Virus record (IMG/VR): IMGVR_UViG_3300022226_000008 | Coordinates: 1-47,699 of that record | DNA from: a virus | Direction: 5' to 3' (one strand) | DNA length: 47,699 bases | In this document: positions 1-47,699 of the stretch, piece by piece | How positions within the stretch are numbered: position 1 is the first letter of the stretch | Layout: the number at the start of each line of letters is the position of its first letter | The notes under the pieces: model-generated | Database searches by the model: none | The model's input: only the letters and a program-made list of their open reading frames with translations | Told to the model about the DNA's origin: nothing | Made by a program: the position numbers and the translations under genes

Positions 1-22
1 AAAAAGAAAGAGGGTAAAGGAA

Positions 23-229
23 ATGATGGTACTGTTTGCACTACTGATTACACTATTCGGGCTAGGACCTTGTGAGTATGAAGATAGCCTTAATTGCTAC
101 TGGGTAGGTTCTACTAGGGGTAACGGTATTGGTGATACTTATCTAGTACTGGATTTTGATCATGATGGGGAAGCGGATTTTACGGTCGAAATTTCTCAGA
201 AATATGTTGACAAGATTCTCTATCCATGA
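23..229 (+). CDS. small exported or membrane-anchored phage protein
   Basis: The 68-residue product starts with a hydrophobic stretch (residues 2-14) that could be a signal peptide or membrane anchor. A short Cys-containing segment follows (PCEYEDSLNCYW) and then an acidic DFDHDGEAD stretch resembling a DxDxDG calcium loop. Small proteins with a hydrophobic start followed by a C...NCYW segment occur in actinophages, but no function is known to me. The start has the leader GAAAGAGGGTAAAGG just upstream. A strong promoter lies in the overlap copy at 47532-47560, so this is the first gene of the rightward early transcript. Confidence 0.7.
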   Translation: MMVLFALLITLFGLGPCEYEDSLNCYWVGSTRGNGIGDTYLVLDFDHDGEADFTVEISQKYVDKILYP

Positions 230-267
230 GAGGATACAAGTAGGTCAAAACGAAAGAGGGTAAAGAA

Positions 268-450
268 ATGAGCTACACAGAACGAATCGAAGCTATCGAA
301 AAAATGATTGATATGACAATCAATAATTCCGATGTTAGTTTTGATGTGTTGATTGCTCTGCAAAAAGATCGGGATTATCTAGTCCGCTTGCAAGCTAAGA
401 GCAAAATTATGAATGAAAAATATGGTTTTGCTTTTGAAGATTTGATGTAA
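268..450 (+). CDS. small early protein of unknown function
   Basis: This 60-aa protein is highly charged and mostly helical in composition (TERIEAIEKMIDMTINN, then KDRDYLVRLQAKSKIMNEK). It is preceded by the same GAAAGAGGGTAAAG leader as the gene before it, which supports the start and suggests common control. It ends just before a hairpin, so the two genes form a short rightward early unit. No family recognised. Confidence 0.65.
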   Translation: MSYTERIEAIEKMIDMTINNSDVSFDVLIALQKDRDYLVRLQAKSKIMNEKYGFAFEDLM

Positions 451-467
451 AAATTTCGCATCGATCG

Positions 468-490
468 GTGGGGGAGATAGGCTCCCCCAC
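468..490 (+). terminator. GC-rich hairpin after the rightward early genes
   Basis: A perfect 9-bp stem (GTGGGGGAG / CTCCCCCAC) with loop ATAGG begins 18 bases after the stop at 450. No T-run follows immediately, so it may be an RNA-protecting hairpin or a non-canonical terminator. A canonical terminator follows at 564-600. Confidence 0.6.
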
Positions 491-542
491 TAATAACTAT
501 ATTAAAAATTTATGACAGACAAAAACACTCCACGGTAGACCC

Positions 543-613
543 CAAATTCTTTTTTAATAAAATAAAGCTCTGTATACACAGAGCTTTACAAATTCTTTTT
601 TAATAAAATAAAG
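543..613 (+). repeat. 25-bp direct repeat pair flanking a terminator
   Basis: The 25-bp AT-rich sequence at 543-567 (starts CAAATTC, ends AATAAAG) recurs exactly at 589-613. The terminator stem at 564-587 lies across and between the copies. This could be a duplicated terminator tail or a recombination footprint. Confidence 0.75.
564..600 (+). terminator. intrinsic terminator
   Basis: A perfect 10-bp stem (AAAGCTCTGT / ACAGAGCTTT, loop ATAC) at 564-587 is followed by ACAAATTC and a T-rich run at 596-601. It would end rightward transcription from the early genes at 23-450 before the late operon. Confidence 0.75.
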
Positions 614-666
614 TTGCTTCTATACCGACCTCGAGAATTCCTGCAAAAATTCATTGACTTTTCGAC

Positions 667-691
667 AAATCCCTTGTAATAGGGATTTTTT
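667..691 (+). terminator. terminator-like hairpin upstream of the terminase genes
   Basis: An 8-bp stem AAATCCCT / AGGGATTT with loop TGTAAT is followed by more T residues (684-691). It lies only about 20 bases before the first late gene, so it could be a final barrier to early transcription or an antitermination-controlled site. The same bases overlap a promoter-like TTGACT (654-659) with TAATAG (677-682, spacer 17), so a late promoter here cannot be excluded. The region 451-708 otherwise shows no gene. Confidence 0.5.
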
Positions 692-708
692 CATGCTATG
701 TATAAGGT

Positions 709-996
709 ATGGCAATCGACGACTCCTCTCTAGCGGCAGATGTAGAAGCACTTATGCAAGAGTCTTCTACTCTGGATGATAATAATCTTTTAAAAACCTC
801 TGAGCGTAAGCTTAATGAAGGTTTACCTGCTGCTGTTTTAAGTTTGCTTCGACTTTCAACAAATGCCACTAATGAAAATGTTCGTTTAGCTGCTGCTAAA
901 TATATTGTAGATTCTACACTATTCAGTAGCACTAAAGATGTTGAACTTCCTATAGATGAATTTATTGGTGAGCTAGAGAAAATGCTAGCAGGGTGA
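709..996 (+). CDS. probable terminase small subunit
   Basis: A 95-aa, mostly helical acidic protein sits immediately upstream of the large terminase and overlaps its GTG start by 4 bases (GTGA). Position and size fit a small terminase or terminase-associated protein, and the middle (LPAAVLSLLRLSTNATNENVRLAAAKYIVD) resembles a helical repeat. I see no clear helix-turn-helix. The start at 709 has only a weak, very close AAGG. An in-frame ATG at 753 is an alternative. Confidence 0.55.
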   Translation: MAIDDSSLAADVEALMQESSTLDDNNLLKTSERKLNEGLPAAVLSLLRLSTNATNENVRLAAAKYIVDSTLFSSTKDVELPIDEFIGELEKMLAG

Positions 997-2501
997 TTGA
1001 GAATAAGGGGAAAAAGGCTTATTTTGAAGCTATAGGTTATGAGCCTCATAAACGTCAATTGCTTTATCATAATGATAAGCATAGATTTAAAGCCATTTCC
1101 TGCGGGAGAAGGTTCGGTAAAACCACTATGGTTGCTAGAGATGCCGAACCTTCTCTCTTTTTGCCGAATAAACGCATTTGGATAGTCGGACCTACTTATG
1201 AATTAGGGGAAAAGGAATTCCGTGTTATCTGGAATGATTTAATAATTGGCAAGAAACTAGGCAAAGATAAGCGAATAAAGAAAAGGTATAATAAACAAGG
1301 TGGCGATATGTCGCTTGAATTTCCTTGGGGAACTGTATTAGAAGTAAAATCGGCAGACCACCAAGATAGCCTAGTAGGTGATAATTTAAATCATGTTATT
1401 ATGGCGGAAGCAGCTAAGCATAGACCAGAAACTTTTGAGAAATATATTCGGCCTGCTTTAGCTGACCATAGAGGTACTGCTGATTTTGCTACTACTCCTG
1501 AGGGACAGAATTGGTTTTATGATTTATGGAAATTAGGGCAGAATCCTAATGAAGATGATTATATAAGTTATAGGTTCCCTAGTTGGGAGAATCCTTACCT
1601 TTATCCAGAAGGACGAGAAGATCCTGAAATTCTGGATATGGAAAGGAATATGACACCTGAGTTTTTTGAACAAGAAATTGCAGCAGACTTTACTGCTTTT
1701 GTTGGTAAAATTTATGGAGAATTTCAAGAAGATGTACACGTTAGGGATCTTAAGGCTTTAAATGCGTCTTTCAATAGTTTTGGTTATAACCCTAGGTGGC
1801 CTAATTATGTGGCTTTCGATTTTGGCTTTGTTAATCCCTTAGCAGCTATAGAATTTCAGGTTTCTCCAAGTGAAGATATTTACATTTGGAGAGAGCACTA
1901 TAAAAGCTACTTGACTTTAGAAGAACATATTAATATTCTTAAAGCTCGAGCACAACCTGATGACTATTCAATAAAATTAGCTTTTGGAGATGCAGCTGAT
2001 CCAGAAGCAGTAAGAACAATTAACCAAAAATATACAGGTTGTATGGCTGATCCTGATAGTAAAACAAACTGGCGAGAAGGAATTGATATTGTTAAGAAAT
2101 TCCTCAAATTGTACCCTGTGGGTGAGGATGAATATGGAACGCCGATTGAAGAACCTAAATTATTTATTGATCACAGCTGCACAAATGTTATCAGAGAGTT
2201 TAATAATTATACAGTCGCACCTACTAGAAGCAAGATTACGGGACCACCGGAAAAAGCTAAAAAGATAGATGACCATGCTTTAGATGCATTACGTTATGCA
2301 TTTGTTCATTTATTTATTCTTGGTGCTAGTAGACCTTTAAGTGATGCAATGCCTGAACTTAAAGGTAATTATGATTTTGAAAATGAATACACTTTATTAA
2401 ATTCTGGGGCTAGAAATGATTCTATTGGTCTTTTAAATAGTGAACGTATTACATTAAATGTTACTGAGTCAGGCTTATTAACTATGAGCCAGGAGTTTTA
2501 A
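993..2501 (+). CDS. terL: terminase large subunit (ATPase/nuclease)
   Basis: This 502-aa protein is the packaging motor. The ATPase N-half has a Walker A CGRRFGKTTM (about residues 37-46) and a Walker B with catalytic glutamate near VIMAEAA (about 133-139). The C-half has RNase H-fold nuclease residues: FDFGFVNP (about 274), FGDAADPEA and KIDDHALDALRY near 425. Length is normal for TerL. The start is a GTG overlapping the small subunit stop. It opens the head module and precedes the portal by 3 bases. Confidence 0.95.
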   Translation: MIENKGKKAYFEAIGYEPHKRQLLYHNDKHRFKAISCGRRFGKTTMVARDAEPSLFLPNKRIWIVGPTYELGEKEFRVIWNDLIIGKKLGKDKRIKKRYNKQGGDMSLEFPWGTVLEVKSADHQDSLVGDNLNHVIMAEAAKHRPETFEKYIRPALADHRGTADFATTPEGQNWFYDLWKLGQNPNEDDYISYRFPSWENPYLYPEGREDPEILDMERNMTPEFFEQEIAADFTAFVGKIYGEFQEDVHVRDLKALNASFNSFGYNPRWPNYVAFDFGFVNPLAAIEFQVSPSEDIYIWREHYKSYLTLEEHINILKARAQPDDYSIKLAFGDAADPEAVRTINQKYTGCMADPDSKTNWREGIDIVKKFLKLYPVGEDEYGTPIEEPKLFIDHSCTNVIREFNNYTVAPTRSKITGPPEKAKKIDDHALDALRYAFVHLFILGASRPLSDAMPELKGNYDFENEYTLLNSGARNDSIGLLNSERITLNVTESGLLTMSQEF

Positions 2502-2504
2502 TTA

Positions 2505-3947
2505 ATGGATTTAAATAAACAATTAAATGCTGCTGGTTTAGAATTAATAGATCAGTTAGATAATGGAGCACTTTTAGTTACTAACCTTGCAGAAGGTGAA
2601 ACTAAAATAGAAAATAAGCAAGAACCTATTTCAGACCAAGAAAAAGCTTTACTGCTTAGTCCTGAAATTGGTACTACTAAAAGTCTTTTTAGTGCAGAAA
2701 TTCTTGAAGAACAAAATGCTGCATTAAGGGGTTTAAATGGTTTAAGAACTTATAAGAAGATGCGCACGGATTCAGCAGTCCGTAGCTCTCTTTCAACACT
2801 TAAAACACCTATTATTGGTGCAACATGGTTTTTTGAAGCTGCTAGTGATGATCCAGAAGATCAATTAGCAGCTGATTTTTTGCAGAAAAACTTTGATTTA
2901 TGGATGACTTATAGTTGGCATGAAGTGCTTTTAGATGCACTTTTAAGTCTTGATTATGGTTTTTATGCATTTGAAAAGGTTTTTGATTATAAAACTTGGA
3001 ATGGTAGAGAATATATTTACCTTAAGAAATTAGGTAGTAGGCACCCTTTAACTATTCCAGAAGAAGAAGGTTTTAAGTACGATAAAAATGGTGGTCCTGT
3101 AAGTGTAAGTTTCTTTACCGGAGAAACTGATCAAGATATAACAGAAGTTCCTATAGAAAAACTTTTAATTGTTACTTATGATAAAGAGGCTGGGGATTTA
3201 AGAGGTAATTCAATATTACGTAGTGCTTATAAGCATTGGTATTTTGCTGAAGCTGCTTATAAAATAGATGGTATACAGAAAGAACGGCATTCTATAGGTG
3301 TACCTATTATTAAATTACCTCTTAATTTTACGCCTAAAGATGTTGCGGAAGCACAAGCTATTGGTAGAAATCTTAGAGCTAATCAACTTGCACATATAGT
3401 TTTACCTCCTGGTTGGGAATTAGAATTTGCTAAAATGGAAGGTAATCCAGTAAGTGCTTTAGCTACTGCTGAATATCATTCACAAATGATATTTACAAAT
3501 ATTATTGCACAAGCAATGTGGACTAGTAGACAGCAAGATGCTGATACTATGATGAATTTCTTCTTACGTTTCACTCGTAAAGTTGCTGGTGATATGTTAG
3601 AAGCAATTAACAGATACCTTATACCACAGCTTATAGATCTTAACTTTGAAGTTTCAGAATATCCTAAAATGCGTGTACGTAGATTAGGTGATACTCAAGA
3701 AGCTAGAGAACTTTCATTTACATTAAGAAATATGGTAGGTTCTAAAGTAATTGTGCCTGATGATGAATTAGAGAGTTGGGCTCGAGAAATTATAGATGCT
3801 CCTAAAAAAGATGAAGAAACTTCTAGATCTATAGATGAAGCAGGAGAAGAACCTCAAGAACCTAATATAGGATTACCTAGACAATCTAATGCAGGTAATC
3901 AAAGAATAGAACCTAGTAAACCTAATGCACAACAAGCAGGTGCATAA
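2505..3947 (+). CDS. portal protein, Mu gp29-like (DUF935)
   Basis: The 480-aa product follows TerL directly, as portals do. The pattern of an LRxYKKMRTDSAVRSSL segment, then DGFYAFEKVF-like and KHWYFAEAAYKIDG segments, and a GWELEFAKMEG stretch matches the DUF935 family of Mu-like portals. It would form the dodecameric ring for DNA entry and exit. The last 50 residues are low-complexity (E, P, N, Q rich) and probably disordered. It shares its final A with the next ATG (TAATG). Confidence 0.88.
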   Translation: MDLNKQLNAAGLELIDQLDNGALLVTNLAEGETKIENKQEPISDQEKALLLSPEIGTTKSLFSAEILEEQNAALRGLNGLRTYKKMRTDSAVRSSLSTLKTPIIGATWFFEAASDDPEDQLAADFLQKNFDLWMTYSWHEVLLDALLSLDYGFYAFEKVFDYKTWNGREYIYLKKLGSRHPLTIPEEEGFKYDKNGGPVSVSFFTGETDQDITEVPIEKLLIVTYDKEAGDLRGNSILRSAYKHWYFAEAAYKIDGIQKERHSIGVPIIKLPLNFTPKDVAEAQAIGRNLRANQLAHIVLPPGWELEFAKMEGNPVSALATAEYHSQMIFTNIIAQAMWTSRQQDADTMMNFFLRFTRKVAGDMLEAINRYLIPQLIDLNFEVSEYPKMRVRRLGDTQEARELSFTLRNMVGSKVIVPDDELESWAREIIDAPKKDEETSRSIDEAGEEPQEPNIGLPRQSNAGNQRIEPSKPNAQQAGA

Positions 3948-4288
3948 TGGAACTATTTATTGATAATATAGATTTAACAGGAATTAAATTACCTAATAGT
4001 ATTAGAGTAGGTGCAGATTATGATGTAGATATTCTTTATACTTTAAATGGAACACCAGTTAATATAACCGGATTAACTTTAGACATTAAAGTAATAGATA
4101 ACGATTTAACAGTAATTAAAACAATTAATTTTACTATAACTGATGCGCCTAATGGCTTAGGTAATTTATCTGCTGATTTTACTGGTGCACCTGTGGGTCT
4201 TTATAAATGGCAAGGCCGCCAAATTTTTAATGGTATAGACAAGGATCTATTCTATGGTCCCTTTGAAATAGAGGAAAATTTATTATGA
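3947..4288 (+). CDS. Ig-like/BppU-N-type structural protein
   Basis: A 113-aa beta-rich protein. The pattern LPNSIRVGADYDVDILYT ... GLTLDIKVID ... APVGLYKWQGRQI ... YGPFEIEE looks like the N-terminal domain found in BppU-type baseplate or virion decoration proteins. Its position between portal and protease suggests a head-associated accessory protein. The family match is by pattern only. It overlaps the next gene by 4 bases (ATGA). Confidence 0.55.
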   Translation: MELFIDNIDLTGIKLPNSIRVGADYDVDILYTLNGTPVNITGLTLDIKVIDNDLTVIKTINFTITDAPNGLGNLSADFTGAPVGLYKWQGRQIFNGIDKDLFYGPFEIEENLL

Positions 4289-5043
4289 CAGCAATGAGTA
4301 ATTATTTAGAAAATGCTCTTTTAGATCATGTTCTTAAAAATACAGCATATACTTCTCCTACTACTGTTTATGGAAAATTACATATTGGAGATCCTGGAGA
4401 AGATTGTACTTTAAATCCTAGTACTGAAACTACTAGAGTAGCTTTAACCTTTTCACCTGCTGCTTCTAGAGTTATTACTACTAGTGCTCAAGCTGATTGG
4501 TTAAGTATTGGAGTTTCAGCACAAGAAACTATTACTTTTATAAGTATTTGGGATAATTTAACTGCTGGTAATCCCTTAGCTTATGGTTCTGCCGGTTCTA
4601 CTGTTGTAGATCCTGGAGATGATTTCTTTTTCGCTGCTGGTGATATTGATATTAGTGCAGATACTTCGATCTTTACTACATTCTTAGCTAATGCCTTGTT
4701 AGATCATGTGTTTAGAAATACTGCTTATACTCAGCCTGCTGGTTTATTTGTTAAACCTCATATAGGTGCTCCTGGATTTGATGCTACTGGTAATCCTGCT
4801 GCTGAAACTACTAGAGCTAATGCAGGTACATTTAGTGCTGCTGTAGCTGGAAGTAGTGATAATGATGCAGCTATTTCTTGGACAGCTGTTGCAGCTTCTG
4901 AAACTTGGACAGATGTTTCTATTTGGGATGCTTCTACTTTAGGTAACGCTCTTTTGATCCCTGATGTTAACCCTGATAAAGCTGTTAATGCAGGAAATAA
5001 TGTTGAGTATGCTGCTGGTGCTTTAATTCTTAATTTTGCTTAA
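4285..5043 (+). CDS. virion protein with two tandem copies of one domain
   Basis: This 252-aa protein contains an internal duplication. Copy one starts YLENALLDHVLKNTAYTSP (residue about 6) and copy two starts LANALLDHVFRNTAYTQP (about 136); each is roughly 120 residues and ends in a WLSIGVSAQETITFISIWD / WTAVAASETWTDVSIWD segment. Such domains occur singly in phage tail-fibre or decoration proteins (HIGDPG / HIGAPG motif). Likely a capsid surface protein. Overlaps the upstream gene by 4 bases. Confidence 0.6.
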   Translation: MTAMSNYLENALLDHVLKNTAYTSPTTVYGKLHIGDPGEDCTLNPSTETTRVALTFSPAASRVITTSAQADWLSIGVSAQETITFISIWDNLTAGNPLAYGSAGSTVVDPGDDFFFAAGDIDISADTSIFTTFLANALLDHVFRNTAYTQPAGLFVKPHIGAPGFDATGNPAAETTRANAGTFSAAVAGSSDNDAAISWTAVAASETWTDVSIWDASTLGNALLIPDVNPDKAVNAGNNVEYAAGALILNFA

Positions 5044-5046
5044 TAT

Positions 5047-7437
5047 ATGGCTATTCCTGTAATAGAATCATTTAATACAGCAGTAACTAGTGGGGCCACT
5101 ACTACTGTTACTGTTAATAAGCCTTCTGGTGTTGTTTCTGGTGATCTTTTAATTCTGTTAGCAGGAGTTGAAGATAGCCAGGGTACTACAGCATTTCAAG
5201 CTATTACAGGATGGACAAAAGCTTACGAACAAGGCACCACCGTTCCTGACACTCGTATCGCTATGTATTGGCGTGTTGCTACTGGTTCAGAAGGTGCTAG
5301 TGAAACTATAAATTGGGTAGTTTCTAATAATGGTGGTGCCTGGTATTTAAGAATTTCAGGAGCAGCTGATCCTTCTCCAATACATTTAGTAGGTACTGCT
5401 AATGAAGATAATCATGATCCAACTAATACTTCTTTATCATTAACAACTACTGCTGATAACTGTTTAATTTTCGCCCATATGTCTTATGATGGTGGTGACG
5501 GTTATCCATTTGCTGTTAGTGGTACAGGTTGGCCTTCAACAATTCCAGCTAATCAAGAATTACGAAATGATCCTGGAACAGGTGCATGGTCTGGTGCATG
5601 GATTAGTAGAAGTCTTGCATCACAAGGTGCTTCTAATAATTTAGTTTGGACTCATTCTACAACTGATGGTGCTGTTTCCATTCAGTTTGCTGTAGTTGAA
5701 GGTGCTGGAGGTACTGTAAATTTAACTACCAATAGCACTGGAAATATTACATTAACTGCTACAGGTTCAGTTACTAGGAAACTTAGTACCACAGATACAG
5801 CTAATATAACAGTAAGTGCTGTTGGAAATGCTACTCAATCAATAAATACTAATAGCACAGGTAACTTTACATTAACTGCTACCTCAGTAGTAATTAAATA
5901 TTTAGATACTAATAGTACTGGTAACATTACATTAAGTAGTACTGGTTCTGTATTAAGAAAACTTAACACTTCTGATACAGCTAATTTAACATTAACTGCT
6001 GTAGGGAGTGTATTAAGAGAGCTTAATACAAATTCAACAGGTAATTTAAGTTTAACTGCTACAGGTAGTGTTTTAAGAAAACTTAGTACTACAGATACTG
6101 CCAATTTTAGTTTAACTGCTGTTGGACAAAAAGTTGGTATAATTAATTTAGATACTAATAGTACAGGTAATTTAACATTAACCTCTACTGGTTCAGTATT
6201 AAGAAAGTTAAATACTACAGATACTGGTAATTTTACACTTTCTGCTATATCTGATATTATTAGAAAACTTGATACTAATAGTATAGGTAATATTACTCTT
6301 ACTGCTATAGGAGATTTATTAAGAAAACTTAATACTAATAGTACAGGTAATCTTACTTTAACAGGTATTTCAGCGGCACTTGCAAGACTTAATACAACTG
6401 ATACTGGTAACTTTACATTAACTGCTATAGGTAGTAAATCAGGGAATGTTACACTTGATACTAATTCAACTGGTAACTTAACATTAAATGCTACCGGCTC
6501 TGTAATTAGACAACTTAATACAAATTCAACAGGTAATATTACTTTAACTTCTACCAGTTCAGTTATTAGAAAACTTAATACTACTGATACTGGTAACATT
6601 TCTTTAAGTGCTACAGGTAGTGTTACTCAAACTCTTAATACTAATTCAACAGGTGATTTTACACTTACAGGTGTTAGTAATAAAACACTTAAATTAGATA
6701 CTAATAGTATAGGTAACATTACTCTTACAGCTATTGGAAGTTCTTTAACTAGATTAAATACATCTGATACTGGAAACTTTAATCTTACAGCTATTGGAAC
6801 TAAGTCTGGTAATGTACCTTTAAATACTAATTCTACTGGTAACATTACTTTAACAGCAACTGGTTTTGTTATTAGAAAGTTAAATACTACTGATAGCGGT
6901 AACTTTGTAGTAACAGCAGTAGGAAATGCTTTAAGAAAACTTAATACTAATTCTACTAGTAATTTTAATTTAATTTCAACAGGTAATGCTACTCAAACTA
7001 TTACAACAAGTTCAACCGGTGATTTTACATTAAGTTCTACTGGTTCAGTAATTAAGAAACTTGATACTAATAGTACTGGTAACTTTACAGTTTCTGCTAC
7101 AGCTACTGGAGTACATAAACTTACTACATCAGATACCGGTAATTTTAATTTAACAGTTACTAGTAGTGTTCAGGGTTATATTACTACTTCTGATACAGGT
7201 AATATAACTCTTACAGCTACTGCTAGGAATGCTACTACAGAAAGTATATTTTTAAGTTCTAAAATAAAGTTTATTAGAGTTACAAATCCTGATAAACCTT
7301 ATATAGATTATCCTAATGAAGAAATATTTACTTTAATATCAGATCCCTATAATTCTGTTAGAGTAAATCATTCTAAACCAAGGATTGTTGTAGATATGGC
7401 TAAGCCTCTTATAGAAGTAGGTTTAATAAATGACTGA
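5047..7437 (+). CDS. large repeat-rich virion adhesin/fibre-like protein
   Basis: The 796-aa protein has an N-terminal beta-sandwich-like domain of about 220 residues (ASGDLLILLAGV-type pattern, MYWRVATGSEG), then about 25 repeats of 20 residues, then a 60-aa C-terminal domain. The N-terminal domain resembles the second half of the protein at 19802-20899, so the two share a domain family. The repeat array suggests a beta-solenoid or extended stalk. Its place between portal and protease is unusual for a fibre and suggests a head fibre. It overlaps the next gene by 8 bases. Confidence 0.6.
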   Translation: MAIPVIESFNTAVTSGATTTVTVNKPSGVVSGDLLILLAGVEDSQGTTAFQAITGWTKAYEQGTTVPDTRIAMYWRVATGSEGASETINWVVSNNGGAWYLRISGAADPSPIHLVGTANEDNHDPTNTSLSLTTTADNCLIFAHMSYDGGDGYPFAVSGTGWPSTIPANQELRNDPGTGAWSGAWISRSLASQGASNNLVWTHSTTDGAVSIQFAVVEGAGGTVNLTTNSTGNITLTATGSVTRKLSTTDTANITVSAVGNATQSINTNSTGNFTLTATSVVIKYLDTNSTGNITLSSTGSVLRKLNTSDTANLTLTAVGSVLRELNTNSTGNLSLTATGSVLRKLSTTDTANFSLTAVGQKVGIINLDTNSTGNLTLTSTGSVLRKLNTTDTGNFTLSAISDIIRKLDTNSIGNITLTAIGDLLRKLNTNSTGNLTLTGISAALARLNTTDTGNFTLTAIGSKSGNVTLDTNSTGNLTLNATGSVIRQLNTNSTGNITLTSTSSVIRKLNTTDTGNISLSATGSVTQTLNTNSTGDFTLTGVSNKTLKLDTNSIGNITLTAIGSSLTRLNTSDTGNFNLTAIGTKSGNVPLNTNSTGNITLTATGFVIRKLNTTDSGNFVVTAVGNALRKLNTNSTSNFNLISTGNATQTITTSSTGDFTLSSTGSVIKKLDTNSTGNFTVSATATGVHKLTTSDTGNFNLTVTSSVQGYITTSDTGNITLTATARNATTESIFLSSKIKFIRVTNPDKPYIDYPNEEIFTLISDPYNSVRVNHSKPRIVVDMAKPLIEVGLIND
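5722..7248 (+). repeat. about 25 tandem 60-bp coding repeats
   Basis: The translated unit is close to LNTNSTGNLTLTATGSVLRK. Units alternate between an NSTGN type and a TDTGN type, giving a 40-residue super-period in much of the array; a few units carry 2-aa insertions (SKSGNVT, QKVGIIN). Synonymous divergence between units indicates an old array under protein-level constraint. Confidence 0.85.
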
Positions 7438-8533
7438 TATTATAACATATTTAATAGATATTCAGGATACTAACAGAGTTTTTTATTCCGAAGATAATAA
7501 AAGAATTGCTTGGATACAGGCTTTTAAGTTTGGAAAATTCAAGCATCCTGTAGGTGAAATTGTCTTTGATGAAACTAATTTAAATTCTCTTGTTGATAGT
7601 GTTAATTCTGGTGAAAGAGGTATAGAATTAGCTACAGATTATGAACATAGAGAATATGATATAGCTTCTGGATGGATTAAAAAGGCTAAATTAGTTCAAG
7701 ATAATCCTAATCCTGATAGAAATGGTGTGTATTTTTTAGTTGAATGGACTAAAAATGCAGCTAAAAAGATCAAAGAAAAGGAATATAAGTACTTTTCTCC
7801 ATCATTTAACTTTACTAATTATAAGGTTTTAGGAGGTGGTTTAACAAATAGACCATTTTTAAAAGGCATGGCGCCAATTAATTTAAGTGAATTTGATGTT
7901 CAACAAGAAAGTGATTTAATGAATAGAGCACAGTTATTAGCATTAGCTAAGAAACTTGGTTTAGAATATCAGGAAGATATTTCTGACGAGGATCTTGCTA
8001 AATTAGTAGATGATTATGAGCCTCCTACTCTTGAGGAAAATGAAGAAGAGGAATCAGAAGAGGAAGAAGTTAAGCCTGAATTAGTTGGTGCACTTTCTGA
8101 AAAGGAAATTGCTGCTAAATTAAATGAACAGGAAGAACAGATTGCTCGTTTAACTTTAGCCAACAGATTAGCTCAGACTGATGTTAGACTTTCTGAGTAT
8201 AAGGGTAAGCTTACTCCTAAGCTTATTCAGAAACTTAGAAAAGCTGTTATTAGGCTTTCTGAGGAAAATTCAAAGCTTGTTTTTGAATTTGCTGATTCTC
8301 TTTTAGAAGATAAGCATAATCTTGCAGTTCTTCTTTCTGAGGAACAGGGAAATTCTACTGATCCTGAAATTGATCTTGTCGATGTCGAAACTAAGATTGA
8401 TAAAGCAGTTGCAAAGTATACTGAAAGAGAAACTAATCCTCTTTCTTATGGTGATGCATTGCTTAAGGTTCAGGAAGAAGATCCTGAGTTGTTTCAGAGC
8501 TTTAGAAATATCGTTTATGGAGGTGCCCAGTAA
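7430..8533 (+). CDS. prohead protease/scaffold, Mu gpI-like
   Basis: The 367-aa protein has an N-terminal half like the Mu protease I family: GIELATDYEHREYD near residue 65 and YKYFSPSFNF near 123, with the serine of SPSF a candidate nucleophile. Residues 180-225 are strongly acidic and the C-terminal half is charged and helical (coiled-coil-like), fitting a fused scaffold domain as in Mu I/Z. Its position before decoration and capsid genes agrees. It probably cleaves scaffold and capsid during prohead maturation. Confidence 0.8.
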   Translation: MTDIITYLIDIQDTNRVFYSEDNKRIAWIQAFKFGKFKHPVGEIVFDETNLNSLVDSVNSGERGIELATDYEHREYDIASGWIKKAKLVQDNPNPDRNGVYFLVEWTKNAAKKIKEKEYKYFSPSFNFTNYKVLGGGLTNRPFLKGMAPINLSEFDVQQESDLMNRAQLLALAKKLGLEYQEDISDEDLAKLVDDYEPPTLEENEEEESEEEEVKPELVGALSEKEIAAKLNEQEEQIARLTLANRLAQTDVRLSEYKGKLTPKLIQKLRKAVIRLSEENSKLVFEFADSLLEDKHNLAVLLSEEQGNSTDPEIDLVDVETKIDKAVAKYTERETNPLSYGDALLKVQEEDPELFQSFRNIVYGGAQ

Positions 8534-8907
8534 TGGCTGGATCTAATTATATTTTAGAAAAATCATACAAGACTGATACCGCTATTAGTCAGTTCCATGC
8601 AGTTAAAGTTACTGGTACCGAATTAGTTGCTCAGTGCACTGTTTTAAGCGAAGAAGTTTTTGGTATCGCTCAAAATGATGTAACTCTTACAGAAGCTGGT
8701 GAGGGTAAATATTGTGCAGTTGCTTTAATGGGTGCTGTTAGAGTTATTGCTGGTGGTGCTGTTACTACTGGTGATAGAGTTTATGTTAATGCTTCTGGTA
8801 GAATTATTACTGGTGCAGGCATTTCTAATTTCATTGGTATTGCCTTAAATGATGCAGCAGCCGATGGTGACCATTTTGATATATTAATTACTAGAGATGC
8901 ATCATAA
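8533..8907 (+). CDS. capsid decoration protein, DUF2190-like
   Basis: A 124-aa beta-rich small protein between protease and major capsid. The pattern VLSEEVFGIAQNDV ... KYCAVALMGAVRVIAGG ... TTGDRVYVNASGRI matches DUF2190 (recombinase-related/decoration) proteins that stabilise capsids. Starts at TAATG overlapping the protease stop. Confidence 0.75.
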   Translation: MAGSNYILEKSYKTDTAISQFHAVKVTGTELVAQCTVLSEEVFGIAQNDVTLTEAGEGKYCAVALMGAVRVIAGGAVTTGDRVYVNASGRIITGAGISNFIGIALNDAAADGDHFDILITRDAS

Positions 8908-8923
8908 GGGAGATTGACTTTAA

Positions 8924-9892
8924 ATGGCTAGTTTTTACAATTTAGGTGATGTAAGAGAAGTTAAAACTCTTACTAATGTTGCATTAGGATATACCAATCC
9001 TGCATATATTAGTGATAGATTGGCTACCATAGTTCCAGTCGATAAACAGTCTGATAAGTATAGAGTTTATCAGCCTGAGAATTGGGTTATGGAACCTGGT
9101 GATGATATTCGTGTGCCTGGTACAGAAGCTAATGAAATTCCTGGATATAGTTTATCACGAGATACTTACTATGCTCAGGACCATTCATTACAGGCTGCTG
9201 TAACTGATGAAGAACGTCAGGAAGCAGAAGATGTTACTCCTTATAAGGATGCTACTGAATCTGTTACTGATAAGATTCTGTTAGGTAGAGAACTTTCTCT
9301 GCGTAATATGGCACTGGATATTACTAACTATGCTGCTGGTCATTCTACTACTTTAGCAGGTGCTAATCAGTGGACTGATCCTACTTCTGATCCTTTAGGA
9401 GTAGTGCAAGCAGCTCATCAAGCAATTCATGCAAAGTTATTTATTCAGCCTAATACTCTTATGGTTCCATATAGAGTTATGTGGGCACTTAAGGAACATC
9501 CTCAATTTATTGAGAAGGTTAAGTATTCGCAATTAGGAGTTATTACTCCTGCTTTACTTTCTCAGTTCTTTGAGGTTCCTAACATTGTTGTTTCTGAGGC
9601 AGGTTATAATACTGCTAATAGAGGACAAGCTGCTTCTGTTAGCTATCTTTGGGATACTGATGTAGTTGCTGCTTATGTTGCTCCTAGAATGACTAAGAAT
9701 GAACCTACGTTTATTTCTGAGTTTAACTGGAAGCATCCTAATGGTAAGATCATGCTTACTGATGCTTGGCGAGAAGATAATCGTAAGAGCGATGTTGTTC
9801 GTACTTCTCGTAGGTATGACCATAAGTTTGCATCTATAGATGGTACTGGTAAATCAATTGCTGGCTATCTTATAAAGGATGCTATTGCCTAA
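8924..9892 (+). CDS. major capsid protein
   Basis: The 322-aa protein follows the protease/decoration pair in normal order and has a good Shine-Dalgarno (AAGGGAG) 14 bases upstream. Internal features are typical of Mu/actinophage-like HK97-fold capsids: an N-terminal region with NPAYISDRLATIVPV, an acidic stretch DEERQEAEDVTPY, and a C-terminal FISEFNWKHPNGK...SDVVRTSRRYDH. The coding strand here is slightly less AT-rich than its neighbours, as expected for a highly expressed gene. Confidence 0.88.
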   Translation: MASFYNLGDVREVKTLTNVALGYTNPAYISDRLATIVPVDKQSDKYRVYQPENWVMEPGDDIRVPGTEANEIPGYSLSRDTYYAQDHSLQAAVTDEERQEAEDVTPYKDATESVTDKILLGRELSLRNMALDITNYAAGHSTTLAGANQWTDPTSDPLGVVQAAHQAIHAKLFIQPNTLMVPYRVMWALKEHPQFIEKVKYSQLGVITPALLSQFFEVPNIVVSEAGYNTANRGQAASVSYLWDTDVVAAYVAPRMTKNEPTFISEFNWKHPNGKIMLTDAWREDNRKSDVVRTSRRYDHKFASIDGTGKSIAGYLIKDAIA

Positions 9893-10095
9893 TGTATGCT
9901 GTTACTGAAATAAGATACAGGGAGCCTGGTACTGATAAAAATTTAGTTTTTGCTCCTGGTGATGAGGTTAAAGGATTACCTAAAGAAGTAATTAAAAGAC
10001 TTGCGGAAGTAGGTAGTATTTCCAAAAGTAATTCTTTTCCTGTTGAGGAAGTTGCACCTGTGGTTGAAGAATCTACAGAATCGCCTCAAGAATAA
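9892..10095 (+). CDS. small head protein of unknown function
   Basis: A 67-aa protein starting on the last base of the capsid stop (TAATG). It has a conserved-looking start (EIRYREPGTDKNLVFAPGDEVKGLP) typical of short proteins next to phage capsid genes, followed by an acidic Glu/Pro/Val-rich tail. No function assignable. It contains one copy of CCTGTGG at 10057. Confidence 0.6.
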   Translation: MYAVTEIRYREPGTDKNLVFAPGDEVKGLPKEVIKRLAEVGSISKSNSFPVEEVAPVVEESTESPQE

Positions 10096-10115
10096 TTTAA
10101 GAAAGAAGGCTAGTA

Positions 10116-10556
10116 GTGTCATATTTAAGTAGTGATGATATACAAAATTGGCTTCAAGAGGATAAATATTCTGTAACTTCTGATGCCTTAGTTTTAGTTG
10201 ATAGAGCTAAAGATGTTATATTTACTGCTATTCATGAAAGGTATGACACTACTAGCTGGATTTCTAGAGCTACTACTCCTTCACAAGTACTTAATCTATT
10301 ATCTAAATTAACAGCTTCTTACTATTTACGTAAAATAATTAGTGAAGATGACGGTGAACATACATACGCTAATTGGTTAGAACAATCAGTAATGAAATCT
10401 GTAGAAAAAATAAGTTCTGGAGAATTTGAAATATTAGAAACTAATCCAGCTATTATAGTTGCTCCTAGTGATAGTTCTCCACATAATATATTAATTACTG
10501 CACATCTTCCTACTGATGATGATACTAGATATTTTACAGTAGATACTGAGTTTTAA
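10116..10556 (+). CDS. head-tail connector, Mu gp36/DUF1320-like
   Basis: The 146-aa protein begins SYLSSDDIQNWLQEDKY with a GTG start. It has an all-helical layout with a YYLRKIISEDDG segment, like DUF1320/gp36-type adaptor proteins that follow the capsid. It would sit under the portal. Family call is from position and helical pattern, so moderate certainty. Confidence 0.65.
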   Translation: MSYLSSDDIQNWLQEDKYSVTSDALVLVDRAKDVIFTAIHERYDTTSWISRATTPSQVLNLLSKLTASYYLRKIISEDDGEHTYANWLEQSVMKSVEKISSGEFEILETNPAIIVAPSDSSPHNILITAHLPTDDDTRYFTVDTEF

Positions 10557-11042
10557 ATGTTTAATATTGATATACAATTTATACCCACAGTTAAAGTAAT
10601 GCAAGGTAGATATGAAGCTTTTGGTATTTATGTAAATAATCTTAAAAAACCTTTAACTCAATCTGTAGAAAAAGTTTTAGTTCCAGCAATTACTAAAAAC
10701 TTTGATGTTCAAGGTAGACCTAAATGGGATGCTTTAGCACCTTCTACTGTAGAGAAAAAAGGTTTTAGTACTATTCTTTATGAAACAGGTCAATTAAGGT
10801 CTGTAGCTACAGCTAAAAGTATTTGGAAAGTTAAAACTTCTGCTGGTGTAGGTACAGCATCTGTAGATAGTTTACCTGGAGCTGAATATGGTATGTATCA
10901 TCAATCTGGATTTATAAATGCAAGAACTGGAACTGCTGTTTCTGCTAGACCTTTTATGGTAATTCAAGATGAAGAAGAAAGAGCAGTAGAAGAAGTTTTT
11001 GATGAATGGTTAGAAGATAGAATTAGACAGGTTTTTGGATGA
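10557..11042 (+). CDS. virion morphogenesis protein, Mu gpG/HK97 gp10-like
   Basis: The 161-aa protein contains FDVQGRPKWDALAPSTVEKK, LYETGQLRSVA, GAEYGMYHQSGF and SARPFMVIQDEE, the recurring blocks of phage virion morphogenesis / tail-completion proteins. It is placed correctly between connector and tail terminator. It overlaps the next gene by 4 bases. Confidence 0.82.
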   Translation: MFNIDIQFIPTVKVMQGRYEAFGIYVNNLKKPLTQSVEKVLVPAITKNFDVQGRPKWDALAPSTVEKKGFSTILYETGQLRSVATAKSIWKVKTSAGVGTASVDSLPGAEYGMYHQSGFINARTGTAVSARPFMVIQDEEERAVEEVFDEWLEDRIRQVFG

Positions 11043-11485
11043 CTACATATAAACCACAAGATGTTATAGATTATGTTTATAATCTTATAAGATCTAATTC
11101 TTCTACTTTAGGTATAAAAGGTATACATAAAGGATTTGTAACTAAATTACCTACAAGTCCTGTATTATCTATACAATCTAGTGATAGATCTAGAGATATG
11201 GTTAGTACAGGAATTCAAACAATAAATTCATTTGAAATAATAATGTTGGTTTATGCAACATTTACTAATAGTGAAGCAGCAAGAAAACTTTGTAATGATG
11301 TAAGTGATAAAGTAGAAAATCTTATATTAGATGATTATTTAACTAATAGATTAGGTACTTTAGGAGCACATTATTGTTTAATGGAGAATTTAGAACCAGG
11401 TTATGATAATTTAGAAGATGGTTTAGCTACAGTTAATAGATTAACTTTTATTATTAAAAATAAGACTCAATTATATGTTGCATAA
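11039..11485 (+). CDS. probable tail terminator / minor tail protein
   Basis: A 148-aa protein with a mixed alpha/beta pattern (YKPQDVIDYVYNLIRSNSS ... NSFEIIMLVYATFTNSEAA ... TVNRLTFIIKNK). Size and position before the tail tube match tail terminator or neck proteins (lambda U-like). No catalytic motif seen. Confidence 0.6.
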   Translation: MTTYKPQDVIDYVYNLIRSNSSTLGIKGIHKGFVTKLPTSPVLSIQSSDRSRDMVSTGIQTINSFEIIMLVYATFTNSEAARKLCNDVSDKVENLILDDYLTNRLGTLGAHYCLMENLEPGYDNLEDGLATVNRLTFIIKNKTQLYVA

Positions 11486-11493
11486 GGAGTATT

Positions 11494-11787
11494 ATGGGCT
11501 ATTTGGTTATTAACCAAATTAATCGTCCTCATGAAGATAAAATTATAGTCGCTGGTAAAGGTTTGTTTGCTAATGGCTTTAAATATGAAGTGGATTGGGT
11601 TGAAGATGATTATCAAATAATAGGCTCAATTCCAGAAGATTGTTATGTAAAATTTGAAAATAGGGGTGGAGAACAAAAAAGCCTTGTTGATGATATTTTA
11701 GTGTCTCAATGGGTTAAAACACTACCTATCTATTCTGAAGAAGAAGAAGAAGAAGAAACTATTACTACTGAAAGTGAGGATGAATAA
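11494..11787 (+). CDS. small tail-region protein of unknown function
   Basis: A 97-aa protein between the tail terminator and tail tube. The body is beta-like (IIVAGKGLFANGFKYEVDWVEDDYQ) and the last 17 residues are almost all Glu, Thr and Asp. A Shine-Dalgarno-like AAGGAG precedes the ATG. The TAATG junction couples it to the tail-tube gene. Unknown function. Confidence 0.55.
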   Translation: MGYLVINQINRPHEDKIIVAGKGLFANGFKYEVDWVEDDYQIIGSIPEDCYVKFENRGGEQKSLVDDILVSQWVKTLPIYSEEEEEEETITTESEDE

Positions 11788-12722
11788 TGCCAGTTGCAAT
11801 TGGTGCATCTAGTATTGTGGGTATAGCTTTAGAAGTTACAAAGGGAACTTATTTAGCCCCTACTAAATTTATACCTGTAAATAGTTCTAGTATGATGTTT
11901 AATCAAGAACAGATTAAACGTAGACCTATTCAAGGTGTTGCAGATACAGTTCAATCTGTTCCTGGTCCTGCTATTGTTGAAGGTGATATAGAATTTGATG
12001 TTTTACATGATATTCTTCCTTACTTTCTTTTAGCAGCTAGAATGGATGTTACTAAAACTGGTGTAGGTCCGTATTCTTATGAATTTGTTCCTAATCATGT
12101 TGCTGAACCTGCTGCTACACTTAGAAGTTTAAGTATTACAGAGGTTAAGAATGGTCAAGTTTTTGGTTATTCTGGTTGTGTAGTTGCTTCTATGGATTTT
12201 TCTGTAGAAGATGGAATGCTTAAATGTTCACTTTCTATTATGGGTGAAGATGAATCAGAGCCATCATTACCTGTAGCTACTTGGCCTACTTCACTTCCTT
12301 TTGCTGCTGGAGATTATACTCTTAATTATAATGCTGTATCTACTAATGATACTGATGATCTTACATTTAGTATTGATAATGGTGCAGAAGCAGCTTATCG
12401 TATTGAAGGTACTAATGCTGCATCTTTCATTTATTTTGGTGAAAGAACTATTACTGCGTCAATGTCAAGAGACTTTTTAAATAGAACTGAATATAATAAT
12501 TATAAGAATGCTACTGCACAGGATCTTGATTTTACTGCATCTGATGGTGTTAATTCAGTTGTTATAGATTTACCTTTAATTGTTGCAGATAAGTATGAAA
12601 TTCCTATTGAAGGTCAAGGCGATCTTATTATGGCCTCTGTGGATTATGAAGGTTCATATGATTTTGCAACTAGTCGTGCTGCTACTATTACAGTTAATAC
12701 TGATGAAGATATTACTGTTTAA
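11787..12722 (+). CDS. major tail tube protein
   Basis: The 311-aa protein has the classic start of siphophage tail-tube proteins: GIALEVTKGTYLAPTKFIPV, then a stretch with FNQEQIKRRPIQGVADTVQ and VEGDIEFDVLHDILPYFL. It lies directly upstream of the frameshifted chaperone pair and tape measure, which fixes the assignment. The C-terminal part ends in TVNTDEDITV. Confidence 0.85.
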   Translation: MPVAIGASSIVGIALEVTKGTYLAPTKFIPVNSSSMMFNQEQIKRRPIQGVADTVQSVPGPAIVEGDIEFDVLHDILPYFLLAARMDVTKTGVGPYSYEFVPNHVAEPAATLRSLSITEVKNGQVFGYSGCVVASMDFSVEDGMLKCSLSIMGEDESEPSLPVATWPTSLPFAAGDYTLNYNAVSTNDTDDLTFSIDNGAEAAYRIEGTNAASFIYFGERTITASMSRDFLNRTEYNNYKNATAQDLDFTASDGVNSVVIDLPLIVADKYEIPIEGQGDLIMASVDYEGSYDFATSRAATITVNTDEDITV

Positions 12723-12756
12723 TTAAAAATCCCTTAGTCGTGAAAAGGAAAAAATA

Positions 12757-13143
12757 ATGCCTGTTGTTAGAGTTAGTGTTAGTACAGAAACCTTTACTTT
12801 AAAATCTGCTCCTCCTGATGGATTTGTTGAGTTAAGACAAATGTCTTATGGAGATAAACTTCATCGTCAAGGTTTAGCGATGGAAGGTGCATCTAACGAA
12901 AATGAAGAAATGACGCTTCGTATGATGCAAAAAAGAGCTACTCAATTTGATTTTAAAAAGTGTATAGTTAAACATAATTTAGAATATGAAGAAGGTAAGC
13001 CTTTTGATTTTACTAATCCTGCTACTTTAGATATGTTAGATCCTAGAGTTGGTGAAGAAATTTCAGGATTAATTGATGATTTAAATAATTTTGATGCTAC
13101 TAAGAATGAGGCAGAACCTACTTCTTTAAAAGAAGAATCATAA
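12757..13143 (+). CDS. tail assembly chaperone (G-like product)
   Basis: The 128-aa protein between tail tube and tape measure corresponds to lambda gpG. It contains FVELRQMSYGDKLHRQGLAM and a CIVKHNLEYE segment, a pattern seen in tail chaperones. Its last codons include the slippery site T TTA AAA at 13125-13131. A Shine-Dalgarno AAAAGGA lies upstream at 12740-12752. Confidence 0.85.
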   Translation: MPVVRVSVSTETFTLKSAPPDGFVELRQMSYGDKLHRQGLAMEGASNENEEMTLRMMQKRATQFDFKKCIVKHNLEYEEGKPFDFTNPATLDMLDPRVGEEISGLIDDLNNFDATKNEAEPTSLKEES

Positions 13144-13358
13144 ATCATATTATATATAATAAAAAAGAAACTAAATACAATGACGTATCTTTCTATATAA
13201 ATTTATATAATATGTGTAAAGAATTTAATTGTTTACCACAACCAGGATCTTTATTAGATCAAGATTGGTATATGGTTTATGCTTTGCAATGTGTTGCTGA
13301 AGGTAATTCTATAAAACAAGAGCAAGAAAACAGACGGGCTAAGAGAAGAAAGAAATAG
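12757..13358 (+). CDS. tail assembly chaperone frameshift fusion (GT-like)
   Basis: A -1 slip at TTTAAAA (13125-13131, zero frame T TTA AAA) joins the first 125 codons to a second open frame running 13131-13358, giving a fusion of about 200 aa. The extension encodes RRIINHIIYNKK, a Cys-containing middle, QDWYMVYALQCVAEG, and a basic end ENRRAKRRKK, and stops one base before the tape-measure ATG. The extension has no good start of its own. This matches the conserved G/GT arrangement of long-tailed phages. Confidence 0.88.
13125..13131 (+). promoter_or_regulatory. -1 ribosomal frameshift slippery sequence TTTAAAA
   Basis: The heptamer fits X XXY YYZ in the correct frame (T TTA AAA), five codons before the zero-frame stop at 13141-13143. 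After slippage the frame stays open to 13358. A downstream AT-rich helix (TATTATATATAATA near 13146-13160) may act as stimulator but is weak. Confidence 0.85.
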
Positions 13359-16300
13359 ATGGCTTTCACTGGTAGAGAACTTTTAATAGTGTTAAGAGCT
13401 AGAGATGAAGCTTCTCGTGTTATTCGTACTGTTAATACTAATCTTGGTGCTCTTAATAGAATGCAAACAGTTCCTAAAGGAGCTACTGCTGATCAAAAAG
13501 CATTAATTGAACAATATAATAATCAAGTTAGACAACAACAATTGCTAGCACAGCAATATACTTCTGCTGGTCAAGGATTAGTAGCTTTAGGTTCTAGTGC
13601 TATAGTTGCTGGTGGTTTAACAACTAAATTCTTTTCTGATTCAACTAAAGATGCACAAAATTATAATAAACAAGTAGCACTTACACAAACTCAGACTAGA
13701 GATTTAGGTATTACTTTTGAAGAGCTACAAAAAATTGGTAAAAGTACATCCTCTGCAATCCCTGTTGACTTTTTAGAAACTCAGCAGGGATTGTATGATA
13801 TCTTTTCTACTATTGATGTTAGTGGTGCTGCTGAAGCGGAATCGGTATTACAGCAATTATCTAAGGCTTCTGTAGCTGGTGATGCTGATTTACGTACTGT
13901 TGCTAGAACTTCTTTAGCTACTATGAATGCATGGGGAGTAGGTGCAGAAGGTTTAGGAGAAATATTAGATACTCAGCAATTAATTGTTAATTATGGTGCT
14001 GGTGAATTAGAAGAATTTTCAGCTGCATTAGGTAAAGGTATTCCCACAGCTAAAGCAGCAGGACAAGAATTTAGAACTTATGCAGGTATTGTTACTTTCT
14101 TAACTAAACAAGGTCTTAATGCTAATAGAGCTGTAACTGCTACTCAAAGAGGTATAGAATTATTAGGTAGACCTAAGAATTTTAAAGCATTAAAGAAAAT
14201 TGGTGTTGATGTATTTGATCCTATGACTGGTTCAATGCGTCAAGCTGACGATATTTTATATGATTTAGCCTATAATGCTGGTTGGGCTAAAATGTCAGAT
14301 AAAGATCGTAAACAAGCATTTGCTGATATATTTGGTTTAGGTACACCTAAAGCTAGAGAATTCTTTGATGCTGTTATTAGTAATATGGATGATTTTATAC
14401 CTTTAATGGATGAATTCCAAAATGATGCTAATGCTATGGAAAAAGCATATGATATTATGTTTAAAGATCCAGCTAATCAAGCTCAGTTATTAAGTAATAA
14501 ATATAAAGAAATGAAAACTGAAATTGGTGATGCATTAATTCCTGCTAAGCTTAAATTAATGCAAACAATAATGAGATTACTTGATTGGTGGAATGGACTT
14601 GATGAAGGTACTAGAAGTTTAATAGTTAAATTTGTTGCAATAACAGGTGCTATAATAACTGTTATAGGTGTTGTTACTACTTTATTAGGTATCTTTTTCC
14701 TTTTTAAAGGTGCATTACTTGCTGCTGGTATAACAATGACTATGTTTGCAGGTATTACTTTAGGAATGATAGCGGCTATAGCAGCAGTAATAGCTATAGG
14801 TTACTTACTTTATAAGAATTGGGATACAGTTAAAGCTATATTACTTCCTATATGGGATGCTATTAAAGCTAAAGCTATAGAAGCTTTTGAATACTTTCAA
14901 ACAAATATACTTCCTAAACTTATTGAGTTTAAAGATAGCTTTATAAGACTTATGCAAGAATTATGGGCATTTATACAGCCCATATTAGAGACTATAGTTA
15001 CAGGAGTAAGAGCTTTTATAGATACTTGGAAGTCTGGAACAGATGAAATTACTGCTTCTGGATTTGTAGGATTTATGCAGCAATTAGCTGTATTTATTAG
15101 AGATACAGTTATACCTACATTAATTGAATTAGGTACTTGGCTATTTAATACTGGTAAAGCAATTGCAGAAGCTGCTATAGAATTTGGTGTTACAGCTTAT
15201 GGTTACATTCAAGATTTCTGGACTAAAATACAAGAAGTTTGGGGATGGTTAAGCTCTACATTTGGTCCTGGAATAATAGAAATATGGAATACTCTTAAAG
15301 AAGAAGGTCAATCTCTTTGGGAAGCAACTAAAGAGTTTATTGGCTTTATGAAAGAAGAATGGGATAAATTTAAACAAGATTTAGATGCAGCTATAACATT
15401 TGTTAAGGCCCTGTGGGATGGTTTATTTCCTTATATTAAAGCTGTTTGGGATTTAATTTCAGGATTAATAAGTGCTGCAATTAAATTTATAGGAGATGTT
15501 ATAAGAGTAGGCTTTAATTTAATTTGGGATAATATTAAAGCTGTATGGGAATTTATTAAAGATACAATTAAAGCAGCCTGGACTTTTATAGTAGCACTTG
15601 CAACTAATGGAATTAGATTACTTTCTAATGTAATTCAATTAGTTATGAATATCATTAGAGGTAATTGGTCTGGAGCTTGGAATAATATTTTAGCTATATT
15701 TAGATCTATTAATAATATGATTTTAGCTACTGGTAGATTCTTGATGACCATGCTATGGAATATTATTAAATTAGGATTTAGATTAATAATAGCTGGTATT
15801 AAGGCTTTATTTGGTTTATTCTTTGCAGCAGGCAAACTTATTTTAAGAGGGTTATGGTCAGGTATTAAAGCTGTTTGGGCTTTAACTGCTGCATGGTTTA
15901 GAGGATTACCTGGTAAAATTAAAGGATTTTTCTCTGGTGCAGGAAGTTGGTTAGTTAGTATAGGTAAGAGTATTATAAGTGGTCTTATAAGAGGTATTGT
16001 TTCTAAATTTAGTGGACTTAAATCTAGTTTAAGTGGTTTAAAGAGTAAAATTACTAGTTGGAAAGGTCCTCCAGCAGTAGATAAAAAATTGCTTATTGAT
16101 AATGGTAAACTTATTATGCAAGGTTTAGAAACAGGTTTAGTAAGTGGTTATAGTAATGTTAAATCTACATTACAACAACTTACTACTCAAGCTAAATTTA
16201 TGCCTAATGTATCATTACAAGCACAAGTACCAAAATCTATTCCTTACTCTAATAATTTAAGTGATGATCCTACATTAAAAGTAATAGATTTATTAGAGCA

Positions 16301-16415
16301 ATTATTAGATAAATTTGAAAATCCTATAGGAAATAATATTCAAGGTGATGTCATTATTTCTAAGGATGTTGATGCTGATGATTTAGATTTTTGGTCTAAA
16401 GGACGAGGAATATAA
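13359..16415 (+). CDS. tail tape measure protein
   Basis: The 1018-aa protein is the longest in the genome. The N-terminal third is helical and coiled (VRQQQLLAQQYTSAGQGLVALG) with a phage tail tape measure core (TQTRDLGITFEELQKIG ... LLGRPKNFKALKKIGVDVFD). The centre has hydrophobic segments (about residues 425-485) and many Trp-containing repeats like WDNIKAVWEFIKDTIKAAW. Near residues 880-940 is a GLIRGIVSKFSGLKSSLSGL region typical of tape-measure C-termini. It sets tail length and may form the membrane channel for DNA. Confidence 0.93.
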   Translation: MAFTGRELLIVLRARDEASRVIRTVNTNLGALNRMQTVPKGATADQKALIEQYNNQVRQQQLLAQQYTSAGQGLVALGSSAIVAGGLTTKFFSDSTKDAQNYNKQVALTQTQTRDLGITFEELQKIGKSTSSAIPVDFLETQQGLYDIFSTIDVSGAAEAESVLQQLSKASVAGDADLRTVARTSLATMNAWGVGAEGLGEILDTQQLIVNYGAGELEEFSAALGKGIPTAKAAGQEFRTYAGIVTFLTKQGLNANRAVTATQRGIELLGRPKNFKALKKIGVDVFDPMTGSMRQADDILYDLAYNAGWAKMSDKDRKQAFADIFGLGTPKAREFFDAVISNMDDFIPLMDEFQNDANAMEKAYDIMFKDPANQAQLLSNKYKEMKTEIGDALIPAKLKLMQTIMRLLDWWNGLDEGTRSLIVKFVAITGAIITVIGVVTTLLGIFFLFKGALLAAGITMTMFAGITLGMIAAIAAVIAIGYLLYKNWDTVKAILLPIWDAIKAKAIEAFEYFQTNILPKLIEFKDSFIRLMQELWAFIQPILETIVTGVRAFIDTWKSGTDEITASGFVGFMQQLAVFIRDTVIPTLIELGTWLFNTGKAIAEAAIEFGVTAYGYIQDFWTKIQEVWGWLSSTFGPGIIEIWNTLKEEGQSLWEATKEFIGFMKEEWDKFKQDLDAAITFVKALWDGLFPYIKAVWDLISGLISAAIKFIGDVIRVGFNLIWDNIKAVWEFIKDTIKAAWTFIVALATNGIRLLSNVIQLVMNIIRGNWSGAWNNILAIFRSINNMILATGRFLMTMLWNIIKLGFRLIIAGIKALFGLFFAAGKLILRGLWSGIKAVWALTAAWFRGLPGKIKGFFSGAGSWLVSIGKSIISGLIRGIVSKFSGLKSSLSGLKSKITSWKGPPAVDKKLLIDNGKLIMQGLETGLVSGYSNVKSTLQQLTTQAKFMPNVSLQAQVPKSIPYSNNLSDDPTLKVIDLLEQLLDKFENPIGNNIQGDVIISKDVDADDLDFWSKGRGI

Positions 16416-17224
16416 TGGCTGTAGGAGATTTAGTAACTGCTCCTTATATGTTTGAATTTAATGGAATAGTACTAGGAGCTACTACAGATTATGATATTGA
16501 ATTAATACAAGGAATTAATGGATTTAGTGTAAGGACTGATACTGTAGAGGCTTTTGGTAGACATGGTTCAGTTGCAGGAAGACATTATACTAAACATAAA
16601 ACTCCTACTATTGATGGTAATATTAGAACATCTGATGTAAATGATTTTTTAGCCAAGCGGCAAGCTTTAATTAATGCTTTTGCTCCAATTGAAGATGTAG
16701 GTTCTTCATTACCTTTTGTATTAAGATATCCAGGTTCAACTACCAAAGTATTTTCTAATATAAGACCATTAGAAGCTGATATTCCTGTAAATTTTAGATT
16801 TTCTATAGGTTATCCTCATTTTAATATTAAATTTGAACAAATAGATCCACGTTTATATGATTTAGTTTTAACTAATACAAGTTTTACAATGCCTTCTGAT
16901 ACTAAAACTATAGTTAACAATGGTAATGCTAGAACTAATTGGTTAGGGACATTAGTAGGCCCTTGTGAATTACCTAGAGTAACTAATGATGATACTGGAC
17001 AATTTATAGAATTAAATTTAACTCTTACAGGTAGTGATGTAGTAACATTTGATTCTAATACATCTTTAGTAACTATAAATAATATACCAACAGGAAGTTT
17101 ACTTACAGCTGGATTTTCTTGGTGGGACTTAAATCCAGGAAATACAAATATATCTTTTTCAGCTACTAATGCGACTAGTGCAGTTTTTTCTATAGCCCAC
17201 AGAGATGCATATTGGATGGTTTAA
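16415..17224 (+). CDS. distal tail protein (Dit-like)
   Basis: The 269-aa protein follows the tape measure with a TAATG junction. The N-terminal half has GLxGFSVRTDTVEAFGRHGSVAGRHYTKHKTPTIDGNI-like features (GRHGSV, YTKHKTPTID), a hallmark of siphophage distal tail/Dit proteins, and the C-terminal half is a beta-sandwich-like domain (VTFDSNTSLVTINNIPTG). It would form the hub joining tail tube to the tip. Confidence 0.78.
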   Translation: MAVGDLVTAPYMFEFNGIVLGATTDYDIELIQGINGFSVRTDTVEAFGRHGSVAGRHYTKHKTPTIDGNIRTSDVNDFLAKRQALINAFAPIEDVGSSLPFVLRYPGSTTKVFSNIRPLEADIPVNFRFSIGYPHFNIKFEQIDPRLYDLVLTNTSFTMPSDTKTIVNNGNARTNWLGTLVGPCELPRVTNDDTGQFIELNLTLTGSDVVTFDSNTSLVTINNIPTGSLLTAGFSWWDLNPGNTNISFSATNATSAVFSIAHRDAYWMV

Positions 17225-17998
17225 ATGTCAATATATCCAAAAGCTAAAGTACGTTTACTTCCAGAAAGTGAATATCAAGCTAAAATTATACCTGATCAAT
17301 TTATTTTCCATACTGCTGTAGATGGAAGAGGACCTTCTGATCTTAGAAACTTTTTTGAGCAGTCTGGCTTAGAATCTCATTTCTGGATTCCTTGGAGTGG
17401 TGAAGTTCATCAATTCATAGATACTGAAGTTAGAGCCGATGCGAATTATAAAGCAAATCGTCGTCCTAACGGTCATGGTGCTATTTCTGTTGAAACAGAA
17501 GATGACGGCAATCCTGAAGCGAATCCTTGGAATCAAAAACAAATAGATGCTTTAATTGATCTAGGTAGATGGGTAGTAGATGAACATAATATTCCAACTG
17601 TTTATTGTCCTACTTGGGATAGTCCTGGTTTTGGTTGGCATGCTATGTGGTCTTTTGACGATCCTATTAAACAGGTTGGAACAAAAAAATCCCTTTGGAC
17701 TCCATCCTTTGGTAAAACGTGTCCTGGAAAAACTAGAATTTATCAAATTAGAACAATAATTTTTCCAGCTATAGCATCTATTATAACTCCTACAGATGAA
17801 GAACTTTACATAAAGCGCATTCAAGAAGCTTGTAATAGGGCAGGTGCTAATATTTCTGTAGATGGGATTATAGGCCCTAATACTACAGTTGCTGTTGAAA
17901 ATATGTCTACTAATCTTATTGGTTGTATAAAAAATAATCAAGATAAGACATTTGCTCTAAATGAAATTAATAGAATATTAGGGGAATTAGATGGCTGA
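17225..17998 (+). CDS. N-acetylmuramoyl-L-alanine amidase with peptidoglycan-binding domain (endolysin or tail lysin)
   Basis: The 257-aa protein has an Amidase_2/PGRP fold: FIFHTAVDG (first zinc His near residue 29), SHFWIPWSGEVHQFID, SVETEDDG (Glu), FGWHAMWS (second His) and GKTCPGKTRIYQ, whose Cys would be the third zinc ligand. Residues 195-240 match a peptidoglycan-binding domain (IQEACNRAGANISVDGIIGP). It is the only lysin seen. It lies inside the tail-tip genes rather than beside the holins, so it may be virion-associated as well as lytic. The layout is common in actinophages. Confidence 0.9.
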   Translation: MSIYPKAKVRLLPESEYQAKIIPDQFIFHTAVDGRGPSDLRNFFEQSGLESHFWIPWSGEVHQFIDTEVRADANYKANRRPNGHGAISVETEDDGNPEANPWNQKQIDALIDLGRWVVDEHNIPTVYCPTWDSPGFGWHAMWSFDDPIKQVGTKKSLWTPSFGKTCPGKTRIYQIRTIIFPAIASIITPTDEELYIKRIQEACNRAGANISVDGIIGPNTTVAVENMSTNLIGCIKNNQDKTFALNEINRILGELDG

Positions 17999-18674
17999 AA
18001 ATATTTATATACCTACTGATTCTGATTCTCAGCAATATTCTTGGATGTCCTCAATAGAAGAACGTTTAGATACACTTGAATCAGAGGCTAGATTATTTCG
18101 AGCTTCTGTTAAAGGTGGTGCTATTGTAGTATATGATGATGACGATAATCAAGTTGGTAGACTTGGTGAAGGTAATTATTCACCAGCTAGTGGTATTAAA
18201 AAAGAAGGCCTATTTTTTGCAGTATCAGCAAATGAAACAAGGTTTCATTTTTTAATAGATACAGAAGAAGGTTGGGTACGTCCATCAGTATGCTATAATT
18301 TTGTTCCAGATACTTTTATTCCTATTACAGATTCTTCATTTGTGAATGTTTATAAAAGTGGTGTAAACATTTTGGGATTAGGTGTATATACTAGACTTGT
18401 GGTAGGTGCTGATAGTGGTACTGTTGGAGAAGTTAGACTTAGAATTGGAGGAAACTTTTCAGCTGCACATACTATTCCAGCTGGTACTGCAAAAGGTTAT
18501 GAATTTAAATGGGATTTAACAAATATTATTGGATTACTTGATACTGAGTTAGTACGCATTCAAGCTAGAAGAGTATCTGGAGCAGGTAATATTAATGTTT
18601 ATGCTCCTGATAGAATACAATTTATTGCTAAGTCAGCTGTACTTGGACTTACAAGTAACGGGATTCCTGTTTAA
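17991..18674 (+). CDS. minor tail protein with N-terminal coiled coil
   Basis: The 227-aa protein overlaps the amidase by 8 bases. Residues 18-40 (MSSIEERLDTLESEARLFRA) are a short coiled coil, followed by KGGAIVVYDDDDNQVGRLGEG and a beta-rich C-terminal domain with EVRLRIGGNFSAAHTIPAG. Proteins with this order sit at tail tips of actinophages. Probably a trimeric tip or fibre component. Confidence 0.6.
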   Translation: MAENIYIPTDSDSQQYSWMSSIEERLDTLESEARLFRASVKGGAIVVYDDDDNQVGRLGEGNYSPASGIKKEGLFFAVSANETRFHFLIDTEEGWVRPSVCYNFVPDTFIPITDSSFVNVYKSGVNILGLGVYTRLVVGADSGTVGEVRLRIGGNFSAAHTIPAGTAKGYEFKWDLTNIIGLLDTELVRIQARRVSGAGNINVYAPDRIQFIAKSAVLGLTSNGIPV

Positions 18675-19802
18675 ATGGCTAAACTTAATGAATATACTTT
18701 TATAGTAACCAAAATTTTAACTGGTGAAATTATAAATGTTGTAGATCTTAGTTCTTTTTATTGGGAAGATATTTATTTAGCTCCTGGTGAAGCTCAAGCT
18801 ACAGCTAGATTAGATTTACCTACAACAACTACAGAAAATTTTGCTGATTGGGAAAATATGTTATGGGCTGTAAAAGGAAATTCAATTAAATTTGGAGGTA
18901 TAATAGGTAAAACACAAAGAAGAGCCGGATCTAGAGTATTAAATGTTCCTATACATGGCCTGTGGGGATATTTTAGGGACCGCTTTTTAAAAAATGCAGA
19001 TGGAATGACTTATGGTAAATTAGTTAGATCTAATGAAGTTGAATGGCGTAATGTAGATTATTTTCATATTGTAGAAGATGTTATTAATCATACTAAAGCA
19101 TTCCAAAATGGTGATATTGGAGTTGATGTTGTATATGATTCTTTATCAGGTCAAACAGCTACTAAAATACACCGTACATATTCTAGAAAAAGAATAGCTA
19201 GAATTGTAGAAGAATTATCAGTTAGATTAAATGGTTTTGATTTTAGAATTGAATATTATTGGCAAGGAAATATTCCTAAAGCTAGATTAAGATTAGATTA
19301 TCCAGCTCATAAAATTACATCTACAGATTTATTATTACATCAAACACAATATTTTAAGAATGAATCTATAGCTATATTAAAAGCTATTGATTTAGATGGT
19401 ATATCTGATATTTCAACTAGTACAACTATAAGTGTTTCAGGTGATTTAACATTAATTTTAAATCTTAAATTACCAGATTGGACTCCTACAATAAATCTTG
19501 TATTAAATAAAAAATGGATAGAAGTAACAAATCAAAGGTCTTGGCGTTTTACATTATTAACCACAGGGCAATTGCAATTAGAATGGTCTACTGACGGTAC
19601 AGCTGGTACAGTTATTACAGAAGTATCAGATAATCCTAATTTATTAATTGATAATGAAGAAGGTTATATTCAAGTTTATTTAGATGTAGATGATGGTGCA
19701 GGAAGTTATGCTATAGAATTTTTCTATAGTACTGATGGACAAAATTGGATTCCTTTACAAGGTCCTAGACAATTTGGAGATGAGTTCGGAGATGAATTTT
19801 AA
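18675..19802 (+). CDS. Gp37-like tail protein, N-terminal part, ending in half of a lectin domain
   Basis: Residues 1-230 of this 375-aa protein (YTFIVTKILTGEIINVVDL, FGGIIGKTQRRAGSRVLNVPIHGLWGYF, YHIVEDVINHTKAFQ) resemble the N-terminal half of ReqiPepy6 Gp37-like tail proteins. Residues 235-375 begin a LamG/concanavalin-like lectin (VLNKKWIEVTNQRSWRF, VYLDVDDGAGSYAIEFF) that stops at STDGQNWIPLQGP. The missing half of the lectin appears at the start of the protein at 22485-23141. See findings. Confidence 0.65.
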   Translation: MAKLNEYTFIVTKILTGEIINVVDLSSFYWEDIYLAPGEAQATARLDLPTTTTENFADWENMLWAVKGNSIKFGGIIGKTQRRAGSRVLNVPIHGLWGYFRDRFLKNADGMTYGKLVRSNEVEWRNVDYFHIVEDVINHTKAFQNGDIGVDVVYDSLSGQTATKIHRTYSRKRIARIVEELSVRLNGFDFRIEYYWQGNIPKARLRLDYPAHKITSTDLLLHQTQYFKNESIAILKAIDLDGISDISTSTTISVSGDLTLILNLKLPDWTPTINLVLNKKWIEVTNQRSWRFTLLTTGQLQLEWSTDGTAGTVITEVSDNPNLLIDNEEGYIQVYLDVDDGAGSYAIEFFYSTDGQNWIPLQGPRQFGDEFGDEF

Positions 19803-20899
19803 TGGTTAGTTCTGATTTAGGATCTATAGATTTACAAGATACAGATACTGGACATACTAATGGTCCTTGGGGACATGATGTTCTTAATGATTGGATGGAT
19901 ATTGCAACACGTCCGGCTAGTACTCAAGATATAACACATTCTGTAGCTGGAGGTTTAACTATAAATGTTAACCAAGGTCACATTATTAATGTTGAAGTAC
20001 AAGCAAATATTACAGGATTAACTGTTAACAATCTTGTTGAAGGACATCCAATCTTACTAATTCTTAAGGGTGATGGTGTAGGTACCTATACCGCAAATAT
20101 GAGTAGTATATGGATTAATCCAACTACAACTTTAAACAGTTCATTACAAGTTTTAAATAATGACGTACATCATATAATGTTTAGTAAGGGTCCATCTATT
20201 ATAGGAAGTAAACTTTGGGCACCTGCTGGTGTTGTAACATGGGCTGTTACAGCTTCTTCTCCTGGTATTCAGTTACAATCTACAAATCAGTATTTGTATA
20301 ATGGTTCTTTTAATACTACACATACAATACCACTTCCATCAGGTATTCAATCAGGAGACTTTTTACAGATAATAGTCGCAACACAAGAGAATGCTGACTT
20401 TACTATACCTAATACACCTTCTGGATGGACTCAACATTCTACTTATCATAATGGTGTTGGATTCATTCCAAGAGTAACTACATTCTATAAGATTGCTACA
20501 GGAGGTGAAGGTTCATCTGTTAATGTTACCTGGGCGACATCTATTAGAGTGCATGGTGTATCTCATAGATGGTCTGGTGTTAATGCTACTACTCCTTATG
20601 ATATTGCAGATAGTGCTCCACAATATGGATATCTTTATGCAGATGTTGATATTCCTTCTATCACACCTGTAACTGATGGAGCTGTAGTTCTAACAATATT
20701 TGCTGCTAACTTAACTGGAGGTCTTTCTAATAGTTTGCCTTCTGGTTATTCGATAGTTGATGATACTACTTCATCAGATAGATTCTTTAAGAATGGACAA
20801 AAAGAAATACCTACAGCTACTGCTGAAAATCCTGGTTTATATAGTGGTACTGATTTTGATAATGGTACAGCGTTTGCCATGACATTAAGGCCTGCATAA
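19802..20899 (+). CDS. tail receptor-binding/adhesin-like protein
   Basis: The 365-aa protein has an N-terminal part (residues 1-150) with a fibre-tip-like beta pattern (QDITHSVAGGLTINVNQGH) and a C-terminal beta-sandwich domain (IQSGDFLQIIVATQEN, TTFYKIATGGEGSSV) that is related by pattern to the N-terminal domain of the protein at 5047-7437. It probably contacts the host surface. It overlaps its neighbours by one base on both sides. Confidence 0.55.
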   Translation: MVSSDLGSIDLQDTDTGHTNGPWGHDVLNDWMDIATRPASTQDITHSVAGGLTINVNQGHIINVEVQANITGLTVNNLVEGHPILLILKGDGVGTYTANMSSIWINPTTTLNSSLQVLNNDVHHIMFSKGPSIIGSKLWAPAGVVTWAVTASSPGIQLQSTNQYLYNGSFNTTHTIPLPSGIQSGDFLQIIVATQENADFTIPNTPSGWTQHSTYHNGVGFIPRVTTFYKIATGGEGSSVNVTWATSIRVHGVSHRWSGVNATTPYDIADSAPQYGYLYADVDIPSITPVTDGAVVLTIFAANLTGGLSNSLPSGYSIVDDTTSSDRFFKNGQKEIPTATAENPGLYSGTDFDNGTAFAMTLRPA

Positions 20900-22473
20900 T
20901 GCCTCTTATAGATTATGGTGCAGCACTTACATACGATCGTAGGCCATTAGTAGGTCTTACTGGTTCTGCTGGTGGTGGTTCTAAGGGTTTTAGGACATTA
21001 GCTAGTCCTGGTTCTATTACATATCCTATTACACCATCTAGAGAAGTTCTTAAAGCACAAGCATTACGTATAGTAACTGTATCTACTCCTACACAATGGG
21101 ATAATGCAGTATCTAACTCAAAAGCTGGAGACTTCATTGATGTAGTTAGTACTATATCAAGATCTGGAGGATTTAATTATAGGGGAAGTAAATGGAATAT
21201 AAAACTTTCCAATGGTGGAGCTAATGGAACTGCTGCTAATCCTGTAGTTATTTCTTGTGCACCTGGAGTATTCTTTGATGGTGGAGGATTGAATACATTT
21301 GAACCTGCACTTGATATAAACAATGTAGATTATGTTTGGGCAGTAGATATAAACGTTCGTAATTCAACATTTGGTTTTCGTTCCATGAATGTTGAAGGCG
21401 ATAATACTAATCGTGTTAGATTCGCAAGAATGTACGCTGAAAATATTGGCTATTCTGCATTTGTATTTCAAGGATGGTGGCAAGAATTAGATATTTATGA
21501 TCCTGCAAATACTAGACCTGCTGGTGAAGAATTTAGTTATGGGTATACAAGATATTTTATAGTTGAAGGTTGCTACGCTTCTAGTGCAGGATTAATTAAT
21601 ACTCAGTTTGGTGAAAGCTTTTACTTTGGTAGAGGTTCTGCTCCCGGTTGGGTAGGTTGGGCATCTGATGGTATAATAAGATTTAATGTTGCAGAAAATT
21701 TTACTGCTGATGGAATTGAACTTAAGCCAGGTTGTGAAAGAATTACTGGTTATGGAAATATAGCTAGATATGGAAGAATGCATTTTGGTGCTGCTTACAA
21801 TCTTCTTTATGTCAGTGGTGGAATTGATGATAGACCTACATGGCGTTCAGGTGATCCAGAAATTTATTGGGAACAAAATAGATGCTATGATTTAAATATT
21901 TCCAAAACTTCAGGCACTACAGGACATTGGCCTATCAAAGTTGGTCTTGCTGGTTGTAGAGTTGCCAATAATGAAGTTTGGTCTTGGAGAGATGCTAACG
22001 GTAATTTTGGTACAGCAGATACTTTGTTTAGAGCTATACGTGTCCAAATAGAAAAACCTGTAGCTCAATTTGGCACACATCCTACTTGGATTATTAACAG
22101 CACATTTTGGGGTGGAGGTGTTGATAATTTTGGTTCTGGAGGTACTCCAATTACAGCATTAAATGGTGCCGTAGATCTTGATTTACGAAATAATCTTGTA
22201 CCTGTGGGATATAATGGAGGAACACACACTGCTGATATAAATGGAGCCGATTTTGCTGGTCCTAATCCTGCTGTAGGACAATTAAGTGAAGCTGATTGGA
22301 ATTCTCAAGGTCCAGGTTCTGCATTCAATCTTGATGATGCTACTTCTTTAGCTGATACAGGATCTAGTATTGCTGACTTGACATTAAAGCTTGGTAGTGA
22401 AGATATATTTCGACGTACAATTGATACAGACCCTGAACCAGGAGCTTTTCAATTATCTTTTGAAGCAGCTTAA
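20899..22473 (+). CDS. right-handed beta-helix tail protein (pectate-lyase-like)
   Basis: The 524-aa protein has the pattern of a parallel beta-helix polysaccharide-binding or -degrading tailspike: AVSNSKAGDFIDVVSTIS, ANPVVISCAPGVFFDGGG, YVWAVDINVRNSTFGFR, then Asn-rich coils with GWASDGIIRFNVAENFTADGI. Catalytic residues cannot be assigned by eye. It may degrade or bind host surface glycans. It sits in the insertion that separates the two lectin halves. Confidence 0.65.
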   Translation: MPLIDYGAALTYDRRPLVGLTGSAGGGSKGFRTLASPGSITYPITPSREVLKAQALRIVTVSTPTQWDNAVSNSKAGDFIDVVSTISRSGGFNYRGSKWNIKLSNGGANGTAANPVVISCAPGVFFDGGGLNTFEPALDINNVDYVWAVDINVRNSTFGFRSMNVEGDNTNRVRFARMYAENIGYSAFVFQGWWQELDIYDPANTRPAGEEFSYGYTRYFIVEGCYASSAGLINTQFGESFYFGRGSAPGWVGWASDGIIRFNVAENFTADGIELKPGCERITGYGNIARYGRMHFGAAYNLLYVSGGIDDRPTWRSGDPEIYWEQNRCYDLNISKTSGTTGHWPIKVGLAGCRVANNEVWSWRDANGNFGTADTLFRAIRVQIEKPVAQFGTHPTWIINSTFWGGGVDNFGSGGTPITALNGAVDLDLRNNLVPVGYNGGTHTADINGADFAGPNPAVGQLSEADWNSQGPGSAFNLDDATSLADTGSSIADLTLKLGSEDIFRRTIDTDPEPGAFQLSFEAA

Positions 22474-22484
22474 AGGAATATTTT

Positions 22485-23141
22485 ATGCCTACTACAAGTA
22501 TATTTAATGGAAACGCACCTGTGGAAATTGGAGAATTAACCACAGGACAAATTCTTTGGTATCAAATTAAAGATTCTACTGGAGTTATAGCATTCTTAGA
22601 TGCTAGAACATTAGAAACTGGCATAACATCATTTACAGATACTATAGGTAATTTATGGACATTAAATAATAATGCTACTGTAATAGATTATATAACTAAA
22701 ATAATAGTTGTTAGTTCTGCATTAAGTAGAACATCTAATATTATAGATTATGATAATGCAGGAACAGATAAACCTGTTACAGCTTTAACTTTAGTAGGTG
22801 CTGGAGAAGGTAATGATATGCTTCTTGAAGAAGTATCATCTTTAGGTAATATACCTTTAATAGAAAGTAAATTAATTGCTAAAGATGAAACAGAATCTGA
22901 GAATTTAATTTCTATTGGTGAAAGATATTTAGCTACTTTAAGTAATGTTAATAAAAAATATAAATTAAACTTAGATCCTAATTTATCTCCTAGAATAGAT
23001 GATCTTAAAACAGGTGATTTTATTAGAGTAGTGATTAATGATAACTTTATTCAAGAAGATGATTTGTTTTATGTAGGTTTAAAAAGAGTTACTTTAAGCG
23101 AACAACAAGATGAAATAATAACTTTAGAGGTAACTGAATAA
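22485..23141 (+). CDS. second half of lectin domain plus Gp37-like C-terminal part
   Basis: Residues 1-65 of this 218-aa protein (TTSIFNGNAPVEIGELTTG, AFLDARTLETGITSFTD, GNLWTLNNNATV) read like the second half of a LamG-type lectin. Residues 95-218 (LTLVGAGEGNDMLLEEVSS, IGERYLATLSNVNKKYKLNLD, LKTGDFIRVVI) look like the C-terminal half of ReqiPepy6 Gp37-like tail proteins. It carries two CCTGTGG copies in opposite orientation at 22518 and 22540. It has a Shine-Dalgarno AAAGGAA upstream. Confidence 0.65.
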   Translation: MPTTSIFNGNAPVEIGELTTGQILWYQIKDSTGVIAFLDARTLETGITSFTDTIGNLWTLNNNATVIDYITKIIVVSSALSRTSNIIDYDNAGTDKPVTALTLVGAGEGNDMLLEEVSSLGNIPLIESKLIAKDETESENLISIGERYLATLSNVNKKYKLNLDPNLSPRIDDLKTGDFIRVVINDNFIQEDDLFYVGLKRVTLSEQQDEIITLEVTE

Positions 23142-23296
23142 TGGAAGTACAATATATTACATGGTTAATAGGATTTTTAACAGGAGTATTTTTCCAACAA
23201 GCTATTATTACTTATTATGAAAATAGTAATAATCACAAAGGCTATACAACACTTTTAGATATTATAATTAAAGAGGTTAAAAATTTAAGTGACTAA
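23141..23296 (+). CDS. small single-span membrane protein (lysis cassette)
   Basis: A 51-aa protein, starting on the last base of the previous stop (TAATG). Residues 5-25 are hydrophobic (ITWLIGFLTGVFFQQAIIT), followed by a charged C-terminus (LLDIIIKEVKNLSD). Position next to two holin-like genes suggests a lysis accessory or antiholin role. Confidence 0.6.
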   Translation: MEVQYITWLIGFLTGVFFQQAIITYYENSNNHKGYTTLLDIIIKEVKNLSD

Positions 23297-23525
23297 TGGA
23301 ACCGATAAAAATAAATCAAAGGAGGTATCTAAGGATAGTAGGGCTCCCATATGGATAATTCAACTATTATCTTTAGTAGCTTTAGTTTTTTTAGTATATT
23401 TAGAAGCTACTATTTCTGAATTTCAAGTTAATAGAACAGTTCTTTTTATATTAGGCGGAGCAATACTTCCAGTAGATTTAATTATACAATATATAAGATA
23501 TTTAACAGGAGCAAATGGTAAATGA
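23289..23525 (+). CDS. holin-like membrane protein (2 TM)
   Basis: A 78-aa protein with a charged N-terminus (TDKNKSKEVSKDSRAP) and two hydrophobic segments at about residues 26-43 and 52-68. GTG start inside the end of the preceding gene. It ends in the ATGA start of the next holin-like gene. Size and topology fit a class II holin or holin partner. Confidence 0.65.
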   Translation: MTNGTDKNKSKEVSKDSRAPIWIIQLLSLVALVFLVYLEATISEFQVNRTVLFILGGAILPVDLIIQYIRYLTGANGK

Positions 23526-23779
23526 ATATAACTCCAGACATATTAATTAATGCACCTGCTAAAATTAGAGTAATTTTAACTAATTTACTTACTTGGCTAA
23601 TTGGTATACAAACTGTTTTAGCATGGTTAGTAGCAAATAACACATTAGATTTTCTTCCTTGGCCAGAAGTTTCTCAATATGTTTTAATAGCTTTATCTTG
23701 GGTAACTGCTGCAACTATCTTTATTCGTAGAGTAACCCCTGTGGATAAACAAGAACGAGGTTTATTGCCAGTAGAGTAA
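23522..23779 (+). CDS. holin (2 TM, actinophage type)
   Basis: An 85-aa protein with two hydrophobic segments (about residues 19-40 and 53-69) and the C-terminal motif RRVTPVDKQERGLLP, which I recognise from holin-like membrane proteins of actinophages. It is the last gene of the rightward operon. It would permeabilise the membrane for the amidase at 17225-17998. Confidence 0.75.
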   Translation: MNITPDILINAPAKIRVILTNLLTWLIGIQTVLAWLVANNTLDFLPWPEVSQYVLIALSWVTAATIFIRRVTPVDKQERGLLPVE

Positions 23780-23868
23780 AGGAGGTTTTATAAAGTTTAA
23801 ATAATATTGATGTACCTCACTAACTCATAACATTGCCTTAGATATTCACGACATATTTATAGGCACAC

Positions 23869-23916
23869 AAAAGCCCCTAGCACTCTATTTTAAGAGTTTA
23901 AAAGCTAGGGGCTTTT
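23869..23916. terminator. bidirectional intrinsic terminator between convergent arms
   Basis: A 13-bp perfect stem AAAAGCCCCTAGC (23869-23881) / GCTAGGGGCTTTT (23904-23916) encloses an inner ACTCT/AGAGT helix. Flanking A and T runs work in both directions. It ends both the late (+) operon and the leftward (-) array. Confidence 0.93.
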
Positions 23917-23921
23917 GGACT

Positions 23922-24266
23922 TTAAATGGCTAGTTTAAAGTCTTCTGGTATTTCAGTTTCATCTAACATTTCATGAACTAATCTACGAAATTCAGCTTTA
24001 TTAACTTCAATACCTTTTAAGTCTGGTGGTTTAAGATAATCTGTAGGATAATGTCTATTTCCTGTCCAAACTATAAATCCATTATGAACAATTTGATCAT
24101 AAGAATATCCACATCTTCTACAAGTCCATCTTCTACCATAATACTTTTTACTGATACCAAAATTATGCGACATTACTCTGTCATGTGATTCTCTACATAT
24201 CCAAAATATTTCAGGTAATGATTCAATCCAATCTTTAATTTTTCTTTTTTGTGTTCTAGTTACCAT
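23922..24266 (-). CDS. zinc-ribbon-containing phage protein, actinophage type
   Basis: The 114-aa protein has a C-x2-C pair in RRWTCRRCGYSYDQIV followed by NRHYPTDYL, a layout common in small actinophage proteins of unknown function. A lone CRESH near residue 24 may add a zinc ligand. It is the last gene of the leftward operon, next to the terminator. Confidence 0.6.
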   Translation of the reverse strand: MVTRTQKRKIKDWIESLPEIFWICRESHDRVMSHNFGISKKYYGRRWTCRRCGYSYDQIVHNGFIVWTGNRHYPTDYLKPPDLKGIEVNKAEFRRLVHEMLDETEIPEDFKLAI

Positions 24267-24268
24267 AT

Positions 24269-24511
24269 TTAATCCGGTAGTTTAATTTTATCTTTATTTT
24301 TAGTTTGCCAATCAATAACATCTTGTATAGTTTCATTTAGTTGTTTACGTAAAGGATGTTCTTCAGTTAAACTTTGTTCAGCAAGAATACTATCAAAATA
24401 ACTTAATACTTGTGGAAGATACTTATCTTTATATCTAAATACAAAATAAGGTTCAGTAATAGCTTCACCAGTATCAACTTTAATTACTCTACCTTTATAT
24501 TTATAAATCAT
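24269..24511 (-). CDS. unknown small protein
   Basis: An 80-aa protein: beta-rich N-terminus (YKYKGRVIKVDTGEAI) and helical C-terminus (HPLRKQLNETIQDVIDWQTK). Tightly packed between neighbours (2-3 base gaps). No family recognised. Confidence 0.55.
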   Translation of the reverse strand: MIYKYKGRVIKVDTGEAITEPYFVFRYKDKYLPQVLSYFDSILAEQSLTEEHPLRKQLNETIQDVIDWQTKNKDKIKLPD

Positions 24512-24514
24512 TAG

Positions 24515-24784
24515 TCACCTCTTATTTTGAACTATAGCAAAAAGTTCATGAAGCAAATGTATTTGTTGCTTTACCACAATTTCAACAAATTCTTTTTCAA
24601 CATATGGTTCATTTTCCATATAACAAGTTACTAATGTAGCAAGATAACCACCTTGTCTGTTAAGCAAATCCAATAGTTGATACAGTAAATAATTTTTGTT
24701 ATCTACTTCATATTCATTAAAAGGTTCAGGCGGTTCTTTACTAGCTTTAGGTTCTTCTGATGCCCAAGGAGCTTTTTCTTGCAT
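24515..24784 (-). CDS. unknown small helical protein
   Basis: An 89-aa protein with a Lys/Glu/Pro-rich N-terminus (about 20 residues) and a helical body (NYLLYQLLDLLNRQGGYLA). Its ATG shares one base with the preceding stop (TAATG). Unknown function. Confidence 0.55.
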   Translation of the reverse strand: MQEKAPWASEEPKASKEPPEPFNEYEVDNKNYLLYQLLDLLNRQGGYLATLVTCYMENEPYVEKEFVEIVVKQQIHLLHELFAIVQNKR

Positions 24785-25371
24785 TAGTCAAATACCTCAT
24801 AAAGAATCTCGTTAAGTTCATCAATAAAACCTTGATTTTTAATATCCTTTTTATAGGTCATATGAAGAATAGGTCTATTAAGAGGTAAACAGCTATTAAT
24901 ATAAGCTTTAATTAAAGCCTTAAGTTCTTTAGAACTACGTTCATTAATAACAATAATTAATTGCTTAAAGAAATTATCATAATCTTCATCATGAAAATTT
25001 CTAATAATTTCTTTCAAAGTATTACTATCATAATTTAAAAACGTAGCACTTTGTCCTGAAACCTCTTTTTTAAATTGTTGATGAGTAACTTTAATATGCT
25101 TACCATCAGCTTCTTCAATCACTAAACAATGTACTTCATGCATTTTATGTTCCTTTTTAGCTAAATCAAAACTATGTAATAGTTTGCCACCTACAGGCTT
25201 ATCGAATATATTTGCTTGTGTAATAGTTTCAAAACCTTCAAATAAATTTGCTTGTGTAATAGTTTCCTCATTTTCATGTAATTGTACCCAAGTCTTTTCT
25301 TTAATTGGATCTACATACTTAATGTTTTCTGCAACTTTAAAACCGGCTAACTTCCATATTTGATCAGTCAT
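24784..25371 (-). CDS. unknown protein with tandem clamp-binding-like motifs
   Basis: The 195-aa protein contains ETITQANLF and ETITQANIF within 12 residues (about 35-60), both fitting the bacterial sliding-clamp-binding consensus Qxx(L/M/I)F. The DNA carries an exact 20-bp direct repeat (25211-25230 and 25247-25266). The rest is alpha/beta with a helical C-terminus (SKELKALIKAYINSC). It overlaps the RuvC-like gene by 4 bases (ATGA), so a role in replication or recombination is likely but unproven. Confidence 0.6.
   Translation of the reverse strand: MTDQIWKLAGFKVAENIKYVDPIKEKTWVQLHENEETITQANLFEGFETITQANIFDKPVGGKLLHSFDLAKKEHKMHEVHCLVIEEADGKHIKVTHQQFKKEVSGQSATFLNYDSNTLKEIIRNFHDEDYDNFFKQLIIVINERSSKELKALIKAYINSCLPLNRPILHMTYKKDIKNQGFIDELNEILYEVFD
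25211..25266 (-). repeat. 20-bp tandem-duplicated coding repeat
   Basis: TTTGCTTGTGTAATAGTTTC occurs at 25211-25230 and again at 25247-25266 (36-bp period, 12 codons). On the - strand each copy encodes ETITQAN, duplicating the clamp-binding-like motif. Confidence 0.85.
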
Positions 25372-25844
25372 AATTCTCTAAATAAATTTAACCAATAGGG
25401 ATCTTGTTTCTCTGTCATAAGATAATATAACAAATGTCTAATAGCATCCCTTTCATGCGGAGTTTTATCTTTCCATAGCTCGAGTTTTTTAAGGTGAGTA
25501 TCTTGAATAAATGTCTTAGCATTTCCAGCACTATAGCCATATATTTCTAGTTTATTTTCTAAAGCATAAAGTTTAAGTATACCTATATATTCTCTAGGAA
25601 TAAGATTTACTTTCATTGCCTGTGGGTTTGGTCTATACTGGAACCGCTCATAAACAATTATATTAGGTTGATGATAATTTAGAAAATGCCATAACTCACT
25701 ATGATGTTGGTCAGGTCCTTTATTTTTAGTAACAATTAAATTTATTCTAGTAGAATATGTATAAGCTATACCTGTAGTACCACCAGGATCAAATGCATAA
25801 ATTCCAGAACCTTTCATACTATCCATTCTATAAGTTTCCACCAT
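25368..25844 (-). CDS. ruvC: RuvC-like Holliday junction resolvase
   Basis: The 158-aa protein has an RNase H-fold layout: YAFDPGGTTGIAYTY (first Asp), NIIVYERF (Glu) and PHERDAIRHLLYYL (C-terminal Asp), the acidic residues of RuvC-type resolvases. It would resolve recombination intermediates before packaging. The start at 25844 has an AGGA five bases upstream. An internal ATG at 25817 overlaps the stop of a tiny gene (ATGA) and is an alternative start. Confidence 0.82.
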   Translation of the reverse strand: MVETYRMDSMKGSGIYAFDPGGTTGIAYTYSTRINLIVTKNKGPDQHHSELWHFLNYHQPNIIVYERFQYRPNPQAMKVNLIPREYIGILKLYALENKLEIYGYSAGNAKTFIQDTHLKKLELWKDKTPHERDAIRHLLYYLMTEKQDPYWLNLFREL

Positions 25845-25924
25845 AAAATTCCTAAAGTAATTAAAATCATAAATATAATTCCGTAACCTACAATTTCAAC
25901 TAATTTTTCATTAGGTTGTTTCAT
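25814..25924 (-). CDS. 36-aa single-span membrane protein
   Basis: The ATG overlaps the preceding stop (ATGA). The product has one hydrophobic segment (VGYGIIFMILITLGILWW) and short charged ends. Its stop overlaps an ATG inside the RuvC-like gene. Coupling at both ends supports a real gene. Role unknown. Confidence 0.55.
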   Translation of the reverse strand: MKQPNEKLVEIVGYGIIFMILITLGILWWKLIEWIV

Positions 25925-26118
25925 GGCCATATCTCACATTTTAAAGAACTATCTAAAAATTGTATATTTTCACTTAATTCTATTGCATCATAAACTTTAA
26001 GTAATGCTCTTTCTAATTCTTTATTAGCTTTTGTTATAATATCTTGAAGTAAAACACTACCATCTTCAACACTTATAACAAGTTCACCTTTAATCGGAAT
26101 ATTAAATATAGACTTCAT
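25921..26118 (-). CDS. unknown small protein
   Basis: A 65-aa protein with GELVISVEDGSVLLQDIITK followed by a helical stretch (NKELERALLKVYDAIELSE). It overlaps the 2H phosphoesterase-like gene by 17 bases. No family recognised. Confidence 0.5.
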   Translation of the reverse strand: MKSIFNIPIKGELVISVEDGSVLLQDIITKANKELERALLKVYDAIELSENIQFLDSSLKCEIWP

Positions 26119-26521
26119 AAATAACCTCTTTTGTTTTGCGATCTAATAATGATAATTCTCCAAGCCTAAATTTATTTGGAGGCATGGTCAATCCTGGCTT
26201 TAAAGCTATATGAGGATTAAAGGTACTATTATCTATACGTATATTTAATTGTTTAGCTAAATAATTTCTAACTTCAAATATAAAGCTACCTGTTTTATAA
26301 GTAACCACAGGTACTTTTTTCTTATAACCGAACCATTCAAAAGTATCTGCATGTAAGTCTACTTGAGTACTCATAAATTCATACTTAGCTAAACTTTTAA
26401 AATTAATTTCATCTAAATCTATTATACATGGAGGTATAATAGTCATATGTAAACAATTTTTATATGGATCAAATGATAATTTATCTATAAATTGTACTAT
26501 AAAAATCTCTCGTTCATTCAT
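26102..26521 (-). CDS. 2H phosphoesterase-like protein
   Basis: A 139-aa protein with two His-centred motifs about 80 residues apart: CLHMTIIPP (H-x-T, near residue 25) and FNPHIALKP (H-x-A, near 105). This is the layout of the 2H phosphoesterase superfamily (2'-5' RNA ligase, LigT, T4 Acb1). Motif two has Ala in place of Thr/Ser, which may weaken or alter activity. Possible roles are RNA end repair or cleavage of cyclic nucleotide signals of host defence. TAATG overlap with the gene upstream. Confidence 0.6.
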   Translation of the reverse strand: MNEREIFIVQFIDKLSFDPYKNCLHMTIIPPCIIDLDEINFKSLAKYEFMSTQVDLHADTFEWFGYKKKVPVVTYKTGSFIFEVRNYLAKQLNIRIDNSTFNPHIALKPGLTMPPNKFRLGELSLLDRKTKEVIYEVYI

Positions 26522-26706
26522 TAATAAATTTTACCTATTCTCTCATAACCATAATTAATTATATTATCTTTAGTTAAAATTATAGTTCTATCTAAATCTT
26601 CCCAATCTAAAATTTTTCCATAGATATCTCTACCTAACTGAAATGTAAATAATCTACCTAACCATTCTTCATTATAAGGAATTACTAACTCTAAATTTGT
26701 GTACAT
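26521..26706 (-). CDS. small SH3-like barrel candidate
   Basis: A 61-aa beta-rich protein (WLGRLFTFQLGRDIYGKILDWEDLDRTIIL). The spacing of G and V/I residues is like other small barrel proteins in this arm. Overlaps the next upstream gene by 16 bases. Function unknown. Confidence 0.5.
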   Translation of the reverse strand: MYTNLELVIPYNEEWLGRLFTFQLGRDIYGKILDWEDLDRTIILTKDNIINYGYERIGKIY

Positions 26707-26861
26707 GTATTTATAATCTTTTCTGCTGCTACTTCTATCTTAGTCATATTAGTTCTATCTCTGAGACCTCTATAAAAATATCTATTACATATAGCTTTAA
26801 TTTTTTTTGCCTCACTTAAACATATTGCTAATTTAATAGAATCATCTTCAATATCAGTCAT
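26691..26861 (-). CDS. small helical protein
   Basis: A 56-aa basic helical protein (IKLAICLSEAKKIKAICNRYF, then RGLRDRTNMTKIEVAAEKI). ATG overlaps the preceding stop (ATGA), supporting translation. Unknown function. Confidence 0.5.
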   Translation of the reverse strand: MTDIEDDSIKLAICLSEAKKIKAICNRYFYRGLRDRTNMTKIEVAAEKIINTCTQI

Positions 26862-27028
26862 TTTAAATTATCCAAATAAATTTTAGCTACACAACCTGCA
26901 CACATTTTTCTAGGATTATTTATAGTTTTTGGGCATATAGGCTCACCAAGAAACTCTGAATCTATAAGACATTCTAAACGTTTTTCTTTATTAAGTCTTT
27001 CTAATACATTTTTAATATCAATTAACAT
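26858..27028 (-). CDS. small Cys-rich protein
   Basis: A 56-aa protein with ECLID, PICPKTINN and KMCAGC, giving at least four Cys in a zinc-ribbon-like arrangement. A good Shine-Dalgarno (AAGGAG) stands 8 bases before the ATG. It is the first gene after the GC-richer gap at 27029-27222. Confidence 0.6.
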   Translation of the reverse strand: MLIDIKNVLERLNKEKRLECLIDSEFLGEPICPKTINNPRKMCAGCVAKIYLDNLK

Positions 27029-27222
27029 TTATTGTAACTCCTTCTATAAGCAGGTGCCTAAGCTGGCCCAGGACACCACAGGCTGTATAGCGTTCAATAC
27101 CCTGTAAATCATTGTATATTTGGCTCGCTAGGGTCGATCGTGGATGGTAGTGCGGTCTGAACTAGAGGCGCCAGATTGGCAATTTCGGGCTGTATAGACG
27201 CATCCATAGCAGAGTCAGCAAG
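27029..27222. other. GC-richer gap with no clear gene
   Basis: This 194-bp stretch is clearly less AT-rich than its neighbours and resembles the 45-47.5 kb region in word use (CTAG, CGATCG, AACTAGAGGC). GGCTGTATAG occurs twice (27081-27090 and 27189-27198) and there is one CCACAGG at 27076. On the - strand, a 37-codon extension follows the amber stop of the 27223-27570 gene in frame, then a 22-codon frame starts by ATGA overlap. These may be remnants of a displaced gene. Confidence 0.45.
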
Positions 27223-27570
27223 CTATTGTAATTTATTGACCGTAATAGAATTATTTAATGTAGTAGCAAAAACTTGTTTATCTTGGAAAAAATATGTTAA
27301 CATAATATCTAAGTTGTCTATAAATAAAGTTTTATAATTAGTTCCAATAATATATGTTCTATTTAAAATCTGGTCCCAAGTATAAATATCTTTAGTTTTA
27401 TCTATAAAGTCTTTATTATTTTTTAAATAAATAAGATGTTTGATTCTTTTAGCTTCTTGTTCATTAATAACAATAAAAGCTGCATATCCAGCACCAAATT
27501 CAAGAAACTGTTTAAGTAGTTGCTCTGTTCTACCTTTTCTACGTTTACCTTCTAATATATGAATTTGCAT
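27223..27570 (-). CDS. P-loop NTPase-like small protein
   Basis: The 115-aa protein starts with a degenerate Walker A-like loop (LEGKRRKGRTEQLL, Arg for the usual Lys) and has a Walker B-like KTLFIDNLDIML near residue 85. It is short for an NTPase and may be an inactive or minimal P-loop protein. It ends in an amber codon with an in-frame extension into the GC-richer gap. Confidence 0.55.
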   Translation of the reverse strand: MQIHILEGKRRKGRTEQLLKQFLEFGAGYAAFIVINEQEAKRIKHLIYLKNNKDFIDKTKDIYTWDQILNRTYIIGTNYKTLFIDNLDIMLTYFFQDKQVFATTLNNSITVNKLQ

Positions 27571-27572
27571 AT

Positions 27573-27749
27573 TTAATCCTTTAGTATTTTGTTATGTTCA
27601 AAATAAAGTTCTTCATCCCAGAAAGCTTCTACTGTAAAATCATTATTTTGCATATTAAATATTACAGCACCTAAACGATAACCTGCTTTTTCTAGATCGT
27701 TTTTAAAAATTTCTATAGCTGTTGAAAGTGGATGATTAAACAATGACAC
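27573..27749 (-). CDS. unknown small protein, GTG start
   Basis: A 58-aa frame starts at a GTG that overlaps the preceding stop (TAGTG) and ends 2 bases before the next gene. The product (LSTAIEIFKNDLEKAGYRLG, then DFTVEAFWDEELYFEH) looks coding with a mixed alpha/beta pattern. No family recognised. Confidence 0.5.
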   Translation of the reverse strand: MSLFNHPLSTAIEIFKNDLEKAGYRLGAVIFNMQNNDFTVEAFWDEELYFEHNKILKD

Positions 27750-27964
27750 TAGCTACCTGCTCCTACATATGAAACTCTAATTCTAATTTCATTCTTTTCT
27801 AAAATATGATAAATTTCTTCTACTCTATAAAAATAATCTCCTACTAAAATGATTTCATGATAATCTATTTTAACTGGATATCTATCTAATTGAAATATTT
27901 GTTTATGTTTTTTATTATCATTTACTAATTCTACTTCATAAAATATAATTTTTGGATGTTTCAT
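27749..27964 (-). CDS. small beta-rich protein
   Basis: A 71-aa protein. I chose the ATG at 27964 because it overlaps the polymerase stop (ATGA); an in-frame ATG at 27979 lies inside the polymerase gene. The sequence (VELVNDNKKHKQIFQLDRYPVK) is beta-like. Unknown function. Confidence 0.55.
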   Translation of the reverse strand: MKHPKIIFYEVELVNDNKKHKQIFQLDRYPVKIDYHEIILVGDYFYRVEEIYHILEKNEIRIRVSYVGAGS

Positions 27965-30252
27965 TGTAGATGGCCCCAATCTGGTCCTTGTTCTATATCA
28001 ACTTTAAAGGGTACAAAATCACTGTACTTTTCTTCTGGTACAGATTCCATTGTTCTACGCATTAATAAAGCAATATCTTCAGCTTGATCTTTAGGACATT
28101 CTACTAAGATAGAATCGTGTACCATGTTGCGAATATTAACATCTGGGTATTGTCTAAATATTTCTTGAAGTTTAATTGTAGAATTAATACCTAAATCACT
28201 TGCAATGCTCTGTGGGTAGAATGCTAGAATTTCTTTGATAATTTTACCACGATTCTGATTAGTAATTAATAAGAATCTACGCTTCCTACCGAAGGGAGTT
28301 TCCATTACTTTCTTTTCTTTTAATACAGAATCAATAACACGTTTTCGCCAAGCCATAGTATCAGGAATTAAATCAAAGAATGTTCTTTGAGTATGAGAAG
28401 CTTCATGTAATTCCATATTAAATTCTTGTGCAATAGAACTGGCTTCTCTATCATAAACTGAACCAAATACAAATGCTTTAGTTCTTACTCTTTGTTCTTT
28501 ATTCCATTTGTCTTTACCATAAACCATATCAGAAACTTCGCCATGAATATCTCTAGTACGATCACCAAAAACTTGTTGAAGATATTTATCTTCTGCTTCA
28601 CAAGCTATGACACGTAATTCAGCTTGACTATAATCACACTGGATAAGAGTATTAGCATCATTAGAAACGGTATAAAGTTCTTTAATATTTCCTTGCCTAG
28701 GCTGATTCTGTATATTTGGATTCCTAGCAGACAAGCGGCCAAATACAGTACCATGAATGAGATAAGTAGGATAAACAAATCCATTTACAAGTCTACTTTC
28801 TATACCTTTAAGATATGTACTATAAAGCTTTTCTAAGGTCTTATATTCTAATAAAGTATTTATAAATTGTATAAGAGTAGTATTAGATTTATGTTGCATA
28901 GCATAAGCTTTAAGGATATCAGCTTCTGTACTCTTGATATTCTTAAGTCCTAATTTCTGTAATACTTTCTTTACTTGCTGAGGAGAATTAGGATTTTCAA
29001 GATCATATGCTTTAAGTCTAACAGTTAATATAAATAGTTGTTTTTCAGCAGCTGTAATTTTTTCTTCAAGTAATTCTGTATCAACATGAATACCTTGTAA
29101 CTCAATTTCAGCTAATGTATTACTAATCTGAATTAAATAATTATAAAGTTTACTATCTACTTTTTCATGTAATATAGGATTTAGCCTGTGGGTACAAATA
29201 GCATCTAAACCATTATATTTCCAAAGTTTATCTGGCGGAATATCTCTATATGTACTTCCAGCCTTTTTAATATAAGGTTCAATATCTTTAGAATAATTAG
29301 GAGCACCTAGATGTTCCATAGAAAGAAAATCTAAACTATGTCTACCTTTTCTTTCATCTAAAGAATAACTCATTAACATAGTATCATCAAATATATGAGG
29401 TACTGGAATTAAATCATTGTTAAATAATACTTGAACATCAAACTTACCATTCTGAGTATTAAGATCATTATTATCTAATAAGTTTCTAATAGCTTGTGTA
29501 GCTGGTTTAATAAATCTTTCAGGTATTACAAATGCATCCATAGGTGTTGTTGCAATACCAATACTTAATATAGCTTTAGGGTGAGTAAATGATTCTTCTT
29601 TATTAACTTCTGTTTCTACATCAACAGTTATAACACTACCTGTGGTTAATGCAGAAAATTCATGCACTTCATCTAAAGAATTTGCTACTGTAATTCTAGG
29701 ATTTTCCCATTTGACTTGTAACTCTGGCTTAGCAAGTTTAGCTATATCAGTATCTAAAGTTTTGAATCCATCAGTACCTAATAATACTGTTGCAGGCTTA
29801 ATTGTATAAAGAAATTTGACTCCAGGAATTTCTTTACAATAAAACCACCAACCATATTGTTTCCAAGTATAGTCTTTATTATCAAGAACTATCTTTTTAA
29901 CATCTGAACCTAGAAGTAGTACATATTTATAATCTTTAAACTTATCAAATAATCTAGGTCTACAGCATTTAATATCTGCCATTTTGAAGTCTTTAAAAGA
30001 ACATGGCAAACCATATGTATAACTAATACGATCTTCTGATATTTTGTGTTTCTTAAATATAAGATTAAGTAATTGCCAAGAATTTCCAGAAAACCATTTA
30101 CCTTTTTCAAATTGATTAGGTGAATCTCCAACAACTAAAATATCAGAATCTAAACGTGTATCATGATAACGAGGATGCTTAGTTGTTATGTAATGGTTAT
30201 TAGAACTATGAGAACATTCTTGACAATTACTTAATGGATGATATTTAGTCAT
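27961..30252 (-). CDS. polA: DNA polymerase I (family A) with N-terminal uracil-DNA-glycosylase-like domain
   Basis: The 763-aa protein is the replicative polymerase. Residues 1-170 (LSNCQECSHS, ILVVGDSPNQFEKGKWFSGN) look like a UDG-superfamily domain. A 3'-5' exonuclease follows with VDVETE, NGKFDVQVL and YNGLDAICTH. The polymerase domain has motif A (LIQCDYSQAELRV), motif B (RTKAFVFGSVYDRE) and motif C (MVHDSILVE). Joining a UDG-like domain to Pol I is known in some phages and may be for scanning or for handling of modified bases. ATGA overlap couples it to the gene upstream. Confidence 0.93.
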   Translation of the reverse strand: MTKYHPLSNCQECSHSSNNHYITTKHPRYHDTRLDSDILVVGDSPNQFEKGKWFSGNSWQLLNLIFKKHKISEDRISYTYGLPCSFKDFKMADIKCCRPRLFDKFKDYKYVLLLGSDVKKIVLDNKDYTWKQYGWWFYCKEIPGVKFLYTIKPATVLLGTDGFKTLDTDIAKLAKPELQVKWENPRITVANSLDEVHEFSALTTGSVITVDVETEVNKEESFTHPKAILSIGIATTPMDAFVIPERFIKPATQAIRNLLDNNDLNTQNGKFDVQVLFNNDLIPVPHIFDDTMLMSYSLDERKGRHSLDFLSMEHLGAPNYSKDIEPYIKKAGSTYRDIPPDKLWKYNGLDAICTHRLNPILHEKVDSKLYNYLIQISNTLAEIELQGIHVDTELLEEKITAAEKQLFILTVRLKAYDLENPNSPQQVKKVLQKLGLKNIKSTEADILKAYAMQHKSNTTLIQFINTLLEYKTLEKLYSTYLKGIESRLVNGFVYPTYLIHGTVFGRLSARNPNIQNQPRQGNIKELYTVSNDANTLIQCDYSQAELRVIACEAEDKYLQQVFGDRTRDIHGEVSDMVYGKDKWNKEQRVRTKAFVFGSVYDREASSIAQEFNMELHEASHTQRTFFDLIPDTMAWRKRVIDSVLKEKKVMETPFGRKRRFLLITNQNRGKIIKEILAFYPQSIASDLGINSTIKLQEIFRQYPDVNIRNMVHDSILVECPKDQAEDIALLMRRTMESVPEEKYSDFVPFKVDIEQGPDWGHLQ

Positions 30253-30470
30253 AATTCCTCAGGAACTGTTATCTTCTCTAAAATTTCAACTTCTGTCTTA
30301 GGAGTTTTAATATTAACCCATAAACTTAATACCCCTAATTTAAAAGTAATATGATCTGTAGAAATACTTTCCACTTTAGCCATTAAACGAGTCATTTCAG
30401 ATTGACCTAAATCAATTTGAATCATACCTTCGTCATTTAACTGTATTTCTTCACCTGATTTCCATTTCAT
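30249..30470 (-). CDS. small SH3-like barrel candidate
   Basis: A 73-aa beta-rich protein (KSGEEIQLNDEGMIQIDLGQS, then VNIKTPKTEVEILE). Its stop overlaps the polymerase ATG. Possible polymerase partner by context only. Confidence 0.5.
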   Translation of the reverse strand: MKWKSGEEIQLNDEGMIQIDLGQSEMTRLMAKVESISTDHITFKLGVLSLWVNIKTPKTEVEILEKITVPEEL

Positions 30471-30691
30471 TTAATCCTCCTAATTAAACGATCATCTTTT
30501 TCCATTTTAGAAAATTTATCAAAGCATACTTTATATTTATGCCCTTCTTCTGTAAGAAGTGTAAAACTTTTATCATGTAAAATAATATATACTTTACCAA
30601 TAATATTCTTATCACTTAACCAATGATAAATTTCTGCTTCTTGACCTATTCTAATCCAAGACTTACTATTAGGCCAAGTTGGATGTTTCAC
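30467..30691 (-). CDS. small SH3-like barrel candidate
   Basis: A 74-aa protein, WIRIGQEAEIYHWLSDKNII then KSFTLLTEEGHKYKVCFDKF: alternating strands like KOW/SH3 barrels. Overlaps neighbours by 4 bases on both sides. Unknown role. Confidence 0.5.
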   Translation of the reverse strand: MKHPTWPNSKSWIRIGQEAEIYHWLSDKNIIGKVYIILHDKSFTLLTEEGHKYKVCFDKFSKMEKDDRLIRRIK

Positions 30692-30900
30692 TCTTTAATC
30701 TCCTCAATTAGTAAATCTGCTTCAAAATCGTAAGTAGTTAAAAGATCTATAATAGATTCATCTGAACCATCATAATCTTGAATGCGATCAGAAAAATCTG
30801 CAAAATCCACAGGAGCAATATTATCGTTATAATCAGATGTATAATGTTCTGCATCTGCTTCATATTCAAATATAATTGTAACTTTCACTCTAGCTTTCAT
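30688..30900 (-). CDS. small acidic protein (MKARVKVTIIFEYE type)
   Basis: A 70-aa protein. The start at 30900 is preceded by a strong GGAGG five bases upstream; an in-frame ATG at 30918 is less likely. The N-terminal strand (KARVKVTIIFEYEAD) resembles that of the protein at 38555-38740 (TRIKVTIEFEYDVN), so the two may be distant paralogues. Confidence 0.6.
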   Translation of the reverse strand: MKARVKVTIIFEYEADAEHYTSDYNDNIAPVDFADFSDRIQDYDGSDESIIDLLTTYDFEADLLIEEIKE

Positions 30901-31123
30901 AATATCCTCCATCTTCAATTAATGTTAATTGAAAAGCCATATTTTCTGTAACAATATCATCATCTTTAATTTTATCTGTTATTAATGTTAAAGTAAGTTC
31001 AGGTAATTGTTCTGGATCAAGATCTAAAATAGCATAAATTGTTTTATTTATTAATTCTTCTGGAACATTTAAAAACCTAAGTATTTCTACATGAGTTTTT
31101 GTTGTAGGAGGTTTTATCATCAT
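30890..31123 (-). CDS. unknown small protein
   Basis: A 77-aa protein. I prefer the ATG at 31123 because it overlaps the stop of the 29-aa gene (ATGA). Pattern: THVEILRFLNVPEELINK, then a C-terminal acidic part. An ATG at 31156 is in frame but lies inside the neighbour. Confidence 0.55.
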   Translation of the reverse strand: MMIKPPTTKTHVEILRFLNVPEELINKTIYAILDLDPEQLPELTLTLITDKIKDDDIVTENMAFQLTLIEDGGYYES

Positions 31124-31209
31124 ATCGTATACTTCTTTCCTGAAATTCTTAAACAATTATTGCAAGTAATTATTTTTTTAACTCTAATACCATTTCTAAT
31201 ATAAGTCAT
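31120..31209 (-). CDS. 29-aa zinc-knuckle micro-protein
   Basis: The product MTYIRNGIRVKKIITCNNCL continues with RISGKKYTI and has one C-x2-C pair flanked by basic residues. ATG overlaps the preceding stop and its stop overlaps the next ATG (ATGA at both ends). The double coupling is the main argument that it is translated. Confidence 0.5.
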   Translation of the reverse strand: MTYIRNGIRVKKIITCNNCLRISGKKYTI

Positions 31210-31409
31210 GTTAATGCGTTTCCTTCATACTTAGTTGCTTTGTCTATATAAGTAACAATAGTTTTAGGTTTTCTATTTTCAGTATAAATTAAAATCCAAT
31301 CATCCCTAATCTTAGTTACCCTACCTTTAATTAAGGCACCTGTGGTTCCATTTCTAAAAGTGCCGTAATCACCTACTTTAATTTGTTTACCTGTATTAAG
31401 CCAAATCAT
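31206..31409 (-). CDS. small KOW/SH3-like protein
   Basis: A 67-aa protein: KQIKVGDYGTFRNGTTGA, then IKGRVTKIRDDWILIYTE, a layout like KOW-type barrels. I chose 31409 because its ATG overlaps the upstream stop (ATGA); an ATG at 31436 lies inside that gene. Contains CCTGTGG at 31339. Confidence 0.6.
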   Translation of the reverse strand: MIWLNTGKQIKVGDYGTFRNGTTGALIKGRVTKIRDDWILIYTENRKPKTIVTYIDKATKYEGNALT

Positions 31410-31627
31410 TTTCTTAATCTTAAAGTTATTTGCCAATCATCTAACCAGGATAAAAAATATGAAAATATTTTAAGATAGAATGGTCCATAATCAAATTCAC
31501 CATATTTATCTATATGCCAATTGTTATATTTTTGGATAAATTTAAAATTAGGTCCATTAGCAATAGCACTATGAATTGGTGATTTATTTCTTCTCAAAAA
31601 GTATCTATGTAATATTTTTCTAATCAT
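31406..31627 (-). CDS. unknown basic small protein
   Basis: A 73-aa basic, aromatic-rich protein (IRKILHRYFLRRNKSP, FDYGPFYLKIFSYFLSW). ATGA-coupled at both ends. No family recognised. Confidence 0.5.
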   Translation of the reverse strand: MIRKILHRYFLRRNKSPIHSAIANGPNFKFIQKYNNWHIDKYGEFDYGPFYLKIFSYFLSWLDDWQITLRLRK

Positions 31628-31872
31628 TTGTACCTCATATTTGCTTCTAATGCTGATACTAATAAATTATCAATATCCCAAATAGGAGTTTGACTAGTTA
31701 TTATATCATTATCAATTAAACATTGTTTAATTTCAAAATACCAAATTGAAGCACCTAAAGGTCTTTTACCTGAAAATGATTCTCCTTCTCTAATTAATTC
31801 GATCATACAATCAATAAAAAATTGACCTATAGTTTTGCCATTATTCATTTTTAATTCAAGAATATTAATCAT
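31624..31872 (-). CDS. unknown small protein
   Basis: An 82-aa protein with helical segments (GKTIGQFFIDCMIELIREGE, ASIWYFEIKQCLIDND). I chose the ATG at 31872, which overlaps the end of the 54-aa upstream gene, instead of 31911 inside it. Confidence 0.5.
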   Translation of the reverse strand: MINILELKMNNGKTIGQFFIDCMIELIREGESFSGKRPLGASIWYFEIKQCLIDNDIITSQTPIWDIDNLLVSALEANMRYK

Positions 31873-32029
31873 CTTTAATAATAAATCCTTCACCTTTATT
31901 ATTAAGTTCATATAAAGCTACCGGAAATTCTAAAATATGCCAACTAAGTTTTTGTAAAGCTTTTATCAATGGCTTTGTATCAAAATTAAGATCTAGTTCT
32001 ATTCTATCTTTACTACTCAGTATCATCAT
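31865..32029 (-). CDS. unknown 54-aa protein
   Basis: Starts MMILSSKDRIELDLNFD and continues with KALQKLSWHILEFP, a plausible small alpha/beta protein. ATG overlaps the upstream stop (ATGA). Confidence 0.5.
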   Translation of the reverse strand: MMILSSKDRIELDLNFDTKPLIKALQKLSWHILEFPVALYELNNKGEGFIIKDD

Positions 32030-32262
32030 TTTTCTCTATATGGACGACCCTCGATAAACGATGGTATATATTTACTGTTAAATTCACAATACTCTCTTTC
32101 GCAATTATGTGGTTGACCTTTTATTTCAAAATAACCTCCATGCTCTTTATGCCAACAATGCCAATCATCCTTCTTTATATGTTCTAATATAAATGGTAAT
32201 GATACTGTTTCAAATCCACAGTTACCGCAAGTAAATGTAATTTCTTCTGCTGTAATACTCAC
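32026..32262 (-). CDS. zinc-finger protein
   Basis: A 78-aa protein with TCGNCGFETVSLPFILEHIK (C-x2-C then His) and HNCEREYCEF, about four Cys and several His, a treble-clef or C2H2-like zinc finger. It is coupled to the primase gene by ATGA. It could be a primase partner or DNA-binding regulator. Confidence 0.6.
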   Translation of the reverse strand: MSITAEEITFTCGNCGFETVSLPFILEHIKKDDWHCWHKEHGGYFEIKGQPHNCEREYCEFNSKYIPSFIEGRPYREK

Positions 32263-34496
32263 AAAGCTACTCTCTTGTTGTCGCGATATTTGACTGCTTT
32301 ATAAAATGTAGATCCTCCCCTACGTTCTTCTTTAAGAGAACCTCTTTGTACTAAAGTATCAAATACATTTCTTGCATCTCGAGCATTTATTCTAAACCTA
32401 GACATAATTGCTGCTCTACTTACACCTTCATCATATTTGAGAACTTCTTTATAAATTCTTTCAAATAATCTTTCTTGTGCAGTTTTATCAGCATTAGCTA
32501 CAACTTCTATTGCAGCATCTTTAAATACTCTTACAAAATAAAATGCTTTAAGAATATGTATTTTTTGCACAACCACAGGTACATCCATTGTATCTGCTGC
32601 TGCAATTAACATAGCCATTTTTAATCCTGATTGTGCAAGTCTTGTCATCATAGGAGTCATAAGATCATTAAGACTAGAATTTAATCCTATGTCTGTCATA
32701 TCTTTTTCTATCCTATTATAAATTCTCCAAGCATCATCACTTAAAGAAACTTCATGATAATTAGCTTCTGGTTTATATTGATTAATAGGTAATTTACCTA
32801 TTTTACTATCAGGATTATATATTAAATTAAGTTTTTCTACAAATTCAGTTAATTCCTTTTTACGTCCTATACTTTGTATTGTAGGAGGACCTAAAGGACG
32901 AATATTTTCTGATTCTGATTTACCTTGAACAAAACAAAATCTAGGCATAAAACCACTATTAATATGGTCATATGTTATCTGTTCTAATAATTTTGTTCTA
33001 ATACCGCCGGCAAAAATAAGAAGTAAAGGATCTTGAATATCAATTACTTCTTTCTTTAAAAGTCTACGTAAAGGTTTAGCATCATATAGTTTGGTAAGTG
33101 TTTCCATCATACCAGACATATAATCTTTTTTACTCATCTGATCTATAAGACCAGTAAACTCATCCCTAAGAAATAATGAGACTTCATTTTTACGTACTGA
33201 TAACGCTTGTAATAAACCTTCAATAGAACCATCTGTGGCTAATAATATATTGCGATTTTCCTCATAAAGAAAATCCATAGCCATATCCATAGCAGTAGAT
33301 TTTCTTGTAAGAGTAGTATCAGCTACAATCATAAACCATAAATTAGGAACTATATTACCGTAAGCTGTGGGTAATCTTAATTTATCAGAAAGAATACCTG
33401 AGAGAATTACAAATGCTCCAGCTATATGATAATGACTAGAAGCATCACTAATTTCTCTTCCCCAAGAAATATAGTCATCTATAAATGTTTTATATCTAAC
33501 AGCTTCTCCTAGTTCTTCATCACTAAGAATTTCTTTATCTGCTAAATTCCAAGAAACATTTGTATCTGTTTCTACTTCTGATATTAAAAAGGTTTTATTT
33601 TTAAAAGCTTGTTCGGCCCTAAGTATTTCCTTCCACAGGAAGATTTCTGGCCTTCCATCCCTTTTATATTTATTACAAGCTGCATCTCTAGATATTATAA
33701 GTATTTCTTCTTTAGGTAAACCTAATTCAAATAAAGTTAAATGCAAATTCCATAGTTTAGTAGACCAATCGTCATCAGGAATATCTATAAATAATTTCCA
33801 GACTCCTTGATGAACGCTATCACTATATTTATCTAATAATTCTGCTCCAGTAAAGTTAGGTAATTCATCTGGATATTCTTCATAATTATCTAAACTATTT
33901 CTGTTTGTTTTTGGATAAACATTAAAGTCTTCTAGATCATATAAATTATCTTTATTAAATTCTATTATTTCTACTAGTGGAGCTTCTGGATATTTAAAGT
34001 TTCTAGTATTGGGTACTCTAAGATATTTAGTTAATGCCCAACCATTAATATCATATCCATCATCTTCATGTCTATATCCAATATTACTATTTATTCGTTC
34101 TACATCTAATGCATGTGCTGTTTGCTTTAATTTCCAGTAAGCTTGATAATTTTTGGGAGAAGTTTGAACTACTACTGTAGGTTTTACTAATAATTTATTT
34201 GGAGGACAAGTATCTAAATCTCCCCAAAGAACATTACTAGTTACAATATTAGCTTTAACCCTTCTTTCCTTAGTTAAGATAGTCGGACAAAAATAGATAT
34301 CCCCTTGATGTTCATTATCTATTAAATAATCTTGTATACTATCTAATTCGTCAGGATACTTAAAAAAGAATTCCCAAAAAGTAGCGGCTTCTAAATTTCT
34401 TGTAGCTAAAACAACGTAGCCTTCTTCTTCTGCACCTATAATATATTGTATAAAGCCTATTCTTCTATCTTTCACAAAAGGAAATCCCCTAAACAA
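32259..34496 (-). CDS. primase-helicase (RepB/AEP-like N-terminus, DUF3987-like C-terminus)
   Basis: The 745-aa protein has an N-terminal region with LWGDLDTCPPNK and VVVQTSPKNYQAYWKLKQ, as in RepB/AEP-type primases. A P-loop-like ADTTLTRKSTAMDMAMDFL follows at about 385, then LFLRDEFTGLIDQM, as in DUF3987 helicases, and a C-terminal winged-helix-like part (VSRAAIMSRFRINARDARNV). The ATG at 34496 has no visible Shine-Dalgarno; a GTG at 34475 (codon 8) has AGGGGA about 9 bases upstream and may be the true start. Confidence 0.82.
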   Translation of the reverse strand: MFRGFPFVKDRRIGFIQYIIGAEEEGYVVLATRNLEAATFWEFFFKYPDELDSIQDYLIDNEHQGDIYFCPTILTKERRVKANIVTSNVLWGDLDTCPPNKLLVKPTVVVQTSPKNYQAYWKLKQTAHALDVERINSNIGYRHEDDGYDINGWALTKYLRVPNTRNFKYPEAPLVEIIEFNKDNLYDLEDFNVYPKTNRNSLDNYEEYPDELPNFTGAELLDKYSDSVHQGVWKLFIDIPDDDWSTKLWNLHLTLFELGLPKEEILIISRDAACNKYKRDGRPEIFLWKEILRAEQAFKNKTFLISEVETDTNVSWNLADKEILSDEELGEAVRYKTFIDDYISWGREISDASSHYHIAGAFVILSGILSDKLRLPTAYGNIVPNLWFMIVADTTLTRKSTAMDMAMDFLYEENRNILLATDGSIEGLLQALSVRKNEVSLFLRDEFTGLIDQMSKKDYMSGMMETLTKLYDAKPLRRLLKKEVIDIQDPLLLIFAGGIRTKLLEQITYDHINSGFMPRFCFVQGKSESENIRPLGPPTIQSIGRKKELTEFVEKLNLIYNPDSKIGKLPINQYKPEANYHEVSLSDDAWRIYNRIEKDMTDIGLNSSLNDLMTPMMTRLAQSGLKMAMLIAAADTMDVPVVVQKIHILKAFYFVRVFKDAAIEVVANADKTAQERLFERIYKEVLKYDEGVSRAAIMSRFRINARDARNVFDTLVQRGSLKEERRGGSTFYKAVKYRDNKRVAL

Positions 34497-34502
34497 ATTA
34501 GA

Positions 34503-34576
34503 AAATGTGGGTAGAAATACGAAAAGCAGTCTTTTACCTACCGTTATTTCCTTTACCGACTACTTGACCCACATTT
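34503..34576 (-). ncRNA. structured leader between SSB-like and primase genes
   Basis: A 10-bp inverted repeat AAATGTGGGT (34503-34512) / ACCCACATTT (34567-34576) closes a loop that holds a small inner hairpin (AAAAG ACTG CTTTT on the - strand). It fills the 94-base gap between the two genes, just before the primase start. It could control primase translation or process the transcript. Confidence 0.55.
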
Positions 34577-34590
34577 AAAGCTATTAAATT

Positions 34591-35067
34591 TTAAACTTCG
34601 TAATCGTCATCATCATCTGGAGTGTAATTATCCAAATGAATATAACTCTGAATACGGTTCTTATCCCCATACTTTTCAGACTTCTGAATATTAAGCTTAA
34701 GTGCCAATTCACAACCTACCATTCTTTCAGCAGCTTCTCTCCACTTAAGAGGACCATTTAATTCTTCTTCTGTAAATTCTCCAGAGGCTTCCATTAAAGC
34801 CTTAAGAAAACCAAGCGTAGAAGGTGCAATATAAATATTTGCAAATACCTTACGATTAACATAAGGATCTTCAGTACATGAAAACATAAAGTTAAGGCTA
34901 GGAGTTCCTAACTTAATCTTAGCCTTTGGATTTCCTGACTTGTTTTCAAAACTATCTACTTTATAACTTTCAACAGTAAAAGAATATGTACCGTTAGGAA
35001 TTGGAGAAAAATCAGAAACTTCTACTTCTGAAAAATCAATTACATCACTGAATTCAGTATCAGACAT
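34591..35067 (-). CDS. ssb: single-strand DNA-binding-like protein
   Basis: The 158-aa protein is beta-rich (GTYSFTVESYKVDSF, NPKAKIKLGTPSLNF) with a typical acidic tail DDDDDYEV, as SSBs use for partner binding. It lies directly downstream of the Sak4-like ATPase, where single-strand annealing/SSB genes of phages often occur (DUF669-like). Overlaps that gene by 8 bases. Confidence 0.7.
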   Translation of the reverse strand: MSDTEFSDVIDFSEVEVSDFSPIPNGTYSFTVESYKVDSFENKSGNPKAKIKLGTPSLNFMFSCTEDPYVNRKVFANIYIAPSTLGFLKALMEASGEFTEEELNGPLKWREAAERMVGCELALKLNIQKSEKYGDKNRIQSYIHLDNYTPDDDDDYEV

Positions 35068-35908
35068 TATTTATTAACTCCATTATCCTTGTAAAGTTTG
35101 GATCTTCTATTATTTCTGGTAATATAGGTTGATTGTTTTTATTCAATCTACTTTTAGCTAATATGTTTTTCTTTTCTCTAGTTAATAGTACCCGCTTTCC
35201 TTTACTGACAGATAATCTCCATACAAAATCTAAATTGCCAGGAGTATGGTAAGCAGTTTTACCTACCATATCTGGCAATATAAAAGATCTACCAGTTTTT
35301 TCATCTTTGTCTACTTTTTCTAAAGCAGTAAATATAACGTTTACTCCTGCTTTTTCAAAAGCTCTAACAATTCTTTTAGTTTGTGTATCGTTACCATGCC
35401 AGACTACCCAATCTCTGTCATTAGGATCATCTATTTTTCCTTCTTTAACTCTTTTATTTGCAAGTTCTTGTACTGACAATGCTTGTAATGCAGTAATAGA
35501 ATCTATAATAAGAGTTTTATATTTACCAGGATTATTAGCTAGTACCTTAAAGACATTAAACATTTCTCTAACAGTAGTAATATTAACTATATCTAAATTT
35601 GGGTAATCATATTTAAGTGTTAGTGTTCCTCCTTCAATATTAGCAAATAACACTGGCGATAATTCTGGTACATCTGATGCTGTAGCACTTAATAAAGTTT
35701 TGCCTACACCAGGATTTCCAAATATGATTATATCATATAAGATCGCCTGTGGACTATTTCCTAAAGTATAAATATCTAAACCTAATTCACCTTTATTAGT
35801 TGCAGTAATTTTTTTTGAAGGAGTAGGTTTAGATAAATCTGGTTTTGGAACTTCTTTAGCTATGTCATCTAAAATGTTTTCAGTCAATATTTTGTGCTGG
35901 CCTTCCAC
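35060..35908 (-). CDS. RecA-fold ATPase, Sak4-like recombinase
   Basis: The 282-aa protein has Walker A IIFGNPGVGKTLLSA (about residues 62-76), Walker B YKTLIIDSITALQAL, and a C-terminal VSKGKRVLLTREKKN segment. The size fits AAA_24/Sak4 RecA-like phage recombinases acting with SSB. The ATG at 35908 lies in the previous gene; TTG at 35887 overlapping its end is an alternative start. Confidence 0.85.
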   Translation of the reverse strand: MEGQHKILTENILDDIAKEVPKPDLSKPTPSKKITATNKGELGLDIYTLGNSPQAILYDIIIFGNPGVGKTLLSATASDVPELSPVLFANIEGGTLTLKYDYPNLDIVNITTVREMFNVFKVLANNPGKYKTLIIDSITALQALSVQELANKRVKEGKIDDPNDRDWVVWHGNDTQTKRIVRAFEKAGVNVIFTALEKVDKDEKTGRSFILPDMVGKTAYHTPGNLDFVWRLSVSKGKRVLLTREKKNILAKSRLNKNNQPILPEIIEDPNFTRIMELINNV

Positions 35909-36143
35909 TTCTCATTCTTTGTTCTCTATCATATATAGTTGCAGATTTTTTAATTGTATTAATTAATTCTAAATCATCTACGTCTCCATTTATCCTAGCA
36001 TTTTTTTCTACATCATATATAAATCTAACTAAAGCAATTATTAAACCTGACTTAGTTACACCTTTAAAGGATTCTTTTAAAAGAATTTTAATGTATCTAT
36101 CATCTTGACTAGGTAATTTCATATTTAATTGTGCTCTAGTCAT
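35880..36143 (-). CDS. unknown protein next to recombinase
   Basis: An 87-aa basic helical protein (DRYIKILLKESFKGV, GLIIALVRFIYDVEK). ATG shares a base with the preceding stop (TAATG). Possibly a recombination accessory by context. Confidence 0.5.
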   Translation of the reverse strand: MTRAQLNMKLPSQDDRYIKILLKESFKGVTKSGLIIALVRFIYDVEKNARINGDVDDLELINTIKKSATIYDREQRMRSGRPAQNID

Positions 36144-36298
36144 TATATGTCACCCTTACAAGTTGAACAAATTATTTTATTATCATTTTGAATAAGCCAA
36201 CCTCTAGCACGAATCTTTTGTTTAAGTTCTTTTAAATTATTTAAAGGCATAGAACGTAAAAGACAAATATCACATTCGAGAATATAAAGTAATGGCAA
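36143..36298 (-). CDS. 51-aa zinc-ribbon protein, TTG start
   Basis: A TTG start has a strong Shine-Dalgarno GGGGAG six bases upstream, one base after the nuclease stop. The product carries CDIC near its N-terminus and CSTC near its C-terminus, four Cys suited to one zinc ion. Ends in a TAATG junction. Confidence 0.55.
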   Translation of the reverse strand: MPLLYILECDICLLRSMPLNNLKELKQKIRARGWLIQNDNKIICSTCKGDI

Positions 36299-36299
36299 G

Positions 36300-37337
36300 T
36301 TAATCTCCCCTTCTATAGAATTTACTTTTATCTAAGAACCATTGATCTTTATTAGATAATCTAAGTATACATGGTTCTAAGAATTCACAATTATGACATT
36401 TCCATTCACTTACAGAATTATATATACTTGGATTATCTAACATATCTTTTATTTCAGCATGTAATTGATTTTCTTCAATTTTTAATTCAATATTAGTACG
36501 TTGTATTTCATGTCTTACAATATAAGTCTTTTCTGTTTGTTTTAAAAAGTCTAGATATTCTAAGTAAGGTTTAGCTTTTTGTTTAGTTTCTTTAAGAGTT
36601 TCAACAAATAAGTCATAAGTAGTATTTTGATTCTTAGCTTTAGACAATTTACCTGAATTAAGAATCCTTGGGGTCTGTGGAAATCCTTTGTAAATTCCAT
36701 TATATATTAACCCTTCAACTTTGAGGCCCAATTTTTTCATAGCCCACAGGTACGTTGAAAATTGTGTATCTAAAAATAGCCAAGTATAATTAGTTTTCTC
36801 TGTACCAAATGTTTTATGATCCCATATCCAAAGCGTTTCATCTAATCTACGTATAGCTATTAAATCTATAGTACCTTGATATAATACTTTATATTTATCA
36901 GGATCTAAATTAAATAATGTAGGATCTAATTCTATTTCAAATTCAGTTTCTGGTGCATAAGGTATCCATTCTAATATATCATGTTTACCTTGTGTAACAT
37001 AATAATTATTTAATATTCCAAACCCTAAATTATAAAGTTTTTCAAGTAATTGTTTATCATAAAGCTTTTTAGTTTCTTTACTATATATGTATTTGTTAAA
37101 TGCTTCAAATGATCTATCACAAAGTAATTCATATTCAGGAGTGTAAGGATCATCTACCCAATATTCTTTATCATAAAAATATTGCATAGCATAATGCATT
37201 GCACTACCCATAAAGAAATTTTCATTTACAGCACCTATATACTGATATCCTTTCCTTAAAGGAGATTGAAAATCCCATTTTGTTCTACAATTCTTGAATA
37301 AACCTCTATCAGAAGTTCTAATTATTAGTGTTTTCAA
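36300..37337 (-). CDS. RecB/Cas4-like PD-(D/E)XK nuclease
   Basis: The 345-aa protein starts with SDRGLFKNCRTKWDF (conserved N-terminal motif of RecB-family nucleases) and has GSAMHYAMQYFYDKE, the active-site-like LYQGTIDLIAIRR then LWIWDHKTFG (D-x-n-(D/E)-x-K-type), and C-terminal CHNCEFLEPC, which with the early Cys could bind an iron-sulfur cluster as in Cas4/AddB. Probably the recombination exonuclease partner of the Sak4-like protein. TTG start overlapping the preceding stop (TTGA). Confidence 0.85.
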   Translation of the reverse strand: MKTLIIRTSDRGLFKNCRTKWDFQSPLRKGYQYIGAVNENFFMGSAMHYAMQYFYDKEYWVDDPYTPEYELLCDRSFEAFNKYIYSKETKKLYDKQLLEKLYNLGFGILNNYYVTQGKHDILEWIPYAPETEFEIELDPTLFNLDPDKYKVLYQGTIDLIAIRRLDETLWIWDHKTFGTEKTNYTWLFLDTQFSTYLWAMKKLGLKVEGLIYNGIYKGFPQTPRILNSGKLSKAKNQNTTYDLFVETLKETKQKAKPYLEYLDFLKQTEKTYIVRHEIQRTNIELKIEENQLHAEIKDMLDNPSIYNSVSEWKCHNCEFLEPCILRLSNKDQWFLDKSKFYRRGD

Positions 37338-37492
37338 TTTTCAATAAATTCTTTTTCGCACCAACAACAAAAATCATGTGACCATGAATGATTACAATGA
37401 TGTTTACATTCTCTTTTAGAATTAATACATTCTTCTTTTAAAAATTCTAATTGATTATCAATACAAGTAATACATTCTTTTTCTTCTAACAT
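37334..37492 (-). CDS. small Cys/His-rich protein
   Basis: A 52-aa protein containing ECITCID, ECKHHCNHSW and DFCCWC, with at least seven Cys and several His, suggesting two zinc sites. It overlaps the previous gene by 7 bases and the nuclease start by 4. Unknown function. Confidence 0.55.
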   Translation of the reverse strand: MLEEKECITCIDNQLEFLKEECINSKRECKHHCNHSWSHDFCCWCEKEFIEN

Positions 37493-37779
37493 ATTTTAAC
37501 CAAATTGTCTAAGGGAATATTTAATAATTTTCTACTAAATGTTCCGGGTCTTGGATAAGTATAATGGTAACAATTTAAAATAACTCTACCATTAACTGTT
37601 ATATCTATAGTATCTAATTCTACTTCATGTAATTTATCTACAATTAATACTTTAAGTATTTGACCTTTTTCAATATTAAGTTCATCTAGAATTTCTTGTC
37701 TTAAAGGTACAATATGCTTTTGATAAGCATTATTTATTTGAGAACTTAATGAATCTATATGCTTTATTTTGTCATTCAT
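37486..37779 (-). CDS. unknown small protein
   Basis: A 97-aa protein: helical N-terminus (DSLSSQINNAYQKHIVPLRQ) and beta C-terminus (VELDTIDITVNGRVILNCYH). Coupled to the zinc-ribbon gene upstream by ATGA. No family recognised. Confidence 0.5.
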   Translation of the reverse strand: MNDKIKHIDSLSSQINNAYQKHIVPLRQEILDELNIEKGQILKVLIVDKLHEVELDTIDITVNGRVILNCYHYTYPRPGTFSRKLLNIPLDNLVKIC

Positions 37780-38015
37780 AATTCACCCTCTTTAAGACAA
37801 TCTTTGCACATATTATATTCAAACCAATGATGTTCTTTAGTATGAAATGCAAAAATGTTTTTATAATTATCAGGATTCTTTTCGTAATCTTCTTTTTGTC
37901 CAATAGTACAAGCTAAATTTTTTTTAGTTCCACAAGTAATACAAGTAAATATTAGTACAGTTTTCATTGTTCTGTCCTTAGGTGTTCTAGTTTTAAGTAT
38001 GTGTTTACGTGTCAT
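37776..38015 (-). CDS. zinc-ribbon protein with MTRK leader
   Basis: A 79-aa protein: MTRKHILKTRTPKDRT, then MKTVLIFTCITCGTKKN and YNMCKDCLKEG, giving a two-C-x2-C ribbon. The start at 38015 overlaps the previous stop (ATGA), but a second ATG at codon 17 has AAGGA before it. The MTRK leader recurs at 38494-38565. Confidence 0.6.
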   Translation of the reverse strand: MTRKHILKTRTPKDRTMKTVLIFTCITCGTKKNLACTIGQKEDYEKNPDNYKNIFAFHTKEHHWFEYNMCKDCLKEGEL

Positions 38016-38281
38016 AAGAAATGCTTTACAGATAGTCCTTTAAGTTCTAAATTATCAATTCTTAAATTAAATGAACTAGTTTCCATTTCTCTAGGTCCAA
38101 TTATAATCATTACAATATTACTATTATCTACAGAATCTTTATCTTTTAATGCAGTTCTAATTCTTTTTTCTATTGTAGATGATGAGTCCCAAACTTCACA
38201 ATAAAGTCCTTTATCTCTAATCAATTTAAATATATATTGTGCATAGTTTTCTTGTTCTTTATTTATTGGAAATATCCTCAT
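38012..38281 (-). CDS. orphan anticodon-binding domain of class II aminoacyl-tRNA synthetase
   Basis: The 89-aa protein reads like the isolated C-terminal anticodon-binding domain (HGTP_anticodon) of threonyl/prolyl/histidyl-tRNA synthetases: YAQYIFKLIRDKGLYCEVWD, TIEKRIRTALKD, VMIIIGPREMETSSFNLR. No catalytic domain is nearby. It may bind a tRNA, perhaps one of the three phage tRNAs. Coupled by ATGA on both sides. Confidence 0.7.
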   Translation of the reverse strand: MRIFPINKEQENYAQYIFKLIRDKGLYCEVWDSSSTIEKRIRTALKDKDSVDNSNIVMIIIGPREMETSSFNLRIDNLELKGLSVKHFL

Positions 38282-38469
38282 TCTATAATACTTCCTGGAG
38301 GAACTTCCTTATATTCACCTTTATTGTCTACAATAGCTTTAGTACTAACTATTGAACTTTGCATTCTCATACTACCGATATTTAAATTAGTTGTAAATTT
38401 TGAAATATCATCTAAGTATCTTTCAATATTATCATATTCATATTCTAGTACTCTTAATACTCTAATCAT
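38278..38469 (-). CDS. small phage protein, actinophage type
   Basis: A 63-aa protein starting MIRVLRVLEYEYDNIERYLD, a pattern I associate with short actinophage proteins of unknown function, ending in VPPGSIIE. Its ATG lies in TAATG directly after the duplicated helicase 3' end. Confidence 0.6.
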   Translation of the reverse strand: MIRVLRVLEYEYDNIERYLDDISKFTTNLNIGSMRMQSSIVSTKAIVDNKGEYKEVPPGSIIE

Positions 38470-38523
38470 TAGCCCATTAGTCTTTCATCTAGTTTAATTG
38501 GATTGCCTTCGGCATCTATATCG
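38469..38523 (-). repeat. duplicated 3' end of the helicase gene (recombination scar)
   Basis: About 55 bases match the 3' end of the helicase gene at 39068-39122 with four differences. In the GDIDAEGNPIKLDERLMG frame all four differences are at third codon positions and silent. Copy and original bound the block 38524-39067. Confidence 0.8.
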
Positions 38524-38565
38524 CCCCTTTGGAGTTTTAGTTTTAAGTATACTTTTACGTGTCAT
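38494..38565 (-). pseudogene. truncated MTRK-leader gene fragment
   Basis: MTRKSILKTKTPKGR matches the start of the protein at 37776-38015 (MTRKHILKTRTPKDRT) and then runs out of frame into the helicase-end copy. It looks like a gene start joined to a foreign 3' end by recombination. Confidence 0.55.
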
Positions 38566-38740
38566 TATTATACCCAGCTATATCTTGAAAATCAATTTTA
38601 AAATTTTCAAGGTATGGAGCTGCATCTATCAAAGAAGCTTCCCATAACCATTTAGTTTTTTCAGCATCTATTATTGCTTTTTCTGGAATTAAATTTACAT
38701 CATATTCAAATTCAATTGTAACTTTTATTCTTGTTAACAT
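38555..38740 (-). CDS. small protein related to that at 30688-30900
   Basis: A 61-aa protein (TRIKVTIEFEYDVNLIPEK, then LENFKIDFQDIAGY). Shares its N-terminal strand pattern with the protein at 30688-30900. TAATG junction with the tiny gene before it. Inside the repeat-flanked block. Confidence 0.55.
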   Translation of the reverse strand: MLTRIKVTIEFEYDVNLIPEKAIIDAEKTKWLWEASLIDAAPYLENFKIDFQDIAGYNNDT

Positions 38741-38820
38741 TAGAATAATGTAATTCCTAAGTAAGATAGCAGTAAGCTATTTGCTAAGTTGACTAACTTA
38801 TAAAATGTTTCTTCACTCAT
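38740..38820 (-). CDS. 26-aa micro-protein
   Basis: Product MSEETFYKLVNLANSLLLSY ends GITLF; weakly hydrophobic, may associate with membranes. Placed 8 bases after the previous stop and TAATG-coupled to the next gene. Existence is suggested only by packing. Confidence 0.35.
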   Translation of the reverse strand: MSEETFYKLVNLANSLLLSYLGITLF

Positions 38821-38828
38821 AATCTATA

Positions 38829-39071
38829 TCAATCATCTGTTGCTAAGTAGTCTGGTAATTGCATTTCATTTTCTTCTAGTATTTTCTTAGTAACTTGAAA
38901 TATTGATTTTGTTTCATCATAGTATTCATCGCGTTTGTTCATCACTTCTTCTGGATTTAAACCAAGCAATTTCCAAAGGTTAAGTTCTTCACCACGAACA
39001 TCACCTAAATGGTCTGCTAAAGCTAAACCACAGAGCACATCAATTATTATTTCTTTTTCTTCATTAGTCAT
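38829..39071 (-). CDS. unknown acidic protein next to helicase
   Basis: An 80-aa protein (KEIIIDVLCGLALADHLGD, LLGLNPEEVMNKRDEYYD). ATG overlaps the helicase stop (ATGA). It is part of the block bounded by helicase-end repeats. Unknown function. Confidence 0.55.
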   Translation of the reverse strand: MTNEEKEIIIDVLCGLALADHLGDVRGEELNLWKLLGLNPEEVMNKRDEYYDETKSIFQVTKKILEENEMQLPDYLATDD

Positions 39072-40684
39072 CCCATTAGTCTTTCGTCTAGTTTAATTGG
39101 ATTACCTTCTGCATCTATATCACCAACAGTTTTAAGGATTTCAAAGTACTTAGATTGTATACCTTTAATTCTTTCCTCATCAATAGTATCATTAGCAATA
39201 ACATTAAGTAATGTTATATGATTCTTTTGTCCTTGCCTGTGGAGTCTTGAAATAGCTTGTTCATTTGCAGTAGGTCCCCATGCTCTGTCAAGAAATATCA
39301 TGTGTGAACAAACTTGCTGTAAACCATCCATACCTGTTCCAGCAGAACCAATTGTACCAATAAAAGCTTGAATTTCTGGTTTAGTTATAAATTGTTCTTT
39401 ATGCCAAGGCTTTTTCTTATCAGGTACATTACCAGAATATTCTACATATTCTATAGTTCTTTTATTTTTAATCTTTTTTCTTGCTTCTAATTTTTTAGCA
39501 AGTAATGCAATTGGTTTAGCAAATTGAGAAAATATAACAAACTTTTGCGGTGCATATTCCTCAAGAATTTGAATTACTAAATCAAGTTTAGCACTAGGAT
39601 CTTCTAAGAGATATTGTAAACCTTTTTTATTTTCAGGATCTTTATAACCAGTAAAACTAGGAGTCCCTAACGCAAAAATTTGTAAACGCTGCATTTGAAC
39701 CATAGCAGCTTTGCTAATCATAGGCTCTGATAAACCTGTTTTATTATTATCAATCCAGGCTACCATTTTAGAATCCATATCATCATATAGTTTGCGTTGT
39801 TTAGGGTACAAATCTACATAAAGATTTTCTTCTAATATTTCTGGAAGATCTAAAACATCTGATTTTAATACTCTAGAATAGAATGGTTTAATTGAAAGTA
39901 ATCCTTCTGTTAACCATTCTTCACTAGGCCCTTTAATTTTACGGTATCCATCAAAACCTATAGTGTAATCTACATACTTATCAAAGAATTTCCAATAAGA
40001 TAATCCTCCCCTACCATAAGTTACAGGCTTTATATGATTAAGAATAGACCACAGGTCATCAGGATTATTTGTTACTGGTGAGCCCGACATATCAGTAACA
40101 AATTTAATCTTACCATCATTAGTAATCTTTTTAACTGCTAATGTATTTTCAATATTTCTACTTTTAATAGAATGACATTCATCTAATATTAAATGACTTA
40201 TACCTAATTTAGGATCGGCTAATAAATAATCATAAGTTTTAAGTTTACAAGTACATTTATTAGCTTGTTTACATTTACGCTTTTTACAAGGTATTAAATT
40301 CTTTAAATCTTTAGTTTTAATACCTTCAATGTTAATAATAAAATAGGTATACTCACTTCTAGGATCTTTAAGATGCCTAAGAAATAATTTTCTATAGTTA
40401 CCTTTCCTATTTACAACATAAGCTTTATATGGAGTACCATTATGTATAGTTTTTCTCCAACTATCATGAGTAGCATGAGGCGCAATAATTAAAGTTTTAG
40501 TAACATATCCTGCTACTCTATATTGTAAATCTCTTTCAATGGCAAATATAGTTTTACCTGTACCCATATCCCATGCAGCAATATATCTAGGTTGACCAAA
40601 AGCTTCTTTAACAATTCGCTTTTGATGGTCAAAGAGTTTGCCTGTGAGATTAATGTTAGGTGGAATGTAAATCTGTTGTTTCAT
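39068..40684 (-). CDS. SNF2-type DNA helicase/translocase
   Basis: The 538-aa protein has SF2 helicase motifs: Q-like LFDHQKRIVKEAF, motif I AAWDMGTGKTIFA, motif II HLILDECHSIKS (DECH), motif III DMSGSPVTN, and C-terminal motifs FVIFSQFAKPI and LQQVCSHMIFLDRAWGPTANEQAISRLHRQGQ (V-VI). This is the layout of SNF2/RapA-like proteins common in phage replication modules. Its 3' end is duplicated at 38469-38523. Confidence 0.92.
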   Translation of the reverse strand: MKQQIYIPPNINLTGKLFDHQKRIVKEAFGQPRYIAAWDMGTGKTIFAIERDLQYRVAGYVTKTLIIAPHATHDSWRKTIHNGTPYKAYVVNRKGNYRKLFLRHLKDPRSEYTYFIINIEGIKTKDLKNLIPCKKRKCKQANKCTCKLKTYDYLLADPKLGISHLILDECHSIKSRNIENTLAVKKITNDGKIKFVTDMSGSPVTNNPDDLWSILNHIKPVTYGRGGLSYWKFFDKYVDYTIGFDGYRKIKGPSEEWLTEGLLSIKPFYSRVLKSDVLDLPEILEENLYVDLYPKQRKLYDDMDSKMVAWIDNNKTGLSEPMISKAAMVQMQRLQIFALGTPSFTGYKDPENKKGLQYLLEDPSAKLDLVIQILEEYAPQKFVIFSQFAKPIALLAKKLEARKKIKNKRTIEYVEYSGNVPDKKKPWHKEQFITKPEIQAFIGTIGSAGTGMDGLQQVCSHMIFLDRAWGPTANEQAISRLHRQGQKNHITLLNVIANDTIDEERIKGIQSKYFEILKTVGDIDAEGNPIKLDERLMG

Positions 40685-40898
40685 GGTTCGTTATAATAAT
40701 TTCTTTAAGTAATTCATAAACATTAAGTATTTCCATATTCATTTCATCTAAAAAGGCTTGGATAATTTCTTTTCTAGGCGGAGTATTTAGAATTCTTGCA
40801 GGATCAATACCTTTAAGTAATTGAGAACAATCATTAGCTAATCTAGCAATATCCTGTAATGTTTCATAAATTTTTTGATTATTAGTTTGAATAGTCAT
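40656..40898 (-). CDS. unknown helical protein upstream of helicase
   Basis: An 80-aa helical protein (KIYETLQDIARLANDCSQLL, RKEIIQAFLDEMNMEILNVY) overlapping the helicase by 29 bases. May act with the helicase. No family recognised. Confidence 0.55.
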   Translation of the reverse strand: MTIQTNNQKIYETLQDIARLANDCSQLLKGIDPARILNTPPRKEIIQAFLDEMNMEILNVYELLKEIIITNHETTDLHST

Positions 40899-40899
40899 T

Positions 40900-41184
40900 T
40901 TATTCTTCTTCTATGATTGTCATAGTGTCTTCTGCTTTAACACCTGAATTATGTACTGCCAAAATCAAATCAATATGAGAACACTTATGTCGAAAATGCC
41001 AGCCTGGACAAGTGCATCCCATATTAGTAGAAATTAGTCTTTGTTTTCTTCCAAGATATTCAGGCTTAAATACAGAATACCATTTATTGGGTTCTGTATT
41101 AGAACGAACCAACCAAACTTCACATTGCCCTTTTTCTTCAACATTCTGTTCATATTTCTTTTTCATAATAATTTTGTTTTCCAT
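40900..41184 (-). CDS. SWIM-type zinc-finger protein
   Basis: The 94-aa protein contains CTCPGWHFRHKCSHIDLILA, a C-x-C...C-x-H SWIM zinc-binding motif. SWIM domains accompany SNF2 helicases in bacteria and phages, and here a SNF2-type helicase is the second gene downstream. A role in DNA or protein binding with that helicase is likely. Confidence 0.7.
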   Translation of the reverse strand: MENKIIMKKKYEQNVEEKGQCEVWLVRSNTEPNKWYSVFKPEYLGRKQRLISTNMGCTCPGWHFRHKCSHIDLILAVHNSGVKAEDTMTIIEEE

Positions 41185-41185
41185 T

Positions 41186-41644
41186 TTACTTTAACCTTTG
41201 AAGTAGTGTTTTAAGTGTTTCGATTTCAGCTTCAAGTTCAATTATTTTATTAGTATTTCTAGTAATTCTGTCATCTAACATATCAATTCTAGTATTTACT
41301 TTTTTACTAGTACCTGCATTTTTTCTTGACCACATTATTGGTGTAGGTCTTTGAATTAATCTAAACCTAGAAGGTGTTGTTCCACCGCCTCTAAATTCTC
41401 TTTCAATAGAACCTAATTGAAATAATGTTTTACTTACTCTATTATGATAAGAACTAGGTACATCTGTATTTTCATACACATGATTCATATGTCCTAAATA
41501 GTAAAAACCTTCCGTATATTGATCACCATGTTCTTTCATATAATCATATGCAGCTAAACAATGGTAATAAATCTTAGGGAGATCTTTCTCATCTTCTGTA
41601 TTATCTTCTTTAAAGTTATCTACTTCTGTAATTGATTCTGTCAT
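41186..41644 (-). CDS. unknown protein with C-terminal coiled coil
   Basis: A 152-aa protein: acidic N-terminus, a middle with YYHCLAAYDYMKEHG and RVSKTLFQLGSIEREFRGG (possible winged-helix), and a C-terminal coiled coil (DRITRNTNKIIELEAEIETL). May bind DNA. No family assigned. Confidence 0.55.
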   Translation of the reverse strand: MTESITEVDNFKEDNTEDEKDLPKIYYHCLAAYDYMKEHGDQYTEGFYYLGHMNHVYENTDVPSSYHNRVSKTLFQLGSIEREFRGGGTTPSRFRLIQRPTPIMWSRKNAGTSKKVNTRIDMLDDRITRNTNKIIELEAEIETLKTLLQRLK

Positions 41645-41646
41645 AT

Positions 41647-41793
41647 TTACTCAATTTCATCATCATCAGGATAATTTATCAATCCACATTGTGGGCATTT
41701 TAAACCTTCTGGACTATTTAATAAATGATCTTCATTAAAATCATAATCACATTCAATACAACCTATAGTTTCTATTTCATTTTTTGTTTTCAT
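41647..41793 (-). CDS. 48-aa zinc-ribbon protein
   Basis: A small frame between the tRNA and the gene at 41644 encoding IGCIECDYDFNED and LKCPQCGLINYPDDD: two C-x2-C pairs, a classic ribbon. The ATG at 41793 is only 3 bases from the tRNA 3' end. Confidence 0.6.
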   Translation of the reverse strand: MKTKNEIETIGCIECDYDFNEDHLLNSPEGLKCPQCGLINYPDDDEIE

Positions 41794-41795
41794 AG

Positions 41796-41870
41796 TAGGG
41801 CCACTGGGATTTGAACCCAGAATCCAGACATTATGAGTGTCTTGCTTTAACCTGATTAAGCTATAGCCCC
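41796..41870 (-). tRNA. tRNA with CAU anticodon (Met or Ile2)
   Basis: A full 75-nt cloverleaf on the - strand: acceptor GGGGCTA/TGGCCCT with two G-U pairs, anticodon stem AGACA/TGTCT with loop CTCATAA (anticodon CAU), T arm CTGGG-TTCAAAT-CCCAG, discriminator A, no encoded CCA. In this AT-rich phage a lysidine-modified Ile2 tRNA reading AUA would fit the other two tRNAs better than a Met tRNA, but the sequence alone does not decide. Confidence 0.9.
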
Positions 41871-41880
41871 AAAACTCTAA

Positions 41881-42109
41881 TTAATTAGTTCCTACATAAA
41901 TATAAGACCAAAAATCACAATCCCAATACCCAGTAATACAAATATACATTTTCCATTGTCCTATACCTGAAATAGGTCCTCTTTCTTTAACAGAACCACA
42001 GGAATTTGCTGTTTGATACCAAATTTGTGAACCTGAATATAATTACTATAAATATTTGAAAACTATCGACCCAATTAAGACCCTGTGGTTGTATGTTATG
42101 AGCTATCAT
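41881..42109 (-). pseudogene. probable frameshifted gene remnant
   Basis: One frame starts MIAHNIQPQGLNWVDSF at 42109 and a different frame continues YSGSQIWYQTANSCGSV ... GQWKMYICITGYWDCDFW and ends YIYVGTN at 41881. The second part has coding-like, Trp/Tyr-rich composition but no start. Two frame changes near 42040-42060 would join the parts. It could be a decayed gene or a sequencing error. Confidence 0.45.
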
Positions 42110-42239
42110 TTTCCTGTTCTATTCTTTCGTAAATTTTTCTAGCTGATTCAATTTGTTTTTGTGTAGGTTTAATTTCTTCTGCTTTTCGCTTATCTTCTTT
42201 AGCTAATTCTCTACCTTTTTTAATATCTTTACTACTCAT
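42096..42239 (-). CDS. 47-aa charged helical protein
   Basis: Product SSKDIKKGRELAKEDKRKAE continues with KPTQKQIESARKIYERI; highly charged. It overlaps its neighbours by a few bases in the style of this array. Unknown function. Confidence 0.45.
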   Translation of the reverse strand: MSSKDIKKGRELAKEDKRKAEEIKPTQKQIESARKIYERIEQENDSS

Positions 42240-42351
42240 TGTTTTCCTCTGGAATTTCTTCTGGTTGTTTATGTCCTGGTGGACTAGCTGGAGGAACTTT
42301 AGGTAATTTTTCTCTTAAAGGATTTTTTGGTTTTTTATCATCATCAGCCAT
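42232..42351 (-). CDS. 39-aa Pro/Lys/Glu-rich protein
   Basis: Product with MADDDKKPKNPLREKLPKVP, then SPPGHKQPEEIPEE; probably disordered. Overlaps neighbouring genes by 8 bases on each side. Expression is inferred only from packing. Confidence 0.4.
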   Translation of the reverse strand: MADDDKKPKNPLREKLPKVPPASPPGHKQPEEIPEENNE

Positions 42352-42610
42352 CTAAATACTCTGCAATCATTGTAAGAACTTTATCTATTTCAATTAAAAG
42401 TTCTGTAGCATCTTTTTTAGGTTCAATTTTTCTAAGATTCTGCATTCTATGTAAACCTAAACCTAGATCCTTTTCATATTTTACTACTATTTTCCAATAA
42501 CCATCAGAATTATCCCATAATGGTGGACTTACTATAGTGCATGTATTACCATGAGTCGATAATACTCTTTCACCAATTGAATATTCATTTACATCTCTAT
42601 AAGTTTCCAT
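42344..42610 (-). CDS. small SH3-like barrel protein
   Basis: An 88-aa protein: YSIGERVLSTHGNTCTIVSP, YWKIVVKYEKDLG, then a helical tail (DATELLIEIDKVLTMIAEYL). Beta-barrel plus helix. Preceded by tRNA-Leu. Unknown role. Confidence 0.55.
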   Translation of the reverse strand: METYRDVNEYSIGERVLSTHGNTCTIVSPPLWDNSDGYWKIVVKYEKDLGLGLHRMQNLRKIEPKKDATELLIEIDKVLTMIAEYLDG

Positions 42611-42642
42611 TTTAATTATTCTCCTTTTTTTTAATTCTACAG

Positions 42643-42726
42643 TACTCCTGGAGGGGATCGAACCCTCACGGTATTTCTACCACAAGATTTTAAGTCTTGC
42701 GCGTCTGCCAATTCCGCCACAGGAGC
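42643..42726 (-). tRNA. tRNA-Leu (UAA anticodon)
   Basis: An 84-nt type II tRNA on the - strand: acceptor GCTCCTG/CAGGAGT, anticodon stem CAAGA/TCTTG region with loop CTTAAAA (UAA), a short variable arm (TGGTAGAAATACCG), T arm GAGGG-TTCGATC-CCCTC, discriminator A, no encoded CCA. It contains a CCACAGG at 42717. It reads UUA, a very common codon here. Confidence 0.93.
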
Positions 42727-42733
42727 AAATCCA

Positions 42734-42937
42734 TTATTTTTCTATACTTTCAATTACTTTATCAATAAGATCTTTAACTTGTTCAAAATGTGAAACTATC
42801 ATATCTTCAGTGAATGGAGTAGTATTTTTATAAATTCTAAAATTAGAATATCTTTTAAACGCAAGTTCTAATTGTGCTTGTGTAATTTCTTTAATACTAC
42901 CAACATATGAAATAGTTCTATCTTTTTCAGTATCCAT
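42734..42937 (-). CDS. unknown small protein
   Basis: A 67-aa protein (ISYVGSIKEITQAQLELAF, IVSHFEQVKDLIDKVIESI) lying 7 bases from the tRNA-Leu 5' end. No family recognised. Confidence 0.5.
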   Translation of the reverse strand: MDTEKDRTISYVGSIKEITQAQLELAFKRYSNFRIYKNTTPFTEDMIVSHFEQVKDLIDKVIESIEK

Positions 42938-42939
42938 TT

Positions 42940-43038
42940 TTATTTGTTCCTTTTCATTATTGAAATTATTATTATGTATATTACAGCTATTATTGTATAA
43001 GCAATTACTGCTTTAGCAAAACTAGGATCATAATACAA
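42940..43038 (-). CDS. 32-aa membrane protein, TTG start
   Basis: One hydrophobic segment (VIAYTIIAVIYIIIISIM) with basic C-terminus (KRNK). TTG start is one base after the previous stop with AGAGGA upstream, a layout shared with the 36298 start. Role unknown. Confidence 0.45.
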   Translation of the reverse strand: MYYDPSFAKAVIAYTIIAVIYIIIISIMKRNK

Positions 43039-43039
43039 A

Positions 43040-43276
43040 TTAAATCGTGTCCTCTTTTAACAAAGAACCACAGGCATTACAAAACCAACATCGGACAAAT
43101 GCGCCACCTTTTAGTAATTCATATTTAGTATACATATCTGTCCAATGTTTAAATTTGCTACAGGTTTTGCAGATTCTACCCTTGTGGGTTTTTTGCGCAA
43201 GTAATTTATTTATGTTTCTTAGATAGTCTTTTTCCGATTCTGTTATTTGATTCGATATTGATGACTTTTCGTCCAC
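43040..43276 (-). CDS. zinc-ribbon protein
   Basis: A 78-aa protein with RICKTCSKFKHW and CWFCNACG, at least five Cys in ribbon spacing. GTG start inside the upstream gene (71-base overlap); no other usable start is visible, so the N-terminal part is uncertain. Confidence 0.6.
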   Translation of the reverse strand: MDEKSSISNQITESEKDYLRNINKLLAQKTHKGRICKTCSKFKHWTDMYTKYELLKGGAFVRCWFCNACGSLLKEDTI

Positions 43277-43433
43277 AGTTGCACCAGTGCCATTTAATTT
43301 GTCCGTTTTTTATATAATAATTTAGAAGTTGAGGACTTATGCCAATATATCTAGCATAGTCGGAAAAAGTTAAATCTGTCGCACCTTCAAAATCATTATT
43401 GATTATATATTCAAACTCTTTTTCGGTAATCAT
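43206..43433 (-). CDS. helix-turn-helix-like protein
   Basis: A 75-aa protein with LTFSDYARYIGISPQLLNYY, which reads like a MerR/excisionase-type helix-turn-helix, then a WHWCNCG Cys pair and a basic C-terminus. Candidate transcriptional regulator or endonuclease-like DNA binder. Confidence 0.6.
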   Translation of the reverse strand: MITEKEFEYIINNDFEGATDLTFSDYARYIGISPQLLNYYIKNGQIKWHWCNCGRKVINIESNNRIGKRLSKKHK

Positions 43434-43442
43434 AAAATGGAA

Positions 43443-43543
43443 CCACTAGGAAAGAATATAGCCCAATGATGCGAGGATTGGACATTTTATATGAATAAGG
43501 AAAAAGGGTATAAACCTTATACTTTTTCATTCTTTCCTAGTGG
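43443..43543 (-). ncRNA. large structured RNA element beside tRNA-Arg
   Basis: A perfect 15-bp inverted repeat CCACTAGGAAAGAAT (43443-43457) / ATTCTTTCCTAGTGG (43529-43543) encloses smaller stems (CCAAT/ATTGG at 43463-43481; ATAAGG/CCTTAT and GAAAAAG/CTTTTTC around 43495-43527). The 101-nt element lies between the gene at 43206 and the tRNA-Arg and could be a processed RNA or a terminator/processing site. Confidence 0.65.
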
Positions 43544-43547
43544 TAAG

Positions 43548-43622
43548 TACCCTAGGCAGGATTTGAACCTGCAACCTACAAATTAGAAGTTTGTCGCTCT
43601 ATCCAAATTGAGCTACTAGGGC
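43548..43622 (-). tRNA. tRNA-Arg (UCU anticodon)
   Basis: A 75-nt tRNA on the - strand: acceptor GCCCTAG/CTAGGGT, D arm AGCTCAATTTGGATAGAGC, anticodon stem ACAAA/TTTGT with loop CTTCTAA (UCU), T arm GCAGG-TTCAAAT-CCTGC, discriminator A, no CCA encoded. It reads AGA, a frequent codon in this genome. Confidence 0.94.
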
Positions 43623-43627
43623 AATAA

Positions 43628-43810
43628 TTAAATTGGTAAACCTTGGAGTAATCTAGCATATTCTGTTACAGTTAATCTAAATTCTATTGCAACTTCTAAC
43701 ATTAAGCTAGCTCTAGATTTATTAATGTGTAATTCAATATCTTCTATTAGCATTTTTTCAAAATAGTCTTGTGCTGCTTTTCCTAGTGGAGTCCATTGTG
43801 CTACCATCAT
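43628..43810 (-). CDS. unknown small protein
   Basis: A 60-aa mostly helical protein (GKAAQDYFEKMLIEDIELH, ASLMLEVAIEFRLTVTEYA). TAATG junction with the gene before it. Unknown function. Confidence 0.5.
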   Translation of the reverse strand: MMVAQWTPLGKAAQDYFEKMLIEDIELHINKSRASLMLEVAIEFRLTVTEYARLLQGLPI

Positions 43811-43959
43811 TAAACCTTCATTAATTCATTTAGTTTTTCTTCTAGTTCGATTAGTCGTTTGATAGCTTTAAGTTCAATAATGATATAATATTTATCAATG
43901 TCTTTTTCTTTTTCCCATTCTTCAATACGTTGATTTACATATGTAAGTAGATGTTCCAT
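43810..43959 (-). CDS. 49-aa coiled-coil-like protein
   Basis: Product HLLTYVNQRIEEWEKEKDID, then YYIIIELKAIKRLIELEEK, highly charged helical. Ends in TAATG coupling to the next gene. Unknown function. Confidence 0.5.
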   Translation of the reverse strand: MEHLLTYVNQRIEEWEKEKDIDKYYIIIELKAIKRLIELEEKLNELMKV

Positions 43960-43960
43960 T

Positions 43961-44266
43961 CTAATCAAACCATTTCTTTAGATATTCAAATTCTTTATCA
44001 CTAATAGGATTATCAGGATAATCACAGTATGAATAATCAAAAGGTATTTCTTCACTAGGATGATTTAATAACCTGTTTTTAACAAATTCGATATTATCTG
44101 TCCAAATTATAGGATTATCTTGCGAATCCCACAGAACCAGGAAAGTATAATCAGGTGGTTTTTTATAGATTGCAAAGCTAGAACCATCGGACCATTCATA
44201 TTCAAAATCATAATCGTGATGGCCAACAATCCAATCATTTAATTCGTTACTTGGAATTATTGCCAT
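43961..44266 (-). CDS. unknown protein
   Basis: A 101-aa protein. I chose the ATG at 44266 because it overlaps the preceding stop (TAATG); an ATG at 44302 lies inside the previous gene. Pattern: LNDWIVGHHDYDFEYEWSDG, FLVLWDSQDNPIIWTDN. Acidic, aromatic-rich. No family recognised. Confidence 0.55.
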   Translation of the reverse strand: MAIIPSNELNDWIVGHHDYDFEYEWSDGSSFAIYKKPPDYTFLVLWDSQDNPIIWTDNIEFVKNRLLNHPSEEIPFDYSYCDYPDNPISDKEFEYLKKWFD

Positions 44267-44520
44267 TATTCTGTCCATTCCTGCAAAATGTAAAACAGAC
44301 ATGAATTGGTCATATTACCCTCATTATCTACTGTTCTAGGGTAATAGGTCCCTACTTCAATTTTAAATTTGTAATGTTGAGTAAATCCTTTAAGCCTAAA
44401 TCTACTAGCAAAACGTGTTGCAGCTACTAGATTAGGTGCATTTATCAAAACTTCCTGATAATTATAATCGTCATGGTCGTTTGGCAATTCAGTTTCATAT
44501 GTTGCTTTGTATAGTTCCAT
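44266..44520 (-). CDS. unknown early protein
   Basis: An 84-aa protein (YKATYETELPNDHDDYNYQE, LVAATRFASRFRLKGF). Preceded by the AGAAAAGGGTAAAG leader shared by early genes. Unknown function. Confidence 0.6.
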   Translation of the reverse strand: MELYKATYETELPNDHDDYNYQEVLINAPNLVAATRFASRFRLKGFTQHYKFKIEVGTYYPRTVDNEGNMTNSCLFYILQEWTE

Positions 44521-44546
44521 TTTCTTTACCCTTTTCTAATTTAATT

Positions 44547-44605
44547 GAGGGTACTAGGTCCGCCGTATTGTGACAGATTAAACCTCACACTAACCTAGTA
44601 CCCTC
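44547..44605 (-). terminator. long inverted repeat between early genes
   Basis: A perfect 13-bp inverted repeat GAGGGTACTAGGT (44547-44559) / ACCTAGTACCCTC (44593-44605) spans the end of the 44590 gene and the leader of the 44266 gene. It may terminate, process or protect the transcript. A TTGTGACAG word lies in the loop. Confidence 0.6.
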
Positions 44606-44772
44606 AAATCTGTTGATCTATGAGCGGTTGCTATTCCATCATCCCACAGGACAAAGCAATAGGTAATTTCACCATTACCCTCTTCATCCTCTTGAACTGT
44701 TACTATATGTAGAATAGTACCCTTATAAAGGTCCGAATTAGATTGTCTAACCCTATCGTTTACTTTAACCAT
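44590..44772 (-). CDS. small SH3-like barrel protein
   Basis: A 60-aa beta-rich protein: VKVNDRVRQSNSDLYKGTIL, then GEITYCFVLWDDG. KOW/SH3-like. Preceded by the AGAAAAGGGTAATAAA leader. Contains CCACAGG at 44644. Unknown function. Confidence 0.55.
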   Translation of the reverse strand: MVKVNDRVRQSNSDLYKGTILHIVTVQEDEEGNGEITYCFVLWDDGIATAHRSTDLRVLG

Positions 44773-44951
44773 TTTATTACCCTTTTCTCTTAGTTAACAC
44801 TATTGGAAATGACACTAAGTCTACTGATAACTGGAATCGTCAATAGGTTTTTATATGGATATAGTGTCATAACCAATAGGTTTAACCCTATTAGGCTAGG
44901 TGCCAGTATTGGAGGGAATTAACCAACACCTAACCTACTAGGTTCAAACTC
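44773..44951 (-). repeat. non-coding gap with two long inverted repeats
   Basis: No gene is visible here. CTATTGG-AA-ATGACACTA (44800-44817) pairs with TAGTGTCAT-AA-CCAATAG (44862-44879), and AGGCTAGGTG (44893-44902) pairs with CACCTAACCT (44927-44936) through one G-U in the - strand RNA. Such elements recur between the early genes. Confidence 0.6.
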
Positions 44952-45155
44952 TTAAGAGTTTAAACTTTCGTTCTGTAAATCTACAAATGGAATGAATCCA
45001 TCTTTAGCAATCCATCGGCTTAGCTCTAATAGGTCCTCTGCTAGTTGTTCCTTATCATCTAGAAATGGCCCTAGCTCATTCCTAGTAGTGAATGCTTTAA
45101 CTACTCTTTGCGCCAGTAGTATCGTACAGTAACAACATTGGCTGTGAGTTTCCAT
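44952..45155 (-). CDS. unknown early protein
   Basis: A 67-aa protein with HSQCCYCTILLAQRVVKAF and a helical acidic body (DDKEQLAEDLLELSRWI). Start at 45155 follows the AAAAAGGGTATGAAA leader; an ATG at 45161 is also in frame. Two or three Cys near the N-terminus could bind metal. Confidence 0.55.
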   Translation of the reverse strand: METHSQCCYCTILLAQRVVKAFTTRNELGPFLDDKEQLAEDLLELSRWIAKDGFIPFVDLQNESLNS

Positions 45156-45188
45156 TTTCATACCCTTTTTGTAGTTGAGTTTTAGGAA

Positions 45189-45212
45189 TGAGTACTAGTG
45201 ACCTAGTACTCA
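45189..45212 (-). terminator. 10-bp hairpin in the gap 45162-45226
   Basis: TGAGTACTAG / CTAGTACTCA with loop TGAC forms a perfect stem. A weaker outer pairing TTGAG...CTCAA surrounds it. No T-run follows on either strand, so a processing or protective role is more likely than termination. Confidence 0.55.
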
Positions 45213-45226
45213 AACCTAACTCTCAA

Positions 45227-45619
45227 TTACTCTGTTGCTAGAGACTTCTCAAGTTCTGCAATCTCGGTCTGAATCTTAGCGATCCGAACCTGGTAACGCT
45301 TGATCTGAGCGTTGTTAGCCTGAATCTTACGCTTAACTTGAGCAGTCTTAGAGCCCCTAGTCTGGCTCATCTTGTTAACTACCCATTCCACGGTCTCATC
45401 AGAAAAGACATAATCGCCGGTCTCATCATCAAAATCCACAGGGAAGTTAGGGTTACTAGTTATCCAGGAGTTAACCTGTGCTGATTGAGGCTTTTTACCA
45501 CAAATAGCCTCTACCTTATTGCAAAGGTCCGTAATACCCATTTCGCTAGGGTCAACCTCTACAGTTTCGGTAGCCTCATCTTCATCCTCGAACGGGTCGA
45601 AGGTTTCAACGTCAGTCAT
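45227..45619 (-). CDS. acidic early protein with C-terminal coiled coil
   Basis: The 130-aa protein has an acidic N-terminus (ETFDPFEDEDEATETVEVD), a central part (KKPQSAQVNSWITSNPN), and a coiled coil (QIKRYQVRIAKIQTEIAELE). Its codons are less AT-biased than those of the distal array. Leader CGAAAGGTAATAAA and a clear promoter lie upstream (45656-45684), so it is an abundant early product. Function unknown. Confidence 0.7.
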   Translation of the reverse strand: MTDVETFDPFEDEDEATETVEVDPSEMGITDLCNKVEAICGKKPQSAQVNSWITSNPNFPVDFDDETGDYVFSDETVEWVVNKMSQTRGSKTAQVKRKIQANNAQIKRYQVRIAKIQTEIAELEKSLATE

Positions 45620-45655
45620 TTTATTACCTTTCGTTTGGTTTTTGTTCCTACTGTT

Positions 45656-45684
45656 ATTTAACTCTAGATCCGGTTTTTTGTCAA
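45656..45684 (-). promoter_or_regulatory. early leftward promoter
   Basis: On the - strand: TTGACA (45684-45679), 17-base spacer, TTAAAT (45661-45656), about 37 bases upstream of the ATG at 45619. It drives the 45227 gene and probably the whole leftward array. Confidence 0.8.
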
Positions 45685-45701
45685 CCTTTTTTCTAGAACT
45701 T

Positions 45702-45718
45702 TTTTGTGACTATTGTCA
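45702..45718. promoter_or_regulatory. operator-like palindrome
   Basis: TTTTGTGAC-TAT-TGTCA. On the - strand this reads TGACA-N3-GTCACAAAA, identical outside the spacer to the site at 46539-46555. It lies about 17 bases upstream of the -35 box of the 45656-45684 promoter. Confidence 0.65.
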
Positions 45719-45771
45719 CTAGAAATTATTTAGTAAGCCTATCCTGTGGATAAAGTAGTTAAGCAAACTAA

Positions 45772-45948
45772 CTAATCACCAGGGTAACAAATTGCGCACA
45801 ATTCGTCAGAGTCCTTTTTATCGGCCCTATCGTCGATAAACCATGCACAATCGTCTAGGTGCATATTGCATACTGTCCTAGTACTAGTAGCACTAGTATA
45901 CCTATGCACTATCCTCTTTTGAATTAGCTCTATAGCGTAGTATGTCAT
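45772..45948 (-). CDS. unknown early protein
   Basis: A 58-aa protein: MTYYAIELIQKRIVHRYTS, TVCNMHLDDCAWFIDDRAD, ELCAICYPGD. Four Cys could bind zinc. The start at 45948 overlaps the upstream stop (ATGA) and follows an AGAAAAGGGTGAAA leader; an ATG at 46002 is less likely. Confidence 0.6.
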   Translation of the reverse strand: MTYYAIELIQKRIVHRYTSATSTRTVCNMHLDDCAWFIDDRADKKDSDELCAICYPGD

Positions 45949-46223
45949 CGTTTCACCCTTTTCTGAATCGGTAGCGTAACTACATTCATTCCAATAAGCC
46001 AAAATGGCGTCATCGGTGGAATCAGTAGCGGTAGCATAATCACCACGGTGGCGACCAGGAAATTAAGGTAGAGCGCCCACAGGGTAGCCTTAATCGGCCA
46101 CAGTAGGAAGTTACTAGGCTTTAGCTCTACTTTAACCTGTTGATTTTGGCGCTTGGCCCTAGCGTCTAGTTCGATATCATCAGAGTCGATGAATTCAGCA
46201 TCTATAACGATCGTGTCTAGCAT
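45945..46223 (-). CDS. early membrane protein
   Basis: A 92-aa protein with an acidic/charged N-terminus (FIDSDDIELDARAKRQNQQV) and two hydrophobic segments (FLLWPIKATLWALYLNFLVA; VIMLPLLIPPMTPFWLIGM). Early expression and membrane location suggest a host takeover or superinfection-exclusion type role, which is speculative. Confidence 0.6.
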   Translation of the reverse strand: MLDTIVIDAEFIDSDDIELDARAKRQNQQVKVELKPSNFLLWPIKATLWALYLNFLVATVVIMLPLLIPPMTPFWLIGMNVVTLPIQKRVKR

Positions 46224-46474
46224 CGGTAATAGACTCTTTCTAGCGCTTTAATTTGGCGCTCTAGGTCCTTACGTTCGCGTAGTTTTTCTAGCCTACGTTC
46301 GATTGCAGCTCTAACTACTATGTCATTAGACAGATAATCAATACGCGCTTGAATTCGCGCTCGCCGATTATGGCCAACGATCGTAGCCTTATGCAATTCT
46401 AGGCGCTCCAAAAATTCAGCTAGTTCGGCTGGATCTGTGGGCGCATCCATATACTCTGGATTTTCGTTTTTCAT
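46217..46474 (-). CDS. early basic helical protein
   Basis: An 85-aa protein rich in Arg and Glu (LAEFLERLELHKATIVGHN, RARIQARIDYLSNDIVVRA, RLEKLRERKDLERQIKALER). First gene of the leftward array after the control region, with AAGAAAAGGGTAAAGGGT leader. Possible nucleic-acid binder. Confidence 0.65.
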   Translation of the reverse strand: MKNENPEYMDAPTDPAELAEFLERLELHKATIVGHNRRARIQARIDYLSNDIVVRAAIERRLEKLRERKDLERQIKALERVYYRC

Positions 46475-46503
46475 ACCCTTTACCCTTTTCTTAACCTACT
46501 CTG

Positions 46504-46531
46504 ATTTTATCAAATGTAGGGAAGAATGCAA
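46504..46531 (-). promoter_or_regulatory. early leftward promoter upstream of 46474
   Basis: On the - strand: TTGCAT (46531-46526), 16-base spacer, TAAAAT (46509-46504), about 30 bases before the ATG at 46474. The -35 is weak, and an operator-like palindrome lies just upstream, so activation is possible. Confidence 0.55.
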
Positions 46532-46538
46532 CCTATTA

Positions 46539-46555
46539 TTTTGTGACAGATGTCA
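46539..46555. promoter_or_regulatory. operator-like palindrome
   Basis: TTTTGTGAC-AGA-TGTCA; - strand TGACA-N3-GTCACAAAA. Seven bases upstream of the -35 box of the 46504-46531 promoter. It shares 14 fixed positions with the 45702-45718 site. Confidence 0.65.
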
Positions 46556-46566
46556 TACCCTGAAAT

Positions 46567-46660
46567 GGGTAACAGTATGCTTTTGTTAGTGCTAGCAAAA
46601 GTTAGCATGGGTATAATTTGGGTAGAAATGGGTAGGGTATAAATAGGGTATGATTGGGTA
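46567..46660 (+). repeat. phased GGGTA repeats (iteron-like)
   Basis: Seven GGGTA words start at 46567, 46609, 46620, 46630, 46635, 46646 and 46656. Most are separated by 10-11 bases, one helical turn. More copies occur near 47064, 47266, 47359 and 47396. Likely a cooperative protein-binding array. Confidence 0.7.
46590..46607 (+). repeat. hairpin repeat copy 1
   Basis: TGCTAGCAAAAGTTAGCA: 7-bp arms with an AAAA loop (one G-T pair). A diverged second copy occurs at 46694-46711. Confidence 0.65.
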
Positions 46661-46693
46661 TGCAAATAGTACGGGACTGCTTGCTCTAGCTAG

Positions 46694-46711
46694 TGCTTGC
46701 AAAAGCTAGCA
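46694..46711 (+). repeat. hairpin repeat copy 2
   Basis: TGCTTGCAAAAGCTAGCA, a near-copy of 46590-46607, with the same AAAA loop and one mismatch in the stem. The two copies are 104 bases apart. Confidence 0.65.
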
Positions 46712-47419
46712 CCTTCAAAGTAAATGTATCAAGAGCACATCCGTCTCCAAAAGTCAAGTAATATTAAGCAAAATTCACACATTTTTTCACTGAATAAGTA
46801 AATATATATATAGGTATATATATCTATAGTATACTAGTGTATGTCTACTATTACAGTCTATTTCTCTGTACTTTAATCTGTCTATTGTACGTAAACACAG
46901 GTATTTTTTAAGTAGTTAATAAGTGAAACATACCTAAATATACAACACTTATATCCCCATATAGGGTCAAGCTTCCTTTGTTTTTACTAGGCGAATTTCA
47001 CTAGTAGGATTGCCACTAGGGTTTAGTGCATGTCAACTATCGAATTTCCTCGACCGACCGATATGGGTATTTATTCGTTCATTTGTGAATATCAAATCAT
47101 ACATACCTATTTGCTAGTAGTCTATGGCGACTCGAACAGTTATTCGGTCTAATTTGTAACATAATGCCAGTGTTGTTACTGTAAAGCTTACCTAATATAC
47201 CATATGTCATATATAGAACAAATGAAACGATAGACAGATATAGGCATATAGACCAGAGTAACTAGGGTATGTCCTATATCACATTAACGGTCGATATGGC
47301 ATTACTATTCAACTAGAGGCATTACAAAAATCACTAGGCATATATGGAGATATAGACCAGGGTATATGGCGCATGTCTGATATGGTAATCACCTATGGGT
47401 ATAGACGGAGATTCCAAGG

Positions 47420-47436
47420 TTTTGTGACGTTTGTGA
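47420..47436. promoter_or_regulatory. operator-like site, third copy
   Basis: TTTTGTGAC-GTT-TGTGA: matches the operator consensus with one mismatch in the right half. It lies about 95 bases upstream of the rightward early promoter. Confidence 0.45.
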
Positions 47437-47531
47437 CAGAATTGTTACCGCTCTAGGTGTAGATGCATATTGGTCCGCTAAGCGCCTGTGGTCCCTACGA
47501 TCGGAAGCGCCCAAAAAATCCTAGAAAATTC

Positions 47532-47560
47532 TTGACAGGCTACTAGATCTATGCTTTAAT
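47532..47560 (+). promoter_or_regulatory. strong rightward early promoter
   Basis: TTGACA (47532-47537), 17-base spacer, TTTAAT (47555-47560). Transcription would begin near 47567 and enter the gene whose full copy is at 23-229 after circle closure. Confidence 0.85.
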
Positions 47561-47572
47561 AAGAGTAGGCCA

Positions 47573-47699
47573 AAAAAGAAAGAGGGTAAAGGAAATGATG
47601 GTACTGTTTGCACTACTGATTACACTATTCGGGCTAGGACCTTGTGAGTATGAAGATAGCCTTAATTGCTACTGGGTAGGTTCTACTAGGGGTAACGGT
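47573..47699. repeat. 127-bp terminal overlap identical to 1-127
   Basis: Bases 47573-47699 are identical to 1-127. A 127-base exact repeat equals a common maximal assembly k-mer, so this is best read as proof of a circular contig, not as a biological terminal repeat. The partial gene copy at 47595-47699 duplicates the start of 23-229. Confidence 0.92.

Follow-up and report, generated by a model that had tools for sequence, protein, structure and literature searches.

A phage baseplate hub gene divided within a nested LamG domain by two inserted genes

In a 47.7 kb virus record, two genes that lie 2.7 kb apart (hereafter referred to as A and D) encode the N-terminal and the C-terminal parts of one baseplate hub protein. 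The break between them falls within a LamG domain that is itself nested in the hub, and two further genes, B and C, occupy the gap. We regard this anatomy as close to certain. The reading that we favour, to which we assign a probability of roughly 0.7, is that the hub gene underwent fission and that the A and D products would co-assemble as a two-chain hub, in which the LamG domain would be completed in trans.

Results

Organization of the locus

The whole record was analysed and is called the window below. Its tail genes are arranged in the order tape measure, Dit, amidase, a gene for a 227-residue protein, A, B, C and D. An open reading frame check returned for A to D the same coordinates as an earlier sequence-only reading of this DNA. 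In the product of gene A (18675–19802, 375 amino acids), the N-terminal part of a baseplate hub precedes the N-terminal half of LamG; in that of gene D (22485–23141, 218 amino acids), the C-terminal half of LamG precedes the C-terminal hub part. Between them lie the adhesin-like gene B (19802–20899, 365 amino acids) and gene C (20899–22473, 524 amino acids), whose product has no recognised family.

All four genes are on the plus strand and their starts overlap or are closely spaced, so that one message probably serves for the translation of all four. A GGAG at 19788–19791, located in the DNA for the last residues of A, has a spacing that fits a ribosome-binding site for the B ATG. D has a ribosome-binding site of its own, AGGAATATTTT (22474–22484, plus strand), with an AGGA close upstream of its ATG, and an upstream extension of D is impossible because a stop codon occurs in its frame just before 22464.

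Elsewhere in the window, the amidase gene (17225–17998), which lies among the tail genes, after Dit and before the hub, also encodes a peptidoglycan-binding domain; its product may be a tail-associated lysin or an endolysin. Three phage tRNA genes (Met-cat, Leu-taa and Arg-tct) are found on the minus strand at 41795–43622.

A and D match complementary parts of the same families

We compared A and D with PHROG 5313, a family whose members bear LamG. Residues 240–363 of A aligned to profile positions 237–356, and residues 3–67 of D to positions 363–435. The joined chain aligned in one stretch (240–429 to 237–434) with an E-value of 4.7e-13, as compared with about 1e-3 for each half. We also constructed two profiles, one for the hub from 34 intact sequences and one for LamG from intact domains, leaving the window sequence out of both to avoid circularity. 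The hub profile matched A over positions 5–202 (62.0 bits) and D over positions 232–328 (35.0 bits), and the joined chain scored 93.7 bits. The LamG profile matched A over positions 15–126 (80.0 bits) and D over positions 134–210 (28.9 bits); a full LamG with the conserved motifs was obtained only on joining A and D (112.1 bits, positions 15–210 of 217). The best of 1000 shuffled A/D controls reached 8.7 bits with the LamG profile and 5.4 bits with the hub profile, and none of the other open reading frames of at least 60 amino acids, taken over all six frames of the window, reached 5 bits with either profile.

These sequence comparisons, taken together, confirm on two independent layers that A and D correspond to one protein, A to its N-terminal and D to its C-terminal part. 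The break is real by the same comparisons: it lies in mid-domain, the matches are collinear and their scores are far above chance. Two domain levels are interrupted, LamG being nested in the baseplate hub and the break being within LamG. The sequence-only reading had proposed that the outer genes are two halves of one tail protein, cut within LamG by an insertion of about 2.7 kb that carries two genes, and each element of this proposal was supported, the insertion measuring 2718 bp. Homologues in which each chain is complete in itself were sought and not found; the proteins related to A are entire hubs, and none related to D stands alone.

Fold and family of the divided protein

PHROG 1885, annotated as ‘minor tail protein’, matched A with an E-value of 1.4e-27 and also matched 23 of 24 relatives. 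The ‘Gp37-like’ label that had been given to the protein was not upheld, as no tail-family model of Pfam matched A or D, separately or joined, or any of the 24 relatives.

The AlphaFold2 model of A was built from an alignment of 26 homologous stretches, from which the LamG rows were dropped except that of a single relative, L077. Block means of pLDDT were mostly 88–96 for residues 11–210, and residues 213–255 were of low confidence. The LamG half in this model of A alone was incomplete and was also predicted with low confidence (pLDDT about 50–75), which fits an unfinished domain but fits a decayed one as well. Foldseek searches with the model retrieved the hubs of diffocin, Mu (gp44), Bxb1 and Douge and also VgrG, with E-values down to 2e-6, and the model of an intact relative retrieved the same kinds of structure with E-values down to 4e-16. 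The hub fold is thus recognised from both models, and the fold of the divided protein is that of a gp27/Mu gp44-type hub of PHROG 1885. Unlike the hubs of its relatives, it is encoded not as a single chain but in two open reading frames 2.7 kb apart.

The break point and the insertion site of LamG

The N-terminal part of the hub, as delimited by the hub profile and by pLDDT, corresponds to residues 5–211 of A (18687–19307). The N-terminal half of LamG follows at residues 250–361 (19422–19757) and, by alignment and profile, ends after the strand ...EFFYSTDGQNWIPL. Alignment to intact LamGs stops just before the last 11 residues of A (RQFGDEFGDEF, 19767–19799), which are non-homologous. Comparison of the joined homology with the sequence places the inserted segment between the LamG halves at 19767–22484. 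The C-terminal half of LamG (TTSIFNGNAPVEIG ... FTDTIGNLWTLNN), delimited by PHROG, alignment and profile, occupies 22488–22682, and the profile-aligned core of the C-terminal hub part occupies 22776–23054; all of these features are on the plus strand.

When aligned to intact LamGs, A ends with ...FFYSTDGQNWIPLQGP and D starts with MP-TTSIFNGNAPVEIG. Set against the family pattern W..LGdp(t.sg)TTSIFN, these ends indicate that about 4–7 residues are missing from a loop between two strands, and the loss at the break amounts to no more than about 7 of the 217 LamG positions. Both halves retain LamG motifs, with 23–38% identity to intact LamGs.

The joined A and D sequence reads as one collinear hub with an insert of about 225 residues that bears LamG. 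Without this insert the hub is 356 amino acids long, inside the range of its intact relatives. The insert enters at a single alignment point, between ...NYYxTES and xxxTNVFxxGxGEG. When the intact relative L129 was modelled with AlphaFold2 (mean pLDDT 88.3), this point fell in the loop between strands 217–225 and 232–236.

The inserted genes

Residues 160–294 of B contain a domain that is also found at the N-terminus of the window protein encoded at 5047–7437 (E-value 7e-11), and they weakly match minor tail proteins of Curtobacterium and Rhodococcus phages. C had no match in Pfam, NCBIfam or phage records, its PHROG match was non-significant (E-value 0.29) and its PDB matches were at the chance level; the earlier description of C as a beta-helix was made by eye only, and no library confirmed it. 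Neither B nor C resembles an endonuclease, an integrase or a transposase, and no nuclease match was obtained for either of them in Pfam, PHROGs or NCBIfam. B and C probably encode further tail adhesins or fibres. Two other genes of the adhesin or fibre type are situated between the portal and protease genes: that at 4285–5043 encodes a tandem pair of PF23140 ‘GP4 fiber I gp80’ domains (5.8e-55), and that at 5047–7437 encodes 796 amino acids with many tandem repeats (TNSTGNITLTATGSV...).

The GC content of B and C is raised chiefly at the first and second codon positions, and their fourfold-degenerate GC3 (0.06) equals that of A, D and the genome. The insertion is therefore not visibly recent, and the composition gives no support to B and C having come recently from a foreign source. 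A and D have a codon bias among the strongest of the structural genes in the window, and both this bias and their fourfold GC3 are as in working genes. Scans for promoters and terminators remained at the chance level.

Several other accounts of the inserted segment were considered and rejected. For an excisable or phase-variable cassette, the longest words common to the two ends were 8 nt (direct) and 9 nt (inverted), lengths that occur in 26% and 6%, respectively, of random window pairs. A 10-nt word common to the start of B and to D was judged to be due to chance. For an intron, no Rfam match was obtained in 19400–22800 at E-values up to 1. For an intein, the continuation of A past the LamG homology is too short to be an intein part, and rejoining by frameshifting or read-through would have to span 2.7 kb with two full genes and no RNA family. 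In a homing-endonuclease split, one gene with intact relatives comes to encode two chains, as was found here, but the insert encodes no endonuclease.

Relatives and the ancestral state

Relatives were collected by terminase and major-tail-protein searches. Where the sequence extends to the tail tip, as it does in 35 relatives of one set and eight of the other with four shared, the hub is encoded in one frame; a few of the 35 hubs in the first set are cut by contig ends. Among these approximately 40 related phages and proviruses, all with one unbroken frame, none has LamG in the hub. A provirus-like scaffold of bacterium UASB270 has a single hub frame of 353 amino acids, gp15 of TG1 and gp46 of phiBT1, both Streptomyces phages, are likewise one-frame hubs without LamG, and 400 genomes scanned from a single phylum yielded two hub matches, each within a single open frame. 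These comparisons indicate that the one-chain, LamG-free hub is ancestral and that the split is derived.

Neither an unsplit hub bearing LamG nor a second phage with the same split was found among the relatives or in the IMG/VR scans, so that the order of events, LamG first and then B and C, is based on parsimony and is not proved. IMG/VR scans with A, D and Dit as single proteins returned no relatives, those with the exact junction patterns returned no sister contig, and the scan for the LamG pair returned solely the contig of L077. LamG does occur elsewhere in the tail regions of relatives: L085, L086 and L105 carry it in the gene that immediately precedes the hub gene, and L077 has it in a 1211-residue open reading frame. 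Its presence in these other tail genes points to a mobile tail domain, and LamG seems, by its distribution in these sequences, to move among tail-tip proteins.

The searches also returned an IMG/VR contig, 3300022307_000076 (4393 bp), with 100% identity to window 10403–14795, which we interpret as the same phage assembled a second time. Two terminase relatives with 58–59% identity lie in bacterium UASB270 and in a SAR202 MAG; this is a hint, from terminase likeness, at the hosts of this phage group.

Discussion

We propose that a one-chain hub of the gp27/Mu gp44 type first gained a LamG domain, of the ConA-like kind, in a loop between two beta strands. The co-directional genes B and C would then have been inserted into a loop of LamG, generating A (hub N-terminal part and LamG N-terminal half) and D (LamG C-terminal half and hub C-terminal part). 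The two products would be translated separately from one tail operon and would afterwards pair non-covalently, the N- and C-terminal parts completing the hub fold and the two halves completing the LamG sandwich in trans. Three such A–D pairs would form a normal trimeric hub. The new chain ends lie in a loop of the nested, putative lectin, away from the hub strands, which would explain why the cut could be tolerated.

The split of an essential hub would normally be lethal, and it is carried here by one genome only. The insertion could accordingly have inactivated the hub recently, leaving a defective or non-infectious genome in which A and D are decaying pseudogene fragments. We consider this improbable, since both genes are free of stop codons, keep their LamG and hub motifs and have a strong codon bias, D has a ribosome-binding site and a start exactly at the LamG loop, and so few positions were lost at the break. 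The record is a metagenomic one from IMG/VR, and its A–D junctions occur in no other contig of the collection, as would be seen if the assembly of a strain mixture had joined two phages and thereby placed B and C in the hub gene. Such a chimera is very unlikely: it would need two independent junctions in the same LamG loop, each with an overlapping stop and start or a ribosome-binding site, and the synonymous composition of B and C is that of the genome. The identical 4.4 kb contig backs the phage but not the A–D region.

A further possibility is that the gene was subdivided functionally, with the lectin lost, the LamG halves serving as mere linkers and the N- and C-terminal hub parts docking by themselves. 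In the relatives these parts do belong to one compact fold, so that docking without the lectin is possible. However, the LamG halves, with their 23–38% identity to intact LamGs, are kept as well as or better than the hub, with 13–23% identity, which argues for continued constraint on LamG and leaves this possibility with little probability. Gene fission followed by co-assembly of A and D is thus the reading that we retain.

The closest precedents are phage genes split by homing endonucleases, such as the T4 topoisomerase genes 60/39, split with mobA, and Aeh1 nrdA, split with mobE (PMC2988022). They share with the present case a conserved gene that is cut by inserted DNA and expressed as two separately translated chains. 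The chains can work together: split Aeh1 nrdA yields a fully functional enzyme, and the products of the split DNA polymerase genes 43A/43B of Aeromonas phage 25 co-purify (PMC2988022). In those cases, however, it is an enzyme that is interrupted, by a selfish endonuclease gene or by untranslated sequence (PMC2988022), whereas here two putative virion genes cut a structural protein within a nested lectin-like domain. Gene fission by insertion is thus already known; within the literature that we searched, the site, a nested lectin of a tail hub, and the virion-type cargo appear to be new.

The PHROG 1885 hubs examined (TG1 gp15, phiBT1 gp46 and the IMG/VR relatives) share with the divided hub the family, the insert-free length and the position after the tape measure and Dit genes, but they are single chains without LamG, whereas in this phage the hub has received LamG and its gene is split in two. 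Nested domains are known in hubs. The Douge hub core (residues 42–147 and 487–560) is interrupted by a peripheral domain (148–368) (PMC13033339). The hubs of Douge and Bxb1 resemble the one described here in having a long extra domain nested in the core, but each is one chain, and the likeness is confined to the nesting, implying neither the same insertion site nor LamG identity (PMC13033339). In the two-chain legume lectins of pea and Lathyrus, a ConA-like sandwich is formed by two non-covalently associated chains (PMC6359319); such a sandwich can therefore hold together as two chains. Those are the two chains of one plant lectin, whereas here a domain nested in a hub is cut by inserted genes.

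Whether the arrangement has a use of its own is a matter for speculation. The LamG loop might be a tolerated docking site, the split lectin a non-covalent clasp between two hub chains and the gene interior a slot for the gain and exchange of receptor-binding genes, with the hub persisting as A–D pairs, but we consider this improbable. The related suggestion of the sequence-only reading, that the split allows fibre exchange, gained no backing, for the insert has no flanking repeats and no foreign synonymous composition, and no variant copy was seen.

Baseplate hubs are essential, and the hub is one chain in every relative examined. If our reading is correct, A and D must co-purify and both must be present in the virion. 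The phage would then have a two-chain hub, divided inside a nested lectin domain by virion-type genes and not by a selfish nuclease, and gene fission would be seen to reach the core of the tail tip. Such a hub would also serve as a natural experiment on the extent to which hubs and ConA-like sandwiches tolerate being built from pieces.
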